A stretch of DNA of 64,000 nucleotides from Azospirillaceae bacterium. Its GTDB lineage: Bacteria; Pseudomonadota; Alphaproteobacteria; Azospirillales; Azospirillaceae. The notes beneath the pieces are model-generated. The model was not told the DNA's origin and made no database searches. It saw nothing but the letters and a program-made list of their open reading frames with translations. The translations under genes were made by a program, and so were the position numbers. This document shows, piece by piece, positions 1 through 64,000 of the stretch (position 1 is the stretch's first letter; each line of letters starts with the position of its first letter). Location: NCBI GenBank assembly GCA_031291675.1, contig JARLIO010000080.1, positions 1 through 64,000 of the forward strand. Reading direction: 5' to 3'.

Positions 1-2
1 CG

Positions 3-401
3 GCGGGTTCATCCAATGTCGCCGTCATTTCCAACTATGGCGGTAGCCAATACACGGTCCAGGCCCAGGATCTCGTGGCCGCCGTGCTGGCAAACCTGAC
101 CGCGGTCACGACGGCGACCGACGCCGAGGGATTGCTGACCGGCGGTTTCGCCACCGCCATGACCTCGCTTGGGACCGCGTTGAACCAGATCGCTGGCGAT
201 GAAAACCGGATCAAGACCCAGATCTCGTTCAACAGTCAGCTTTCCGACGCCATCACCACCGGCCTCGGTGACATGGTTGACGCCGACATGTCCAAAGCCG
301 CCGCACAGCTGCAATCGCTGCAGGTTCGTCAGCAGTTGGCAACCCAGGCGCTGTCAATTGCCAACCAGGCACCGCAGTCCATCTTGACCCTGTTCCGCTA
401 A
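3..401 (+). CDS. Flagellin, C-terminal part (5' end outside window)
   Basis: The frame is open from the left edge and ends at the TAA at 399-401. The last ~45 residues (GLGDMVDADMSKAAAQLQ, then SIANQAPQSILTLFR) are the classic flagellin C-terminal D0 helix, with the usual VDAD, the heptad-like LQSLQVRQQL stretch and the terminal NQAPQSIL-LFR. Flagellin is exported by the flagellar type III apparatus and polymerises into the filament; the C-terminal helix packs in the filament core. Only ~132 residues are visible, so total length and variable domain are unknown. No other flagellar gene is in the window. Confidence 0.93.
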   Translation, partial: AGSSNVAVISNYGGSQYTVQAQDLVAAVLANLTAVTTATDAEGLLTGGFATAMTSLGTALNQIAGDENRIKTQISFNSQLSDAITTGLGDMVDADMSKAAAQLQSLQVRQQLATQALSIANQAPQSILTLFR

Positions 402-698
402 TATTCGTCGGTCCGACATTTGTTGCGCTGGATCATCACCGCGTTTCATCTGTCGCACGATCAATAACCGGTCACTTTCTGCTCCTGTTGGTCATCCCGG
501 CCGCCCGGGTCCGGCATCGCGGTGTTATGCCCGACGGCCGCCGGGGCGACCGGCCGAGGGTTCAACAGGACCGCAGAAACCAGCATCGCCGGCTGGTCAC
601 GTTCGAGGCTTGCCTGCGGTATTGCCAAATGTCCGCAGATCGGTTCGATGCGCGCGAAATCCCGCTGGCGGTGATCGCCTAAGATTCGCCGCCGCCGT
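402..698. other. Intergenic region, no gene seen
   Basis: Non-coding stretch between the flagellin stop and the terminator of the following minus-strand gene. The short ORFs in it lack codon-position bias and match no family I know. I see no obvious flagellin terminator with a T-tract. Confidence 0.5.
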
Positions 699-724
699 GC
701 CCCCGTCCGTCCAACGACGGGGGC
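699..724 (-). terminator. Hairpin terminator of the MmyB-type regulator
   Basis: A perfect 9-bp inverted repeat (GCCCCCGTC at 699-707, GACGGGGGC at 716-724) with an 8-nt loop lies 3 bp past the stop of the minus-strand regulator. There is no clear U-tract, so Rho-independent function is inferred from position and stem strength. Confidence 0.6.
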
Positions 725-727
725 CGG

Positions 728-1537
728 TCATCGCGGTGTGTCATCCTGTCCCGCCGCGACCAGGACAACCAGCTTGTGGTCCGGCAATCCGGCGGGAATC
801 AAGGTCACCTGTTGGTAACGCAACGGTCCGGCCTGCGGATGGTCAAACATCCGCAGGCCGCCTTCGCGGTCCAATACGCTCTGGTTCGCCCACGCCTGGG
901 CGAACAGCGGACTCCGTCGGTTCAACGCGTCGACCAGGGCCTCCAGGCGCGTGTCATCGAGATGCCGGCTGAAATCAGCCCGGAACTCGGCCAGGACGCG
1001 CCGCGCCCGTTCCTCCCACCCCACGATCAGGCGACGCGCACCCGGCGCCGTGAAGATGAAACGCAGCAGGTTGCGGTCACACTCGGCATCGAGCCAACCG
1101 GTGAAAAGCCGGGTTGCCGCCGGGTTCCACGCCCGGGCGTCCCACAGCCGATCCAGCAGATAAGCGGGACCGTCGAAACCGGCGATCGCCGCGACCAGGG
1201 AGGCGGGCACCGCATCCGCGGGCTCCGCATCGCCCGCCGGGTCGCGCTGTTGCGCCAGGGCGAACAGATAGGCGCGTTCGGCCCGGTTCAGGCGCAACGC
1301 CCGCGCGACCCGGGCCAGGGCCGCCGGTGACACCGAAACGTCGCGTCCCTGTTCGATCCAACTGTACCAGGTCACGCTCATGCCACACAGTTGGGCGACC
1401 TCCTCGCGCCGCAATCCGGGGGTGCGCCGCCGCTGTCCGGCGGGCAGGCCGACCGCTTCGGGGCGCAGGCGTGAACGCTGGGCACGCAGGAACGCCCCGA
1501 CCTCCTGGTGCTGGCGTGTCTTGACCGGTTCGATCAT
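728..1537 (-). CDS. XRE-family transcriptional regulator with MmyB-like ligand-binding domain
   Basis: 269 aa. Residues ~10-80 form an XRE/Cro helix-turn-helix with the family signature GLPAGQRRRTPGLRREEVAQ followed by GMSVTWYSWIEQGRDV. Residues ~100-260 match the MmyB-like ligand-binding (PAS-like) domain, including YLLDRLWDARAWNPAATRLF near its start and a late GPLRYQQVTL. Proteins of this type bind DNA through the HTH and a small hydrophobic ligand through the C-terminal domain, and often control a neighbouring enzyme gene. It is divergent from the methyltransferase at 1705, with 167 bp between the start codons, so that gene is the likeliest target. The ligand is unknown. Confidence 0.88.
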   Translation of the reverse strand: MIEPVKTRQHQEVGAFLRAQRSRLRPEAVGLPAGQRRRTPGLRREEVAQLCGMSVTWYSWIEQGRDVSVSPAALARVARALRLNRAERAYLFALAQQRDPAGDAEPADAVPASLVAAIAGFDGPAYLLDRLWDARAWNPAATRLFTGWLDAECDRNLLRFIFTAPGARRLIVGWEERARRVLAEFRADFSRHLDDTRLEALVDALNRRSPLFAQAWANQSVLDREGGLRMFDHPQAGPLRYQQVTLIPAGLPDHKLVVLVAAGQDDTPR

Positions 1538-1704
1538 GGCAGTGGTGATACTCGTATAACCGCTTGTCTGGTTGGGCCGTCAGCGCCCGTGATACAGCCT
1601 TGGTGACGGAGGCGGATGACCCGCTTCTCCGGCAAAACCGCGACGAAATCAAGGGCTCGGGCCCTGCGTCGCGCCCACCGCCCCGATCGGAATTGGAACC
1701 CATC

Positions 1705-2487
1705 ATGTCATTGCCCGCCCCGGACGCAAACAACCACGAGACCGTGGTCGAACACCAGTTCGGCCCCCGTGCCGCCGCTTATCTCACCAGTGCCGTCCAC
1801 GCCCAGGGCGAGGATCTGAACCAGTTGGTTGCCATCGCCCGGACCCGTCCGGCGGCGCGGCTGCTCGATCTCGGCTGTGGCGGCGGCCATGTCGGCTTTT
1901 CGGTGGCACCGCATGTCGCCGAAGTCGTCGCCTATGATCTTTCCGCCGCCATGCTGGACCAGGTGGCGCAAGCCGCGCGCCAGCGCGGCCTGGGCAACCT
2001 GACAACCCGACGCGGGGCGGCCGAACAACTGCCCTTCGAAGACCAGAGCTTCGATCTGGTCTTCAGCCGCTATAGCGCGCATCACTGGCAGGATGTGCCG
2101 GCGGCGCTGCGCGAAGCGCGCCGCGTGCTGCGCCCGACCGGCCGCCTCGTCATCGACGACGTCGTCGCGCCGGAGCGGCCGTTGCTGGACACGCATCTCC
2201 AGGCGTTCGAATTGTTGCGTGACCCCTCGCACGTGCGTAACTATTCAGTATCGCAATGGCAGGCCCTCCTGTCGACGGCGGGGTTCGAACCCGACGGCGT
2301 GATGCGCCGTCGCCTGTTTCTGGACTTCGCCAGCTGGGTCGAGCGGATGCAGACCGCGGCGGTCCATGTCGCGGCGATCCGGTCGCTGCAGATCGAGGTC
2401 TCCGCCGAGGTCAAGGCACATTTCGACATCCAGGCCGATGGCAGCTTCACGATCGACACGGCGGTCGTCGAGGCCTCACCCCATTGA
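1705..2487 (+). CDS. Class I SAM-dependent methyltransferase
   Basis: 260 aa from the ATG at 1705; the frame is open further upstream but that part has no homology-like character and would overlap the promoter region. Motif I (LLDLGCGGGHVG, residues ~53-64), an acidic end of beta-2 (VVAYDLSAAML), FDLVFSRYSAHHW and the RRVLRPTGRLVIDD strand place it in the Methyltransf_11/UbiE-like group acting on small molecules. The HHW motif and C-terminal helices resemble generic small-molecule methyltransferases; the substrate cannot be read. Divergent from the MmyB-type regulator, which probably controls it. A strong hairpin follows the gene. Confidence 0.88.
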   Translation: MSLPAPDANNHETVVEHQFGPRAAAYLTSAVHAQGEDLNQLVAIARTRPAARLLDLGCGGGHVGFSVAPHVAEVVAYDLSAAMLDQVAQAARQRGLGNLTTRRGAAEQLPFEDQSFDLVFSRYSAHHWQDVPAALREARRVLRPTGRLVIDDVVAPERPLLDTHLQAFELLRDPSHVRNYSVSQWQALLSTAGFEPDGVMRRRLFLDFASWVERMQTAAVHVAAIRSLQIEVSAEVKAHFDIQADGSFTIDTAVVEASPH

Positions 2488-2496
2488 ACAAGGCGG

Positions 2497-2528
2497 CGCG
2501 GGATCCCGGGGTGCCCCGGGGTCCCGCG
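2497..2528. terminator. Bidirectional terminator between convergent genes
   Basis: Two 15-nt arms (2497-2511 and 2514-2528) pair with a single mismatch around a 2-nt turn. It sits between the methyltransferase stop (2487) and the TetR stop (2534), as expected for a shared terminator. Confidence 0.75.
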
Positions 2529-2533
2529 TCTGG

Positions 2534-3208
2534 TCACCCCTCCCGTGCGTCCCGGAGGATCACCCGGGTCTGACGTTGAACCAAGGCCAGGATTGCCGCC
2601 AATTCGTCATGACCGAAGGCACTCCAGCCCATGAACCGGCAAGCCGCTTCGCCGGATTTGCGAAACACCGTCAACTGGCCAAGGATGGTCAGGGTTCGCA
2701 GCCGGGTTTCAGCATCGTCGCTGGAATGCCCGGTCGCGCGACCGATCAGGCGGCAACAGACCGACGCCACGTTGCGGGTAAAACTCTGGTAGAGGATCTC
2801 AAACGCCGTGGTCGGGTCGGTCAGTTCGCGGGTTACGAAACGCATCCGTGCCTTTAACGAATCCCCCCCCAACAAACCGCCGGCATAGGTAACGCAGACG
2901 TCCTGGAGCACCGCGATCACATCGTCGGTCGTCGCATCGTCACGCCCCAGCACCGCTTCGGCCCGCTGGATCGCCGGTGCCATCAGCGCCGTCAGGCATT
3001 CCGCGACGTGGGCCGCAACGGCGTGATAAAGCCCCTCTTTGGAACCGAAATGGTAAGGCAGGGTCGGCAGGCTGACCCCGGCCCGTTCAGCGATCATACG
3101 TGTCGTCGCGCCGTCATAGCCATGGGTTCCGAACACGTCGAGGGCGACCTCGATCAACCGGTGTCGGGCCTCGGTTCCTCGCGGCACGGACAGTTTGTGA
3201 TCGGTCAT
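2534..3208 (-). CDS. TetR/AcrR-family repressor with CerR-type C-terminal domain
   Basis: 224 aa from the ATG at 3208 (MTDHKLSVPRGTEARHRLIE). The frame continues upstream across the efflux gene, but that is shadow. Residues ~13-60 are the TetR HTH (ALDVFGTHGYDGATTRMIAERAGVSLPTLPYHFGSKEGLYHAV); the remainder, with RFVTRELTDPTTAFEILY, fits the DUF1956 (CerR/YbiH) ligand domain. The gene is divergent from emrA with 93 bp between starts, and a 13-bp palindrome lies in that gap. It most likely represses the adjacent EmrA-EmrB-NodT pump until a drug-like ligand binds. Confidence 0.92.
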   Translation of the reverse strand: MTDHKLSVPRGTEARHRLIEVALDVFGTHGYDGATTRMIAERAGVSLPTLPYHFGSKEGLYHAVAAHVAECLTALMAPAIQRAEAVLGRDDATTDDVIAVLQDVCVTYAGGLLGGDSLKARMRFVTRELTDPTTAFEILYQSFTRNVASVCCRLIGRATGHSSDDAETRLRTLTILGQLTVFRKSGEAACRFMGWSAFGHDELAAILALVQRQTRVILRDAREG

Positions 3209-3253
3209 GGTTAGACCCTCCCCCGAAAAAATGATATCGACTGATTGACTTCC

Positions 3254-3266
3254 TACGCTCAGCGTA
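3254..3266. promoter_or_regulatory. Candidate TetR operator
   Basis: Perfect palindrome TACGCT-C-AGCGTA in the divergent gap between the TetR repressor and emrA. A second palindrome, CGATCGATCG, lies at 3275-3284 just ahead of the emrA ribosome binding site. Operator function is inferred from symmetry and position. Confidence 0.55.
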
Positions 3267-3301
3267 TCATATAGCGATCGATCGATAGAATGGAGAGATC
3301 G

Positions 3302-4531
3302 ATGTCCGGTCAACCGACGAATGACAGCGCGGATGCGGCGCCGCCGCGGGACGGCGTGCAGGCTGCCGCGCCCGATCCGGCGCCACCGGAACCCGGCGAT
3401 CACGGTGGCGTTGCACAAGGCCAACCGGCCGCCGATTTGCGCGCCGGGGCGCGATCCTCCGCCCCGCCGCAGCCCAAGGCGCCGCCGAGGCGGCGGGGGC
3501 CCATCACCCTGCTGGTCGTTCTGCTGCTGCTGGTCGGCGGCGGCGGCTATTATTGGTGGTCGACGAAAGATATCGAGACGACCGACGACGCCTATACCGA
3601 TGGCCGTGCCGTCAGCGTTGCCGCCCATGTCGCAGGCTATGTCGCGACACTGGATGTGACCGACAACCAGTTTGTGCACAAGGGCGACCCGCTGCTTCAT
3701 ATCGACCCGCGCGATTTCCTGGCGGCCCGGGATCGGGCCCAGGGACAGCTGGCCACCGCCGAGATGCAATTGGCCGGCGCCCGCCACGCGCTGGAGCTGG
3801 CCAAGGTTCGCTTCCCCTCGCGGCTTGCCGCGGCGCAAGCCAGCCTGGATGCTGCGAAAGCCAATCAATTCAAGGCGCAGACCGATTACCGGCGCCAGAC
3901 GACGATCAGCCGGGCTGCGACGACGCAACAGGACGTCGATTACGCCAAGGCGGCGTTGCTGCTTGCGACCGCGCAGGTGGCCCAGGCCGAAGCCGATCTG
4001 CGTGAGAACCAACCGGTGCCCCTCAACATCGCCAACGTCGACGACCAGGTTGGCCAACTGGACGGCCAGGTGCAGACGGCAAAGGCCGAACTCGCACAGG
4101 CCGAGCTTAACTTGTCCTGGTGCGTGATCACGGCGCCGCAAGATGGCTGGGTGACAAGGCGTAACGTTGAGCAGGGAAACTACATTCAGGTCGGTCAGCA
4201 GATCCTGGCGCTGGTATCACCCGAGATCTGGGTGACCGCCAATTTCAAGGAAAGTCAGTTGCGGCGAATCCGTGTCGGACAACCCGCGACCGTCACCGTC
4301 GACGCCTATTCGCAGTTGACCCTGCATGGCCATGTCGACAGCGTCCAGCTCGGCTCGGGCACCAAATTCTCGGCATTCCCGGCGGAAAACGCGACCGGCA
4401 ACTTCATCAAGATCGTCCAACGGGTTCCGGTCAAGATCGTGATCGATTCCGGTCTGGATCCGCAATTGCCGCTGCCGCTGGGCCTTTCTGTGGCACCCGA
4501 GGTGTCCGTCGGACAACCCGGCACGCCATAA
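3302..4531 (+). CDS. emrA: HlyD/EmrA-type membrane fusion protein
   Basis: 409 aa from the ATG at 3302, chosen because GGAGAG (3292-3297) precedes it; an in-frame ATG at 3290 overlaps that site. Residues 1-66 are a Pro/Ala-rich cytoplasmic tail, ~67-85 the single membrane anchor, followed by the biotinyl-lipoyl half (TDDAYTDGRAVSVAAHVAGYV), a long alpha-helical hairpin (~130-240) and the second lipoyl/beta-barrel part (VITAPQDGWVTRRNVEQGNYIQVGQ). It should bridge the inner-membrane pump to the outer-membrane channel. First gene of a three-gene efflux operon with emrB and a NodT-type channel, facing a TetR repressor. Confidence 0.93.
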   Translation: MSGQPTNDSADAAPPRDGVQAAAPDPAPPEPGDHGGVAQGQPAADLRAGARSSAPPQPKAPPRRRGPITLLVVLLLLVGGGGYYWWSTKDIETTDDAYTDGRAVSVAAHVAGYVATLDVTDNQFVHKGDPLLHIDPRDFLAARDRAQGQLATAEMQLAGARHALELAKVRFPSRLAAAQASLDAAKANQFKAQTDYRRQTTISRAATTQQDVDYAKAALLLATAQVAQAEADLRENQPVPLNIANVDDQVGQLDGQVQTAKAELAQAELNLSWCVITAPQDGWVTRRNVEQGNYIQVGQQILALVSPEIWVTANFKESQLRRIRVGQPATVTVDAYSQLTLHGHVDSVQLGSGTKFSAFPAENATGNFIKIVQRVPVKIVIDSGLDPQLPLPLGLSVAPEVSVGQPGTP

Positions 4532-4587
4532 CCGTGGCGCCCTGATATTTCCTGATGGTTTCTGGCCGCGAAAGGCGCACCGCGACA

Positions 4588-6186
4588 ATGTCGGACGATG
4601 GCCCCCAAGACACAGAACAAGACCTGAGCGCACACGCGGATTGGCGGCCGCGCGCAAATCCCTGGGCGATCGCCCTGGTGGTTACGCTGGCCGCGTTCAT
4701 GGAGATTCTGGATTCAACGATCGTCAACGTCTCGCTGCCCCACATCGCCGGCAGTCTGTCCTCGACCTATGACGATGCGACCTGGACGCTGACCTCCTAT
4801 CTTGTCGCCAACGGCATCGTGCTGACGGTTTCGGGCTGGTTGAGCAGCGTATTCGGCCGCAAGCGTTATTTCCTGATCTGCATCATCATGTTCACGGTGT
4901 GCTCGCTGCTGTGCGGGATCGCCCAGAGCCTGCCGCAATTGATCGTGTTCCGCCTGCTTCAGGGTTTCTTTGGCGGCGGGCTCCAACCCTGCCAGCAATC
5001 GATCATCCTGGATTCATTCCCGGTCAGCCGACGTGGCCAGGCTTTCGCCGTCACCGCGGTGGCCACGGTCGTCGCGCCGATCCTGGGGCCGACGCTGGGG
5101 GGCCTCATCACCGATAACACCTCATGGCGCTGGATCTTCTTTCTCAATATTCCGATCGGGCTGTTCACCGTGATCGCGGTGACCGCACTGGTCGAGGATC
5201 CGCCCTGGGCCCGGCGCGAACGTCGCAGCATCGACTATATTGGCCTGTCGTTGATCACGATCGGCCTGGGCTGCTTGCAAGTGGTGATGGATCGCGGTGA
5301 AGATGACGACTGGCTGGCCTCGCCCTTCATCGCGATCATGAGCGTGGCAACCGTTCTGGGGATCGTCGGCGCCATTGTCTGGCTGCTGAGGGCACAAAAG
5401 CCGGTCGTCAATATCCGGGTCCTGGCCGATCGGAATTTCGCCATCGGCTCGGTGATGATCATCGTCATGGGCCTGGTCCTGTACGCGTCGTCGGTGCTGA
5501 TTCCCCAGTTTGCCCAGCAGGTGCTGGGCTATGATGCGACCCATGCCGGGATGTTGCTGTCACCGGGCGGGATCCTGATCTTCTTTCTGATCCCGATCGT
5601 CGCCCGGATCCTGCCGCACATTCAGGCCCGTCTTGTCATTGCCTTCGGCTATAGCGTGATGACCGCGGGCCTGTTCTATACGTGGCATCTGGTGCCCGAC
5701 ATCGACTTTCTGACCCTGACGATGATGCGCACATCGCAGACGCTGGCGCTGGGTTTCCTGTTCGTCCCGATCAGTGTGATCACCTATGCCACGCTGCCCA
5801 AAGAGATGAATGCCGACGCCGCGGCGCTCTTTACGATGTTCCGCAACGTCGCCGGTTCGGTCGGGATCTCGATTTCAACCGCGCTGGTGACCGAACGGAC
5901 CCAGATCCGTCAGGCCCATCTGGCGACCTGGATGACACCGCTCAGTCAGCCCTATAATACCCTGGTTGCACAAAAGGAGCGGGTACTCCTGACGCTGGGC
6001 AACGCGGCATCGACGGTTCACGATACGGCGGTGTCGCTGGTCTATCAGACCTTTCGTCACCAGGCCTCGGTCCTGGCTTACACTGACGTTTTTGCCATCT
6101 GTGGTTTCGCCACGCTGGTCGCTATTCCCATCGCGTTCCTGTTCTCGCCGGCCAAGGCCGGGGGCAAGATGCCTTCCGGTCACTGA
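4588..6186 (+). CDS. emrB: DHA2-family MFS multidrug exporter (EmrB/QacA type)
   Basis: 532 aa from the ATG at 4588 (MSDDGPQDTEQD); an ATG at 4555 is in frame but less well placed. The 14-TM drug:H+ antiporter-2 signature is clear: FMEILDSTIVNVSLPHIAGSL in TM1, SGWLSSVFGRKRYF (motif A) after TM2, and RLLQGFFGGGLQPCQQSI then GPTLGGLITDNTSWRWIFFLNIP (motif C region). It works in the inner membrane using the proton gradient and is coupled to EmrA and the NodT-type channel encoded on either side. Specific substrates cannot be inferred. Confidence 0.94.
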   Translation: MSDDGPQDTEQDLSAHADWRPRANPWAIALVVTLAAFMEILDSTIVNVSLPHIAGSLSSTYDDATWTLTSYLVANGIVLTVSGWLSSVFGRKRYFLICIIMFTVCSLLCGIAQSLPQLIVFRLLQGFFGGGLQPCQQSIILDSFPVSRRGQAFAVTAVATVVAPILGPTLGGLITDNTSWRWIFFLNIPIGLFTVIAVTALVEDPPWARRERRSIDYIGLSLITIGLGCLQVVMDRGEDDDWLASPFIAIMSVATVLGIVGAIVWLLRAQKPVVNIRVLADRNFAIGSVMIIVMGLVLYASSVLIPQFAQQVLGYDATHAGMLLSPGGILIFFLIPIVARILPHIQARLVIAFGYSVMTAGLFYTWHLVPDIDFLTLTMMRTSQTLALGFLFVPISVITYATLPKEMNADAAALFTMFRNVAGSVGISISTALVTERTQIRQAHLATWMTPLSQPYNTLVAQKERVLLTLGNAASTVHDTAVSLVYQTFRHQASVLAYTDVFAICGFATLVAIPIAFLFSPAKAGGKMPSGH

Positions 6187-6209
6187 TCGCAAGCAGAAAG
6201 TCACGTGAC

Positions 6210-7883
6210 ATGATCCGCTTTCCTCATTCCTTCGGATCGCCATCGCTTCTTCGCCGTGGCGCGGTGCCCCGGTCCGGGTCCGGGTCCGGGTCCGGGTCCG
6301 GGTCGGGGCCGGCGCTGCGGCGTGCGACGGGGATCGCGACGGTGACAGCGAGCCTGGCTGTGATGCTGTGCGGTTGCACCGTTGGACCGGATTTCCAGCC
6401 GCCCAGCGCCGCCGTCCCGGCGACATGGCTCGACGGCTCCCGGGTGACGCCGGCAAAAGTCGCCAGCCATGCCGTCGCCACACCGATTGATACCGCGTGG
6501 TGGGCGGTTTTTCACGACCCGGTGCTGACCGCCCTGGTGCAGCGCGGGGCCGCCGCCAATCTCGATGTCCGCATCGCGGCAATCCGGCTGGCGGAAAGTC
6601 GGTCGCAACGTGCGGTCGCCGGGGCGGCACAATTTCCCACCCTGGGCGCCAATGCCTCCTACACCCGCGAGTTGGCCAGCAACAATGGCCTGATGAGCCT
6701 GTTCGGCGCGTCGTCAGGTGCGGCCGGCGCGGCGGCCAACGGCACCGGCAGCGGCGTAACCACCGTTTCGAGTACCGCGACCAAATCCGGCGGCTCCACG
6801 CCTCTCGGGCTGTCGCAATATGGCCTCGACGCCTCGTGGGAGCTGGATCTGTGGGGTCGGGTGCGCCGCTCGATCGAGTCCGCCGATGCCTCGGTCCAGC
6901 TCAGCCAGGAAGCGCAGCGCGCGGCCCTTATCTCAACCATTGCGGAAATTGCCCGCGACTATGTCGCGCTGCGGGGAACCCAGACCACGCTGCGCATCAC
7001 CCGGGAAAATCTGGACACCGCGCAGCAGGTGCTGGATCTGACCCGACAGCGCAATCAGGCCGGACTGGTCACCGACCTCGATGTCATCGACGCCAGCGCC
7101 CAGATCGCGACGATCCAGTCCCAGATCCCGCCCCTGGAACAACAGGTGGAGGCCGGGATCAACCAGTTGAGCTTCCTGGTCGGCGAAGCGCCGGGAAATC
7201 TGCGATCCGAATTGAACGGCAGCGACGTGATCCCGCCGGCGCCGCCCCAGGTTCCCGTCGGCCTGCCCTCGGAATTGGCGCGGCGACGCCCCGACATTCG
7301 CCAGGCCGAAGCCGAACTTCACCAGGCCACCGCGGCAATCGGCATGGCCGAGGCCGATTTCTATCCCCAGATCACGCTGTCAGGCAGTGCCGGCGTCCAG
7401 GCGCTGGAATTCACCAATCTCGGCAGCTGGAATTCGCGTCAATACAGTTTCGGCCCCACGATCACCTTGCCAATCTTTGAAGGGGGGCGTCTGCGCGGCA
7501 CGCTGGCGCTGCGCGAGGCCCAGCAGCAGGAAGCCGCCGTCAGCTATCAGCGTACCGTGCTTCAGGCCTGGCACGAAATCGATGATGCCCTGACCGCATT
7601 CACTACCGAACAGCAACGCCACGACCAGTTGCGTGAGGCCGCCGCACAAAATCGCGAAGCCGTTGTCCTCGCCCGCCAGCGCTACACCCAGGGCGTCGCC
7701 GGCTTTCTCCGTGTCCTGGATGCCGAACGCAACCGGCTCGCGACCGAACAGCAGCTGGCAAGCAGCACGACGACGATCTCAACCAACTTGGTCACCCTCT
7801 ACAAGGCCCTGGGCGGCGGCTGGCAGGATACAATCCCGCTGACCGCACCGTCCCCGCCAGAACTCCGAGAGCCACGCTCATAA
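6210..7883 (+). CDS. NodT-family outer membrane efflux lipoprotein
   Basis: 557 aa. A lipoprotein signal ends at the lipobox VMLCGC (Cys ~56), followed by TVGPDFQPPSAAVPATW, the standard NodT/OprM opening. Two TolC-type repeats follow (WWAVFHDPVLTALVQRGAAANLDVRIA and the second-half LARRRPDIRQAEAELHQATAAIGMAEADFYPQ). It forms the outer-membrane duct for the EmrAB pump upstream. Oddity: ahead of the signal core the protein carries a run of Ser-Gly dipeptides encoded by a hexanucleotide repeat (6273-6302), giving an unusually long n-region. A downstream GTG start cannot be excluded, because the ribosome site at 6210 is weak. Confidence 0.92.
   Translation: MIRFPHSFGSPSLLRRGAVPRSGSGSGSGSGSGPALRRATGIATVTASLAVMLCGCTVGPDFQPPSAAVPATWLDGSRVTPAKVASHAVATPIDTAWWAVFHDPVLTALVQRGAAANLDVRIAAIRLAESRSQRAVAGAAQFPTLGANASYTRELASNNGLMSLFGASSGAAGAAANGTGSGVTTVSSTATKSGGSTPLGLSQYGLDASWELDLWGRVRRSIESADASVQLSQEAQRAALISTIAEIARDYVALRGTQTTLRITRENLDTAQQVLDLTRQRNQAGLVTDLDVIDASAQIATIQSQIPPLEQQVEAGINQLSFLVGEAPGNLRSELNGSDVIPPAPPQVPVGLPSELARRRPDIRQAEAELHQATAAIGMAEADFYPQITLSGSAGVQALEFTNLGSWNSRQYSFGPTITLPIFEGGRLRGTLALREAQQQEAAVSYQRTVLQAWHEIDDALTAFTTEQQRHDQLREAAAQNREAVVLARQRYTQGVAGFLRVLDAERNRLATEQQLASSTTTISTNLVTLYKALGGGWQDTIPLTAPSPPELREPRS
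6273..6302 (+). repeat. Hexanucleotide tandem repeat TCCGGG x5 in the NodT signal region
   Basis: Five perfect TCCGGG units, in frame as Ser-Gly, near the 5' end of the outer-membrane channel gene. Because the unit is six bases, copy-number change would alter n-region length without shifting the frame. Confidence 0.9.
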
Positions 7884-7932
7884 GAAATGACCGTTTCGTC
7901 CAGACGTCACCCAGGGTTCGGCCCTTGCGATG

Positions 7933-9810
7933 TCACTTCAGCGCCATGCTCAGACGAATGGCCTCAAAATATTTCTTGTCCTCCTGGACCAGGTGCGTCG
8001 CGACAATGTCATAGGCAAAAAACGAGGATAACTCACCGACGACCATCCTTCCCGCCGAATACTCTTCCCGCATCGCTTCGGCGCGCGTCCGAAGTCTTTC
8101 GTGTATTTCCTCATGCTCGGCCGTCAGCCGATGACCGATGGAGGCAAGCAGTATTTCCTCATCATGGAAATGCTCTGCCATAAGCGAGACCAGCGTGTGG
8201 ATTTGCCGCATGATCGCGACCTTGTCATGCTGACGCGCCGTCGCGGCCAACAACTCGTTGGCCCGTTCAACCAAAAGGCGATGCTGGAGATCAAGGACGG
8301 CATGGCCGGATTCGTAGCCGCTGTTCCAGATCAGGCGCAGGAAAGCTGCGTCCTGGACCTCGGCCTGAACCACCGCGCCATCGCTGCCGAGATCCGCGAT
8401 GACCCGATCGCGGCCGCTGGTTTTTGCCGTATAGAGCGCGGCGTCGGCGCGCGAGAGCCAGGACTCCCAGCTTTCGCCCGGGCGAAACTCGGCGACACCG
8501 AAGCTTGCTGTGACCGATTCCGCGACCGGAAATGGATGGTTGGCCATCGCCTTGCGAATCCGTTCCGCGAGCAGGCTCGCCGCCGTCACGCCGCTGTTTG
8601 GAACGATGATAAGAAACTCCTCGCCACCCCAACGGCCCAACTGATCGGTTGGCCGGATGCAACGCCGCACAAGGTCGCAAAAGGCGCGCAGCACCTCATC
8701 ACCGGCGCCATGACCATGCGTGTCATTGATCATTTTGAAATGATCGAGATCGACAAAGATCAGGGATACGGGGTGCCCATAGCGCGTGGTACGCAACCGC
8801 TCCATCTGCGCGAATTCTTCGATTCGGGCTCGATTTCGCGCCCCCGTCAAACCGTCATATTGGACCAGATGTTCGAGGGCCTCACGGGCCGCCGACAGTT
8901 CGGCCACGGTCTTGGTCAGTTCGCGATTCACGACTTCAAGATCGCGACTTCGCTCAACCACGGCGCGCTCGGCCCGGATTCGCTCGGTGATATCAACGAC
9001 GACACAAACCACGCCGCTCTGCTGACCCGGCATCAACTGTGAACTGATCTGCCCCCAAAAGCTGGTGCCATCGCCCCGCTGAAACTGACGTTCCAGTGTT
9101 ACTTTGGGAATGGCACTGCCTATGTGTGCAACGAGACGCTGTTGGGCCTCCTGCCGCTCGGAGGGATGGACCAATGTTGCGTACTCAAGGCGCACCAGCT
9201 TGTCCATCGGCAGCGCGAACATTTCAGCGGTCCGCTGATTGACGTTGTCAACCCGCCCCTTGTCATCAACAGTGAAAATAGCGGCGCTCGAGTTGTCGTA
9301 GATCAGGCGCAGCAGACTCTCCCGGTCGCGCAGAACCTCCTCGACCCGGCGCTGGTCGGTAATGTCCGTGCACAATGAGATCAGGCCGTCCGTGCCGAAG
9401 GGCTTGTCCTCGAGATCCAGGGTCTTCCCGCTGCTGAAGCGCCATTCGCGCCGTTGGCCCTGCCGCTCGGCCGCCTGCTGAACCGCGCGCGCGACCAGTT
9501 GGTCGATATCACCGGGGCCAAACATTCCGCGCTGCGCATAGAGGCGGGCAAGATCTGCGAAGGACGGCGGCCCCTCCCTGAAAATATCGTCGGGCAGATC
9601 CAGATAACACCGAAATAAGCGGCTGCAAACCACGACGTCCAGATTGCAATCGAACACGGCAACCCCGCAGGGAAGATGATCAACGATCGCCTGGATGACG
9701 TCAAAGCCGATCGGGTCCTCCACCAGATTCGTCAAGTTCATATCGCCGGGAGCTCCCTCCCGAACAATATTCAACTGTCTCGATGGTGATGTCCCCGATG
9801 GAAAATTCAT
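7933..9810 (-). CDS. PAS-PAS-GGDEF diguanylate cyclase with C-terminal bacteriohemerythrin domain
   Basis: 625 aa from the ATG at 9810 (MNFPSGTSPS); an ATG at 9741 behind GGGAGG is an alternative. An N-terminal PAS-7-like domain (~40-155) and a PAS/S-box (~165-280) lead through a short coiled coil to GGDEF (~315-475) with catalytic GGEEF at 395-399 and an intact product-inhibition site R386-P-T-D389. The C-terminal domain (~490-620) has the whole diiron set of hemerythrins: H510, H547, E551, H566, H570, H606 and D611. Prediction: cytoplasmic c-di-GMP synthesis tuned by O2 or redox state. The gene stands alone and faces the NodT gene. Confidence 0.92.
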   Translation of the reverse strand: MNFPSGTSPSRQLNIVREGAPGDMNLTNLVEDPIGFDVIQAIVDHLPCGVAVFDCNLDVVVCSRLFRCYLDLPDDIFREGPPSFADLARLYAQRGMFGPGDIDQLVARAVQQAAERQGQRREWRFSSGKTLDLEDKPFGTDGLISLCTDITDQRRVEEVLRDRESLLRLIYDNSSAAIFTVDDKGRVDNVNQRTAEMFALPMDKLVRLEYATLVHPSERQEAQQRLVAHIGSAIPKVTLERQFQRGDGTSFWGQISSQLMPGQQSGVVCVVVDITERIRAERAVVERSRDLEVVNRELTKTVAELSAAREALEHLVQYDGLTGARNRARIEEFAQMERLRTTRYGHPVSLIFVDLDHFKMINDTHGHGAGDEVLRAFCDLVRRCIRPTDQLGRWGGEEFLIIVPNSGVTAASLLAERIRKAMANHPFPVAESVTASFGVAEFRPGESWESWLSRADAALYTAKTSGRDRVIADLGSDGAVVQAEVQDAAFLRLIWNSGYESGHAVLDLQHRLLVERANELLAATARQHDKVAIMRQIHTLVSLMAEHFHDEEILLASIGHRLTAEHEEIHERLRTRAEAMREEYSAGRMVVGELSSFFAYDIVATHLVQEDKKYFEAIRLSMALK

Positions 9811-10190
9811 CGCTCGCCATTCTCTGATATTTAAATCAGATGGAGTGTTCCTTAAAAATGCGCACCAGAAACCACATCCAAAACCCGTCAAAGCACGTCA
9901 AGGTGACAACGCAAAGGCACACTTTACTTCTTATCGCATCAAGGCCGAAAAAATCAGTATACGGAAGGATAGCAGCGTTCCTCATTCGCGGCATGGCGCA
10001 AATCGCGCCCGAAAATGTCAAACATCATGGCGCACGAATATCAGTTGTCATGGTACGAAGAGGCCAAATATCGACCCCGATTCAATGACCCCTCATTGAA
10101 AGACACAATCGATTCGGGCTAAATCGATGAACATGCTGCGTCGATCGGGGGCGATGTTTCCTTGATGCGCGAGGCCGCGGGCGCGGGCCG
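9811..10190. other. Intergenic region upstream of the diguanylate cyclase
   Basis: About 380 bp, noticeably more AT-rich than its surroundings, lying between the cyclase start and the end of the radical SAM gene. Small ORFs on both strands resemble no known protein. It probably carries the cyclase promoter; no convincing sigma-70 box could be picked. Confidence 0.4.
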
Positions 10191-10211
10191 GGCGCGCGCC
10201 GGGCGCGCGCC
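10191..10211 (-). terminator. GC-rich tandem palindrome after the radical SAM gene
   Basis: GGCGCGCGCC occurs twice (10191-10200 and 10202-10211), each copy self-complementary, only 4 bp past the stop of the minus-strand radical SAM gene. Either copy or the pair could fold as a terminator. Confidence 0.45.
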
Positions 10212-10215
10212 GATC

Positions 10216-11313
10216 TCAAGGTTGCGAGGACAGCCGCACCGCCCGACGTTTGCGGCCCCAATCCCCGGGTTTCGCGTCAAACACGCCGGCAATCGCAGTG
10301 CCGCAAGCGGCGCACTGCCCGCTCGCGTCCAGCCCCCAGCGCCCCAGTTGATACCAGTCGCGTTCAATCAACAAGGCGCCGCAGTTCGGACAAACGGTGC
10401 TGCCGCCGGCCGGGTCATGGACATTGCCGGTGTAGACATAGCGCAAACCGTTGCCGATCGCGATGCGGCGTGCCCGCGTCAGGGTGGCCGCCGGGGTTGC
10501 CGCAGTCGCCGTCATTTTCCAGTCCGGATGGAACGCGCTGAAATGCAGCGGAACATCCGGCCCCAGATGATCAGCCACCCAGCGACTCAGCGCGTCCAGT
10601 TCGCGATCGGAATCGTTCTCGCCGGGAATCAACAGTGTCGTGATTTCCAGCCAGACCCCGGTCTCACGGTGCAGATACTCCAATGTTTCGAGAACCGGCC
10701 CCAGATGGGCAGAGCATAATTTTCGATAGAAGGCATCGCTGAAGCCCTTGAGGTCAACATTGGCCGCGTCGATATGGCCGTAGAAATCACGCCGTGCCGA
10801 GTCGGTCATATAGCCCGCGGTCACCGCGACGGTTTTCAGACCCAATGCCCGACAGGCGTCGGCGACGTCGGTGGCATATTCCAGAAACACCACGGGATCG
10901 TTGTAGGTGAAGGCGACACTGCGGCAGCCGAGATCGACCGCGGCCTGGGCGATGGTGGACGGCGCCGCGTCATCGTTGAGACGGTCGAGCGCGCGCGCTT
11001 TCGAGATGTCCCAGTTCTGGCAGAACTTGCAGGTCAGATTGCAGCCCGCGGTTCCGAATGACAAAACCGGCGTCCCGGGCAGAAAATGATTCAGCGGTTT
11101 CTTTTCGATCGGATCGACGCAAAACCCCGAGGAGCGGCCATAGGTCGCCAGAACCAGCGAGGCACCCTCGCGGGCCCGGACGAAACACAGTCCCCGCTGG
11201 CCATCATGCAATCGGCACAGACGTGGGCACAGATCACATTGCAACCGCCCGTCGGCAAGGGTGCGCCAGTGGCGGGCGGGAACGGTGGCGGATGGCGTCT
11301 TGCTGCGAAGCAT
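10216..11313 (-). CDS. amrS: AmmeMemoRadiSam system radical SAM enzyme
   Basis: 365 aa from the ATG at 11313, which has AGAGGGG upstream; a GTG at 11343 is in frame but poorer. The radical SAM [4Fe-4S] motif is CNLTCKFC (C91, C95, C98). Ahead of it is a Cys cluster (CDLCPRLC...GLC, C26/C29/C33/C43), and the C-terminus has a zinc-ribbon-like pair of CxxC (CPNCGALL and CAACGTAI). This layout is that of the PflA-related radical SAM protein encoded with Memo and AMMECR1 proteins. Its substrate is not established to my knowledge. Divergent from the Memo-AMMECR1 fusion, 139 bp between starts. Confidence 0.9.
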   Translation of the reverse strand: MLRSKTPSATVPARHWRTLADGRLQCDLCPRLCRLHDGQRGLCFVRAREGASLVLATYGRSSGFCVDPIEKKPLNHFLPGTPVLSFGTAGCNLTCKFCQNWDISKARALDRLNDDAAPSTIAQAAVDLGCRSVAFTYNDPVVFLEYATDVADACRALGLKTVAVTAGYMTDSARRDFYGHIDAANVDLKGFSDAFYRKLCSAHLGPVLETLEYLHRETGVWLEITTLLIPGENDSDRELDALSRWVADHLGPDVPLHFSAFHPDWKMTATAATPAATLTRARRIAIGNGLRYVYTGNVHDPAGGSTVCPNCGALLIERDWYQLGRWGLDASGQCAACGTAIAGVFDAKPGDWGRKRRAVRLSSQP

Positions 11314-11452
11314 TGCCAGGATCCCCCTCTTGTGCTCCGGCACGGACGCGGCGGCCGGGATCTCTCGAATACATGGTACCGAACCCCCGTTTCGCGCTAT
11401 GATCTCTTCGGTTTTTGTGGGAATTCCCCCTCCCCCACAGCGAGGTGCCGCG

Positions 11453-12925
11453 ATGACTTCGATCCGCGAGACGGCTGTGGCCGGCGCCTTCTATCCGGCG
11501 GCTGCCGGCCCGTTGCAGGCCATGATCGAATCCTGTCTCGCCGACACCGAACAGAAGGTGACGCAGCCCGTGGCGCGGGATCCGCGCCTGCCAAAGGCAA
11601 TTATCGTCCCCCATGCCGGTTACATCTATTCCGGACCGATCGCCGCCAGCGCCTATGCCCGGCTGCGGCCGCTGCGCGGCCGCATCACCCGCGTTGTCCT
11701 GATCGGCCCGTCGCACCGGGTCGCCTTCACCGGTCTCGCGGTGACCGGCGCCCGCGCTTATCAGACGCCGTTTGGGCCGGTGGCCCTCGATCGGCCGGCC
11801 ATCGAAGCGCTGCTCACCCTGCCCGAGGTCGTGGAACTCGACGAGGCCCACGGGCCAGAACACAGCCTCGAAGTCCAGCTGCCGTTCCTGATCCATGTGC
11901 TGGGGCCGTTCACGCTGGTGCCGATCGTCGCCGGTTTCGCCACACCGGACGCCGTCGCCCGGGTGCTTGAGCGGGTGTGGGGCGGACCGGAAACCTTGAT
12001 CGTTGTCAGCTCCGATTTAAGCCACTACCTGGACGATGCCGCGGCGAAACGGCTCGACGCCCTGACCGCAACAGCCATCGAGCAACGGGATCCCGAGCGC
12101 ATTGGCGACAGCCAGGCCTGCGGCCAGGTCCCGGTGCGCGGTCTGCTGGCATTGGCCCGACGCAAGGACCTGACGGTCGAGACCCTCGATCTGCGCAACT
12201 CGGGCGACACGGCCGGTGATCGGAACCGGGTTGTCGGCTATGGCGCCTGGGCGCTCTATGAACCTGTGGCGCAAAGCGGTGCGCTGGACGTCGATCGGGC
12301 CCGCATCATGGCCTGGGGCCCCACGCTCGGGCGCATTGCCCGTCTGTCGATCGAGTCCGGCCTTGACCATGGCCGCCCCCTGACCGTTGCCGATGGCTCG
12401 TTCACCGATGTCGGGCGGGAACCGGGCGCGGCCTATGTCACCCTGCACCTGCGGGGTGAGTTGCGCGGCTGCGTGGGCTCACCACGGGCGTGGCGAGCGC
12501 TGGTCATGGATGTCGCCGAAAATGCCTTCAACGCCGCCTTCCGGGACACCCGCTTCGCGCCCCTGACCGCCCGCGAGTGGCCGGATTGCACACTGACGAT
12601 CGCCGTGCTGACGCCGCTGCACCTCCTGCACTTTGCCGACGAAGCCGATCTGTGCGCCCAATTGCGACCCGGGATCGATGGCCTGCTGATCGAGGACCAC
12701 AATCACGGGGCGCTGTTCCTGCCCGCGGTGTGGCACACCGTGCCCGACCCCACCGAGTTCCTGCGACATTTGAAACACAAGGCGGGGTTGGCCGCGACCT
12801 GGTGGTCCCCCAGCTTTCGCGCGATGCGCTTCACCGCGATCGAGGTCCCCCTGGACGCACCGGCGACCGGCACCGATGCTCCCGTTTCCGCGGCTGCCCA
12901 ACCCGGCACAGTGAAACATGATTGA
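11453..12925 (+). CDS. Memo-AMMECR1 fusion protein (AmmeMemoRadiSam B-A)
   Basis: 490 aa from the ATG at 11453 (MTSIRETAVAGAFYPAAAG, with GAGGTG upstream); the longer upstream frame is shadow of the divergent gene. Residues ~1-275 are a Memo domain, structurally akin to extradiol dioxygenases: IIVPHAGYIYSGPIAA, LIGPSHR, VSSDLSHYLDD and ACGQVPV supply the conserved His/Asp/Cys positions. Residues ~290-470 are an AMMECR1 domain with LRGCVGSPRAW near 336 and the conserved VWHTVPDPTEFL stretch. Separate genes in many organisms, the two are fused here, which supports joint action. No biochemical role is asserted. Confidence 0.9.
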   Translation: MTSIRETAVAGAFYPAAAGPLQAMIESCLADTEQKVTQPVARDPRLPKAIIVPHAGYIYSGPIAASAYARLRPLRGRITRVVLIGPSHRVAFTGLAVTGARAYQTPFGPVALDRPAIEALLTLPEVVELDEAHGPEHSLEVQLPFLIHVLGPFTLVPIVAGFATPDAVARVLERVWGGPETLIVVSSDLSHYLDDAAAKRLDALTATAIEQRDPERIGDSQACGQVPVRGLLALARRKDLTVETLDLRNSGDTAGDRNRVVGYGAWALYEPVAQSGALDVDRARIMAWGPTLGRIARLSIESGLDHGRPLTVADGSFTDVGREPGAAYVTLHLRGELRGCVGSPRAWRALVMDVAENAFNAAFRDTRFAPLTAREWPDCTLTIAVLTPLHLLHFADEADLCAQLRPGIDGLLIEDHNHGALFLPAVWHTVPDPTEFLRHLKHKAGLAATWWSPSFRAMRFTAIEVPLDAPATGTDAPVSAAAQPGTVKHD

Positions 12926-12979
12926 TCGGGGGAACGCCGCGCGTCGGTCGTCGTCAGCCAGAGGCGTGCTGATTGCGTC

Positions 12980-14101
12980 ATGACCAGCCCTTTCGGCGCG
13001 CTCAGCCTTGACGACGCACTAACCCTCGCAACCCGATGGCATCGGGAGGGGCAGGCCGACCAGGCCGAAGGACTATACGGGGCGATTGTTCGGGCGCAGC
13101 CCGATCATTTTGCGGCATCGTTGCAGTTGGGCATTCTTCTCGAACAACGGGGTAACCCAGAAGGGGCCTTGGCCTGTTACGAGACGGCCATTCGCGTCAA
13201 TCCAGGCCATGCGTTGGCATTCACACGCCGCGCGCTGATTCTGCTGCGTCGTCAATGGGGATCCCCGATCGCCGCCTTGCCGCCGCCGATGGCGGGGACG
13301 CCGCGGATTGGCATGTCCTCGTTGGGAAGCAACGGCCGTTTTGGCAATCAATTGTTACAATACGCCGTCCTGCGACTTTACGGTGCCGAGCACGGAATAT
13401 CGGTGGAAACACCGGATTGGATCGGGCGCGATTTGTTCGAATTGAATGATCCGTGGTTATCCGCCGGGTTGGTGCCGCTGCGCGAAGAGGATGCCGATCT
13501 TGCGGCGTCGTTGAACCGATCATCGGCAATCGTGTACCGGGGCGTGGACGTCCGCGGTTACTTTGCCTGGCACACGGCAGCATTCGTCCGGCATAAGGCA
13601 TTGTTTCAGAGTCTGTTCCGGCTCGGATCCAAAGCCGCAACTGCGATCGCGCCGCCCGTGGCGAGGCTGCGCGCCCGCGGAAGAACACTGGTCGCGCTTC
13701 ATATACGCCACGGCGATTTCGGCTATGGTCCGTTTTGGATTGCACCCTCGGCCTGGTACCGCGACTGGCTGCAACAGATATGGACGGATCTCGATGATCC
13801 CGTGTTGTACCTGGCGACAGACGATCCGACCGTGATCCGGGATTTTGTCGACTTCCGCCCGATCAGTTCCGCGGATCTGATGGCGCCGCTCCCGGGGGCC
13901 GAGTTCCTGTTGGATTTCGAGGTCCTGGCCGAGGCCGATGTGGTCGCCATCGCCAACAGCAGCTTTTCGCGCGTGGCCAGCATGCTCAACAACCAAGGTC
14001 GATGCTTCATGCGTCCCAACCCTGACCGCCGCGCGATGGTCGCCTTCGACCCCTGGGACAGCCCGATGCAACTCTCTGCCGAAGCGGCCGCGGTGGCTTG
14101 A
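12980..14101 (+). CDS. TPR protein with alpha-1,2-fucosyltransferase-like (GT11-type) domain
   Basis: 373 aa. Residues ~15-90 contain two TPR-like helical pairs (QAEGLYGAIVRAQPDHFAAS, GALACYETAIRVNPGHA). The rest shows GT11-like motifs: LGSNGRFGNQLLQYAVLRLYG (~110-130, like GRLGNQLFQYA), VALHIRHGDFGYG (HxRxGD, nucleotide-sugar binding) and ANSSFSRVASMLN near the end. Enzymes of this type transfer fucose or a similar 6-deoxysugar from a GDP-sugar; donor and acceptor are inferred only. Convergent with a second glycosyltransferase (42-bp gap). Together they could decorate a surface glycan or flagellin. Confidence 0.8.
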   Translation: MTSPFGALSLDDALTLATRWHREGQADQAEGLYGAIVRAQPDHFAASLQLGILLEQRGNPEGALACYETAIRVNPGHALAFTRRALILLRRQWGSPIAALPPPMAGTPRIGMSSLGSNGRFGNQLLQYAVLRLYGAEHGISVETPDWIGRDLFELNDPWLSAGLVPLREEDADLAASLNRSSAIVYRGVDVRGYFAWHTAAFVRHKALFQSLFRLGSKAATAIAPPVARLRARGRTLVALHIRHGDFGYGPFWIAPSAWYRDWLQQIWTDLDDPVLYLATDDPTVIRDFVDFRPISSADLMAPLPGAEFLLDFEVLAEADVVAIANSSFSRVASMLNNQGRCFMRPNPDRRAMVAFDPWDSPMQLSAEAAAVA

Positions 14102-14143
14102 TGACCGACTTCGCAACAGCGGCAGGCGCCCGGTTGTGACGGA

Positions 14144-15658
14144 TCAGGCGGCCTGCCCGATCCGGCAAATGATGGGCAGCGACGGGTCGGGCAGGTCAAA
14201 GCCAACAAATATCGTAAATTCGAAAATGGCAGATTCCGGATCGTCGCGCCGGGTCCAGATAACATTGTCGAACCGGTAAGGCGCGAACGCGGCAGCGGCC
14301 GCCGTGGGGGACGTGAAATTGGCCGAGACCATGATATCCCAATGAGACTGCTCCGCTTGCGCCGCGGTCATCGTTTCCACTCTCTGATCCGCCCCCCGTG
14401 TCCGCAGACGCGCCGCCAACGCCGGGCTGATCGTTTCCTCGACGACGAGGCGCAACCGGGGCAGGTCAACCAGATCGGTCAGGGGATCGGTCCAGGCACC
14501 CGCGCGGAACAACACGCTTACCGTTTCCTGGCGACGATGGCATTCCTGGACGAACTCGTAGATTCCGGCGCGAAAAAGCAAGGTTTCGCCCGCGGCCGGT
14601 TGTGCGTGGCGACAACGCGGTTCGCGGGCGACGTCAACGATCGGATCCGGCCGGCCCTGTAGCGCTGCGCGCCAGAACCGCTGCCGGACCAGTGGTGGCG
14701 ACAGAACCTCGCAATAACGCTGCTGCGCCGCCCGGGCAATGGTGATGGCTTCTTCAGGGTGGGCGAGGTAGTGGTCAAGCACCTCGTCCAGTTCGTCAAG
14801 CGAACTGAACCCGACATAGTGGAGCCCTTCCTGATAGAAAAACGAGAGACCGGTCTTACTGCTGATCCGGTCAGTTACCATGAATCCGCCCGCGGCCGGG
14901 ATCTCGTGGAAACGCAGATTGAGATCAGCATTCAAGGTGACGTTGAGCGAGATCAGAGATTGATTGTGCAGCGCAAAGCCTGTTTCCTGCGCGCAATGCA
15001 CCACGCGGAGGGGATAATTGCGCCCGGTCAAATGCGCGACGACCCGCTGGCGACGGGGATGAAGTGAACCCACTTGTCCGACCAGCATAATTTCCCGCCG
15101 CCGCTCGGAACGAAAGGGCAGAATATGCGGCGTGGCCATCCATCCGGGATCCCAGAAGATCGGGGCCAGGCCCGCCTCCAGGAAATAGTGAGCTTTCGAT
15201 AAATCGACGAAGATTGCATCATAGGGTTGTTGCGCTACGTAACCCAACATCCGACGAATCGGCCGCCGCATGTGATGCATGTCACCAATGAGGGCAATCC
15301 TGCGGCAGTGCACTGCGTCCAGGTTAACCGGCATGACCTTGCCGGTCGCGTCAACCCAGACGATCACGACTTCCGGCTGTTGGTCGGCTGGCAACTTTTC
15401 CAAGAATGCCGCGAGATCGAATTCGCCCTCGGGCGTCTTCATTGAAAGATAACGGCCATTGTCCTGCTTCGTCTCGACGAAAGGGCCACAGGGAAGGCTA
15501 CGCGCTGACAAGGCGGGCATCGCGAGATAAGACAGGGGGCCCGGGACCACGACGACGGTGAGCGGATCACCAGGATCGGCTTCGTTCGTTGCTTTCCCAT
15601 TTTCCGGGCCCTGTGCCAGCGAACACTCCAGATCGGCCGTTTTGAAGTCCGGCTGCAT
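14144..15658 (-). CDS. CgeB-like glycosyltransferase
   Basis: 504 aa; the ATG at 15658 follows a GGGGGAG stretch, with a GTG at 15661 next to it. The middle section carries FVDLSKAHYFLEAGLAPIFWDPGW, EIMLVGQVGSLHPRRQRVVAHL, SLISLNVTLNADLNLRFHEIPAAGGFMVTD and a helical tail with HYLAHPEEAITIARAAQQR, matching the Glyco_trans_1_2 (CgeB) GT-B family. The last ~150 residues (from about AGETLLFRAG) look like a separate accessory domain I do not recognise. Probably a cytoplasmic sugar transferase for glycan or protein glycosylation. Convergent with the GT11-like gene. Confidence 0.75.
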   Translation of the reverse strand: MQPDFKTADLECSLAQGPENGKATNEADPGDPLTVVVVPGPLSYLAMPALSARSLPCGPFVETKQDNGRYLSMKTPEGEFDLAAFLEKLPADQQPEVVIVWVDATGKVMPVNLDAVHCRRIALIGDMHHMRRPIRRMLGYVAQQPYDAIFVDLSKAHYFLEAGLAPIFWDPGWMATPHILPFRSERRREIMLVGQVGSLHPRRQRVVAHLTGRNYPLRVVHCAQETGFALHNQSLISLNVTLNADLNLRFHEIPAAGGFMVTDRISSKTGLSFFYQEGLHYVGFSSLDELDEVLDHYLAHPEEAITIARAAQQRYCEVLSPPLVRQRFWRAALQGRPDPIVDVAREPRCRHAQPAAGETLLFRAGIYEFVQECHRRQETVSVLFRAGAWTDPLTDLVDLPRLRLVVEETISPALAARLRTRGADQRVETMTAAQAEQSHWDIMVSANFTSPTAAAAAFAPYRFDNVIWTRRDDPESAIFEFTIFVGFDLPDPSLPIICRIGQAA

Positions 15659-16167
15659 CACTCCCCCGTCCTCATGACGGCCCGCTCACAGGCACCGCCG
15701 GCTCGTGGATGCCCGGCTTTCGTGTTCCAAGCGTGCCGCGGCCCCGATCAACCGATGATGATTATTTCATCGGGAGATTAGCCTATGAAAGTGAGATTTC
15801 AAGGGAAAGGATCCCACGGGGCGACGTTATTTCCGATCCCCGGTTAAATAACACCCGATTACCTGTCGGGATTTTGCTGCGATGGCAACTCCGGGGATCG
15901 TGCCCCCGGATGGGCGAACAGGACGGTCCATCGCACGGCGCCGGCCTTTGCCTTCGGCTGATCGATGGTCTCGCCCGAGCGGCTGAAGGCCAGCCCCGTT
16001 TCCTGATAGTTCCCGCGATGAGCAACCCGTTGCTTGCTGCGGGAAGGGCAGACGCCAACGCCCGCCCTGCCGACGGAGAAGCCGACGATCACAAGATAAT
16101 GACCGTTGCACTCAGACACGGCGCGGGGTTCGGCGACGTCCGGGCCGAACCGATCCGCGCGAAATGA
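15659..16167. other. Intergenic region, no gene supported
   Basis: About 500 bp between the CgeB-like gene and the ferredoxin. ORFs exist on both strands (for example 15709-16167 plus and 15859-16119 minus), but none has recognisable motifs or the codon pattern of neighbours. It may hold the promoter of the CgeB-like gene or decayed sequence. Confidence 0.4.
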
Positions 16168-16359
16168 TCAGGCGGGAACGCAGGCGTCGCTGGGGCACAC
16201 CGCGGCGCATTGCGGCGTATCGAACGAACCCTTGCACTCCTGGCACTTGTTGGGGTCGATGGCATAGACATCGCCCTTCAAGCTGATCGCGTTGTTGGGG
16301 CATTCCGACTCACAGGCGCCGCAGGCGGCGCAGTCAGCGGCATTGATCTTGTAGGCCAT
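16168..16359 (-). CDS. 2[4Fe-4S] bacterial-type ferredoxin
   Basis: 63 aa from the ATG at 16359 ([10 protein letters not shown]), with GAGGA 8 nt upstream; the frame is open further but unrelated. First cluster motif [11 protein letters not shown] (CxxCxxCxxxC) and second [17 protein letters not shown] (CxxC-x8-CxxxC). The longer spacing in the second motif marks the Alvin/FdxN/YfhL-type dicluster ferredoxins, which have low and split reduction potentials. Soluble electron carrier; the partner is not evident from the neighbours. Confidence 0.92.
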
Positions 16360-16799
16360 CGTGACGTCCTCACCAGTAGAGGGATCCCGCACCAGAATCG
16401 GCGGATTCTGCCGGCCAGGTCCGGGCATCCTGAAATAGTCAGCGGCACAATAGAGAGGATGGCGGGCGATCTGCATTGACCTGCCTCATCGACACGGCCG
16501 ATTTCAGCGCCTGGTGCAGGATATGCACGGAAAGCGAAACCGGGCGGAAGAGTTCGGCGGCGGTGATGCTTGCCAGGACGCCGTCGTCCTTGTCCCCGAC
16601 TTTTCGTCGAGGGCCCGGCAGGTCTTTTCCGGAATTGCGCCGCCGCTCGATCCCGGCAAGGCGGCGTGACAGCTGCCCGCTTGGTGGAGACGGGCCCGGA
16701 CAAGGGATTTACCCCATTGCCGGGTATTCTTTGACCCGATTGCCCGGTGGCGCCGTTTGCCCGTCCTGTTCAGCGGTTCTCCTTTTGGCGACGCCGCGT
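16360..16799. other. Intergenic region upstream of trmFO (left part)
   Basis: No convincing gene. ORFs on both strands run through it, but none matches a family known to me. It presumably includes the ferredoxin promoter. Confidence 0.4.
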
Positions 16800-16907
16800 T
16801 GGGCTTTCGCCCAAACCCAACGGGGGCCATGCCCCAGACCCCCTCGTTCTTGTCAAAACAAAAGGGGATTCGGGGTTCACCCCGAGCGGGTGCGGGCGGC
16901 AGCCCGC
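16800..16907. repeat. Array of four small hairpins upstream of trmFO
   Basis: Four perfect stem-loops in 108 bp: TGGGC/GCCCA (16800-16813), GGGGC/GCCCC (16823-16835), CGGGG/CCCCG (16871-16884) and GCGGGC/GCCCGC (16892-16907), with 3-4 nt loops. The composition (CCAAACCC, CCCAGACCCCC) resembles dispersed non-coding repeats common between genes of GC-rich alphaproteobacteria. It ends ~114 bp before the trmFO start, so it could also be part of the leader. Confidence 0.65.
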
Positions 16908-17020
16908 TGGCGACAGCCAAAATGAGAACGGCTGATGCCCGTTTGCCATCCTTGCCGCACCGCGCCCAATGGGGCATTCTGTTTGGCCCTTATCCCTTGC
17001 CGCGGCATGCCCCCGACCCC

Positions 17021-18391
17021 ATGAACCACACCCTTTCTCCTGTTCACGTCATTGGCGGTGGTCTGGCCGGCAGCGAGGCCGCATGGCAGCTGGTTCGCGC
17101 CGGCGTCCCCGTCGTCCTTCACGAGATGCGGCCCGTCCGCAGCACCGAGGCCCATCAAACCGACCGGTTCGCCGAGCTGGTCTGCTCCAATTCGCTGCGG
17201 TCGGATGACCCCGACAGCAATGCGGTCGGTCTGCTGCATGCCGAGATGCGGCGCTGCGACTCGCTGATCCTGAGTGCCGCCGATCGCCACAAGGTTCCGG
17301 CCGGCGGCGCGCTGGCGGTCGATCGCGACGGTTTCGCCGCTTCCGTGACCGAAACGCTGAGCAGCCATCCCCTGGTCACGATCCAGCGCGAGGAAATCGC
17401 CGGCTTGCCGCCGGATGATTGGGACAGCGTCATCATTGCCAGCGGTCCCCTGACCTCGCCGGCCCTGGCCGATGCCGTTCGCGCCCTGACCGGCGAGGCC
17501 TCCCTGGCCTTTTTCGATGCCATCGCCCCGATCGTACATCGCGACAGCATCGATCTCAGCAAGGCCTGGTATCAGTCACGCTATGACAAGCCGGGCCCGG
17601 GTGGCACCGGGCGCGACTACATCAATTGCGCGATGGACCAGGACCAGTATCGTGGCTTTATTGATGCGCTGCTGACATCCCCCAAGACCGAATTCAAGGA
17701 ATGGGAAAAAGACACGCCCTATTTCGAGGGCTGCCTGCCGATCGAGGTCATGGCATCGCGGGGCGTCGATACGCTGCGCTATGGGCCGATGAAACCCGTC
17801 GGCCTGACCGATCCCCACAACAACCGGCGCCCCTATGCGGTGGTCCAGCTGCGTCAGGACAATGCGCTGGCGACGCTTTACAATCTGGTCGGTTTTCAGA
17901 CCAAGCTGAAATACAGCGAACAGGCACGGGTGTTTCGCATGATCCCGGGGCTGGAGAATGCCGAATTCGCCCGCCTCGGTGGCCTGCATCGCAATACCTT
18001 CCTCAACAGCCCGCGGGTGCTCGATGACCGGCTGCGCCTCAAAGCCGCGCCGCGACTGCGCTTTGCCGGTCAGGTCACCGGGGTCGAGGGCTATGTCGAA
18101 TCGGCGGCGATCGGCCTGCTCGCCGGCCGGTTTGCCGCCGCCGAGCGCCACGGGCTGGCCCAGGATCCACCACCACCGACGACGGCGCTGGGGGCTTTGT
18201 TCGGCCACATCACCAGCGGCGCCAATGCCGAGACCTTTCAGCCGATGAACGTCAATTTCGGCCTGTTTCCCGAGCCCGAAACCCAACCGGGCCAGCGCGC
18301 CGCCAAAGGCCGCGACCGCAAGCTGGCCTATACCAGCCGGGCGGTCCGTGACCTCGAAGCCTGGCTGGGACGCCTGCAGGTGGCCGCATGA
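17021..18391 (+). CDS. trmFO: Methylenetetrahydrofolate-tRNA-(uracil-54-C5)-methyltransferase TrmFO
   Basis: 456 aa from the ATG at 17021 ([22 protein letters not shown]); the frame upstream runs through the hairpin patch and is not coding. The FAD-binding [42 protein letters not shown], the [27 protein letters not shown] block, FVGL-type [30 protein letters not shown] and the C-terminal [10 protein letters not shown] are diagnostic. It makes ribothymidine at position 54 of tRNA using methylene-THF and FAD. A small gene overlaps its stop (ATGA). Confidence 0.97.
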
Positions 18392-18807
18392 CCCGGGAAT
18401 ACCAGATCGGCGACCAGGTGACCGTTATTTCCAGCCAGAACGGCCCCCAGATCATCGCCACCGTCGCACGCTTCACCAACGAGCGACAGTGCATGGTCCT
18501 GTCGGACGGCTCGCAATGGCGTGCCGACGGCCGACGGCAATGGCGCTTCCGCGGCTCCCATTACACCGGGCCCTTTCTCGAGCCGACCCGGCCCGAGGAT
18601 GTCGAGATCGTTGCCAAAAGACGGGCCATCGGTGCGCTGCGAAAATGGACCGCGGGCCTCACCCTCGAGTCCGCGATCGATGCCGGCGCGTTGCGCCGGA
18701 TTCTCGACCTGGTGGAGCACGAAACCAGCCTGACCGCGCCGGCGGAGACCCCCGAACCGGAAGTCGCCGCCCCGCCCCGGCCGCGGTTGGGCCTGGTGCC
18801 GGAATAA
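18388..18807 (+). CDS. Conserved-looking hypothetical protein coupled to trmFO
   Basis: 139 aa; its ATG overlaps the trmFO TGA as ATGA, so translational coupling is likely. Residues ~5-50 ([44 protein letters not shown]) look like a small beta-rich, SH3-like segment; residues ~70-110 are probably helical; the tail is Pro/Ala-rich. No membrane segment or signal peptide. I do not recognise a named family. The coupling suggests an RNA-related role, but that is conjecture. Confidence 0.75.
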
Positions 18808-18816
18808 CCGGTCGGG

Positions 18817-19443
18817 TCACGGCGTCGTCGGGCGTTTCATCTCGAAATTGCCCTCGTCCGCGGTCCGCGTATACCAGTCGCCGCCCATCCGGCCGACCAA
18901 ATCGAGCCGCATCGGATCGACCCGGCCCTCGGCATTGAGAATCCGCTCGTCGATATGGGCGGCGACAATCTCGCCCAGGATGACGTGACAGGTCGGCTGC
19001 GCCACGGGATAGGGATGCACCGCGGCCAGGCGGCATTCGAAAGCGACCGGCGCGCCCTGGACGCGGGCCGGTGCCACCCGGGTCGACGGCAGGCTGGGGA
19101 TGCCACAATGTTCAAACTCGCTGATTCCGTGCTCGAATGCATAGGAGGTGGCATTCATCGCCGCCGCCTGTTCGAATGACACCAGATTGACCACAAACTC
19201 CAGCGTTCGCTCGATATTGCGCGTCGTGTCCTTCTGCAAGCCGTCGGGTTTGAGACCAATCGACAGCATCAGGGTGGGCGGCGCGGCGGTCACGGCCTGG
19301 AAATAGCTGAACGGCGCCAGATTGGAAACACCGGCGGCCGAGCAGGTTGAAACCCAGGCGACGGGACGCGGGATCACCGTCGATGATATCCAGCGATAGG
19401 CCGTGAGCGGCGGCAATGTAGTGAAATCCAGAAACACGATCAT
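18817..19443 (-). CDS. Flavin reductase family protein (FMN-binding split barrel)
   Basis: 208 aa; the ATG at 19443 follows AAGGATA. YRWISSTVIPRPVAWVSTCSAAGVSNLAPFSYFQAVTAAPPTLMLSIG is the standard FMN-binding split-barrel opening, and DTTRNIERTLEFVVNLVSFEQAAAMNATS follows as in this group. CHVILGEIVAAHIDERIL and RMGGDWYTR complete it. Such proteins bind FMN and either pass reduced flavin to partners or act as oxidoreductases. Divergent from a flavodoxin-fold gene. Confidence 0.88.
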   Translation of the reverse strand: MIVFLDFTTLPPLTAYRWISSTVIPRPVAWVSTCSAAGVSNLAPFSYFQAVTAAPPTLMLSIGLKPDGLQKDTTRNIERTLEFVVNLVSFEQAAAMNATSYAFEHGISEFEHCGIPSLPSTRVAPARVQGAPVAFECRLAAVHPYPVAQPTCHVILGEIVAAHIDERILNAEGRVDPMRLDLVGRMGGDWYTRTADEGNFEMKRPTTP

Positions 19444-19667
19444 TATCCTTGGTCAGGAAACAGCGTGACGTTGATATGGCGCCATTCCAGAGCGGTGGCG
19501 ATAGCCTCGTCGGATTGTCATGCGACCGATCGCAACGAACCGCTGCGCCCCTGCAAAAACGCATCCGCGGTGGCCGACGATCAACAGGTGATTTCCGCGA
19601 CCCGGCCGCTCATAGTCGGGGTGGTCGGAGACAAGCGAACTGACCAATCGCACAGCTCGAGGTGATT

Positions 19668-20243
19668 ATGGCGAAAATTGCGATCGTCTATTTCAGCGGC
19701 TATCAGCATACCCGCAAGCAGGCCGAAGCCGTGCACCAGGGTGCCGTCGATGTCGCTGGCACGGAAGCCACTTTGTTGGCCATCGATGCCGAAGGCAATC
19801 TGCCAGCCGAGGCCTGGGACACGCTCGCCGCGGCCGACGCGATCATCTATGGCAGCCCGACCTATATGGGCGGTCCGGCCTGGCAGTTTAAGAAGTTTGC
19901 CGATGCCAGTTCCAAGGCCTGGTTCACCCAGGAGTGGAAAGACAAGATCGCCGCGGGCTTCACCAACTCCGCCTCGCTCAACGGTGACAAGTCGGCGACG
20001 ATCATCTATCTGATCACGCTGGCCATGCAGCACAGCCAGATCTGGATTGGTACCGGCCTGATGCCGTCCAACAAGAAAGACGCCCAGCGCAACGATGTGA
20101 ACTATCTGGGCGGTTTCTCCGGGGCGCTGGCCCAGTCGCCGTCCGATTCGTCCCCCGACGAAGCGCCCGGCCCGGGCGATCTGGAAACCGCCCGTCTGCT
20201 CGGCCAGCGGGTCACCGAATACGCCGTCAAGACTCGCGGCTGA
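19668..20243 (+). CDS. Flavodoxin-fold NAD(P)H dehydrogenase-like protein (WrbA-related)
   Basis: 191 aa from the ATG at 19668 with CGAGG (19658-19662) in front; the GTG at 19662 is inside that site. IAIVYFSGYQHTRKQAEAVHQGA is the phosphate-binding loop region, and IIYGSPTYMGGPAWQFKKFADASSKAW the second FMN-contacting segment typical of WrbA/NQO-like flavodoxins. Predicted FMN-dependent quinone reductase or redox protein. The divergent flavin reductase suggests a shared flavin or quinone redox function. A 15-bp hairpin follows. Confidence 0.87.
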   Translation: MAKIAIVYFSGYQHTRKQAEAVHQGAVDVAGTEATLLAIDAEGNLPAEAWDTLAAADAIIYGSPTYMGGPAWQFKKFADASSKAWFTQEWKDKIAAGFTNSASLNGDKSATIIYLITLAMQHSQIWIGTGLMPSNKKDAQRNDVNYLGGFSGALAQSPSDSSPDEAPGPGDLETARLLGQRVTEYAVKTRG

Positions 20244-20262
20244 TCCCACCCCCGGGTGCCAC

Positions 20263-20297
20263 ACTGAGACAGGGCCCGCCCGGGGCCCTGTCTCAGT
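20263..20297. terminator. Strong bidirectional terminator
   Basis: Perfect 15-bp stem (20263-20277 with 20283-20297) and a 5-nt loop between the convergent flavodoxin-like gene and the squalene-synthase-like gene. The stop codon of the latter (20293-20295) lies inside the right arm. Confidence 0.85.
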
Positions 20298-21171
20298 AGC
20301 GGCCCCTCAGCGCGGCCCCGGCCAGCCACAGGGCACGCCAGGGATGGGGCATCAGCACCCGTGCCGCGAACGGGTCGCAATCATGGCGCCGCAATGTGGC
20401 AAGGTGCAGCGCCGTCGCGGCCAACGGCAGCAAGGCCGGACGGGCGGCCCGCGGGATCGCGCGCCGCCGGCCGCGGGCCCGCGTCAGGTGATCGCCGGCA
20501 ACCGCCACCAGCTCCCGTGTCACCGCCCGCAGACCCGGTTGCGGCTTCAGATCGAACAGCACCGACCGCCGGACATCGTGGCGGTTCAGCAGCGTTTCGG
20601 GTAACAACAGCCGGTGCTGGCGGGCGTGAAACACCACGGCGCGCACAATGCCCGTGACGCCGTAAGCGACCCCGGCCAATCGCGCCACCTCGGCAAGCGC
20701 ATCATCGGAACCCGGCGCCGGCGGTCCCAGGGCCGGGGCTCCCAGGATGATCAGCGCCAATTCGAACAAGGGCGCGGTCGTTGCCTCGGCATAGGACAGC
20801 AGGGCCGCCAGGTCGGCGGGCGGTTCCGGCTCGAGATCGATCTCGCGGGCATCGATCAGCCGGTCGAACGCCGCCCGGGGCAGCTTGAAGCGTTGCATCG
20901 CCAGGGACAGCGGTTCCAGAACCTCATGGTGCGGCGGCGTTGCCGCATCCGCCGCCGCGATGCCATCACGCCACCATTGCAACCGGATCTGGCCCATGAT
21001 CGGCTCACGGACGACCTCGCGGGTCCGGGCGATTTCGAGATTGAAGGCGAACAGCGCAAACAGCGCCTCGCGACGATCCGCCGGCGCGAACAGGCAGGCG
21101 AGAAACCGGTCGTTGTCGAATTTCCGAACCTGCTGCCCGCAATAGGAAAGAGCGGAGAGATCGGCAGCCAT
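20293..21171 (-). CDS. Squalene/phytoene synthase-like protein of the NDUFAF6 type
   Basis: 292 aa from the ATG at 21171 (MAADLSALSYCGQQVRKFDNDRFLACLF). The fold-defining ALFAFNLEIARTREVVREPIMGQIRLQWWRDGI and GVAYGVTGIVRAVVFHARQHRLLLPETLL align with trans-isoprenyl synthases, but the first Asp-rich motif reads EIARTR and the second AVVFHAR, so both metal-binding DxxxD motifs are missing. That is characteristic of the NDUFAF6 family, whose mitochondrial member assists respiratory complex I assembly. A structural or assembly role is more likely than catalysis. An NDUFAF3 homologue lies 2.1 kb away. Confidence 0.85.
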   Translation of the reverse strand: MAADLSALSYCGQQVRKFDNDRFLACLFAPADRREALFALFAFNLEIARTREVVREPIMGQIRLQWWRDGIAAADAATPPHHEVLEPLSLAMQRFKLPRAAFDRLIDAREIDLEPEPPADLAALLSYAEATTAPLFELALIILGAPALGPPAPGSDDALAEVARLAGVAYGVTGIVRAVVFHARQHRLLLPETLLNRHDVRRSVLFDLKPQPGLRAVTRELVAVAGDHLTRARGRRRAIPRAARPALLPLAATALHLATLRRHDCDPFAARVLMPHPWRALWLAGAALRGRY

Positions 21172-21543
21172 TGCGAACACCTTCGAATAAAGCGGGCAAA
21201 TAAAGTGGGCCCCCAAAACCGGCCGCAGCACGACCCGACATTCGCGTTGTGCCACAGACGCCCGGGACCCGCCAATCGGTCGGAGCCGGGAGCGTTGAAG
21301 GCAACGGTCATTTCGAATGACCATCGATATCGGCCAGCCTGAGGCCCCCGCGAACCGCAGGCGCTGTGTCGGGCACGGAGCACGAGGAGGTGGCCGACGC
21401 CGACGGCCCGTGGTAGCATTATCGTCATGGGGGCGGACACGAACCCGCGGCGACAACGCCGGCCGCGCGGGGGCACGTATCCCGCGCCGTTCGATGGCTT
21501 TGTAGCGGCGACCCACCGCGACGGCAACCTGGAACAGGCCGAG
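21172..21543. other. Divergent intergenic region
   Basis: 372 bp between the starts of the NDUFAF6-like gene and hpnC. The hpnC frame stays open upstream to 21427, but the extra residues are low-complexity and unlike HpnC. No clear operator seen. Confidence 0.4.
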
Positions 21544-22413
21544 ATGACCGAATTCCACACGATACCACCTGCCGCTCCCCCGCCCTCTCCCGCTGTCCGC
21601 AACATCGCCGGCGCCGCGCCGCTCGGCCGCGGATCGCCTTTGTTGCCAAAGCATCTCCGCCCGCACATCGCCGCATTTCGTGACTTCGCCCGAACCGGGG
21701 ATGAGATCGCCGATGATCCGGAACTCGATCTCGATGCCAAACTGATCTGTCTCGACGCCCTCGACAAGGCCCTGACCAAGGGTGAGACCGGTGAAGCCTT
21801 CGTGCGCCCGGCGCTGGATCTGCGACGCAGCCTGGCGGCCACCGGCGTCGGCGATGCCCAGGCCCGCCAGATGATCGAAGGCTTTCGCCGCGACGCCCAG
21901 ACCGGCAACTACCAGACCTGGGGCGACCTGTTGACGCATTGCCGGTTCTCGGCCATCCCGGTCGGTCGTCACATGATGGCGCTGCACGGCGAATCGGAAG
22001 CGCCAGGGGTCGCTTTCGATGCGCTGTGCAGCGCCCTGCAGATCCTGACCATCGTCCAGGAGTGTCGCAATGACTGGGTGGTCCGCGGCCGCTGCTACAT
22101 TCCCCTGACCTGGTTCAACCAGTTACGGGTCAGCCCCGAGCGCCTGGTCGAAACCCGCTGCGACCCGCGGCTTCGCGCCGTGTTCGACCGGACGCTCGAT
22201 CGTGTTGACGCCCTGCTGGTGCGCAGTGCCCCGCTGCCACAACTGATCGCGCATCGTGGCTTGCGCCTTCAGGTTTCGGTGCTGCTGGCCACAGCACAGG
22301 CCCTGACGCACCACCTGCGCCACCGCGACCCGCTGGCCGGCGCCGTGCGCCTGCCCCTGCCACAGCGTCTCTGGGCCAGCCTGCGCGGCTTGATCATGGG
22401 CCTGCGCCGGTAA
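21544..22413 (+). CDS. hpnC: Squalene synthase HpnC-like protein
   Basis: 289 aa from the ATG at 21544 (MTEFHTIPPAAPPP). GRGSPLLPKHLRPHIAAFRDFARTGDEIADDPEL gives the first acidic motif D53-E-I-A-D57; GNYQTWGDLLTHCRFSAIPVGRHMMALHGE and ALQILTIVQECRNDW give the second (E-C-R-N-D). HpnC hydrates presqualene diphosphate to hydroxysqualene in the three-enzyme HpnCDE route to squalene for hopanoids. hpnD and hpnE are not adjacent, so assignment rests on sequence alone. Divergent from the NDUFAF6-like gene, with which it shares the fold but not the metal ligands. Confidence 0.82.
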   Translation: MTEFHTIPPAAPPPSPAVRNIAGAAPLGRGSPLLPKHLRPHIAAFRDFARTGDEIADDPELDLDAKLICLDALDKALTKGETGEAFVRPALDLRRSLAATGVGDAQARQMIEGFRRDAQTGNYQTWGDLLTHCRFSAIPVGRHMMALHGESEAPGVAFDALCSALQILTIVQECRNDWVVRGRCYIPLTWFNQLRVSPERLVETRCDPRLRAVFDRTLDRVDALLVRSAPLPQLIAHRGLRLQVSVLLATAQALTHHLRHRDPLAGAVRLPLPQRLWASLRGLIMGLRR

Positions 22414-22541
22414 TCGCGCCGACCGTTTGCCGCGGTCCGGTAATAATAACCATAAACTGCGCTGGGGCCGGCGAACCCGGCAATCCAGACTTCAAATTTC
22501 GACGCGACTGACATATCTGAACGGGTGTCGCTGCACGCGAA

Positions 22542-22556
22542 GGGGCGTTTCGCCCC
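22542..22556 (+). promoter_or_regulatory. Leader hairpin upstream of sodB
   Basis: GGGGCG-TTT-CGCCCC, a perfect 6-bp stem, lies 30 bp before the sodB start. It may stabilise or attenuate the leader; nothing else supports a regulatory role. Confidence 0.4.
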
Positions 22557-22586
22557 AAGCCTCAGACAACAATCAGGAGACGACCC

Positions 22587-23189
22587 ATGGCTTTTGAATT
22601 GGCCCCGCTGCCCTTCGCTCAGGATGCCCTCGAGCCCTATATCTCGGCGCACACCCTGAGCTTCCATTATGGCAAGCATCATCAAGCCTATGTGACCAAC
22701 CTGAACAATCTGACCAAGGACAGCCCGCTGGCGACGCAGAGCCTCGAAGACATCATCAAAGGCAGTGCCGGTGATGCCAGCAAGGCCGGGCTGTTCAACA
22801 ATGCCGGTCAGGTCTGGAACCATAACTTCTTCTGGAACAGCCTGAAGAAGGACGCTGCCGACCGCATTCCGGGCGAAATCGAAACCCGCCTGAACGCGGA
22901 TTTTGGTAGCGTCCAGGCTTTCAAGGACGCGTTCGCCCAGGCTGCGGTCACCCAGTTCGGCAGCGGCTGGGCGTGGCTGATCGTCGAAGACGGCAAGCTC
23001 AAGGTTACCAAGACCGCGAACGCCGACACGCCGTTGGCCCATGGCCAGCATGCGTTGTTGACGGTCGATGTCTGGGAACACGCTTATTATCTCGACTATC
23101 AGAACCGCCGCCCCGATTTCGTGAAGGTGTTCCTCGACCATCTCGTGAATTGGGATTTTGCCGCCGAACGCCTGGCACAGGCCGGCTGA
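22587..23189 (+). CDS. sodB: Superoxide dismutase, Fe type
   Basis: 200 aa, normal family length, with AGGAGACGACCC before the ATG. Metal ligands are H27 (LSFHYGKHHQAYV), H80 (GQVWNHNFFWNSL), and the Asp and His of TVDVWEHAYYLDY. FGSGWAWLI is also conserved, and the NNAGQVWNH context and overall sequence favour the iron enzyme over Mn. Cytoplasmic, because no signal peptide is present. Monocistronic with a strong hairpin 13 bp after the stop. Confidence 0.95.
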   Translation: MAFELAPLPFAQDALEPYISAHTLSFHYGKHHQAYVTNLNNLTKDSPLATQSLEDIIKGSAGDASKAGLFNNAGQVWNHNFFWNSLKKDAADRIPGEIETRLNADFGSVQAFKDAFAQAAVTQFGSGWAWLIVEDGKLKVTKTANADTPLAHGQHALLTVDVWEHAYYLDYQNRRPDFVKVFLDHLVNWDFAAERLAQAG

Positions 23190-23201
23190 TCACGGCATCG
23201 C

Positions 23202-23235
23202 GACCCGTCCGTGCGGCCTGCCGCGCGGACGGGTC
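23202..23235 (+). terminator. Terminator after sodB
   Basis: 15-bp stem (23202-23216 with 23221-23235) with one G-T wobble and a CCTG loop, between convergent sodB and the NDUFAF3-like gene. Confidence 0.8.
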
Positions 23236-23284
23236 GGCTGTCGAGCACCCGCTGCGGGGGCGGTTTCGGGCTTCGCCGCGGAGA

Positions 23285-23662
23285 CTACGCCGGCAACAAC
23301 GCCGCCGCGACCCGCCGCCCCTCCGCCAGCAAGACATTATAAGTACGGCAGGCTGGCCCGGTTGCCATCGGGTCGGCGACGATGCCCGATTGCTTCAGCC
23401 GTTGGCGCAGCGCGGCGGGCAGCAATTGCATCCGCGGGCCACAGCCCAGCAGCAGTACCTCGATCGGTGGTTGTGCCTGATCGAGAGCGGCAAAGCTCTC
23501 GAGCGAAAGGCCCTCGAACCCGGCCACCGGCCAGGCTTGGCTGCGATCGGGAAACACCAGCACGGCGCCGCGATGGATGATCCCGCTGATGCGGAACCAT
23601 CCCGGGCCGTACGAGTCGATAACTTGACGATCCGCGGGGATCACCGGGGTGAGGTCGACCAA
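23285..23662 (-). CDS. Mth938-domain protein, NDUFAF3 homologue
   Basis: 125 aa with a TTG start at 23662; GGGAGG eight bases upstream supports this unusual start. Contains the Mth938 core: VIDSYGPGWFRISGIIHRGAVLVFPD, then LLLGCGPRMQLLPAALRQRLKQSGI and ATGPACRTYNVLLAEGRRVAAALLPA. Homologous to human NDUFAF3, a complex I assembly factor. Placement just after secF is the usual arrangement in alphaproteobacteria, so it probably ends the yajC-secDF transcript (75-bp gap after secF). Confidence 0.88.
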   Translation of the reverse strand: MVDLTPVIPADRQVIDSYGPGWFRISGIIHRGAVLVFPDRSQAWPVAGFEGLSLESFAALDQAQPPIEVLLLGCGPRMQLLPAALRQRLKQSGIVADPMATGPACRTYNVLLAEGRRVAAALLPA

Positions 23663-23737
23663 ATCCGGAGCCTCCCTGTCACGGCGTCAGGAGATGACGC
23701 CGTTTCGTTGCCGCCATCCTGTTTTAAGGCACCCTGT

Positions 23738-24700
23738 TCAGGTCCCTTTGCCCGCGGCCGGGGCGACCGGTGCGGGTGCTTCCCGGGTCTGGCCACGACG
23801 CAGCTTGTGCTCACCCAGGAATAACAGGATCGGCGCCGCGATGAAAATCGACGATGAGGTGCCGATCACGATCCCGAACAGCATCACCAGAGCGAACTCC
23901 TGCAACGCCTCGCCGCCGAAAATCGCCAGCGGGATCGTGGCCAGGAACGTCGCCAGCGAGGTTCCCAGGGTCCGGTTCAGCGTCTCGTTGATGCTGAGGT
24001 CGATCAATTCGCGCAGCGCCATCTTCTTGTAAACGCGAAGATTCTCGCGAACCCGATCATAAACCACGACCTTGTCGTTGATCGAATAGCCCATGATCGT
24101 CAGGATCGCGGCAACCGCGGTCAGGTTGAACTGCATCCCGGTGACGGCAAAGAACCCCACGGTCTTGGTGACGTCGAGCACCAGGGTGATCACGGCACCG
24201 AGCCCGAATTGCCATTCGAAACGGAACGAGATGTACGCCAGCATCGCGAGGATCGCCAGACCGAGCGCCGTCATCCCATTGCGGAACAGTTCGTCGGACA
24301 CCGATGCGCCAACCGCCTCGACCCCCCGCACCTCGGTTCCCGGGAATTTCTCGGCCAGGTTCTGCTTGACCACATCGGCGGCTTTTTGCTGCGCCGTATC
24401 ATCGCCCGCCTGACGTTCCACGCGGATCAGGACATCCCGGGTCGAACCGAACTGCTGCAACTGAACCTGGCCCATATTGAGCTGGCCCAGATCACCGCGC
24501 AGGGCCGGGAAATCGGCCGGCCCCGGCGTGCGAATTTCGATCGCAATGCCCCCGCGGAAATCGGTGCCGTAATTCAGCCCCGGATAGAAGAACAGGATGA
24601 TCGACGCGATACTGAGAACCGCTGATGTGATCAACCCAGCATACCGCCCGCGCATGAACGGGATATGCGTGTCATCAGGGACGAGACGGACATAGTACAT
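23738..24700 (-). CDS. secF: Protein translocase subunit SecF
   Basis: 320 aa from the ATG at 24700, with GAGGA upstream. Six TM segments and the SecF signatures: GLNYGTDFRGGIAIEIRTPG in the first periplasmic part, LAMLAYISFRFEWQFGLGAVITLVLDV, and ILTIMGYSINDKVVVYDRVREN. With SecD it uses the proton gradient to help complete protein export through SecYEG. Begins 12 bp after secD. Confidence 0.97.
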   Translation of the reverse strand: MYYVRLVPDDTHIPFMRGRYAGLITSAVLSIASIILFFYPGLNYGTDFRGGIAIEIRTPGPADFPALRGDLGQLNMGQVQLQQFGSTRDVLIRVERQAGDDTAQQKAADVVKQNLAEKFPGTEVRGVEAVGASVSDELFRNGMTALGLAILAMLAYISFRFEWQFGLGAVITLVLDVTKTVGFFAVTGMQFNLTAVAAILTIMGYSINDKVVVYDRVRENLRVYKKMALRELIDLSINETLNRTLGTSLATFLATIPLAIFGGEALQEFALVMLFGIVIGTSSSIFIAAPILLFLGEHKLRRGQTREAPAPVAPAAGKGT

Positions 24701-24712
24701 GATCGTTTGTCC

Positions 24713-26308
24713 TCACACCGGCAGCATTGCGGGACGACGGCGGCGCAGCCACGTCACCATCATCAACCGGACCAGCACGGTGGCGGTGAACAGGGAAATG
24801 ATGATCCCGAGGCTGATCGTGACCGCGAAGCCCTTGACGGTTCCCGATCCCAACAGGAACAGGATGATCATCTTGATCAGGGTGGTCAGATTGGAGTCGA
24901 GAATTGTCGAAAACGCCCGCTTGAACCCGGCCTCCATCGCGGCGAACGGCGTACGGCCGCGACGGGTTTCCTCGCGGATGCGTTCATTGATCAGGATATT
25001 GGCATCCACCGACATCCCGAGCATCAGCAGGATACCGGCGATGCCCGGCAGCGTCAGCGTCGCCTGCAGCAGCGACAGGGCCGCCAGCGTCATGAACAGA
25101 TTGACGATCACGGCCAGATCGGCAAACAACCCGAAAATGCCGTAGCCGATGATCATATAGGTCGCGACCAGCACCAACCCGACAAGACAGGACAGGATGC
25201 CGGCACGGATCGAATCGGCGCCCAGGTCGGGACCGACGCTCCGTTCCTCAATCACCTGCAACGGCGCCGGCAGCGCACCGGCCCGCAGCAGAACCGCGAG
25301 ATCATTGGCCGATTGCGCGGTGAAATTGCCGCTGATCTGGCCACGACCGCCGGTGATCGGCTCCCGGATCACCGGTGCGCTCAGCACCTTGTCATCGAGA
25401 ACGATCGCAAAAGGCCGGCCGACATTCTGTTGGGTCACCTGGGCAAAACGGCGAGCCCCACTGCTGTTGAATTCGAAGCTGACGACCCACTCGGCACTCT
25501 GCGAGTTGGTCGCGGCACGGGCGTCCGTCAGATCGGCGCCATCGACCTCGACCTTGCGGCGCACGACATAGCGCGGCGCGGCACCATTGGTGCCCGCCCG
25601 GGCATAGCCCTGCAGGATCTCCGAGCCCGGCGGCGCTTTGCCGCCGACGGCATCACCGTTGGGATCCAACAGGCGGAAGGTCATTTTGGCGGTCTGGCCC
25701 AACAGGCGCTTGATCCGGTCCGGGTCCTGAACCCCCGGGAGCTGAACCAGAATCCGGTCGGCTCCCTGGCGCGCGATCTGCGGTTCGTTGACGCCGGTCT
25801 CGTCGATGCGTCGCCGCACGATCTCGATCGACTGTTCCACCGCCTTGCCGATCCGATCGGTCAGCGAGGCATCGGTCAGCGTCAACGTGATCTTGCCGTC
25901 AGCGGCGCTGTCGACCTTGAATTCCGGCTGTCCGGCGGCGGTCCGCGACCCGATATCGCCCAACGCGGTCAACGCGGCATCGGCCTGGCCCGCATCGCGC
26001 AGGTGAACCGTGACACTGCGATCAGCGCCAGCCAGTTCGGTATAACCGATATTGGCGGTGCGCAACGCCGTGCGGGCGGCGTCCGTCGCGGTATCGAGGC
26101 GGTCACGAATGACAGCGGCGGTATCAATCTCGAGCAACAGGTAGGAGCCACCGCGCAGATCAAGACCGAGATTGATCTGTCGCTGCGGAACCCATCCGGG
26201 CAAACCACTCAGCGTGGCCTTGCTGAGAAAATTGGGTATGGTGAAAAGAATCGCCGCAACGCAAACCGCGATGATTCCCCAGATTTTCCACTTTGAAAAA
26301 TAAAGCAT
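24713..26308 (-). CDS. secD: Protein translocase subunit SecD
   Basis: 531 aa from the ATG at 26308 (MLYFSKWKIWG); an in-frame start at 26338 is less likely. GWVPQRQINLGLDLRGGSYLLLEID, the periplasmic P1 domains, ANDLAVLLRAGALPAPLQVIEERSVGPDLGADSI, and GMSVDANILINERIREE in the TM4 region are all present. Middle gene of yajC-secD-secF. Confidence 0.97.
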   Translation of the reverse strand: MLYFSKWKIWGIIAVCVAAILFTIPNFLSKATLSGLPGWVPQRQINLGLDLRGGSYLLLEIDTAAVIRDRLDTATDAARTALRTANIGYTELAGADRSVTVHLRDAGQADAALTALGDIGSRTAAGQPEFKVDSAADGKITLTLTDASLTDRIGKAVEQSIEIVRRRIDETGVNEPQIARQGADRILVQLPGVQDPDRIKRLLGQTAKMTFRLLDPNGDAVGGKAPPGSEILQGYARAGTNGAAPRYVVRRKVEVDGADLTDARAATNSQSAEWVVSFEFNSSGARRFAQVTQQNVGRPFAIVLDDKVLSAPVIREPITGGRGQISGNFTAQSANDLAVLLRAGALPAPLQVIEERSVGPDLGADSIRAGILSCLVGLVLVATYMIIGYGIFGLFADLAVIVNLFMTLAALSLLQATLTLPGIAGILLMLGMSVDANILINERIREETRRGRTPFAAMEAGFKRAFSTILDSNLTTLIKMIILFLLGSGTVKGFAVTISLGIIISLFTATVLVRLMMVTWLRRRRPAMLPV

Positions 26309-26473
26309 GCCGTTAATCCGCCACTGGCCCGTCGTCAAGGCGCCTGGGCAGCCAGTACGGCGGGATCAATTGGGTCATCATGTCAGGAACCGGTAACGCG
26401 GGAGCACAGAACGGAAGGGATCCGGCTCACACCGCACCGCGATCGACGCGGCATCGCGCAAAGCCGGCCCCGT

Positions 26474-26935
26474 TCACTTGCGACCGAGGAACCGAGCCGC
26501 CAAGCTGCCGAGCAGGCTGGTCGGGGCCGCCGCTTCGCCGCCGGTCGCCGGAGCCGAAGTCTCCGAGGCCGAACCGTCCGTGGGCTTGCCCGCATCCGCC
26601 TTGACGGCGCGTGCCGGCTCGGTCTTCGCCAGAACACCGGTGATTGTGCTGCGAACCACCCGCACCCGGACATTTTCCGCAATTTCAACCGTGACGTCGT
26701 CTTCGGTACCAACCTTGACGACGGTTCCGACGATACCACCGCCGGTGACGACCCGGTCGCCGCGGCGCAGGGCCTCCAGCATCGTCTTGTGATCCTTGAC
26801 CTTCTTCTGCTGGGGCCGGATCAGCAGGAAATAGAAGACAACGAAGATCAGGACCAGCGGAAGAAATGACATGATGTCGACGCCGGCTGGTGCCGTTCCA
26901 CCCACGGCCTGGGCGTAGGCCGATGACACAAACAT
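26474..26935 (-). CDS. yajC: Preprotein translocase subunit YajC, with long C-terminal tail
   Basis: 153 aa; the ATG at 26935 follows GGGAGC. An N-terminal Ala-rich segment precedes one TM helix (SFLPLVLIFVVFYFLLIRPQQKKVKDH), then RGDRVVTGGGIVGTVVKVGTEDDVTVEIAENVRVRVVRSTITGVL. The family usually ends near 110 residues; here ~45 more Ala/Thr/Pro-rich residues follow, ending in a short hydrophobic helix (LLGSLAARFLGRK). Partner of SecDF; 165 bp ahead of the secD start. Confidence 0.94.
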   Translation of the reverse strand: MFVSSAYAQAVGGTAPAGVDIMSFLPLVLIFVVFYFLLIRPQQKKVKDHKTMLEALRRGDRVVTGGGIVGTVVKVGTEDDVTVEIAENVRVRVVRSTITGVLAKTEPARAVKADAGKPTDGSASETSAPATGGEAAAPTSLLGSLAARFLGRK

Positions 26936-27194
26936 AAAGGTGCTCCCTTCGGATCGCAGTCGCGCGGTCCGCGGGACTATAACCGGATCGGCGGCTCATG
27001 CAATCGAAACCGGCAGCCCGCCGCTGCGGCCCGAAGCCCCGGCGCGCCCCGGCCCGCCTGCACAATAACAAGACCCGGTACGACAACGCCAAGGGGCACC
27101 CTTGCTGGCCGGATCGCTCTGGTCTAGGTTTCGCTCCCCCGGTGACCGCGGAGGGGTCGCGGACCGGCACAGGGTATGGACAAAGAGAGGGGCG

Positions 27195-28094
27195 ATGACC
27201 GACCAGGATCCACAGCTCGTGGTGCTGCTGACCCGAATTGCCGAGGCCCTGGAACGGCTGGCGCCACCGCCCCCGCCGCCGGCCCGCGTTGATGCCGCCG
27301 ATGCCTTCGTGTGGCACGCCGACAGCGCCCGATTGCTGGCGGTTCCGGTCGTCAACCGGGTCGAGCTGCCGCTGCTCCAGGGGATCCAGCGTCAACGTGA
27401 CATCCTCATGGCCAACACGCGGCAATTCGCCCGGGGCCTGCCGGCCAACAATGCCCTGCTGTGGGGGGCGCGTGGCATGGGGAAAAGCTCGCTGGTCAAG
27501 GCGGTTCACGCCGCGATCAATCGCGAACGCGGCGACGAGGAACCGCCGGCGGCCCTGGCCCTGGTCGAGATCCACCGCGAGGACATTCCCTCGCTGCCCC
27601 GACTCCTGATTCTGCTGCGCGCCTCGACCCGGCGCTTCCTGCTGTTCTGCGACGATCTATCGTTTGATCAGGAGGACGCGACCTACAAGTCGCTGAAAGC
27701 GGTTCTGGAAGGCGGGATCGAGGGGCGGCCGGACAATGTGCTGTTCTACGCCACGTCCAACCGACGCCACCTGATGGCCCGCGACATGATCGACAACGAA
27801 CGCTCGACCGCGATCAACCCCCACGAGGCGGTCGAAGAGAAGGTTTCGCTGTCCGATCGCTTCGGCTTGTGGCTTGGGTTCCACAACTGCGATCAGCCGA
27901 CCTTCTTTGCGATGATCGATGGCTATGCCCGACGCTTCGGATTGGCACTGCCGACCGAACAGCTGCATGCCGAGGCGGTCGAATGGTCGATGACGCGCGG
28001 CGGACGCTCCGGCCGCGTCGCCTGGCAGTTCATTCAGGATCTGGCCGGACGCCATGGCCGCCGGCTCGACATCACGGCACCGGACGCGCCGTAA
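27195..28094 (+). CDS. DUF815 family P-loop ATPase
   Basis: 299 aa from the ATG at 27195 with AGAGAGGGG upstream. Walker A is WGARGMGKSSLV (~residues 95-106), Walker B is RRFLLFCDDLSF, and TSNRRHLMARDM is the sensor-1-like segment that defines this family; KVSLSDRFGLWLGFHNCDQPTFF is also typical. Cytoplasmic AAA-like ATPase of unknown function, often encoded beside yajC-secDF in this group of bacteria, as here (divergent). No substrate can be inferred. Confidence 0.88.
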   Translation: MTDQDPQLVVLLTRIAEALERLAPPPPPPARVDAADAFVWHADSARLLAVPVVNRVELPLLQGIQRQRDILMANTRQFARGLPANNALLWGARGMGKSSLVKAVHAAINRERGDEEPPAALALVEIHREDIPSLPRLLILLRASTRRFLLFCDDLSFDQEDATYKSLKAVLEGGIEGRPDNVLFYATSNRRHLMARDMIDNERSTAINPHEAVEEKVSLSDRFGLWLGFHNCDQPTFFAMIDGYARRFGLALPTEQLHAEAVEWSMTRGGRSGRVAWQFIQDLAGRHGRRLDITAPDAP

Positions 28095-28126
28095 TTCCCG
28101 GCGCCGGCGCTGTTTGACCGCTGTTT

Positions 28127-28156
28127 CCCCGCCCCGCGCAAACCCGCCGGGCGGGG
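28127..28156. terminator. Terminator between convergent genes
   Basis: CCCCGCCC (28127-28134) pairs perfectly with GGGCGGGG (28149-28156) around a 14-nt loop, between the DUF815 stop and the LytM lipoprotein stop. Confidence 0.6.
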
Positions 28157-28161
28157 ATCGT

Positions 28162-29505
28162 CTAGCCGGCGGTGTGACCTTCCATCAGATCATGCGGATC
28201 GACCGGCTGGCTGTTACGCCGGATTTCGAAATGCAGCTGCGGCTCGTTGACATTGCCGCTGGCGCCAACGGTGCCAATGACCTGGCCACGGGTCACTTTC
28301 GCGCCGCGACGCACCTGCAGCTCTTCCAGATGTGCGTAAGCCGTCATCCAGCCGTCGGCGTGGCGCAACAAGAGCAGATTGCCAAAGCCGCGCAGCTCAT
28401 TGCCGGCATACGCGACGACACCGTTCTCCGCCGCACGCACCGGGGTGCCGCGCGGCGCGGCGATATTGACACCGTCATTGTGCAGACCGTCGGGCTTTGA
28501 GCCGAAATCGGACAGCACATTGCCATGGATCGGCCATAGAAAACGTCGGCCGGCCCGTGGCGGTGGGGACGGAACCGCCTCCGGGGCTGCCGCGACGGCC
28601 GCACCTTTGTTGCCATCGGACTCCCGGGCGGGCTCGGACGCCGCTTCCGATGCCGCCGGCCGTGCCGGCGAACCGGTTTTCGCCGGTTCGGCCCGAGCAG
28701 CCTCGCCACCGGACGGCTCAGGCTTGGCCCCGGGTGGCGGCAGCAAGGTTGCCGGCCCCAGGGTGCGCGGCTCATGGGCGTCGGCGGCGGGACGTTCCGC
28801 AGGCTCCGGGGCCGCCGGCGGTGGGGCTGCCGGTGGCGGCGCTGCGGCCGCTCCCGGTGGCGGCGCCAATTCGGTCGTTGTGACCGACCCGGGTGATGAT
28901 GCGCCGGACGGGCGGGAGGAATCGCCCGCGACCGTAACCGGCGGCAGTGCCGTTGCGCCGCCCGGGACGGGGCGGGCGACGGTTGCAGCCGGGGGCGCCC
29001 GGTCCGCCCCGCCGGGGCCCCCGGGAATCCGCAACACCTGACCGACCAGAATCTTGTAAGGCGGCGCGAGATTGTTGAGCTGGACCAGGACGCTGGAGTC
29101 GATCCGGTAGGTATGCGCGATCCCGAACAGGGTTTCGCCGCGGCGGACGGTGTGCAAACGCACGGCCGGCAACATCAGTTGTTGCCCCGGTGACAGCTTA
29201 TAGGGCGGCGTCAAATGATTGGTTTCGATCAGATCGCGCCGCGACACCTCGTAGCGTCGGGCGATGACGTCGAGCGTCTCATCAGATCCAACGACAATCG
29301 CGCTGGGCGGCGCCACGGCCAGCGGGGGCTCATTCCCAGGACCCGGGTTGGAACCCGGCGCGGCACAAGCCGACAACAGCGCCATCATCAATGCGGTCAG
29401 AGCGCGGGCAACGCCCCGGGATCGCCCCCGGTTGAATCCCCGAATCCCCGCACCCCGAGAAACCGCACCGCATCGCGCAACACCGGGCCGAATCGAACGG
29501 GTCAC
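28162..29505 (-). CDS. LysM-LytM (M23-type) lipoprotein, probable amidase activator (NlpD-like)
   Basis: 447 aa using the GTG at 29505, chosen for its GGAGAGG four bases upstream. A lipoprotein signal ends in LMMALLSAC. Two LysM domains follow (ETLDVIARRYEVSRRDLIETNHL and HTVRRGETLFGIAHTYRI), then ~170 residues of Pro/Ala linker, then a LytM domain. In the LytM domain the metal site is degenerate: HNDGVNIA has Asn where catalytic enzymes have Asp, and the HxH motif reads QLH. That pattern fits non-catalytic amidase activators such as NlpD, EnvC and DipM. Downstream of surE, as nlpD often is, although pcm is missing between them. Confidence 0.87.
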   Translation of the reverse strand: MTRSIRPGVARCGAVSRGAGIRGFNRGRSRGVARALTALMMALLSACAAPGSNPGPGNEPPLAVAPPSAIVVGSDETLDVIARRYEVSRRDLIETNHLTPPYKLSPGQQLMLPAVRLHTVRRGETLFGIAHTYRIDSSVLVQLNNLAPPYKILVGQVLRIPGGPGGADRAPPAATVARPVPGGATALPPVTVAGDSSRPSGASSPGSVTTTELAPPPGAAAAPPPAAPPPAAPEPAERPAADAHEPRTLGPATLLPPPGAKPEPSGGEAARAEPAKTGSPARPAASEAASEPARESDGNKGAAVAAAPEAVPSPPPRAGRRFLWPIHGNVLSDFGSKPDGLHNDGVNIAAPRGTPVRAAENGVVAYAGNELRGFGNLLLLRHADGWMTAYAHLEELQVRRGAKVTRGQVIGTVGASGNVNEPQLHFEIRRNSQPVDPHDLMEGHTAG

Positions 29506-29813
29506 AACACCTCTCCCACGAAAACTCCCGATGAAGAACGCCATCGACCCGTCACCACGGCTCGCCCGCCACCGGCGCCGATGGCATCGCAAGACAGCCA
29601 CAGTCCGGCCGTCCGGCGCAAGCCGATCCGCTCGCGGAGCGACGCCTGACAAAATCCCGCATTTCTTCGATCATGGCCACCTCCCGCGGCACATCCCGCA
29701 GCGACGGTCATGATAGCGGCAGGCTGTGCCAAATAAGCGACAATGGCTGGCACGGCCCGGCTCACCATTGCCGCCGCCGCATGACGACCGGTCCGGAGGG
29801 CAGGACCATGGCC

Positions 29814-30617
29814 TCAAAGCGTATCCCAGGGCCCCGCGAACGCCGGTTTCAGCGTCGTCAGCGTCGCCCCGTGGGTCAGATCCAGATGCAACGGCGTGAC
29901 CGAAATCCCGCCGCCTTTGACCACGGCGACATCGGTATCGGCGGTAACGTCCGCCTCGCCCCGCAACTGGCCGATCCAGAAATAGGTCTGGCCACGGGGA
30001 TCGACCCGCTCGGTCAAATCATCACTGACCTTGCGCTTGCCGTGACGCACGACCTTGATCCCGCGAACCGCCGACGCCGGACATGCCGGAAAATTGACAT
30101 TCAGCAAGACATTGGCGGGCCAACCGGACAATACCGCCCGCCGGATCACGTCCGCGCCCCACTGCTCCGCCGTCGCCCACTGCACCGGATCACCATTGTC
30201 GCCGATATCGAGACTGAGAGCGATCGAGGGCACATCGAGCAGCGTCGCCTCCATCGCCGCGGCAATGGTCCCGGAATAGGTCACGTCCTCGCCGATATTG
30301 CTGCCGTGATTGACCCCCGACAGCACCAGATCCGGCTTGCGGTCACGCAGGACGTGGTTGATGGCCAACAGCACGCAATCGGTCGGCGTGCCATCGACCG
30401 CGAAGCGGCGCTCGTCCAGTTTGCGCAGCCGCAACGGACGGCGCAGCGTCAAGGAATGGCTGGCGCCCGACTGTTCGACCTCGGGGGCGACGATCCAGAC
30501 ATCCGAGGACAGCGTCCGGGCGATCCGTTCCAGCACTTTCAGACCAGGGGCCTGAATACCATCGTCATTGGAAAGCAGGATTCGAAGGTGCGACGGATCG
30601 CGAACCGCATCAGCCAT
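29814..30617 (-). CDS. surE: 5'-nucleotidase SurE
   Basis: 267 aa from the ATG at 30617, which overlaps the last codons of serS (ATGGCTGA shared), indicating coupling; a TTG at 30626 is also in frame. [16 protein letters not shown] carries the metal-binding Asp pair, [15 protein letters not shown] and [28 protein letters not shown] are hallmark motifs. A divalent-metal nucleoside monophosphatase associated with stationary-phase survival. Confidence 0.96.
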
Positions 30618-31884
30618 GAGTTTCAATCTTTGTTAGGCCACCCATGTAGGGGTGCAGGACTTCCGGCACCAGGATGGATCCGTCGCTTTGCTGATAATTC
30701 TCCAGCACCGCAACCAACGCCCGGCCCACCGCGACGCCGGAGCCATTGAGCGTGTGCACGAATCGCGTCGCCTTGTCACCGCGCGCCCGGCACCGGGCCT
30801 TCATGCGCCGCGCCTGGAAATCGCCGCAGTTGGAGCAGCTCGAGATTTCGCGGTAGGTGTTCTGCCCCGGCAGCCAGACTTCGAGGTCATAGGTCTTCTG
30901 CGCCGCGAAGCCGAGGTCACCGGTGCACAGCGTGACGGTGCGAAACGGCAGTCCCAGCCGCGTCAGCACCGTTTCGGCGGCCTGGGTCATCCGTTCATGT
31001 TCCGCCTGACTGTCGTCGGGGCTGGTGATCGAAACCATTTCGACCTTCCAGAACTGATGCTGGCGGATCATGCCCCTGGTATCGCGGCCCGCAGCGCCGG
31101 CCTCGGCCCGGAAACACGGCGTCAGCGCGGTCAGACGCAGCGGCAGCTCCTCCAGATCCAGGATCTGGTCAGCCGCCAGATTGGTCAGCGGCACCTCGGC
31201 GGTCGGGATCAGCCAAAGACCGGTTTCGGTGCGAAACAGATCTTCGGCGAATTTCGGTAACTGACTGGTGCCATAGAGCGCCTCGGTACGGACCATCAGC
31301 GGCGGCGACACCTCGGTATAGCCGTGCTCGCGCGTGTGCAGATCAAGCATGAACTGGCCCAGGGCGCGTTCCAGCCGCGCCAGCGCGCCGCGCAGCACGG
31401 TGAAACGGGCTCCCGACAGCTTGGCCGCCGCGGCGAAATCCATCAAGCCCAGCGCCTCGCCGAGATCGTAATGCTCCTTGGCGCCGACCAGTGCCACCGG
31501 GGTGCCGACCCGACGCAACTCGACATTGCCCGACTCATCAGGCCCGTCGGGCACGTCCTCCGCCGGAAGATTGGGCAGCGTCGCCAGAATCTGGTCCAGC
31601 GAGGCGCCCAATTGGCGATCCTCTTCCTCCAGGGCCGGCGTGCGTTCCTTGATGGCAGCGACCTCGGCAACCAGGTCCGCGGCATCGCGGCCCTGCTTGA
31701 GCGCCTGCCCGATCCCCTTCGACGCCTCGTTGCGCCGGCTTTGCAACTCCTGCAAGGTGGTCTGCACCGCACGGCGACGCACATCAAGGTCGAGCACGAC
31801 AGCCGCCGCCGGCGCCGACCCTTTACGGGTCAGACCGTCATCGAAGGCGGCGGGATTGTCACGGATCCAACGCAAATCGAACAT
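30610..31884 (-). CDS. serS: Seryl-tRNA synthetase
   Basis: 424 aa from the ATG at 31884 ([18 protein letters not shown]). N-terminal antiparallel coiled-coil arm (~30-100), then class II motifs: motif 2 around [30 protein letters not shown] and motif 3 in [29 protein letters not shown] binds substrate. Charges tRNA-Ser. Overlaps surE by 8 nt. Confidence 0.98.
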
Positions 31885-31964
31885 GGGGCACGCCAACACC
31901 AATACCGGGACGCCGGTTATAGTGCGCCGCCCGCGACCTGGCAACCGGTGGCGTAACACCAAGC

Positions 31965-31990
31965 CGCTTTGATCGTGGCCGATCAAAGCG
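31965..31990 (-). terminator. Hairpin downstream of tatC
   Basis: Perfect 11-bp stem (CGCTTTGATCG, loop TGGC, CGATCAAAGCG) in the gap between tatC and serS. It probably ends the tatBC transcript; no T-run follows. Confidence 0.6.
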
Positions 31991-32165
31991 AAGCTCAGGC
32001 GCCGGCGCGCCCACCCAGGCGCTTGGCTCCGCGCCCCTGGGGGCGCGCGGTCGCGGTCGCGACCGGGACCAGCCCGCGATCAGCGTGACGGATCGCGGAT
32101 CGAGAACGGCGGCGACGGCCACCGCGGCCCGCCAGGGCCGAAGCCGGCATCGAGATTATTGCCGG

Positions 32166-32984
32166 TTACTCCGGTTTGCTCCCTGCAGCGGCGTCTTCGG
32201 CTTCGCGCTCGGCGCGCTGGCGTTCGATATAGCGGGCGGCCCAGATCGAGATCTCATAGAGCAGCAGCAGCGGGATCGCGAGGCTGATCTGGCTGATGAC
32301 ATCGGGTGGCGTCAGCACCGCGGCGATGATGAACATGGCCACAATGGCATAACGGCGCTTGGCCGCCAGCGTTTGCGACGTGACCAACCCGACCCGGGCC
32401 AATAGCGACAACAACACAGGAAGCTGGAACGCGATGCCGAAGGCAAAGATCAGCGTCATGACCAGCGACAGATATTCACCGACCCGGGCTTCGAACTGGA
32501 TGGGCAGGCCGTTATTATCGATCGGCATGCTTTCGAAACTGAGGAAGAACCGCCACGCCATCGGGAAGACGACATAGTAGACCAGGGCACCGCCCATGAA
32601 GAACAGAACCGGCGTCGCGACGATAAAGGGCAAGAAGGCCCGTTTCTCGTTGCGGTAAAGGCCGGGCGCGACGAACATCCAGATCTGGGTGGCGATCACC
32701 GGAAAGGAAACGAAACACGCAGCCCAGAAAGACACTCGGACATAGGTGAAAAACGCTTCAGTCAACCCGGTATAGATCATCCGCCGGCCCTGCCCCTCCA
32801 GGATGTGCGCCAGAGGGCTGACCAGAAATGAATAGATATCCCGCGAAAATGCGTAACAGATCAGAAACGCCGCCAGCAGGGCAAGGCCGGAATACATAAG
32901 GCGGTTGCGCAGCTCGATCAAATGATCAAGCAGAGGCATTTTCGAATCGTCGATGTTATTTTCCTTGGACAAGGCGTTGCTCAC
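32166..32984 (-). CDS. tatC: Sec-independent protein translocase TatC
   Basis: 272 aa with a GTG start that overlaps the tatB stop (GTGA). Six TM segments; MPLLDHLIELRNRLMYSGLALLAAF, the conserved first periplasmic loop, FVAPGLYRNEKRAFLPFIVATPVLFFMGGALVYYVVFP, and FGIAFQLPVLLSLLARVGLVT are diagnostic. Binds twin-arginine signal peptides together with TatB. Confidence 0.97.
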   Translation of the reverse strand: MSNALSKENNIDDSKMPLLDHLIELRNRLMYSGLALLAAFLICYAFSRDIYSFLVSPLAHILEGQGRRMIYTGLTEAFFTYVRVSFWAACFVSFPVIATQIWMFVAPGLYRNEKRAFLPFIVATPVLFFMGGALVYYVVFPMAWRFFLSFESMPIDNNGLPIQFEARVGEYLSLVMTLIFAFGIAFQLPVLLSLLARVGLVTSQTLAAKRRYAIVAMFIIAAVLTPPDVISQISLAIPLLLLYEISIWAARYIERQRAEREAEDAAAGSKPE

Positions 32985-33541
32985 CCTTGATGCTCGGCCG
33001 GATCTGCGGCCAGATGTTTCGTGGCAACGGCCTTCTGAACCGCGACCGCGGGCGCCGGGACGGTCTCATCGGTGCCGAATTCGATCGGGGTCGCGAGAGC
33101 CGCCGCGGGACGCTCAAGCGGCAGGTCCTGCCCGGGCGGCGGCAGTGGCGCACCCTCGGCATTGACGGTCGGGGCATTGACGGTCGGGGCATCGATTGCC
33201 GGGGCATCGATCACGCGGGCATCGCCCGCGGGCGCCGGCTCCGGCACGGGCGGGATCGGCGGCGCGAACGCCCCGGCAATCGACCCGGTCGGGTCGATCA
33301 ACTGTTCCATCGCCGCCGGCGTCGCCTTCGCGTGCAAGGCTTCGGCCTGCTTGCGCAGTTCGGAGAGCTCCGCCTCGCGAACCATATCATCGATCCCGGT
33401 CTGGAATTCCCGGGCCAGCATCCGCGCCTTGCGGGTCCATTGACCAAGCGTCATCAGAACCTTGGGAAGATCCTTCGGCCCGATCACCACCAGGGCCACG
33501 GCCGCGATCAAGGCCAATTCCGGCCAGGCAATATCGAACAT
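32981..33541 (-). CDS. tatB: Sec-independent protein translocase TatB
   Basis: 186 aa from the ATG at 33541. MFDIAWPELALIAAVALVVIGPKDLPKVLMTLGQWTRKARMLAREF is the TatB membrane hairpin and amphipathic helix. The C-terminal ~100 residues are Pro/Ala-rich and include a pentapeptide repeat (33159-33218) absent from most TatB proteins. tatA, which normally precedes tatB, is not found upstream. Confidence 0.93.
   Translation of the reverse strand: MFDIAWPELALIAAVALVVIGPKDLPKVLMTLGQWTRKARMLAREFQTGIDDMVREAELSELRKQAEALHAKATPAAMEQLIDPTGSIAGAFAPPIPPVPEPAPAGDARVIDAPAIDAPTVNAPTVNAEGAPLPPPGQDLPLERPAAALATPIEFGTDETVPAPAVAVQKAVATKHLAADPAEHQG
33159..33218. repeat. 15-bp tandem repeat inside tatB
   Basis: Four 15-bp units: two identical (33159-33173, 33174-33188) and two diverged (33189-33203, 33204-33218), encoding (N/D)AP(T/A)(V/I)-like pentapeptides. 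In-frame expansion of a disordered tail. Confidence 0.85.
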
Positions 33542-33781
33542 ACGCGTTTCACTCTCTCGGACGGGCACCCGGACGGGATCAGCGGCGATGGATGGTTCCA
33601 CAACCACGGTCCCGCGTCGTCTGCTGACGACGGTTGATCAGGCCACGACGAACCATGGCCGGAACCGCCACCAGAGGCCGCCGCGGATCATGGCAGAAAC
33701 CCCCCAGCCCCGCAACGGCGCGGCGACCACGGCGCGGCGACCGCGTTGCCATGCTTCACCGTCCCGCGACCGCCCCCCCCC

Positions 33782-35935
33782 TCAGGCCGCCTGTTTGCGT
33801 TTGATCAGCAAACCCAGGATGTCGTGTGCCGCCTTGGGGATGTTGGTGCCCGGCCCGAACACCGCGGCGACGCCGTCGCGATACAGCCCCTCATAATCCT
33901 GTGGCGGGATCACGCCGCCGCAGACCACCAGGATATCGGACGCGCCCTGGCTCCTCAAAGCCGCGATCAAGGCCGGAACCAGGGTCTTATGCCCCGCGGC
34001 CAGGCTGGAGACGCCGACGATATGAACATCGTTCTCGATCGCCTGACGCGCGGCCTCGTCCGGGGTCTGGAACAGGGGGCCGACATCGACATCGAAACCG
34101 ATATCGGCAAAGGCCGTCGCGATCACCTTGGCGCCCCGGTCGTGGCCGTCCTGGCCCATCTTGACCACGAGCAGGCGCGGTCGCCGCCCCTCAGCCTCGG
34201 CAAAGGCCGCGACCTCGTGCCGGATCGCCGCAAAACCAGGATCCTCGGCATAGGCCCCGCCGTAAACGCCCGACACGGAACGGATCGTGGCACGATGGCG
34301 GGTGAACACCGTCTCGAGCGCCGACGAGATTTCGCCGACGGTCGCGCGGGCCCGCGTGGCCACGATCGCCAGAGCAAGCAGATTGCCCGTCCCCGCGGCG
34401 GCATTTCGGGTCAATTCGTCCAAGGCGGTGCGGCAGGCCTTTTCGTCACGGTCATGGCGCAACCGGTGCAACCGCGCCACCTGGCCGTCGCGGACCACGG
34501 TATTATCGATATCGAGCACCTCGACCGCATCGGCCTGATCGGTGCGGTATTTGTTGACGCCGACCACCGTCTCCTCGGCGCGATCGACCCGCGCCTGACG
34601 CAGCGCCGCGGCCTCCTCGATCCGCAGCTTGGGCAGGCCGCTTTCGACCGCCTTGGTCATCCCGCCCAACTGTTCGACCTCATTGATCAGGATCCGCGCC
34701 TGATCGGCCAGGGATCGGGTCAGGGATTCGATATAATACGACCCACCCAGCGGATCGATGACGTGGGGGATCCCGGTTTCCTCGGCCACGATCAATTGGG
34801 TATTGCGGGCAATACGGGCCGAGGTCACCGTCGGCAGCCCCAGCGCCTCATCAAACGCATTGGTATGCAGCGACTGGGTCCCGCCCAGCACCGCGGCCAA
34901 GGCCTCGATCGTGGTGCGGATGACATTGTTCTGGGGATCCTGTTCGGTCAGGCTGACGCCCGAGGTCTGGCAATGGGTCCGCAAGGCGAGCGAGCGCGGA
35001 TCCTGCGGCTGAAATTTCTCGGCCATCAGTTGCGCCCACAACAGCCGCGCCGCCCGCAGTTTCGCGATTTCCATGAAGAAATTCATGCCGATCGCGAAGA
35101 AAAAGCTGAGCCGCGGCGCGAAGGCGTCGACCTTCAAGCCTTTCGACAAGGCGACCCGGACATATTCCAGCCCATCGGCCAGGGTGTAGGCGAGTTCCTG
35201 GACCGCGGTCGCCCCGGCCTCCTGCATGTGATAGCCGGAAATCGAGATCGAATTGAATTTCGGCATATGCTGCGCCGTGTATTCGATGATGTCGGCCACG
35301 ATCCGCATGCTCGGCCCGGGCGGGTAGATATAGGTGTTGCGGACCATGAACTCCTTGAGGATATCGTTCTGGATCGTCCCCGACAGCCGCGCCGGCGGCA
35401 CCCCCTGCTCTTCCGCGGCGACGATATAACCGGCCAGAATCGGCAGCACCGCGCCGTTCATCGTCATTGATACGCTCATCTTGTCGAGCGGAATGCCGTC
35501 AAACAGGGCCTTCATGTCCTCGACACTGTCGATGGCCACCCCGGCCTTGCCGACATCGCCGACAACCCGGGGATGATCCGAATCGTAACCGCGATGGGTC
35601 GCCAGATCGAACGCAACCGAAAGCCCCATCTGCCCCGCGGCCAGATTCTGCTTGTAAAAGGCGTTGGAGGCCTCGGCCGTGGAAAACCCGGCATATTGCC
35701 GGATCGTCCAGGGCCGATGCGCATACATCGTCGCCCGCGGCCCGCGGAGATAGGGCGGAAACCCGGGCATCCCGCCCAAATCCAACCCGTCGAGATCGGC
35801 CTTGGTATAAAGCGGCTTGACCGTGATCCCTTCCGGCGTCCGCCACGACAGGTCCTCGATACGGCCCGAGGCTCCGATATCCTTGGCCGCCAGGGCCGCC
35901 CAATCGGCCAGTGTCGGTTCCGGAAAGTCAGTCAT
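33782..35935 (-). CDS. scpA: Methylmalonyl-CoA mutase, large-subunit type
   Basis: 717 aa; the ATG follows GGGGA. The N-terminal TIM barrel includes [43 protein letters not shown] and [24 protein letters not shown]. The C-terminal B12 domain has the DxHxxG motif [29 protein letters not shown]. Interconverts (R)-methylmalonyl-CoA and succinyl-CoA. Full-length catalytic type, so a homodimer or a partner from elsewhere is possible. Last gene of pccB-pccA-mutase, all on the minus strand; the epimerase and the MeaB chaperone are not in the window. Its stop codon abuts a run of nine C. Confidence 0.96.
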
Positions 35936-35980
35936 CAGAAGTCCCCTTTGGTTCCACAGGACGAGGGTCGCAGGGCGGGC

Positions 35981-37993
35981 TCAGGCGAATTCCAGAATCG
36001 CCTGGTCGACCGCGAGGCTGGATCCGGTCGTGGCATGGATCTTCGCGACGACGCCATCATGGTCGGCGCGCAGGATATTCTCCATCTTCATCGCCTCGAC
36101 CACGGCCAATTCCTGCCCCGCCTTGATCTCGGCGCCTTCAGCCACCGCCAATGACACCAGCAGGCCCGGCATCGGTGACAGCAGGAAGCGCGACATGTCG
36201 GGCGGCAGCTTGACCGGCATCAGATCGGCCAGAACCGCCGCGGCAGGGCTCAGGACCTGGACCGGCAGCTGCGCCCCGCCATGGGTCAGGCGATAACCAA
36301 CCCCCAACCGGTCGATCTGGACCGAAAGCGCGATGCCGTCGACCGTCCCGGTCCAGAGACTGTCGCCGATCTCCCACCCGCTGCGCACCGCCAGGCCCGG
36401 GCCGACGCCGTCCACGGCATCGATCGTGACCACGGCACCGCCATCGACCAGACCGACGGTCACCGGATGATTGATGCGGCCGATGCGCACCACCCAGTCG
36501 CTCGCCACCGGGCTGCGCAACCCGGCGACCTGGCCGCTGATCTGGCGATCGCGCTCCACGATGCGCCGATGCGTCGCGGCCGCCACCGCGATCAACCGGT
36601 GTCGGGTGGCGTCGTCGACGCTGACCCCGCCGAACCCCGACGGAAACTCCTCGGCGATGAAATTGGTGGTCAACCGCCCGGCGACGAACCGCGGATGGTT
36701 CATCAAAGCCGACAGAAAGGAAATGTTATGGGCAACGCCGCGAATCTCAAAGCAGTCCAGGGCGTCGCGCATCTTCAGGATCGCGCCGTCGCGATCGGCA
36801 CCATGGGTGATCAGCTTGGCGATCATCGGATCATAGAACATGCTGATCTCGCCGCCCTCGAACACCCCGGTGTCGACCCGGACCGAACCGTGCGGCGCGG
36901 TGTCTTCGGCCGGCGGCCGATAGCGGGCGATGCGTCCGGTCGAGGGCAGAAAGCCGCGCAACGGGTCCTCGGCATAGACCCGGGCTTCGACCGCCCAGCC
37001 CGACAGCGTGATATCGTCCTGGCGCAACGCCAGTTTTTCGCCGGCGGCAATCCGGATCATCTGTTCGACCAGATCCAGGCCAACCACCATTTCGGTGACC
37101 GGATGCTCGACCTGCAATCGGGTATTCATCTCCAGAAAGAAGAAGTTCCGCCGGGCATCGACGATGAACTCCACGGTCCCCGCCGAGCGGTAATTGACCG
37201 CCCGGGCCAGGGCGACCGCCTGCTCCCCCATCGCCCGACGGGTTGCGGCATCGAGAAACGGGCTCGGCGCCTCCTCGATCACCTTCTGATGGCGTCGCTG
37301 GATCGAACATTCACGTTCGCCCAGATAGAGCGTCGTGCCCTGACCATCGGCCAGGATCTGAATCTCGATATGGCGCGGTTGCTCGATATATTTCTCGATG
37401 AACACCCGGTCGTCGGCGAAGCTGGAACGCGCCTCGTTTCGCGCCGAGCGGAAGCCATCGCGCACCTGCGCCTCGTCATAGGCGACCCGCATCCCTTTGC
37501 CGCCACCGCCGGCCGAGGCCTTGATCATGACCGGAAAGCCGACATCGCGGGCGATCGCGACCGCCTCGCCCTCGTCGGCGATCACCCCGAGAAAACCCGG
37601 AACCGTGCTGACCCCGGCAGCACGGGCCAGCTTTTTCGATTCGATCTTATCGCCCATGGCCGCGATCGCCGGCACATCGGGGCCGATAAAGGCGATGCCA
37701 TGGTTGGCGAGCGCCTGACAGAACGCCGCCTTTTCCGACAGAAAGCCATAGCCCGGATGAACCGCCTGGGCGCCGGTCGCAAGGCAGGCCGCGATGATCC
37801 GGTCGGCGACCAGATAGGACTGCGCCGAAGGCGCCGGGCCGATGGCGATCGCCTCATCGGCCCGTTCGACATGAAGGGCGTTGGCGTCCGCCTCGGAATA
37901 GACCGCCACCGTCTTGATGCCCATGCGCCGCGCCGTCTTGATGACCCGGCATGCGATTTCGCCACGATTGGCGATCAGGATCTTTGAGAACAT
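35981..37993 (-). CDS. pccA: Propionyl-CoA carboxylase, biotin-containing alpha subunit
   Basis: 670 aa. Biotin carboxylase N-domain MFSKILIANRGEIACRVIKTARRMGIKTVAVYSEAD, ATP-grasp SAGGGGKGMRV, EEAPSPFLDAATRRAMGEQAVALARAVNYRSAGTVEFI, and the C-terminal biotinyl domain with EAMKMENIL, the Lys being biotinylated. The region between (about 480-580) is the BT/linker domain seen in PCC-type enzymes, supporting propionyl- over acetyl-CoA. Ten bases after pccB. Confidence 0.95.
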   Translation of the reverse strand: MFSKILIANRGEIACRVIKTARRMGIKTVAVYSEADANALHVERADEAIAIGPAPSAQSYLVADRIIAACLATGAQAVHPGYGFLSEKAAFCQALANHGIAFIGPDVPAIAAMGDKIESKKLARAAGVSTVPGFLGVIADEGEAVAIARDVGFPVMIKASAGGGGKGMRVAYDEAQVRDGFRSARNEARSSFADDRVFIEKYIEQPRHIEIQILADGQGTTLYLGERECSIQRRHQKVIEEAPSPFLDAATRRAMGEQAVALARAVNYRSAGTVEFIVDARRNFFFLEMNTRLQVEHPVTEMVVGLDLVEQMIRIAAGEKLALRQDDITLSGWAVEARVYAEDPLRGFLPSTGRIARYRPPAEDTAPHGSVRVDTGVFEGGEISMFYDPMIAKLITHGADRDGAILKMRDALDCFEIRGVAHNISFLSALMNHPRFVAGRLTTNFIAEEFPSGFGGVSVDDATRHRLIAVAAATHRRIVERDRQISGQVAGLRSPVASDWVVRIGRINHPVTVGLVDGGAVVTIDAVDGVGPGLAVRSGWEIGDSLWTGTVDGIALSVQIDRLGVGYRLTHGGAQLPVQVLSPAAAVLADLMPVKLPPDMSRFLLSPMPGLLVSLAVAEGAEIKAGQELAVVEAMKMENILRADHDGVVAKIHATTGSSLAVDQAILEFA

Positions 37994-38003
37994 GATGGGC
38001 GGC

Positions 38004-39581
<1,578 letters not shown>

Positions 39582-39674
39582 AGTGGTGGTTACCTTAGGG
39601 GTTCGGTTTGCCCTGCCTCAACGCCGATCATGGACAAAAGAGCGAAGATGTGAATTTATTGACCAAAGCGCCGT

Positions 39675-39683
39675 GCAAATTGC
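39675..39683. promoter_or_regulatory. Candidate operator in the pccB/regulator gap
   Basis: GCAA-A-TTGC, a 9-bp palindrome within GTGCAAATTGCGAA, in the 129-bp divergent promoter region. Related regulators of short-chain acyl-CoA genes recognise TTTGC/GCAAA-type half-sites, so this is a reasonable candidate; not proven. Confidence 0.4.
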
Positions 39684-39710
39684 GAATGTTGTGAAACGGC
39701 AAGGGACGGA

Positions 39711-41159
39711 ATGCAGCACAAACTTTTCCTGGGCCGCAAGCTCCGGCGCTTGCGCGAACAACGGGAGCTGACCCAGAGCGCGCTGGCGCGACAGCTGGAG
39801 ATTTCGACCAGCTATCTCAACCAAATCGAGAACAACCAGCGCCCCCTAACGCTTCCGATACTACTCCGGATCACCACGCTCTTCAACGTCGAGTTGGCGG
39901 GGTTCGTCGAAGACGATGAGTCCCGCCTGGCCGCCGATTTGCGCGAGGCCCTGCTTGATCCGCTGTTCACCGGCCCGGCACCGGGGATCGGCGAAATCCG
40001 CAATGTCGTCGCGGCCTCGCCCGAAATGGCTCGCCGCGTGCTGATGCTGCATCAGGCCTATCAGAAACTCAATGAACGGGTGCAATCCCTTGCCGACACC
40101 CTGACCAACAATGATCGTGGCCTGTCCGTATCGAGTTCGCAGCTTCCTTACGAAGAAGTTCGCGATTACTTCCATTACTGCAATAACTATGTCGGATCTC
40201 TCGACGAGGCCGCAGAACAACTTGCAGAATCCGCGGAGCTTCCGATCGGTGATATGCAGGCCGCGATCATTCGTTACCTCAAGCGGCAGCACGATGTTCG
40301 GGTTGTGATCAGCGGAGCCGAAGATCCCGGTGAGGGGATGCGCCGATTCGACCCGGCCAGCGGCACCCTGACGCTCTCGGCGCAATTGCCGCCGCCCAGC
40401 CGGACCTTTCATCTGGCCCACCAGATCGCGCTGCTGGATTACAGCGACCGGATCGAACGCCTGGTGGCCGAGACCCGTTTCATGTCCGAGGAGGCGCGCT
40501 CGATCTGTCGTGTCGGGCTGGCCAATTACTTCGCCGGCGCCCTGGTCATGCCCTACCGCCGCTTCGCGGCGCTGGCGCGCCAGACGCATCACGATGTCGA
40601 TGTGCTGCGCACCCGCTTCGGCGTCAGCTTCGAGCAGGTGTGCCACCGCTTGAGCACATTGCAGCGCCCCGGCGCCCGCGGATTGCCGTTTTACTTCGTC
40701 CGCGTCGACATGGCCGGCAACATCACCAAGCGTCACAGCGCGACCCGGTTCCAGTTTGCCCGCTTTGGCGGCGCCTGCCCGCTGTGGAATGTCCACGAAG
40801 CCTTCGCCCAGCCGGGCAAAATCCTGGTCCAGCTGGCGCGCATGCCCGATACCACCGCCTATATCTGCATCGCGCGCACCGTGACCAAACATGGCGGCGC
40901 CTATCTGCGTCCCAGCCGGCAATTTGCCGTCGGACTCGGCTGCGAGGTCGCTTACGCCGATGAGATCGTCTACGCCGCGGGCCTCGACCTGCGCAACGCC
41001 GACGCGGCCGTCCCGATCGGAATCAATTGCCGGATCTGCGAACGCTCCGACTGCCAGCAGCGTGCCTTCCCGCCGATCGGGACCGAATTGACCGTCGATG
41101 CCAACAATCGCAGCTTCATTCCCTACCTGTTCACACCGCCGGTCACCACGGTTGATTGA
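39711..41159 (+). CDS. XRE-type short-chain fatty acyl-CoA regulator (PrpR/RamB/ScfR-like)
   Basis: 482 aa; GGGACGGA precedes the ATG. Residues ~7-65 are the HTH (LGRKLRRLREQRELTQSALARQLEISTSYLNQIENNQRPLT). Residues ~155-310 are the IrrE/ImmA-like domain, in which the zinc motif is reduced to HLAHQ. The C-terminal DUF2083-type region has the conserved GGACPLWNVHEAFAQPGKI and CRICERSDCQQRAFPP. Such proteins sense acyl-CoAs and control propionate or acetate use; its position divergent from pccB-pccA-mutase makes those genes its likely targets. Confidence 0.92.
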   Translation: MQHKLFLGRKLRRLREQRELTQSALARQLEISTSYLNQIENNQRPLTLPILLRITTLFNVELAGFVEDDESRLAADLREALLDPLFTGPAPGIGEIRNVVAASPEMARRVLMLHQAYQKLNERVQSLADTLTNNDRGLSVSSSQLPYEEVRDYFHYCNNYVGSLDEAAEQLAESAELPIGDMQAAIIRYLKRQHDVRVVISGAEDPGEGMRRFDPASGTLTLSAQLPPPSRTFHLAHQIALLDYSDRIERLVAETRFMSEEARSICRVGLANYFAGALVMPYRRFAALARQTHHDVDVLRTRFGVSFEQVCHRLSTLQRPGARGLPFYFVRVDMAGNITKRHSATRFQFARFGGACPLWNVHEAFAQPGKILVQLARMPDTTAYICIARTVTKHGGAYLRPSRQFAVGLGCEVAYADEIVYAAGLDLRNADAAVPIGINCRICERSDCQQRAFPPIGTELTVDANNRSFIPYLFTPPVTTVD

Positions 41160-41207
41160 CCGGGGTGATTGACCGGGGTGATTGAGCCGGGGTGATTGAG
41201 CCGGGTG
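41154..41207. repeat. Four tandem 13-14 bp repeats at the end of the regulator gene
   Basis: GATTGACCGGGGT (41154-41166, 41167-41179) followed by two 14-bp variants with an inserted G (41180-41193, 41194-41207). The first unit contains the regulator stop codon, so the array begins in coding sequence and expands into the spacer before the fumarase. Confidence 0.9.
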
Positions 41208-41300
41208 CGGCGCGAGGCCCTTCCACCCGCCCGCCTGTCGGGTATAAAACCGTCGCAGGGTCATCAGGAAACCACCCCCGCACACCGGAGACATGCCGAC

Positions 41301-42947
41301 ATGGCCGACGATAACAGCCCGGGCACCGGATATCCGTCCCCCCTTCCCCTGGGCCCGGATACCACCCCCTATCGCAAACTGAGCAGCGATTTTGTGTCCG
41401 TCGCCGAATTCGACGGCGAACCGATTCTCAAGGTGGAACCCGAGGCGCTGCGGCTTCTGAGCGAACAGGCGTTCATTGACATCAACCAGCTGCTGCGGAG
41501 CAGCCATCTGGCGCAATTGCGCGCGATCCTCGACGATCCCGAGGCCTCCCCCAACGACCGGTTTGTCGCGCTGGACCTGTTGAAGAACGCCAATATCGCC
41601 GCCGGCGGTATCCTGCCGATGTGCCAGGATACCGGCACCGCGATCGTGATGGCCAAAAAGGGCCGCCGCGTCTGGACCCGGGGCGGTGACGAGGCCGCGA
41701 TCAGTGCCGGGACCGGCGACGCCTATCTGAAGCGCAACCTGCGCTATAGTCAGTTGGCGCCGCTGTCGATGTATGAGGAAAAAAACACCCGCAATAATCT
41801 GCCGGCACAGATCGACATCTATCAAGAGGGTGAGGACGCCTATAAATTCCTGTTCATCGCCAAGGGCGGCGGGTCGGCCAACAAGACCTTCCTGTTTCAG
41901 GCAACGCCTTCGGTGTTGACCCCCGACCGGCTGCTGCCCTTCATCGAAGACAAGCTGCGTTCGCTGGGCACCGCGGCCTGCCCGCCCTACCATCTGGCGG
42001 TGGTGATCGGCGGAACCAGCGCCGAACAAAACCTCAAAACCGTCAAGCTGGCCAGCACCCACTATCTCGACGGCCTGCCCACCGCCGGTTCGCTAGCCGG
42101 CCAGGCGTTCCGCGACCTTGAATTCGAGGCCGCGCTCAACGGCGTGGCGCAAACGCTGGGCATTGGCGCCCAGTTCGGCGGCAAATATTTCTGTCATGAC
42201 GTCCGCGTCATCCGTCTGCCCCGCCATGGCGCCAGCCTGCCGATCGGCATCGGCGTGTCCTGTTCCGCCGATCGCCAGGCGCTGGGCAAGATCACCCGCG
42301 ACGGCGTGTTTCTCGAAGCGTTGGAGACCGACCCGGCCCGTTTCCTGCCCGAGGTCACGCCCGAAAGCGACAATGCCGCCCTGGCCGGGGCGGTCGTCCG
42401 CATCGACCTGACCCAACCCATGAGCGTGATCCGCGAGACCCTGTCGCGCTACCCGATCCGCACCCGGGTTTCGTTGACCGGCCCGCTGATCGTGGCGCGC
42501 GATTTGGCCCATGCGCGGCTGCGGGCCCAGCTTGAGGCCGGACAGCCATTGCCGGACTATTTCAAGAACCACCCGATCTATTACGCCGGCCCGGCCAAAA
42601 CGCCGGCGGGCTATGCCTCAGGATCATTCGGGCCAACCACCGCAGGCCGGATGGACGGTTTCGTCGAACAGTTCCAGGCCGCCGGCGGATCCCTGGTGAT
42701 GCTGGCCAAAGGCAACCGCAGTCCCCAGGTCCGCGAAGCCTGCAAGCAGCATGGCGGGTTCTATCTGGGCTCGATCGGCGGTTCAGCGGCGCGGCTGGCC
42801 CAGGACTGCATCCGCAAGGTCGAATGCCTCGCCTTCGAGGATCTGGGCATGGAAGCGATCTGGCGCATCGAGGTCGAAGATTTCCCGGCCTTCATCGTGA
42901 TCGATGACAAGGGCAATGACTTCTTCCAGGAACTGAAACTCGGCTGA
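41301..42947 (+). CDS. fum: Fumarate hydratase class I (iron-sulfur)
   Basis: 548 aa from the ATG at 41301; the longer frame crosses the tandem repeats. [17 protein letters not shown] carries a cluster Cys, followed by [58 protein letters not shown] and, in the beta half, [44 protein letters not shown] and [18 protein letters not shown]. Oxygen-sensitive [4Fe-4S] hydratase linking fumarate and malate in the TCA cycle; downstream of the succinyl-CoA-forming genes. Confidence 0.96.
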
Positions 42948-42957
42948 TCCAGGATCC

Positions 42958-43959
42958 ATGATGATGCCCGATACCCCGCTCGCGGTGACGCTTGCCGACA
43001 TCGAAGCCGCCGCCGCGCGGCTGGCCGGCCACGCCGTACTGACACCCCTGATCGAAGATGCCAACCTGACGCGGCGCCATCCGGCGCGATTGCTGATCAA
43101 AGCCGAGACTCTGCAACGCACCGGATCCTTCAAGTTCCGCGGCGCCTTCAACCGGATGCGCCAACTCGATGCCGGGCAACGCCAGGCCGGGGTCGTCGCG
43201 TTTTCATCGGGCAACCACGGCCAGGGCGTCGCCGCGGCCGCCCGACTGCTGGGGACCACCGCGGTCGTGGTCATGCCCGATGATGCCCCGGCCATCAAGG
43301 TCGAGCGGACGCGAGCCTATGGCGCCGAAATCCGCCTCTATGATCGCCAACGCGAGGATCGCGAAGCCATCGCCCGGTCCCTGGCGGCGGAACGGAACCT
43401 GACGGTGATCCCGCCTTACGATGACCCGGCGATCATTGCCGGCCAGGGGACGATCGGCCTTGAGTTGTGCGCCCAGGCGCGGGCCCTGGGCGCGACGCTC
43501 GATCTGGTCCTGGTGGCCAGCAGCGGCGGCGGGCTGGCGTCGGGCATTGCCATGGCCCTGGCCCACCACAGCCCGGACACCGAGATCGTCGTGGTCGAGC
43601 CCGAAGGCTTCGATGACATCGCCCGGTCCCTGATCACCGGCAATCGCGAAACCAACGCGCCGGGCCGGACATCGCTGTGCGATGCCCTGATGTCGCCCAA
43701 CCCCGGCATCTTGACGCTGCCGATCCTGCGTCGCCGGGTCAGCCGCGGCGTCACGGTCACCGACAGCGAGGTTGAAGCCGCAATGGCCTATGCCTTCAGC
43801 GACCTCAAGCTGGTGGTCGAACCCGGCGGTGCCGCGACGCTGGCGGCGGTGCTGGCCGGCAAGGTTCCGGTGGCCGGTCGAACCGTCGCTGTGGTCTGCT
43901 CCGGCGGCAATGTCGATCCGGTGCAGTTTAGCCGGATCCTCGCGAGCGCCGCGCGCTAA
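42958..43959 (+). CDS. PLP-dependent threonine/serine dehydratase
   Basis: 333 aa beginning ATGATGATG, 10 bp after the fumarase. Lys59 in TGSFKFRGAFNRM binds PLP; SSGNHGQGVAAAARLLG and the phosphate-binding SSGGGLASG follow, and CSGGNVDP is near the end. There is no C-terminal ACT domain, so it resembles the short catabolic threonine dehydratase or serine racemase-type enzymes rather than long IlvA. Product would be 2-oxobutyrate (a propionyl-CoA precursor) or pyruvate. Confidence 0.93.
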   Translation: MMMPDTPLAVTLADIEAAAARLAGHAVLTPLIEDANLTRRHPARLLIKAETLQRTGSFKFRGAFNRMRQLDAGQRQAGVVAFSSGNHGQGVAAAARLLGTTAVVVMPDDAPAIKVERTRAYGAEIRLYDRQREDREAIARSLAAERNLTVIPPYDDPAIIAGQGTIGLELCAQARALGATLDLVLVASSGGGLASGIAMALAHHSPDTEIVVVEPEGFDDIARSLITGNRETNAPGRTSLCDALMSPNPGILTLPILRRRVSRGVTVTDSEVEAAMAYAFSDLKLVVEPGGAATLAAVLAGKVPVAGRTVAVVCSGGNVDPVQFSRILASAAR

Positions 43960-44006
43960 ACCGGGTCGGGGGAAGAGTAGCGGCCGGGAGGGAAGCCCGA
44001 AGGCGT

Positions 44007-44047
44007 GAGCCGCGCGTTGCGGCTCGATACCGGCATGAGGAGCCGGT
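44007..44047 (+). terminator. Double hairpin after the dehydratase
   Basis: GAGCCGC/GCGGCTC (44007-44025) and ACCGGC/GCCGGT (44029-44047), both perfect, 48 bp past the stop. Confidence 0.6.
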
Positions 44048-44424
44048 ACAGGGGGAACAAAAAAACGAAGGCAGGAAATTGCGTAAAGATTCTTCCAGTT
44101 TTCAACATGGTAGCGTCACACAGCCAAGTCGCGAAGCCCGCATCGTAGCTCGTCCATGTTTGCTCTCTACCCTCCAATTTTGACCGCCGCTATGGCGGCC
44201 TCAATCGGAATGAACGCGTCACGATCGCCGCCAGGATTCATTATCAAGCGAAAAATGTCCACGACCACCCTGACGCGCCTTGCAGCTCAATGCGAGCCCA
44301 ACAGCCCGGCTTGGCTGGAACGCGCGACATCTTGCCGTATTGGTCAAATTACCTAATTTGCGTTTTTTTGCGGAATTGGATTTTCCGGTGCACCCATTGA
44401 TTGCTTTCATTAACCGCGAGGGAT
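44048..44424. other. Low-coding spacer
   Basis: About 380 bp with no recognisable gene and lower GC than the flanks. It leads into a truncated VOC copy and may be decayed sequence. Confidence 0.5.
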
Positions 44425-44525
44425 GCCTCAGGATCATGACCGCAGATGCAAAGTTTGTTGCCGTCCGGGCCGCGAAAATACGCCCCATAGTGGTCCGGAT
44501 GGTATGCCGGCCGCAGACCGGGTTT
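44425..44525 (-). pseudogene. Truncated C-terminal fragment of a VOC/glyoxalase gene
   Basis: These 101 bp match 45972-46072, the 3' part of the intact VOC gene, at 94 of 101 positions. Read on the minus strand it still encodes KPGLRPAYHPDHYGAYFRGP followed by DGNKLCICGHDPEA, but with no upstream domain; the frame runs on to a TAA near 44350. It is a partial duplication or the remnant of a second copy, sitting against the 3' end of the CDF gene. Confidence 0.85.
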
Positions 44526-44540
44526 GGTTCACTGCTTCGG

Positions 44541-45491
44541 CTAAAGGTTGATCGCCTCGGCCGGTGACCGGGCTCGGTGATGGGCATCGAAGCTCTGCGC
44601 CTCGATGAACACCCGCGTCACCTCCGGATGCACGGCCTTGATGTGGCGCTCGAGGCCACTCACGATGGCTTCGACACGGTCCGCCAGCAGCGAGTCCTCG
44701 AAATCCAGGCTGAGCGTGACGAGCACATCCTGTGGTCCGAAATGCATGGTCAGCAACTCGTTCACGCCGACGATGCCGACCTCGGCCGCGGCGATCCGGC
44801 GGATGCTGTCACGAACCTCGGCATCGACACCTTCACCGGTCAGCAGGCTCTGGCACTCGTAGGCCAGGAAGGCCGCCGTCACCGCCAGGATCACGCCGAT
44901 CACGAGCGAGGCAACGCCGTCGAGCACCGGCAGGTCGAGCGCCTGGCCGAGCGCGATGCCGCCGAGTGCGACCGCGAGGCCGAGCAGCGCCGCGGTGTCC
45001 TCGAACAGCACGGTGAACACCGTCGGATCCTTGCTGCCGCGGATGGCGCCGAACAGCGTCCGGGATCCCTTGCTGCGCCGAAATTCCTTCAGGGCGACCA
45101 GCCAGCCCCCGCCCTCGAACAGCATGGCGAGGCTCAGCACGATGTAGTTGACGTAGGCATTCTCGACCGGATGCGGCACTTCGATCTTGTCAAGGCCTTC
45201 AAGGATCGAGAGGCCGGCGCCGAGGCCGAAGATCAGGACAGCGACGACGAAGGCCCAGAAATAGAGCTGCAGGCCATGCCCGAACGGATGAGCGGCATTG
45301 GCCGGCTTCGCGGCCTGCCGCATGCCGTGGAGCAGGAGGATCTGGTTGCCGGTGTCGACGAGTGAGTGGATTGCCTCGCTCAGCATGGCGGCGCTGCCGG
45401 TGAACCAGGCCGCGCCGAATTTGGTGACGGCGATCAGCGCATTGACGCCGAGCGCTGCATAGATGACGAGCTTGGATCCGTGCGTGGCCAT
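44541..45491 (-). CDS. Cation diffusion facilitator (CDF) family transporter
   Basis: 316 aa from the ATG at 45491 (MATHGSKLVIYAALGVNALIAV). TM2 carries SEAIHSLVDTGNQ and TM5 has FEDTAALLG, supplying the paired metal-site residues (HxxxD and ExxxD-type positions). HPFGHG is the conserved loop, and the C-terminal domain (FGPQDVLVTLSLDFEDSL) fits the cytoplasmic CDF domain. Exports Zn, Fe, Mn or similar divalent metal against protons; specificity not readable. Confidence 0.92.
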   Translation of the reverse strand: MATHGSKLVIYAALGVNALIAVTKFGAAWFTGSAAMLSEAIHSLVDTGNQILLLHGMRQAAKPANAAHPFGHGLQLYFWAFVVAVLIFGLGAGLSILEGLDKIEVPHPVENAYVNYIVLSLAMLFEGGGWLVALKEFRRSKGSRTLFGAIRGSKDPTVFTVLFEDTAALLGLAVALGGIALGQALDLPVLDGVASLVIGVILAVTAAFLAYECQSLLTGEGVDAEVRDSIRRIAAAEVGIVGVNELLTMHFGPQDVLVTLSLDFEDSLLADRVEAIVSGLERHIKAVHPEVTRVFIEAQSFDAHHRARSPAEAINL

Positions 45492-45532
45492 GTTCCAGGT
45501 TTCGTTCAAGTGGCGGGAAGCGAAGGCGCCGC

Positions 45533-45736
45533 TCAGGCGGGTTCGGTCTCTTCGGCCAGCACGGTCCGGTCCGGTTCCGCTGGCATGAGACACGCGCCTT
45601 CGGTGGAGCGGGCCATTTCATCGGGCGAAAGCTGCGCGAAGGACCGGTTCGGCTTGAACAGCCGTTGTTTGGCGCAATCGCCGAACATCGATCGGGCCCG
45701 GCGTTCGACGGCTTGGTCATTCACGGCATCGGTCAT
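45533..45736 (-). CDS. Small hypothetical protein upstream of the CDF transporter
   Basis: 67 aa; ATG at 45736 with GGGGAG seven bases upstream. Sequence begins MTDAVNDQAVERRARSMFGD and is hydrophilic, rich in Ala, Arg and Glu, with no membrane segment and no family I recognise. The good ribosome site and 41-bp spacing to the CDF gene suggest it is real and co-transcribed, but codon evidence is limited. Confidence 0.45.
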   Translation of the reverse strand: MTDAVNDQAVERRARSMFGDCAKQRLFKPNRSFAQLSPDEMARSTEGACLMPAEPDRTVLAEETEPA

Positions 45737-45875
45737 GCGATCGCTCCCCATCGTTGCCGGCAGACCTTAAATCATCCCCGTGGCGGAACCAAGCGGCAGC
45801 CTCGCAAGACAGACTGCCGCAGCGGCTCGCTGTTCGGTGGGGCCGTATGCAGAACGGGCACGGATTATGCGTGAG

Positions 45876-45911
45876 CCCCGGCCTACGCCGATCGCAAACG
45901 GCAAGGACGCG
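45876..45911. repeat. 36-bp dispersed repeat, copy 1
   Basis: Matches 46479-46514 at 33 of 36 positions, in the same orientation. The two copies flank the intact VOC gene. Confidence 0.8.
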
Positions 45912-45961
45912 TGGCAGGCGGGCCGTCCGCCTTCAGGCGCGTATGCGACCAAATCGGACGT

Positions 45962-46357
45962 TCACTCAGTCGCCTCAGGATCATGACAACAGATGCAAAG
46001 TTTGTTGCCGTCCGGGTCGCGAAAATACGCCCCATAGTAGTTCGGATGGTATGCTGGCCGCAGACGGGGTTTACCCTCGTCGCGGCCGCCGTGTTCCAGT
46101 GCCACCGCATAGCAATGATCGACGAGCGAACGGCTGCGGGCCAGCAACGCAATCATCTGTCCGTTGCCGGGCGTCGCGGCTTGACCATCAAAGGGCCGCG
46201 TGATGATGAACAGCGGCCTGTCTGCGTCAGAATGCTTCCAACCCGCCCATTGCGGCTCGGAGAATTTGAGCGTCAAGCCTAACGCCTCCATTATCGGCCC
46301 GTAAAATTCCAAAGCGCGTTGGATATCGGACACGCCCACGGTCGTATGTGAAAGCAC
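45962..46357 (-). CDS. VOC (glyoxalase/bleomycin resistance) family protein
   Basis: 131 aa using the GTG at 46357 (VLSHTTVGVSDIQRALEFYGPIMEALGL), preferred over a TTG at 46378 because GGAGACGG lies upstream. The beta-alpha-beta-beta-beta modules end with NYYGAYFRDPDGNKLCICCHDPE. A single-domain VOC enzyme or binding protein, metal-dependent in most relatives; substrate unknown. Its 3' third is duplicated at 44425-44525, and 36-bp repeats flank it. Confidence 0.88.
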   Translation of the reverse strand: MLSHTTVGVSDIQRALEFYGPIMEALGLTLKFSEPQWAGWKHSDADRPLFIITRPFDGQAATPGNGQMIALLARSRSLVDHCYAVALEHGGRDEGKPRLRPAYHPNYYGAYFRDPDGNKLCICCHDPEATE

Positions 46358-46442
46358 GGGATCCCGTCTCCGCCTCAAATAGGCCTGTGCGTATGGCCGC
46401 TTTTGGAAGATGGCAAAAGGTGACGAGGTTGGCTATCATGGA

Positions 46443-46466
46443 TCGATTTTCGCCTGTCGGGAAACA
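46443..46466. repeat. 24-bp dispersed repeat, copy 1
   Basis: Matches 47742-47765 at 22 of 24 positions (16 contiguous: CGCCTGTCGGGAAACA), in the same orientation. The pair brackets the ParD-like/MetAP cassette. Confidence 0.75.
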
Positions 46467-46478
46467 TAGCTACGGGAA

Positions 46479-46514
46479 CCCCGGCCGACACCGACCGCAA
46501 ACGGCAAGGACGCG
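46479..46514. repeat. 36-bp dispersed repeat, copy 2
   Basis: Second copy of the element at 45876-45911; the core CGCAAACGGCAAGGACGCG is identical in both. Confidence 0.8.
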
Positions 46515-46572
46515 GGGTTCGTTCTCGGTCCGCTGCCGGAGAGCAGATGCGGCAAAGCGGACATCTGGAACG

Positions 46573-47352
46573 TCACAGTCTGGCTGCCAGCATCGGCGTC
46601 TCATCGCGGCGCAGGGTCAAGACTTCGACGCCATTCCCCGTGACCGCGACCGTATGCTCGAATTGGGCGGAGAGCTTCCGGTCGTTGGTCACAACCGTCC
46701 ATCCGTCGCTTTCGGTCGAGACCTTGCCGGTGCCCTGGTTGACCATCGGCTCAATAGTGAAGACCATGCCCTCGCACAGCTTCAAGCCCGTTCCCGGCCG
46801 TCCGAAATTGAGCACCTGCGGTTCCTCGCGCATCGCGCGACCGATGCCATGCCCGCAATATTCCCGCACAACCGACTAGCCGTTCCTTTTGGCATGCCGT
46901 TCGATCGCGAAGCCGATGTCCCCCAGATGTGCTCCGGGCCGCACCTGTTTTATGCCTTTCCACATCGCCTCCTGGGCGACCCGCACGAGCCGCCTCGCAG
47001 CCGCCGGGGCATTGCCGGTCAGGTAGGTCTTGCTCGAGTCCGCGATGAAGCCGTTCTTTTCGAGCGTGATGTCCAGGTTGATGATGTCGCCGTCACGGAT
47101 GATCTCGCCCGGATCGGGCACGCCGTGGCAGACGACATGTTTGATCGAGCAGTTCAGGACATATTTGAAGCCATATTGCCCCTTGCTCGCCGGATGGGCG
47201 GCGAGGTCCACGGTGATGAAGCGGTCGACCAGATGGTTGACCTGCAATGTCGACATGCCGGCGAGTTCCTGCCCGTCCAGCATCTCAAAGACGGACGCCA
47301 GCATTTTGCCTGATACGCGCATGAGCGCCAGTTCGTCCGGGGTTTTTACCAT
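46573..47352 (-). pseudogene. map: Type I methionine aminopeptidase interrupted by an amber codon
   Basis: One continuous frame of 260 codons from the ATG at 47352 (MVKTPDELALMRVSGKMLAS) to the stop at 46573, broken only by a TAG at 46876-46878. The site lies between AKRNG and [13 protein letters not shown], where homologues have Tyr or Phe, so a one-base change from a Tyr codon is the simplest cause. Metal ligands remain: Asp in NLDIT, Asp in IADSSKTY, His in CGHGIG, Glu in IEPM and FEHT. The usual second His (xHEEPQ) is Arg (MREEPQ). It starts 1 bp after the ParD-like stop. Either inactive or dependent on suppression or re-initiation at the GTG 46869. Confidence 0.9.
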
Positions 47353-47353
47353 G

Positions 47354-47560
47354 TCACGTGACCGCGACATCCCCGAGACGCACATTCGCCGTCGCGAACT
47401 GCATCTTCACGATGTTGTTGAAGGACAGGGTCGGATTGGCTTCGGCCAGCATGCCGATCTTCATCCAGAACTCGGCCTGCGCATTTATGGACCGGCACAT
47501 CACGGTGCTGGCCCGACGGGCTTCCTCATGCAGGTCGTCGTCGATTTTTACGATGCCCAT
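47354..47560 (-). CDS. ParD-like type II antitoxin family protein
   Basis: 68 aa; MGIVKIDDDLHEEARRASTV then MCRSINAQAEFWMKIGMLAEANPTLSF matches the ParD-like family (ribbon-helix-helix type DNA-binding start). It is followed after 1 bp by the broken methionine aminopeptidase gene, a pairing I believe recurs in other proteobacteria, and preceded 22 bp upstream by a 28-bp perfect palindrome that is probably its own operator. No RelE/ParE toxin is adjacent. Role as an antitoxin is by family name only. Confidence 0.85.
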   Translation of the reverse strand: MGIVKIDDDLHEEARRASTVMCRSINAQAEFWMKIGMLAEANPTLSFNNIVKMQFATANVRLGDVAVT

Positions 47561-47582
47561 GGGGGTCTCTTAAAGGAAACGA

Positions 47583-47610
47583 ATATACGAACCATATATG
47601 GTTCGTATAT
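47583..47610. promoter_or_regulatory. 28-bp perfect palindrome, probable operator of the ParD-like/MetAP cassette
   Basis: Left arm ATATACGAACCATA and its exact complement to the right, centred between 47596 and 47597. Two further half-sites (ACGAA at 47579-47583 and TTCGT just to the right at 47612-47616) extend it. The patch is strikingly AT-rich for this genome and lies 22 bp before the ParD-like start, where an autoregulated ribbon-helix-helix protein would bind. Confidence 0.75.
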
Positions 47611-47616
47611 GCTTCG

Positions 47617-48139
47617 TCAATCGAATGCGGTGAAGCCTTGGCGAACCTGTTGTTGCGGCCTCCCGCCCAAGCCGAGGCTGGAAGCTGAATGAACGGTTGA
47701 TCTTGGGCGGCTATCTTGCGATCTCGCGGAGCAAATTTGGGTCGACTTCCGCCTGTCGGGAAACACATGTTTTCCGTCACCGGCGCCGGAGCACCCCGAA
47801 AGACCGGTTGATCGGCCAAAACCTGCACGACAAGTCCCGCCGGAATGAAGCACGACCCGGAGCGAACAACTGCGGACACACGGCACGTCTGCCGTCATCC
47901 ATCTCGCCTTTGCGCCCCGTGCCAATTGCTGCGATGCAGCATATACGAATACTTCCAACCATCCACCATCGGGTCGTAGAGCCGGAACCTGTGGTCGGGG
48001 GTCGGCCCTGGCATCGCCGTGGCGCCGCCATCGCCTCCCCAGACTGTACGACGCAAGCATTCTACCGACGATCCATCGGATTGGCAGAAATACCCCAGGA
48101 TATGGGGCCGCACCCCACGGACACCCGCGATCCGGGGCG
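47617..48139. other. Intergenic region between the ParD-like gene and the S8 protease
   Basis: No convincing gene; ORFs on the minus strand (for example 47526-47879) lack recognisable features. It contains the second copy of the 24-bp dispersed repeat (47742-47765). Confidence 0.5.
47742..47765. repeat. 24-bp dispersed repeat, copy 2
   Basis: Direct repeat of 46443-46466, on the other side of the ParD-like/MetAP cassette. Confidence 0.75.
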
Positions 48140-50311
48140 TCAGAACTGGGTAAAGGGCGTCAGAACCACCTGCCGCCCACTGGGTAGAATGATCGTTGCC
48201 GCGGTCGAGGAACTCACGGTCAGCGTCATGGTCCCGACGCTGGTTTCCGCGGGTGTCTGGACCGCACCGGTCAGGGTCTGGCCGCCGATCGCCTCCATCA
48301 GCGCCGCGGTCAGAATCTGGGCGCCGGTTGCGCCGAACACCCCGTTGGAGGTAACCGGCGTTCCCAACGCGTAATACCAGCGATCGGTGCCATCCGCAGC
48401 GTAGAGATAGGCGATCAGGAAGATCTGTGTGCCCTGCTGTTCGATGAAATAGCCCGATCCGGCATCGGCGGGGTTCCACCACCATCCGCTGGCCGGGGCC
48501 CCCGTCGTCGCCGCCTTGACCGAACTGCCGTCGATCGGATAGCGGGTGATCGACGTGGTCACGGCACCGGACGAAAACGCACTGCCACTCCAGGTGATCG
48601 TTCCCTTGGTGGTACTGGTGAACGCCAGCGTCACCGTCGCAGAACTGGCCAGGGCGGTGACCTGCGTCGACGGGTTGCTGCTGAGGGTCTCGCCGCCGCT
48701 ATATTCCGTCAATGCGCCGCTGAAGCCACTGGTACTGTACGGCCCACTGGCGACATACCACACCGGTGTTCCGTTGGCACGGTACATATAGGCCGCGATC
48801 ATGATCCGATTGTTGTCGACCTCGATGCCATAGCCCCGCCCGGGTTCGCTGGCGGACCACCACCATCCGGTATCCGGAACCACCGTCACCGTCCCGACAT
48901 CCGGCAAGGCCGCAGCAACATTGATCCGCGGCAAGGTATAGGTGTAGCTGGTCTGACCCGGCGTCAGCGTGAAGGTCAGCATTGTCCCGCCCTTGGTCAG
49001 GGCCTGGGCGATCTGATCGATTGTCGCGGTCGGACGCGCCGATCGCAACAGAGCGAAGGCGCCCGCGACATGCGGTGTCGCCATCGACGTGCCGCTCCAG
49101 ATCGCGTAGCCCCCGCCGGGAACCGAAGAGGCAATGTTCGTGCCCGGCGCCAGATACGACACGAATGACGCAATATTGGTGAAGGAGGACAGCGTATCGC
49201 TGACCGTCGTGCTGCTGACGGCGAAAGCCGTCGAAATGCAGGCCGGCGCCGAAATCGCATTATCAATCGCGTCATTTCCGGCCGCAATCACGGTCGCGAT
49301 ATTGACCGCACGCAGATTGTCGACCGCCGTCTTCTGGTCGGCATTGTCCGAATCGCAGGTCGCCTGGGAGGTATAGGTATCACCGCCCAGGCTCAGATTG
49401 ACCGCGGCAATACTATAGCTGTTGCGGAGCTGATAGATATATTCCATCCCCCGGATCTGGTCGCTGGTCCAGGACAGAACGCAGGTATAGCTGCCGCTGC
49501 CCTGGCATTCCGACCCGCTGAACAGCGAGTAGACCTGGACCGAGATGATCGAGGCCCCCGGCGCCACCCCGGAGAAACTGGTCGATTGGTAGCCGGCGGC
49601 GATACCGGCAACATGGGTTCCGTGTTCGCAGTCGGAAGTCAGGATCACGCTGCAATTGACCCCGGACCCGGTTCCCGTCTGGCTCGATGTCCCGTTGGGG
49701 CATAATGTCGTCGAACCATAGCTGCTTGATGTCGTCGAAAAACAGGCCTCGGCAACGACGCGCCCACCCAGATACGGGTGCGCCGTTGCCATGCCGGTAT
49801 CGAGAATGGCGACCGCCTGTCCGACACCGGTATAGCCTTCGGCCCAAACCGTCGGCCCACCGATCAGGGTCACCGACGCCGAGGTGTAGCGCGGCTTGGC
49901 AAGACGATCCTCGGTGATCGACGTCACCGTGGCGTTGTTACCCAATGCCGCCAAGGCGTTGGCGTCGACCTCCATCACCGCGGCAGGCAGGGTCGTGAAC
50001 GGCGCCACACTGTAGACCTCGCCCCGGCCCGCGGCATCCGCCGCAACCGCGCGCAGATCGCCCGCGGTTTTGGTGCGCTGCGTCGCAACCGCGGCGTTAT
50101 CGCTCAGCAGATGTTCGGCAACGGCACCATTCTGGATCCCGACAATGACCCGGACCCGACCGGCACTCTGCGCCTTGGCCGTCAGCAAAGCGACGCGATC
50201 CGCAGCCACGCCGGCATGGGCGCTCGCCATCGCAAACACCATGACGATGGTCACCAGTATCGCGACCAAAGCCGAAGGAAGACGACGTTCTATCCCACTT
50301 ATCCGCATCAT
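48140..50311 (-). CDS. Secreted S8 (subtilisin) family serine protease, paralogue A
   Basis: 723 aa from the ATG at 50311, with AGAGGG upstream. Signal peptide ~1-33, an inhibitor-like propeptide (VRVIVGIQNGAVAEHLL to ~135), then the peptidase with D171 (AILDTG), H230 (CEHGTHVAGIAAG), N346 (VIAAGN) and S409 (SGTSMATPHVAGA). Several Cys in the catalytic domain suggest disulfides and an extracytoplasmic location. The C-terminal ~240 residues hold two copies of a ~110-aa module starting GWWW (WSASEPGRGYGIEV and WNPADAGSGYFIEQ). About 65% identical by eye to the gene upstream, so a tandem duplicate. Confidence 0.93.
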   Translation of the reverse strand: MMRISGIERRLPSALVAILVTIVMVFAMASAHAGVAADRVALLTAKAQSAGRVRVIVGIQNGAVAEHLLSDNAAVATQRTKTAGDLRAVAADAAGRGEVYSVAPFTTLPAAVMEVDANALAALGNNATVTSITEDRLAKPRYTSASVTLIGGPTVWAEGYTGVGQAVAILDTGMATAHPYLGGRVVAEACFSTTSSSYGSTTLCPNGTSSQTGTGSGVNCSVILTSDCEHGTHVAGIAAGYQSTSFSGVAPGASIISVQVYSLFSGSECQGSGSYTCVLSWTSDQIRGMEYIYQLRNSYSIAAVNLSLGGDTYTSQATCDSDNADQKTAVDNLRAVNIATVIAAGNDAIDNAISAPACISTAFAVSSTTVSDTLSSFTNIASFVSYLAPGTNIASSVPGGGYAIWSGTSMATPHVAGAFALLRSARPTATIDQIAQALTKGGTMLTFTLTPGQTSYTYTLPRINVAAALPDVGTVTVVPDTGWWWSASEPGRGYGIEVDNNRIMIAAYMYRANGTPVWYVASGPYSTSGFSGALTEYSGGETLSSNPSTQVTALASSATVTLAFTSTTKGTITWSGSAFSSGAVTTSITRYPIDGSSVKAATTGAPASGWWWNPADAGSGYFIEQQGTQIFLIAYLYAADGTDRWYYALGTPVTSNGVFGATGAQILTAALMEAIGGQTLTGAVQTPAETSVGTMTLTVSSSTAATIILPSGRQVVLTPFTQF

Positions 50312-50536
50312 TGTGCTGCCCTCTACCATCGCTCCGACCCGGACCGCAAAACACGCGTCACCTTATATCACAATGCCGATCACTACTTTGTCCCGACGAC
50401 AAAATATCGCAAATTAGACGGCGATTCAGCGACACGCGGCGCGCCGGCGCCGACAGATTGGCGAGTACCAGGCATCTGCGCTGGAACACGAGAGGTCCGC
50501 GTCGCTGAAAATGAGAGGATCTCCCGCCACCGTCAT
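50312..50536. other. Spacer between the two S8 protease genes (promoter side)
   Basis: Holds the promoter of paralogue A; partly AT-rich around 50360-50430. No gene. Confidence 0.45.
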
Positions 50537-50613
50537 GCTCGCGAACGCGGGGGCCCAGAGCCGCAAGCTCCGAACGATGGCGCCTGTGGCCTTGGATGGC
50601 CGCGTTCGCGAGC
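50537..50613. repeat. Long-loop inverted repeat downstream of S8 paralogue B
   Basis: GCTCGCGAACGCGG (50537-50550) and its exact complement (50600-50613) are separated by 49 nt, 2 bp past the paralogue B stop. The outer sequence (CCGTCATGCTCGCGAACGCGG) has the look of dispersed palindromic intergenic elements found in many proteobacterial genomes; it could also serve as a transcript 3' end. Confidence 0.75.
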
Positions 50614-50615
50614 CA

Positions 50616-52709
50616 CTAGAACCGATAACGCGTCAGCGGCAGGACCGAACCATTCGGCAGAGTCAGGTTCGCCGATTCCGTGCTGGAAAACTGAAGCGTG
50701 ACGGAACCGACATTTTGCGTTGACGTGACAGGTTGCCAGGATCCCGTCAGCGTCTGCCCGCCGGCGCTTTCCGTGAGCCTCCCGGTGTAGTTGTAATCAT
50801 CGGTCATCGCACCCAGCGAGCTGTACCACACCGGATTGCCACTGCTGTCATAGAGCAAACCGCCCAGGAACAACTCACTGCCCTGGGTTTCGATCACCCA
50901 GCCGGTCCCACTCGCCGCGGCATCCCACCACCACCCCGACTCGGGTGTGAACGAATTGCGGGTTGTGGTCGCGCCACTACTGCCGAACGAATAGCGTTGC
51001 AGCGCCAGCGTGCCGCCGGGCCAAACCAGGGTCGCGTTGCGGGCCCCGGACGTCGTCAGGGTCATGGATCCCAGGCTGGTCGGGCAACTCGCCGCGTGAT
51101 AGCTGCCGCTCAAAGTCTGCCCGCCGCTGCAGCTCAGCAGACTGCCGCTATAGGACGTGTTGCCAATGCCGCCGAGTGACATCGACCAGGTCGGCGCACC
51201 CGATGCGGCATAGAGAAGATCGGCAAAATACAGATTGCTGTTGTGCGTCTCGATGAAATAACCGACCCCGGGATAGGACGGATTCCACCACCACCCGGTC
51301 TCGGGCAGTGCCGCCAGCGAATCAATTGTCGACAGCGCCCCCGACACGCTGATCCGCGGCTTGGTATAGCTGTAGGTGGTATTGCCTTGCGCCAAGGTCA
51401 GCGACAGTGACTTGCCGCCCTGGGTCAGGGCCCGGGCGATCTGATCGAGGGTATCGTTGGGCCGTGCCGACTTCAAAAGGGCAAACGCCCCGGCAACGTG
51501 CGGGGTTGCCATCGACGTCCCGCTCATCACCGCGTAACCGCCGCCGGGGATCGACGAGGTGATGTTCGATCCCGGGGCCAGATAGGACAGGAACGAGGCG
51601 ATATCGCTGAACGACGAGAATGTATCCGAAACCGTCGTGCTGCCAACCGAAAACGCCGAGGAAATACAACCCGGCGCATCGATGACGTTATAGGTCGAAT
51701 CATTGCCCGCCGCGATCGCGGTCGCAATTCCGACATACCGCAGATTGTCAATTGCCGCTTTTTCAGTATCGTAGTCCGAATCGCAGCTCGCCTGACTGGT
51801 ATAGGAACTGCCGCCCAGGCTCATATTGACCGAGGCGATGCTATAGCTCGACCGCAGTTGATAGACATATTCCAGGGCCTGGATCTCATCGCTGGTATAG
51901 GACGCGATACAGGTCGAACTGCCGGTGCCCTGACATTCCGACCCGGTAAACAGCGAGAACACCTGGATCGAGATGATCGACGCGCCGGGGGCGACACCGG
52001 AAAAGCTTGTCGATTGATAGCCCGCAGCGATGCCGGCAACATGGGTGCCGTGCTCGCAATCGGTCGTGAGCGACAGGCTGCAATTCACGCCGGCGCCGGT
52101 CCCGGTCTGACTCGTCGCGCCGTTGGGGCACAGGGTGGTGGCGCCGTCGCTCGTCGAGGTCGTCGAAAAGCACGCCTCGGCAACAACGCGGCCCCCCAAA
52201 AACGGATGCGTCGAGTCAACACCGGAATCGAGGATCGCGATTGCCTGGCCGCTGCCGGTATACCCGTCAGCCCAAACCGTTGGCGCCCCGATCAGGGTGA
52301 CCGACGTCGAGCTGTAGCGTGGATGATGGATCTTGTCTTCGGTGATCGACAACACCGCGCCATTGTCGCGCAATGACGCCAGGGCGTCGGCGTCGACCTC
52401 CATGACCGCGGCCGGCAGGGTCTGGAACGGCGCCTCGCTGTACACCTGACCATGGGCGCCAGCGGTTGCCGCGACCTGGGCCAGGTCGCCGGCGTTCTGG
52501 GCCCGCTGCGCCGCGATCGCCGCCTGACTGCCCAACAGAGCTTCGGCAACGGAACGGTTATGGACGCGAACGATCACCCGGACCCGGCCGTTATCCTGCG
52601 CCTTGGTCATCAACGCGCTGACCCGATCCGCTGTCACCGTGGCGTGTACAATCGAGGGGGCACAGGCCACGACGAGGACCGCGAGAATCAGTCGAAAGTA
52701 ACGATTCAT
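50616..52709 (-). CDS. Secreted S8 (subtilisin) family serine protease, paralogue B
   Basis: 697 aa from the ATG at 52709 (MNRYFRLILAVLVVACAPSIVHA); an ATG at 52718 is also in frame. Signal peptide to ~23, inhibitor-like prodomain with RVRVIVRVHNRSVAEALLG, catalytic D161 (AILDSG), H220 (CEHGTHVAGIAAG) and S399 (SGTSMATPHVAGA). Two C-terminal GWWW modules (GWWWNPSYPGVGYFIETH and GWWWDAAASGTGWVIETQ). Divergence from paralogue A is greatest in the C-terminal modules, while the catalytic core is nearly unchanged, suggesting the modules set substrate or surface binding. Confidence 0.93.
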   Translation of the reverse strand: MNRYFRLILAVLVVACAPSIVHATVTADRVSALMTKAQDNGRVRVIVRVHNRSVAEALLGSQAAIAAQRAQNAGDLAQVAATAGAHGQVYSEAPFQTLPAAVMEVDADALASLRDNGAVLSITEDKIHHPRYSSTSVTLIGAPTVWADGYTGSGQAIAILDSGVDSTHPFLGGRVVAEACFSTTSTSDGATTLCPNGATSQTGTGAGVNCSLSLTTDCEHGTHVAGIAAGYQSTSFSGVAPGASIISIQVFSLFTGSECQGTGSSTCIASYTSDEIQALEYVYQLRSSYSIASVNMSLGGSSYTSQASCDSDYDTEKAAIDNLRYVGIATAIAAGNDSTYNVIDAPGCISSAFSVGSTTVSDTFSSFSDIASFLSYLAPGSNITSSIPGGGYAVMSGTSMATPHVAGAFALLKSARPNDTLDQIARALTQGGKSLSLTLAQGNTTYSYTKPRISVSGALSTIDSLAALPETGWWWNPSYPGVGYFIETHNSNLYFADLLYAASGAPTWSMSLGGIGNTSYSGSLLSCSGGQTLSGSYHAASCPTSLGSMTLTTSGARNATLVWPGGTLALQRYSFGSSGATTTRNSFTPESGWWWDAAASGTGWVIETQGSELFLGGLLYDSSGNPVWYSSLGAMTDDYNYTGRLTESAGGQTLTGSWQPVTSTQNVGSVTLQFSSTESANLTLPNGSVLPLTRYRF

Positions 52710-53033
52710 CCTATCCATCCTGGTCGCCAAGGTTGATGCGGCATCGCTAAGCGGAACCGCTGCGGCGGCTCGCGGCGCCTCCGATCCGCGAACACCGGAG
52801 AGAGCCCGGCCTTGGTCAATGTCGCGACTGACAACACTGCCACCAGAAACAGGGCACGAAACTTGTTCAAGTTCGCCCCAGAATGCCCCATTCCGGCTCA
52901 ACAGAGGACACTACCCTTAGCATAAATCACGATGGCTTCTGTGATCTGTTTGTGAGGCCGGCGCTGCCACATCGCGACATTCCGGCCCCTCGCCGGCCCC
53001 CGCGCCGGCTCCTGCGATTGTCGGCCCGACCGC
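52710..53033. other. Intergenic region upstream of S8 paralogue B
   Basis: 324 bp between the protease start and the SYLF stop; likely promoter region. GC-rich short inverted repeats near 52980-53015 could terminate the... opposite side reads, but no clear single hairpin stands out. Confidence 0.35.
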
Positions 53034-53738
53034 TCATCCGGGAAGCCCAGCGAGCAGGGTCAGGGCCTGACGCAAGCCATCTGCGCCGTGTTCCCGCACC
53101 CGGTGCTGACGCAGAATGTCGGCCACCGATACCGGGTGTTCGTAGTACCCCAGATTGTAGCTGTCCCGCGGCTTGATGATGCTGCCCTCGAGCGTCGGAC
53201 CGACATCGGCACCATGGCCCGAGGCCCAGACGACAATATCGGGGCTCGACGCTGCATCGGGGCTCGACGCTGCGATCTCGCCGGCGGGACCCAGCATCGC
53301 GATCGCCAGACCGGATTGAGCAGCGACGCGCAGCTCGTTGGCCAACAGGGCATCCAGCGCCTTGTCGCTGAGGACAAACAGCACCAGGGCGGCCTGAGCG
53401 AGATCGGTTTTCAGGCCAAACGACACCGAGCCCAGGGTGTAGAACGCCGGCGCACCCCACAGGCTCGACCGGGCCCTCGTCAACACCACCGCGTCACCGC
53501 CCTCGCCCCCGGCGAAGAACCCGCCCTTGACCAGGTGAGGCACGATCATCACGGCCTTGGCCTGCTTCAGCAACAGCAGCGATGCCGGGCCCACGGCCTT
53601 GTCCTGGTGCAGCGCCTCGATGGTCGCCACCGCCTGATCGACCACCTGCTGCTGTTCTGCCGCCGCCCAGGCCCCCCGTGCGACACCGAGCATCGCCACG
53701 ACGATGCCGAGCATCCCGAGCATTCTTCCGAGCGCCAT
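53034..53738 (-). CDS. Lipid-binding SYLF-domain protein
   Basis: 234 aa from the ATG at 53738, spaced 7 nt from GGAGG; another ATG (53744) abuts that site. A signal peptide (GRMLGMLGIVVAMLGVARGAWAAA) is followed by the SYLF/YSC84 core: LLKQAKAVMIVPHLVKGGFFAGGEGGDAVVLTR, WGAPAFYTLGSVSFGLKTDLAQAALVLFVLSDKAL. Bacterial members are exported and bind lipid. An internal 18-bp duplication (53238-53273) adds an ASSPD repeat. Confidence 0.88.
   Translation of the reverse strand: MALGRMLGMLGIVVAMLGVARGAWAAAEQQQVVDQAVATIEALHQDKAVGPASLLLLKQAKAVMIVPHLVKGGFFAGGEGGDAVVLTRARSSLWGAPAFYTLGSVSFGLKTDLAQAALVLFVLSDKALDALLANELRVAAQSGLAIAMLGPAGEIAASSPDAASSPDIVVWASGHGADVGPTLEGSIIKPRDSYNLGYYEHPVSVADILRQHRVREHGADGLRQALTLLAGLPG
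53238..53273. repeat. 18-bp perfect tandem duplication in the SYLF gene
   Basis: Units 53238-53255 and 53256-53273 are identical and in frame, giving a doubled six-residue segment around SSPDAASSPD. Confidence 0.95.
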
Positions 53739-53860
53739 TCCCATTCCTCCACACGCGTTCGCGCCACCGGGACCCGACGCATCCGACCCTTGACCGTTCG
53801 AGCCTTCTCCGGCCCGGGAGCCATCCCGTTGGCCGCAGAAAATGTGGCAAAAATAATGAC

Positions 53861-54076
53861 TCAGGGCCATAGCGGGCCGGCCAGGTTGCGGATCAGATCG
53901 ACGCACCACCAGAACACCCAGCCGATGACTTTGCCCGTGACAAACCACAGGGCATCGCCGCCCAGACCGGTCGCAACGACCGTGACGGCAAGCACGACCG
54001 TCGCGGCAGCAACCGCCACCGGCAGCACCCGCCGTCCGGCGCCCCGCGGATGGCCGGCTTTCTCCGCACCCGTCAT
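53861..54076 (-). CDS. Small membrane protein, hypothetical
   Basis: 71 aa from the ATG at 54076, with AAAGG upstream. One TM segment (VLPVAVAAATVVLAVTVVATGL) and a second hydrophobic stretch (ALWFVTGKVIGWVFWWCVDLI). No family recognised. It lies 10 bp after the TPR glycosyltransferase stop on the same strand, so it may be co-transcribed. Confidence 0.55.
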   Translation of the reverse strand: MTGAEKAGHPRGAGRRVLPVAVAAATVVLAVTVVATGLGGDALWFVTGKVIGWVFWWCVDLIRNLAGPLWP

Positions 54077-54086
54077 CACCAGCCTT

Positions 54087-55802
54087 TCACGATTGCGATA
54101 CCGGCGCCGCGCCATGCCGATCGACAAATTGCGCCAAGGCACCGCTGACCTGCTCGACGACCGTCCACCAATCATCGAGCTGAACCTGTCGGAACAATCG
54201 GGCACTGGGATACCACGGTGAATCATCGCGATCCTGCATCCAGCGCCAGCAGGCGTCATGGCGGATCAGGATCCACACCGGCTTGCCCATCGCGCCGACC
54301 AGATGCGCGACCGCGGTATCGATCGTGATCACGAGATCGAGCCCGGCGACCAGCGCCGCGGTGTCGGCAAAATCGTCGATCTCATCCATCCAGTCGTGCA
54401 GCGCGATCCCGGCGGGCATCGTCCCGATCTGCGCCGGAATTTCCGGGGTGACCCCCGCAACCGCGATCTTTTTCTGCAGGCTGACAAAGCTGACACCGCC
54501 GACCCGGGCCAACCCGGCCAGTTGAGCTGCCGGAATGCTGCGGCGCAGATCCGGCAGCACCGAACCCCGGTCGGACGGCAAAGGATCACCGGACCACACC
54601 AGACCGACCTTGACACCGGGCAACGCCGCGACGCGCGCCCGCCACGCGGCGACGGCCGCCGCGGGCGGCGCCAGATAGGGGACCGTTGCCGGGATCGCCG
54701 CAAGCCCGGTCCGCAGCAACCGGGGCACGCTCATCAGCGCCAGATGGCAGTCGAAGGGTGGCAGCGGCGCTTCCATCGCAACGACATCGGCAACGCCGGC
54801 AACAGGACACAGCAGCCGAACCAGCGGCTGGCGCACCCGCAGGATGACCCGGGCGCCCCGTGCCGCCAGCACCGGCGCGAACCGCGCGAATTGCAGGGTG
54901 TCACCGAACCCCTGCTCACCATAGAGCAGGATCGTCCGCCCGCTCAGCGGCTCGCCCGCCCATTCCGGCTGCGGGAAACGAACCACAAGGTCGTGAAAGC
55001 GCTCCGTCTTCCAGCGCCATTCATAATCGTCCCAGCCTTCGACCAGGCGCCCGCGATGCAACAGCGCCATCGCGCGATTGACATGGATCCGTGGATCCGC
55101 GGGGGCATGGAGCAACGCCCGGTCATAGGTCGCGATGGCGTCGTCGAGCCGCCCCTGCGCCTGCAAGACGCTGCCGAGATTGTTGAGCGCATTGGCATCG
55201 TCGGGGGTCACGCGCAATGTCCGGCCAAAGGCGCGGACTGCGGCGGCGGTATCGCCGCAGGCATACAGCACACTGCCGAGATTGTAGAAGGCACCGGCAT
55301 GGTCAGGCTTGCGGCACACGGCCTGGCGATAGGCGGCGATGGCCGCGTCAAAGGCGCCGCAGCGCGCCGTCACAACCCCGAGATTGTTGAACAGGTCGGG
55401 CGTATCCAGGCCCAGACGCCGCGCCCGGTGATAGGCGGCCCGCGCCGGCGCCGCCAAACCCGTGCGCAGTCCGTTGCCGAGATTGAAATAGGCCTCGGCA
55501 AAATCGGGACGCAAGGCAAGGGCCTGACGGCAGACGGTCACGGAATCGTCGAAACAGCCAAGATCGAACAGCAGCATGCCGAGCATATTGTAGAGTTCGG
55601 CCACCTGCGGTACCGCGGCAATCACCTGGACGTAGGCCTGAGCCGCACCCCTGGCATCCCCGGCCGCGTAGCAGGCCTCGGCCTGTGCCAGCAGGCCCGG
55701 AACTTCGCCGAGGGGCGGCGGCACCGGGCGGGCCAACGACGGGGTCAGCCGCGAAACGACACGAGGCTGGCTGCTGTCGGGAACGGTGCTGCGGCCCGTC
55801 AT
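54087..55802 (-). CDS. TPR protein with GT9-like glycosyltransferase domain
   Basis: 571 aa from the ATG at 55802 (GGAG five bases upstream); a TTG at 55892 is in frame. About six TPR units span ~40-270 (for example AEAYFNLGNGLR, AGAFYNLGSVLYACGDTAAAVRAF, NALNNLGSVLQAQGRLDDAI). After GWDDYEWRWKTERF comes a GT-B domain with GRTILLYGEQGFGDTLQFARFAPVLAARGARVILRVRQPLV and the donor-site region DLVITIDTAVAHLVGAMGKPVWILI. Such TPR-GT proteins resemble heptosyltransferase-like or OGT-like protein glycosyltransferases; the acceptor is unknown. Confidence 0.85.
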   Translation of the reverse strand: MTGRSTVPDSSQPRVVSRLTPSLARPVPPPLGEVPGLLAQAEACYAAGDARGAAQAYVQVIAAVPQVAELYNMLGMLLFDLGCFDDSVTVCRQALALRPDFAEAYFNLGNGLRTGLAAPARAAYHRARRLGLDTPDLFNNLGVVTARCGAFDAAIAAYRQAVCRKPDHAGAFYNLGSVLYACGDTAAAVRAFGRTLRVTPDDANALNNLGSVLQAQGRLDDAIATYDRALLHAPADPRIHVNRAMALLHRGRLVEGWDDYEWRWKTERFHDLVVRFPQPEWAGEPLSGRTILLYGEQGFGDTLQFARFAPVLAARGARVILRVRQPLVRLLCPVAGVADVVAMEAPLPPFDCHLALMSVPRLLRTGLAAIPATVPYLAPPAAAVAAWRARVAALPGVKVGLVWSGDPLPSDRGSVLPDLRRSIPAAQLAGLARVGGVSFVSLQKKIAVAGVTPEIPAQIGTMPAGIALHDWMDEIDDFADTAALVAGLDLVITIDTAVAHLVGAMGKPVWILIRHDACWRWMQDRDDSPWYPSARLFRQVQLDDWWTVVEQVSGALAQFVDRHGAAPVSQS

Positions 55803-56076
55803 CACGTCTCCATCAAGCGCCGACAAGGGATCAACGGCAAGACCAGAGGGCAACGACACCCGGGGCCCCGTCAAGACCCGATTGCGGCGCAACAGCCATC
55901 CCGATCGCGACGGAACGCCCCGGCCCGGAACGATGCCCGAGCCACGGCGTCGGGGTTGCCTTTTGGCACCAGGTCGAACGGCACTGACCGCCCCGACCCT
56001 GGCAAAGCGTTGCAGAACGCTGGTTCGGGCATGATCTGTCAGTCACCGCCTGTTTCACCGACCACCCCGGCTTTCG

Positions 56077-56086
56077 CCCCCCCCCC
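56077..56086 (+). repeat. Run of ten C upstream of, or within, the EamA gene 5' end
   Basis: A C10 homopolymer. If translation starts at the ATG 56031 the tract is coding (Pro codons) and length changes would shift the frame; if it starts at GTG 56136 the tract is in the leader. Confidence 0.9.
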
Positions 56087-56135
56087 GGCATTCGATCGAT
56101 ACCGACCCAACCGCACCCTTGACGGAACCCTACGC

Positions 56136-57209
56136 GTGAACCCACCCTCTCCAGAGGCGGCCGGCCCGCAACGCCCCGCGCGCCCCGAACCGTCGAACCG
56201 ATCCGACCGGCCGCGTCCCGCCACCGGCGGAGGAGCTTTGGGCTGGATTTGGGCCCGGCCCGTCTGGCTGCTGTGGTTGCCGCCGCTGGTATGGTCGAGC
56301 AATATCGTCCTGTCGCGGGCCTACAGCCACGCCTTTCCCCCGATCGCGCTGACCTGCAGCCGCTGGCTGGTCGCGTTTCTGGTGCTGCTGCCTCTGGTCT
56401 GGAGCCGGGCGATCCGGCAACTGCCGGTGCTGCGCGCCCATTGGCTGCTGATCCTGCTGTGTGGCATCCTGGGCATCGCCGGCTACAGCATTCTGGGTTA
56501 TATGGCCGCCGCAACGACGACCGCGGCGAATATCGCCTTCATCAATTCGACCCTGCCGCTGATGGTCCCCCTGATGGCCACGGTCGTCAGTCGCGAACCG
56601 CTGAGCGCCCGGACCGTGTTCGGGGCGGTGATCTCTTTTGCCGGCGTGGCCTGGCTGGTGTTGCGCGGCGATCCGCGCTCGGCCGCCGACCTGTCGTTTC
56701 GCGGTGGCGACTTTCAGATCCTGGCCGGGGTCGCGAACTACGCCCTCTACTCGGTGCTGATCCGCCGCAAACCGCCGGAACTCGATCTGTTCGTCTTCCT
56801 GCTGGCAACAATTGCCGCCGGCGAGATCGTGCTGCTGCCCTTCTGGATCCACGAAGCCCTCACCGACCGCACACTGCCCCTGGATCCACTGTCGATTGGC
56901 ATCGTCATCTATCTGGGGCTGATCATCTGTCTGCTGGGCGGCGTGGTTTGGAATCGCTGCATTGTCGTCCTTGGGGCGACCGTCACCGGGGCCTCCTATC
57001 ACCTGCTGGCCGTGTTCACCGCCCTGCTGGCCGCGATCTGCCTGGGCGAACGATTGGAACAATACCACGTCGCCGGTTTTGCCCTGATTCTCACCGGTGT
57101 GGCTCTGGCGACAGCGCGACGGCGCCACCCCCGACCCGACCGGGCCCCAGGCCGCAACATTACGCCGCACAACGGCGCACCGCAGCTCCGGGCCACAGCC
57201 GGGGAGTGA
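56136..57209 (+). CDS. EamA/DMT-family transporter
   Basis: 357 aa from the GTG at 56136; an ATG at 56031 would add 35 Pro-rich residues. Ten predicted TM helices in two EamA repeats: LLWLPPLVWSSNIVLSRAYSHAFPPIALTCSRWL starts the first, and LGATVTGASYHLLAVFTALLAAICLGERLEQYHVAGFALILTGV ends the second with the typical GE-L motif. Inner-membrane metabolite exporter; substrate unknown. The huge open frame upstream overlaps the TPR glycosyltransferase on the other strand and is not coding. Confidence 0.9.
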   Translation: MNPPSPEAAGPQRPARPEPSNRSDRPRPATGGGALGWIWARPVWLLWLPPLVWSSNIVLSRAYSHAFPPIALTCSRWLVAFLVLLPLVWSRAIRQLPVLRAHWLLILLCGILGIAGYSILGYMAAATTTAANIAFINSTLPLMVPLMATVVSREPLSARTVFGAVISFAGVAWLVLRGDPRSAADLSFRGGDFQILAGVANYALYSVLIRRKPPELDLFVFLLATIAAGEIVLLPFWIHEALTDRTLPLDPLSIGIVIYLGLIICLLGGVVWNRCIVVLGATVTGASYHLLAVFTALLAAICLGERLEQYHVAGFALILTGVALATARRRHPRPDRAPGRNITPHNGAPQLRATAGE

Positions 57210-57210
57210 A

Positions 57211-57240
57211 ATATCGCGATTTTACGATTTATGATATCGT
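57211..57240. promoter_or_regulatory. AT-rich repeat patch upstream of the OYE gene, possible ArsR operator
   Basis: Contains ATCGCGAT, two tandem CGATTT(T/A)(A/T) octamers (57217-57232) and a direct repeat of ATATCG (57211-57216 and 57234-57239), in the gap before the ene-reductase gene. Given the ArsR regulator downstream, this is a candidate binding site. Confidence 0.4.
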
Positions 57241-57280
57241 CCGTTCTCAACCCCTTCGCTTTGAACAGGACAATCCGGCC

Positions 57281-58411
57281 ATGACCACCGTTGCAGATCC
57301 TTCCGTCAGCGCCTTGTTCCAGCCCTTTGCCTTTGGACACCAGACCCTGGCCAATCGCATCGTCATGGCGCCAATGACCCGACAGCAGTCGCCGGGCGCG
57401 ATCCCCGGCGCCAATGTCGCCGCCTATTACCGTAGCCGTGCCGCCGGCGGCGTCGGCCTGATCATCACCGAAGGCACCACGATCAACCATCCCGGCGCCA
57501 ATGGCTATGCCAACGTCCCGGCGTTTCATGGCGCGGCGGCTCTGGCCGGTTGGCAGTGCGTCGTCGACGAGGTTCACGCCGCAGGCGGCCGAATCATTCC
57601 GCAACTGTGGCATGTCGGCCCGGTGCGCCGCCCGGGCATGGAACCCGATCCGGCGGTCCCCGGCTATGGCCCGATGACGATCGAGGACAAGGGGACCGTG
57701 GTCGTCAAGGCGATGACCGAGACTGACATTGCCGATGTCGTTGCCGCCTTTGCCCAGGCCGCCCGCGACGCCGAACGGATCGGTTTCGATGGTGTCGAAT
57801 TGCATGGCGCCCACGCTTATCTTCTCGATTCCTTCCTCTGGGACGGCAGCAACCAGCGTACCGATGGCTATGGTGGCTCGATCGCCAACCGGACGCGGAT
57901 CGCGCTTGAAGTCGTCCGCGCCGTTCGCGCCGCCGTCAGCAGCGATTTCCCGATCGTGTTCCGCTTCTCGCAATGGAAGATGAGCGATTACGCCGCCAAG
58001 ATCGGCAACACCCCCGACGAGCTGGCGCAAATCCTCGTGCCCCTGGCCGAAGCCGGTGTCGACATTTTCCATGCCAGCACGCGCCGCTTCTGGGTCCCGG
58101 CGTTCGAGAACAGCCCGGACACCCTCGCGGCCTGGACGCGGCGTCTGACGGGAAAGCCGGTCATCGCGGTTGGCAGTGTCGGCTTGGACCGCGAGATGTC
58201 ATCGGCGGTGTTTACCGGAACCGAAAAACTGATCGCCAGCGCCACCGGCATCGCGGCGATGGTGGAAAAGCTTGAGCAGGGTGACTTCGATCTGGTGGCC
58301 GTCGGCCGGGCTTTGCTGGCGGAACCACAATGGGCCAACAAGGTCCAGGAAGGCCGGCAGGCAGAAATTCACGATTTCACCCGCGACGCGTTGACGTCCT
58401 TGGTGGCCTGA
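57281..58411 (+). CDS. Old Yellow Enzyme family NADH:flavin oxidoreductase (ene-reductase)
   Basis: 376 aa from the ATG at 57281. LFQPFAFGHQTLANRIVMAPMTRQQS, IITEGTTINHPGANGYANVP, QLWHVGPVRRPG, FAQAARDAERIGFDGVELHGAHAYLLDSFLWDGSNQRTDGYGGSIANRTRI (substrate-binding His pair) and AVGRALLAEPQWANKV identify the FMN-dependent OYE family. Reduces activated C=C bonds of electrophiles such as enals, enones or maleimides. Followed by an ArsR regulator and an aldo/keto reductase. Confidence 0.93.
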   Translation: MTTVADPSVSALFQPFAFGHQTLANRIVMAPMTRQQSPGAIPGANVAAYYRSRAAGGVGLIITEGTTINHPGANGYANVPAFHGAAALAGWQCVVDEVHAAGGRIIPQLWHVGPVRRPGMEPDPAVPGYGPMTIEDKGTVVVKAMTETDIADVVAAFAQAARDAERIGFDGVELHGAHAYLLDSFLWDGSNQRTDGYGGSIANRTRIALEVVRAVRAAVSSDFPIVFRFSQWKMSDYAAKIGNTPDELAQILVPLAEAGVDIFHASTRRFWVPAFENSPDTLAAWTRRLTGKPVIAVGSVGLDREMSSAVFTGTEKLIASATGIAAMVEKLEQGDFDLVAVGRALLAEPQWANKVQEGRQAEIHDFTRDALTSLVA

Positions 58412-58503
58412 GCCAATTTGGGTGCGGCGGGATTCAGACGACGGTCGAAGCGACCTGACCCGACCGCGACACAAACACAGGGTGATGGGTGCGGAGGGTG
58501 ATC

Positions 58504-58803
58504 ATGGATATCGATGCGATCATCCGCGCGCTCGCAAATCCGGTCCGGCGCGATATTCTGGTCTGGCTGAAGCAGCCGGAACAGAATTTCGCGCCTCAGG
58601 ACTCCCAGCCGCTGTCCGAGGGCGTCTGTGTCAGCCGGATTTTCGAAAAAGCGGCGCTGTCCCAATCGACCGTTTCGGCGTATCTCGCGATTCTGCAACG
58701 GGCCGGTCTTGTGACGTCAAAACGGGCCGGCCAATGGACCTACTATCGGCGCAATGAAGCCATGATCCAGGCGTTTCTGGCGGCGCTCGGGCAGACGATC
58801 TGA
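58504..58803 (+). CDS. ArsR-family transcriptional regulator
   Basis: 99 aa from the ATG at 58504 with GGAGGG seven bases upstream. Winged HTH: IIRALANPVRRDILVWLK, then EKAALSQSTVSAYLAILQRAGLVTSKRAGQWTYYRRNEAMI. No arsenic-type CVC motif; one Cys (SEGVCVSRIF) in the segment before the recognition helix could serve as a thiol sensor. Lies between the ene-reductase and the aldo/keto reductase, which it probably controls. This resembles small HTH regulators that react to electrophiles. Confidence 0.9.
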   Translation: MDIDAIIRALANPVRRDILVWLKQPEQNFAPQDSQPLSEGVCVSRIFEKAALSQSTVSAYLAILQRAGLVTSKRAGQWTYYRRNEAMIQAFLAALGQTI

Positions 58804-58899
58804 CGCACCGCCAAAGCCCCCCTGGCGGCGTCACGCCGATGACGACCACCAAATCCCTCGGCCACAGGATGAGGCCGCGACAAAAAAGGCAAACACCAA

Positions 58900-59925
58900 G
58901 TGACTTACCTTGCCGACAACAACCGGTACCACAACGCGCAATTCCGCCGCTGTGGCCGCAGCGGCCTCGATCTCCCGGCGATTTCCCTGGGCCTGTGGCA
59001 GAATTTCGGGGGGACCGACATTTTCGAAACCGGTCGCGCCATACTGCGCCGCGCCTTCGACCGTGGCGTCAGCCATTTCGATCTGGCCAATAATTACGGC
59101 CCGCCGCCGGGATCCGCCGAGGCGAATTTCGGCCGGATCCTGGCCACGGATTTCAAGGCCTATCGTGACGAGATGGTGATCTCGACCAAGGCCGGCTATC
59201 TGATGTGGCCAGGCCCTTACGGTCAGTGGGGTTCGCGTAAATATCTGCTGTCCAGCCTGGACCAGAGCCTGCAGCGAATGGGACTCGACTATGTCGACAT
59301 CTTCTATTCGCACCGCTTCGATCCGGACACCCCGTTGGAGGAAACCATGGGGGCGCTGCATTCGGCGGTGACCCAGGGCAAGGCCCTTTATGCCGGGATC
59401 TCATCCTATTCCCCACAGAAAACCCGCGAAGCCGTCGCGATCCTGAAGGCGCTGGGGACACCCTGCCTGATCCATCAGCCGTCCTATTCAATGCTCAACC
59501 GCTGGATCGAGGATGGGCTGCTCGCCACCCTCGAGGAACTGGGCATCGGCTGTATCGCCTTCTCCGCCCTGGCCCAGGGCATGCTGACCGACCGCTACCT
59601 CGACGGCATCCCGGCCGGGTCACGGGCCAGCAAAGGCGGCTCGCTGAGACAAAGCCTGTTGACTGAGGCCAATCTCCAGCGAATTCGCGCCTTGAACGCG
59701 GTCGCGCAGCGCCGCGGCCAGACCCTGGCGCAAATGGCCCTGACCTGGGTCCTCCGTGATCCACGCATCACCTCGGCCCTGATCGGCGCCCGAACCGTCG
59801 CGCAACTTGACGATTCGCTCGACGCGTTGCAGAGCGCGCCCCTGTCGTCCGAGGAATTGGCCGAGATCGATCAGCACGCATTGGACGGCGGTATCGACAT
59901 TTGGCGCGCGTCTTCGGCGTCGTAA
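58900..59925 (+). CDS. Aldo/keto reductase, YghZ-type
   Basis: 341 aa with a GTG start. Catalytic set: Asp and Tyr in FDLANNYGPPPGSAE, Lys in ISTKAGYLMWPGPYGQWGS, His in IFYSHRFDPDTPLEE. The motif YLMWPGPYGQWGSRKYL and LGIGCIAFSALAQGMLTDRYL mark the YghZ/GAP reductase branch (AKR14), which reduces L-glyceraldehyde 3-phosphate and methylglyoxal. NADPH-dependent, cytoplasmic. Third gene of the OYE-ArsR-AKR group. Confidence 0.93.
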   Translation: MTYLADNNRYHNAQFRRCGRSGLDLPAISLGLWQNFGGTDIFETGRAILRRAFDRGVSHFDLANNYGPPPGSAEANFGRILATDFKAYRDEMVISTKAGYLMWPGPYGQWGSRKYLLSSLDQSLQRMGLDYVDIFYSHRFDPDTPLEETMGALHSAVTQGKALYAGISSYSPQKTREAVAILKALGTPCLIHQPSYSMLNRWIEDGLLATLEELGIGCIAFSALAQGMLTDRYLDGIPAGSRASKGGSLRQSLLTEANLQRIRALNAVAQRRGQTLAQMALTWVLRDPRITSALIGARTVAQLDDSLDALQSAPLSSEELAEIDQHALDGGIDIWRASSAS

Positions 59926-60166
59926 AAAAAACACGTGGTCGGGTTGCCGGGGTGGAATATCCCGGCCCCCGCCGACGTTGTTATCATTGTGGTTGCTGGT
60001 TCGGGTCGTCGGCATCGGACGATGGCCGGGGTTGCATCGAACAATCCCGCCGCCAAAGTCTTAGTCCCAATGCCCTGTGCTGGAGCGCAGTGATCCTGGT
60101 ATTATGGTTTGGCGGATCTTATCCGCGCGCCGATTCCCGTCGGACGCAAACAAGGAGTTTTCGGTT

Positions 60167-60496
60167 ATGAAAAGCGGTTTGGCGGTCTGTGCGGTCACGG
60201 CGGCCCTGCTTGCGGCAGCACCTTTGTCATCGGCCCAGGCCGACGGCTGGCACCATCACGACGATATCGGCCTGGGGCTGCTGGGCGCGGTCGTCGCCGG
60301 AACCACGGCGGCGGTGCTGTCACCACTGGTGCCGCACCCGGTCTATGTGGCACAGCCACCGGTTTATTACGCGCCGCCACCGCCCGTCTATTACGCGCCG
60401 CCGGCGGCTTATTATCCGCCGCCGCCGCGGGTCTATTATGCGCCACCACCGCGCGTCGTCTACTACCCGGGACCGGCCTATTATCAGGGCTATTGA
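60167..60496 (+). CDS. Small Tyr/Pro-rich exported protein
   Basis: 109 aa; ATG at 60167 with AAGGAG nine bases upstream. Signal peptide MKSGLAVCAVTAALLAAAPL ending near AQA, then HHHDD and a glycine-rich hydrophobic stretch (GLGLLGAVVAGTTAAVL), followed by ~55 residues of repeated (V)YYAPPP and related units. Low-complexity cell-surface or periplasmic protein of unknown role; similar short proteins are common in alphaproteobacteria. Confidence 0.82.
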   Translation: MKSGLAVCAVTAALLAAAPLSSAQADGWHHHDDIGLGLLGAVVAGTTAAVLSPLVPHPVYVAQPPVYYAPPPPVYYAPPAAYYPPPPRVYYAPPPRVVYYPGPAYYQGY

Positions 60497-60509
60497 TCCA
60501 CCGGGGGGG

Positions 60510-60535
60510 GGCGCCGGCCGGTTTCCGGCGGCGCC
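60510..60535 (+). terminator. Hairpin terminator of the Tyr/Pro-rich gene
   Basis: GGCGCCGGCCGG pairs with CCGGCGGCGCC around TTT with one bulged base, 14 bp past the stop. A run of nine G (60503-60511) overlaps its left edge. Confidence 0.6.
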
Positions 60536-61003
60536 GGGTTCGCCTGAAACAAGGCGGATGGCACGCCCGTGATCGAAGATCGGCCTTTCGGGCCGGGGTG
60601 ACGTTACGGGCGGCAGAAATGAACCGATAAGCGCCAGCGGGATCCTCGCCCTCGTCGCCCCACCCGATTGCAGCCACCGCTGGGCACCGTTTCCAGCACA
60701 GCAAACAGGGGCGCCCCGTCCCGAGGCCGATCCCCCGTAACACCCATAGGCGTTGGAAAACCGTCATGTTCGGACGCCACGCAGGCTTCGGCCCTTGCGC
60801 GCTGCGGTCCTCGACCTGACCCGTTCCTGTCGCAACGATGATACGCCGGCCGCAGGGCCAGGAGATTGTTGCACCGCCCGATCCCCCGTGATCTTCTGGC
60901 CGTCAAGCTGCCTAGCGCGCCCATGCAGGACCCGTCCGTCACAGGACCGGTGACGGGGCCGGTCCGTCGACGCTCCCCCCGGTACCCGCGATCGGATCCC
61001 GCC
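60536..61003. other. Intergenic region upstream of sixA
   Basis: About 470 bp; no gene with recognisable features on either strand. The sixA frame is open from 60866, but the added residues are not SixA-like. Confidence 0.45.
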
Positions 61004-61558
61004 GTGAAGACCCTGTTCCTGCTGCGCCACGCCAAATCGGACTGGAATGACCCGAATTGTGCCGATCGCGACCGCCCTCTGGCGCCCCGCGGCGTCAAGG
61101 CGGCCCATCGGATCAATCATTGGCTGCGCGACCATTGCGCAGCGGATTTCCGCCGGCACAACCCCCTCATCCTGTGTTCGACCGCCCGTCGCGCCCGGGA
61201 TACCGCTCGGCTGGCCCTGGCGGATCTCGACCTTGATCTGGTGATAAACTATGACCGGTCGCTCTATCTGGCCGGCGCCCAGGCCTTGATTGATCGGCTG
61301 CGCCACGTCCCCGACACCGTCACCACGGTGATGATCATTGGTCACAATCCGGATCTGGCCGACCTGGTCGACCGCCTGCGCGGCGACGGCACGCCCGACG
61401 CCGTGACCGCGCATGCCGGCGCCTTCCCGACCGCGGCCCTGGCGATCCTCGAATTGCCCATCGAATCATGGGCCAACAGCGGCGATCAGGACGGCTTCCT
61501 ACGCGCCTTCATCCTGCCCCGCCGGGAGGACCACGCGGACAACAGCGCGGCATCGTGA
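61004..61558 (+). CDS. sixA: Phosphohistidine phosphatase SixA-like protein
   Basis: 184 aa from the GTG at 61004. LFLLRHAKSDWNDPNCADRDRPLAPRGVKAA carries the RH catalytic motif of the histidine phosphatase superfamily; LILCSTARRARDTARLAL and VMIIGHNPDLADLVDRL complete the SixA pattern. Removes phosphate from phosphohistidine in HPt or PTS proteins. Directly upstream of the CYTH-CHAD gene; the two probably form an operon. Confidence 0.9.
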   Translation: MKTLFLLRHAKSDWNDPNCADRDRPLAPRGVKAAHRINHWLRDHCAADFRRHNPLILCSTARRARDTARLALADLDLDLVINYDRSLYLAGAQALIDRLRHVPDTVTTVMIIGHNPDLADLVDRLRGDGTPDAVTAHAGAFPTAALAILELPIESWANSGDQDGFLRAFILPRREDHADNSAAS

Positions 61559-61593
61559 TCCGGCGCCGTCGGGCGCGCAATCATGACGCATTG

Positions 61594-63321
61594 ATGACGA
61601 ATGCGGAATCGGACCGAATTCCCGTCGCGCCGCTTGCCCGGGTCAGGTATTGCTTAGCCGGCCGGTCGTTGGCCAAACCGTCCTCCGACCCGAGGGTTGC
61701 CTGCTTGTCTGCCAAGCCGAAGTCCGATCCGACCCCGTCCGTCCCTGATGCCCGGGAAGCCAGTCCCGGCCTTGAGGTCGAACTTAAGCTTCAGGTCGCG
61801 GCCGGCGATCTGACGCGACTGGTCCGGCATCCGATTCTGACCGCGGCGCATGACGGCACCCCGGTCAGCCGCCGTCTGATCACGACCTATTTCGACACCC
61901 CGGATTTCCAGCTCGCCGCCCGTGGCTTGGCCTTGCGCGTTCGCCGTATCGGCAATGAACGGATCCAGTCGATCAAGACCTTCGACAATGGCGCCGCGAC
62001 CGACCCCGCCGGCGTCGCCGTCCGCCGTGAATGGGAATGGAAGATTCGCGACGATCACCCGGATCTCAGCCTGCTGACCCCGGATGTGCTGCGCGGCGCC
62101 CTGCCCCACGATGCCGTGTCCAATCTCCGGCCGATTTTCGTCACCGATCTGCAGCGCACCACCTTGCTGCTGCGCACGGCGAAGCTGACCGCGATCGAAA
62201 TCGCGCTGGATACCGGCGAGATCCGCGCCGGTGACGCCCGCACCCCGATCAACGAAGTGGAACTGGAGCTCAAGGCCGGCCGGGTCGGCCAGCTGTTCGA
62301 TCTGGCCCGCGAACTGCAGCGCAGCGTGCCGCTGCGGATCACGACGCGCAGCAAGGCCGACATCGGCTTTGATCTGGTCAATGGCACAGCGCCGGCACCG
62401 GTCAAGGCGGCGCCCCTGGCGATGACGCCCATGACGACCCTGGCCGAGGCCTTTCGCCATATCGTGCGCAATAGCATCAGTCATCTTCTGGCCAATGAGC
62501 CCTGCGTGCTGAGCGGCCTGGACCCCGAAGGCATCCATCAGATGCGGGTCGCGTTACGCCGGCTGCGGTCGGCACTGGTGCTGTTCAGTGATTACATCCA
62601 GTCGGCCGAAGGTCTGCAACTGGCTGACGAGGTTCGCTGGCTCGGCGGCCGCCTCGGCGCGGCACGCGACCGCGATGTACTGCTGACCCGCTATTTCGAT
62701 CGGTTCAAGAACGATCGCCGGCCGTCGCCCGGAATCGAACAGTTGCGCCACGCCATCGAGCAGATCCGCCAAGTGGCCCAGGGCAGCGCGATCGAGGCGA
62801 TGCGCGCGCCGCGCTATACCAGCCTGCTGCTGACGATCGGCGGCTGGATCGAGGACGGCCGCTGGTACGAAGGCGCGGCCGCCGGCCTGATGCCATCGCT
62901 CGACCAACCGGTCATCGAGCTGGCGCATCGCTGGCTGGCCAAGCGCCACCGCAAGGTTCGCCGCATTGGCAGGCAGATCGCCCGGATGGAACCCGAGGAC
63001 CGGCATCGGCTGCGGATCGCGGTCAAGAAGCTGCGCTATGCCACGGACTTCTTCCGCGGCCTTTACCCCGCCGCGACAACCCGCGCCTATCTCAACGCGG
63101 TGGAGACACTGCAGGATGTGCTGGGCGACATCAACGATGCCACGGTGTCCGGTCACCTGGTCGAATCGCTGTGCCGCGGCGAAGAAGGCGACGGCCGCAA
63201 GGCGGCGCGAGACCTCAGCGACTGGATCGCCGAACAGGGGCATCACCAGTTGCAGCAACTCGGCGACTGCTGGAAGACGTTCACCGAGGTCGAGCCGTTC
63301 TGGACCGCCGAGGCCGCATGA
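61594..63321 (+). CDS. CYTH-CHAD domain protein
   Basis: 575 aa from the ATG at 61594. CYTH (~50-250) begins with the ExExK motif in LEVELKLQ and contains TTYFDTPDFQLAARGLALRVRRIG and RVGQLFDLARELQ. CHAD (~285-560) has paired His-rich helices HQMRVALRRLRSALVLFSDYI and HRLRIAVKKLRYATDFFRGLYP. CYTH domains handle tripolyphosphate-type substrates and CHAD domains bind polyphosphate, so a role in polyphosphate metabolism or sensing is expected. Follows sixA; its TGA overlaps the next ATG. Confidence 0.93.
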   Translation: MTNAESDRIPVAPLARVRYCLAGRSLAKPSSDPRVACLSAKPKSDPTPSVPDAREASPGLEVELKLQVAAGDLTRLVRHPILTAAHDGTPVSRRLITTYFDTPDFQLAARGLALRVRRIGNERIQSIKTFDNGAATDPAGVAVRREWEWKIRDDHPDLSLLTPDVLRGALPHDAVSNLRPIFVTDLQRTTLLLRTAKLTAIEIALDTGEIRAGDARTPINEVELELKAGRVGQLFDLARELQRSVPLRITTRSKADIGFDLVNGTAPAPVKAAPLAMTPMTTLAEAFRHIVRNSISHLLANEPCVLSGLDPEGIHQMRVALRRLRSALVLFSDYIQSAEGLQLADEVRWLGGRLGAARDRDVLLTRYFDRFKNDRRPSPGIEQLRHAIEQIRQVAQGSAIEAMRAPRYTSLLLTIGGWIEDGRWYEGAAAGLMPSLDQPVIELAHRWLAKRHRKVRRIGRQIARMEPEDRHRLRIAVKKLRYATDFFRGLYPAATTRAYLNAVETLQDVLGDINDATVSGHLVESLCRGEEGDGRKAARDLSDWIAEQGHHQLQQLGDCWKTFTEVEPFWTAEAA

Positions 63322-64000
63322 GCCGGGCGTCCGGCGCCGCCATCGCGTTGCTGGCGGTGCTGACCGGTTTGTGGACCACGCCGGCGGCGGCGCTGCGATT
63401 GGTCACCTGGAACCTGAGTTGGCTGACCGAGCGCGCCGACGACATCAACCGGCATTTCGACAATAATCCCCGCAGCGACCAGGCGGTGTTCGCGCGCAGC
63501 AGCGAGGATTTTGCCCGCCTCAAAGGCTACGCCGACCGCCTTGACGGCGACATCGTGGCCTTCCAGGAGGTCGACGGCCCCGACGTCGCCGCCAAAGTCT
63601 TTGATCCCGCCCGCTATGTCCTCTATTTCAGTCACGGTTCCGAATACCAGCGGCCCGGTTTCGCGGTGCGGCGGAACCTCCACGTCACCGCCAATGCCGA
63701 CCTCGCGTCCCTCAACATCTACGGGCCCATCGCGGATTCGCTGCGCGCCGGTGCCGACATCACCCTCGACTATCACGGCGAGACCATCCGCCTGCTGGCG
63801 GTCCACCTGAAATCCGGCTGCGCGACCGGCTATATCCCGGATGACCCGCAGGGACCGGTCGACCACAGCGATCCCTGCGGCGTCCTGGCCCGCCAGTTGC
63901 CAATCCTGCAAGACTGGATCGATCGCCGCCACGCCGAGGGCCGCCCTTTCATCATTCTCGGTGATTTCAACCGACGCTTCGTGTCACGCGACGGCCGCGC
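63318..64000 (+). CDS. Endonuclease/exonuclease/phosphatase family protein (3' end outside window)
   Basis: At least 227 aa, open at the right edge. The ATG overlaps the CYTH-CHAD stop as ATGA. Signal peptide MSRASGAAIALLAVLTGLWT to about AAA, then LVTWNLSWL (metal-site Asn), DIVAFQEVDGP (Glu), LAVHLKSGC and FIILGDFNRRF (the GDFN motif). Exported member of the DNase I/EEP fold; it may be a secreted nuclease or a phosphodiesterase. The CxxG Cys pair (SGCATG, DPCGVL) may form a disulfide. Confidence 0.9.
   Translation, partial: MSRASGAAIALLAVLTGLWTTPAAALRLVTWNLSWLTERADDINRHFDNNPRSDQAVFARSSEDFARLKGYADRLDGDIVAFQEVDGPDVAAKVFDPARYVLYFSHGSEYQRPGFAVRRNLHVTANADLASLNIYGPIADSLRAGADITLDYHGETIRLLAVHLKSGCATGYIPDDPQGPVDHSDPCGVLARQLPILQDWIDRRHAEGRPFIILGDFNRRFVSRDGR

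Follow-up and report, generated by a model that had tools for sequence, protein, structure and literature searches.

Two protein families linked to human disease, MEMO1 and AMMECR1, for which we know of no reaction, meet in one open reading frame in the window, the 64,000-nucleotide stretch of an Azospirillaceae genome analysed here, where the frame lies beside a gene for a radical SAM enzyme. The locus raises the question of whether the three parts form one biochemical unit and, as the first-pass annotation had argued from the fusion, whether the two joined families act on one substrate.

The radical SAM gene had been described as divergent from the Memo-AMMECR1 gene, and this is the arrangement that we found (Table 1), with profile scores that exclude chance. 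The locus (10216-12925) is a complete AmmeMemoRadiSam cassette, and an ordinary member of a widespread and already named system. As listed, the fusion frame runs from 11261 to 12925 on the forward strand, stop-free and with both domains in one frame. The fusion probably starts, however, at the ATG at 11453 (residue 65 of the listed frame), which has GAGG ahead of it, since a start at 11261 would fall within the radical SAM gene. That gene may itself start at ATG 11313 instead of GTG 11343, judging by eye from AGAGGGGG upstream, and with either start the divergent gap comes to about 110-140 bases. The region 11314..11452 showed no sigma-70-type promoter consensus, and five regulator-like patterns were matched by none (0) of 54 divergent intergenic stretches, taken with 40 bases of each flanking domain. 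A dyad of CCGGC with a spacing of 4 occurred, as a raw count, in 11 of the 54 stretches. The window's genome contained one Memo match, one AMMECR1 match and one radical SAM match over the cut-off; a second, weak radical SAM match in this genome scored 52.9 bits.

Table 1. Features of the cassette, with positions in the window.
Feature	Position	Strand	Basis
amrS-like radical SAM enzyme	10216..11343	-	TIGR04337 629 bits (cut-off 220); start GTG 11343 or ATG 11313
amrB-amrA fusion, Memo then AMMECR1	11453..12925	+	TIGR04336 257.6 bits (cut-off 26), TIGR04335 167.1 bits (cut-off 99), one frame; start at 11453 probable
Memo domain	11465..12253	+	residues 69-331 of the 11261 frame
AMMECR1 domain	12326..12841	+	residues 356-527 of the 11261 frame; TIGR04335
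Divergent intergenic region, about 110-140 bases	11314..11452		between the two starts

The radical SAM enzyme and the Memo-AMMECR1 fusion

The NCBIfam assignment of the radical SAM enzyme agrees with Pfam Radical_SAM. The CxxxCxxC cluster motif is formed by C101, C105 and C108 (numbered from the GTG), with further cysteines in the N-terminal (C36, C39, C43, C53) and C-terminal (C318, C321, C344, C347) parts. All 11 cysteines are kept in 81 of 81 rows, comprising the window and the best 80 relatives listed, and in a wider set of 39 rows (A2) ten are invariant and C321 is nearly so. An AF2 model of the enzyme (pLDDT 88.0, pTM 0.89) and its sequence both had pyruvate formate-lyase activase as their best PDB match (3cb8 by fold). 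Selenocysteine was considered for seven paralogous matches (L082-L088), which lie beside a Memo-AMMECR1 fusion of their own contig and had been flagged with an inner TGA, and was rejected. In L082-L086 the TGA comes after a ...GVWT or ...GVWA end and is thus an ordinary stop that the match overran, and in L087 and L088 no inner stop appeared with the profile built in this analysis. Flagged matches of G084, G116 and G245 lie outside this rejection.

In the fusion, Pfam placed Memo (PF01875, 173.9 bits) at residues 71-329 and AMMECR1 (PF01871, 129.7 bits) at residues 358-527 of the 11261 frame. The AF2 model of the fusion (pLDDT 90.7, pTM 0.76) matched iron-bound MEMO1, archaeal AMMECR1 proteins and then extradiol and aminophenol dioxygenases in the PDB. 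Residues H118, H152 and C287 of the window's protein align in 7kq8 with H49, H81 and C244 of MEMO1, reported as the iron ligands of the human protein (PMC11081632). Among the matches listed, these ligands were present in 58, 58 and 56 of 59 rows, respectively, the remaining rows being gapped, and a 2-His-1-carboxylate set was not what we found, the third ligand being Cys in all 56 lettered rows listed. A profile of 43 fusions (A1), made from the window and 42 further fused rows (of the other 47, L087, L097, L098, L111 and L117 were left out), aligned over almost the full length of MEMO1 7kq8, and the His/His/Cys ligands were present in 43 of its 43 rows. The human counterpart named by the first-pass annotation for the Memo half is thus borne out by the alignment to 7kq8; this half is homologous to MEMO1 and retains the metal ligands. 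For AMMECR1, which was compared with the archaeal PDB relatives 1vaj, 1zq7 and 1wsc and with the Pfam and NCBIfam models, the Cys of the LRGC motif is C404. It was present in 44 of 44 rows among the matches listed and in 42 of the 43 rows of A1, with Ser in the other.

Co-occurrence, gene order and fusion history

In a phylum sample of 199 genomes, all at least 90% complete, 65 carried the radical SAM gene over its cut-off, 62 carried Memo and 61 AMMECR1, and 60 had all three (radical SAM with Memo, Fisher p 4e-45, kinship ignored). The radical SAM gene was found without Memo in G022, G127, G174 and G185, Memo without the radical SAM gene in G109, and Memo without AMMECR1 in G159. The radical SAM proteins of G022 and G174 are full-scoring (610 and 624 bits), while the only copy in G127 is divergent and that of G185 is broken by an internal TAG and a shift of frame. 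Neither partner was found in G174, nor in Halomonas beimenensis (L074, G226).

The 82 genomes of the window's order, all labelled as one bacterial family, were searched at limits stricter than those of the phylum search (E 1e-60 for the radical SAM enzyme, 1e-15 for Memo and 1e-10 for AMMECR1). The radical SAM gene was detected in 13, Memo in 12, AMMECR1 in 12 and all three in 12; G245 had a distant radical SAM gene alone (238.8 bits), and 69 of the 82 gave no match to any part at these limits. Since 12 genomes have all three parts and 69 have none, the cassette is gained and lost largely as a unit within this family. Memo and AMMECR1 shared one open frame in 12 of the 12 cassettes, as judged by equal frame lengths, and the radical SAM gene adjoined the fusion divergently in 11 of the 12, the two lying on different contigs in G278. 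The first-pass annotation had made its case depend on the radical SAM gene and the fusion being conserved together, and in both samples they are, with few exceptions. Among control genomes, all three parts were present in Thermotoga maritima, Methanocaldococcus jannaschii, Sulfolobus acidocaldarius and Methanosarcina acetivorans, while Thermus composti had Memo without the other two (the radical SAM enzyme being judged over its cut-off) and Haloferax volcanii had AMMECR1 alone. Three of the four hosts with all three parts are strict anaerobes, so an oxygen-dependent reaction cannot be general.

Gene arrangement was examined at 81 loci, those of the window and of the best 80 radical SAM relatives listed, with parts called by bit thresholds. 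The fusion was present at 15, three separate genes at 28, Memo with the radical SAM gene at 16, AMMECR1 with the radical SAM gene at 1, and the radical SAM gene only at 21, although some of the incomplete loci are truncated at contig ends or disrupted (L031, L072, L073, L079, L066). In this first set, the genes were divergent at 55 of 62 loci, probably because the set is made up of near relatives of the window's gene; fetched phylum loci with both Memo and the radical SAM gene were tandem in 26 of 28 cases, many of the fetched stretches being too short to reach the radical SAM gene or having it on another contig. Overall, Memo and the radical SAM gene lay within 6 kb in divergent orientation at 57 loci, in tandem at 31 and convergently at 2, and were further apart at 1.

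Fused forms were found in 26 of the 62 Memo-bearing genomes of the phylum sample (called from equal open frames, and found again as fused frames on fetching). Among 123 Memo rows, 48 were fused, the two domains being joined by 13 to 109 residues of linker. Memo came first in every one of the 48, so a lost stop between neighbours would be enough to fuse them. No open frame joined the radical SAM enzyme to Memo or AMMECR1 in L002-L151 or in the window's first 20 kb. On the Memo tree, the fused label required 11 changes, at least 7 of them on well-supported branches, these being gains and losses together with a direction that is not separable, and constraining the fused rows to one clade was rejected (AU p 3.4e-5; one duplicate and two rows whose state was unknown were omitted, and the bootstrap had not settled, with a correlation of 0.950). 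In one instance, G088 (L124) is fused inside an otherwise split group of eight rows. The phylogeny of fused and split forms, proposed earlier as a check, thus indicates repeated joining or splitting and not a single fused clade. A link in function is better supported by this repeated history than it would be by one fusion event, although neighbours in this order can easily fuse. What co-occurrence and fusion establish is a process in common, not a substrate in common. The proposal that both families act on a single substrate gains from the strong co-conservation and the repeated joining or splitting, but the parts are separable and fusion needs only the loss of a stop; a single substrate is plausible and unproven.

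LigB cases, proposed mechanism and alternatives

A partner was absent at 38 of the 81 loci (the window and the best 80 listed), and 32 genomes with such loci were searched whole, leaving out six loci whose genes run off contig ends (L014, L031, L072, L073, L077, L079). In these 32, chosen for incomplete loci, Memo was present in 27 and AMMECR1 in 19; the two occurred together in 17, Memo without AMMECR1 in 10 and AMMECR1 without Memo in 2, and 3 lacked both. The 10 of 27 Memo-bearing records in which AMMECR1 was not found are mostly metagenome-assembled genomes (MAGs), with Microvirga vignae an isolate, and because many of the 32 are MAGs, absence is not always real. In G230, AMMECR1 sits in a long open frame (L153).

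The only two of the 32 genomes with AMMECR1 and without Memo both have LigB in the place of Memo. At L033, in a Verrucomicrobiaceae MAG, a LigB-AMMECR1 fusion (PF02900 121.6 bits, PF01871 135.1 bits) adjoins the radical SAM gene, and in G224, a Blastocatellia MAG, LigB lies six bases upstream of AMMECR1 on the same strand (L158). A Memo match was absent from both genomes in a genome-wide search. The G224 pair is located near 86 kb on contig C56 and the radical SAM locus (L069) on a contig of 84,032 bases, so the two are on different contigs. LigB matches occurred in 11 of the 32 genomes, beside AMMECR1 only in these two, where the motifs HPP, SPHSP and SYEGPFGVGY, read by eye, were taken as the metal site. 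Viral contigs gave three pattern matches, none related to the LigB-AMMECR1 protein. The two cases suggest that Memo is a catalytic metal domain, and they provide a comparative handle on the role of its metal site. It is possible, though doubtful, that Memo and LigB are interchangeable enzymes of a dioxygenase slot, acting after a radical step on a substrate that AMMECR1 presents. If so, MEMO1 and AMMECR1 in humans would be what is left of a single enzyme pair, and the LigB-AMMECR1 form, with two His and one Glu by motif, would have chemistry that is easier to guess.

The reading that we favor, with about even confidence, is that the cassette is one metal/radical modification unit. The radical SAM enzyme would cleave SAM and make or prime the modification through hydrogen abstraction, the AMMECR1 domain would bind the substrate, and the Memo domain, with Fe(II) held by its two His and its Cys, would carry out a second step on the product, the joining of the two domains serving to hand the bound substrate over to the metal site. 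The catalytic role of Memo, the order of the steps and substrate binding by AMMECR1 are all what we infer from comparison of sequences and models. The leading candidates for the substrate would be a nucleobase in RNA or a peptide.

Neighboring genes offered 28 clusters, each in four or more of the 81 loci (the best 80 listed and the window). Clusters 0 and 1 are the trio and opposing frames, representatives of 1-4, which run antisense within the genes of the trio, were taken as shadow frames, and annotation covered ten other clusters, none of which names a substrate. Inositol monophosphatase, Sua5, aminopeptidase M17 and a lysylphosphatidylglycerol synthase transmembrane protein were found mostly in Rhodospirillales-like loci only, and the neighbors shared across lineages were generic and scattered in position (ABC ATPase at 11 loci, GGDEF-EAL at 8). 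No shared partner was found near four loci with an incomplete trio and one sibling radical SAM gene. PADLOC gave no defense match for the fusion and a weak pVip match for the radical SAM enzyme (E 7e-4).

Modification of an RNA nucleobase, with AMMECR1 as the RNA- or nucleotide-binding part, is rather improbable. Balaji and Aravind in 2007 and Burroughs in 2019 are said to have given AMMECR1 a nucleic-acid- or nucleotide-binding fold and to have tied Memo contexts to base modification; RlmN and TYW1 are among the fold matches of the radical SAM enzyme, alongside many unrelated radical SAM enzymes, and the gene for Sua5, which serves in tRNA modification, is a neighbor in nine Rhodospirillales-like loci. 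The Sua5 cluster is limited to that lineage, however, with no member in the window's first 24 kb, and the patchiness of the cassette in one bacterial family argues against a core RNA modification. We consider it unlikely that the cassette modifies a peptide or protein, in a RiPP-like or post-translational manner, although peptide-processing systems are reported to contain a relative of the radical SAM domain that belongs to Memo-AMMECR1 systems (PMC7159879). The leucyl aminopeptidase (M17) gene near the radical SAM gene in part of the Rhodospirillales-like loci would fit such a role, as would the closest fold, since pyruvate formate-lyase activase acts on a glycyl residue of a protein; but the aminopeptidase is lineage-limited, and no conserved short precursor gene was found among the clustered frames, which were of 80 residues or longer only.

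In a further reading, the radical SAM protein would activate a glycyl radical enzyme, as its nearest structural relative PflA does, and Memo-AMMECR1 would be an accessory. The best PDB matches of the radical SAM protein and its weak, below-cut-off NCBIfam matches, which are largely activases, point in this direction, and the window's genome has one Gly_radical match, on a different contig. Across the order, Gly_radical was nevertheless absent from 6 of the 12 cassette genomes and present in the other 6, and about equally common in cassette-free genomes (38 of 70; Fisher p 1.0, kinship ignored), NRDD matched in 0 of the 12, and the ten annotated neighbor clusters included no glycyl radical enzyme gene; with neither Gly_radical nor NRDD associated with the cassette in the order, an activase role is not supported and is very improbable. 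Non-enzymatic metal handling or redox buffering by Memo-AMMECR1 would agree with reports that human MEMO1 binds iron and copper and showed no dioxygenase activity on the substrates tried (PMC11081632). We hold it to be quite unlikely, as the near-constant association with a radical SAM enzyme and the two cases of LigB beside AMMECR1 fit catalysis better. The modification unit that we favor would make the bacterial trio a connection of the MEMO1 and AMMECR1 families to one pathway, and the fused cassette presents just two proteins for reconstitution.

Comparison with known systems

Pyruvate formate-lyase activating enzyme has the radical SAM core in common with the cassette enzyme (target TM-score 0.80), which differs in being only 18% identical, in its extra N- and C-terminal Cys sets, and in the lack of a consistent glycyl radical partner in cassette genomes. 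Human MEMO1 (PDB 7kq8, 3bcz) shares the fold and the His, His and Cys ligands of the Memo half at 26% identity, but is a lone Memo domain. The class III extradiol dioxygenases (LigB, aminophenol dioxygenase) have a fold related to Memo; the third metal ligand is Cys in Memo and Glu in LigB (PMC11081632).

Memo has reportedly been connected, by Burroughs in 2019, with base and isoprenoid modification. PMC7159879 refers to Burroughs et al. 2019 for a description of Memo-AMMECR1 systems, and the gene names amrA, amrB and amrS are in use (PMC9062700). In the titles and abstract openings of the literature searched, no reaction was reported for the bacterial AmmeMemoRadiSam system. In Ideonella dechloratans, a fused amrB is annotated beside amrS. 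All three parts of the AmmeMemoRadiSam system (TIGR04335, TIGR04336 and TIGR04337) are present and adjacent in the window, which differs from it in nothing of substance, since fused forms are common.

Genes flanking the window cassette

The window cassette is bordered on both sides by genes in the same orientation as their nearest cassette member. The TPR protein, which starts 54 bases past the Memo-AMMECR1 fusion, was absent from neighbour clusters 5-27 of those listed around the radical SAM gene, each found in at least 4 of 81 loci.

Coordinates of flanking genes and of cassette-related loci (L, local coordinates)
Sequence	Position	Strand	Feature
Window	7933-9891	-	PAS-GGDEF protein with C-terminal hemerythrin domain, downstream of radical SAM gene
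Window	12980-14101	+	TPR protein
L033	8575-9972		AMMECR1 fused with LigB-type dioxygenase domain
L041	8109-11080		Back-to-back pair of TIGR04337-like radical SAM genes
L074	9971-11080		Radical SAM gene
L091	4303-5360		Radical SAM copy in two pieces
L092	5166-9121		Sibling radical SAM gene and, directly after it, two PLP enzymes
L158	895-2334		AMMECR1 six bases behind LigB-type dioxygenase domain

Genomes without Memo matches

Genome-wide searches of Halomonas beimenensis (L074) and of G185, the genome of L091, detected neither Memo nor AMMECR1; the broken gene in G185 is possibly the remnant of a decaying cassette. Memo matches were also absent from the genomes hosting the two LigB-type arrangements, a Verrucomicrobiaceae MAG (L033) and a Blastocatellia MAG (L158), and from the searched genome of L092 (G127), where one PLP enzyme is of the Cys/Met metabolism type and the other is an aminotransferase.

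Second and doubled radical SAM genes

The radical SAM pair of L041 lies on a Gemmatimonadota chromosome, and Memo and AMMECR1 are encoded at other places of that genome. Seven loci (L082-L088) hold divergent second cassettes, each with its own Memo-AMMECR1 fusion and a radical SAM gene scoring ∼360-400 bits, arranged in tandem with the fusion except in L084, where it lies ∼9 kb away. Most genomes carrying these second cassettes also contain a main-type cassette.
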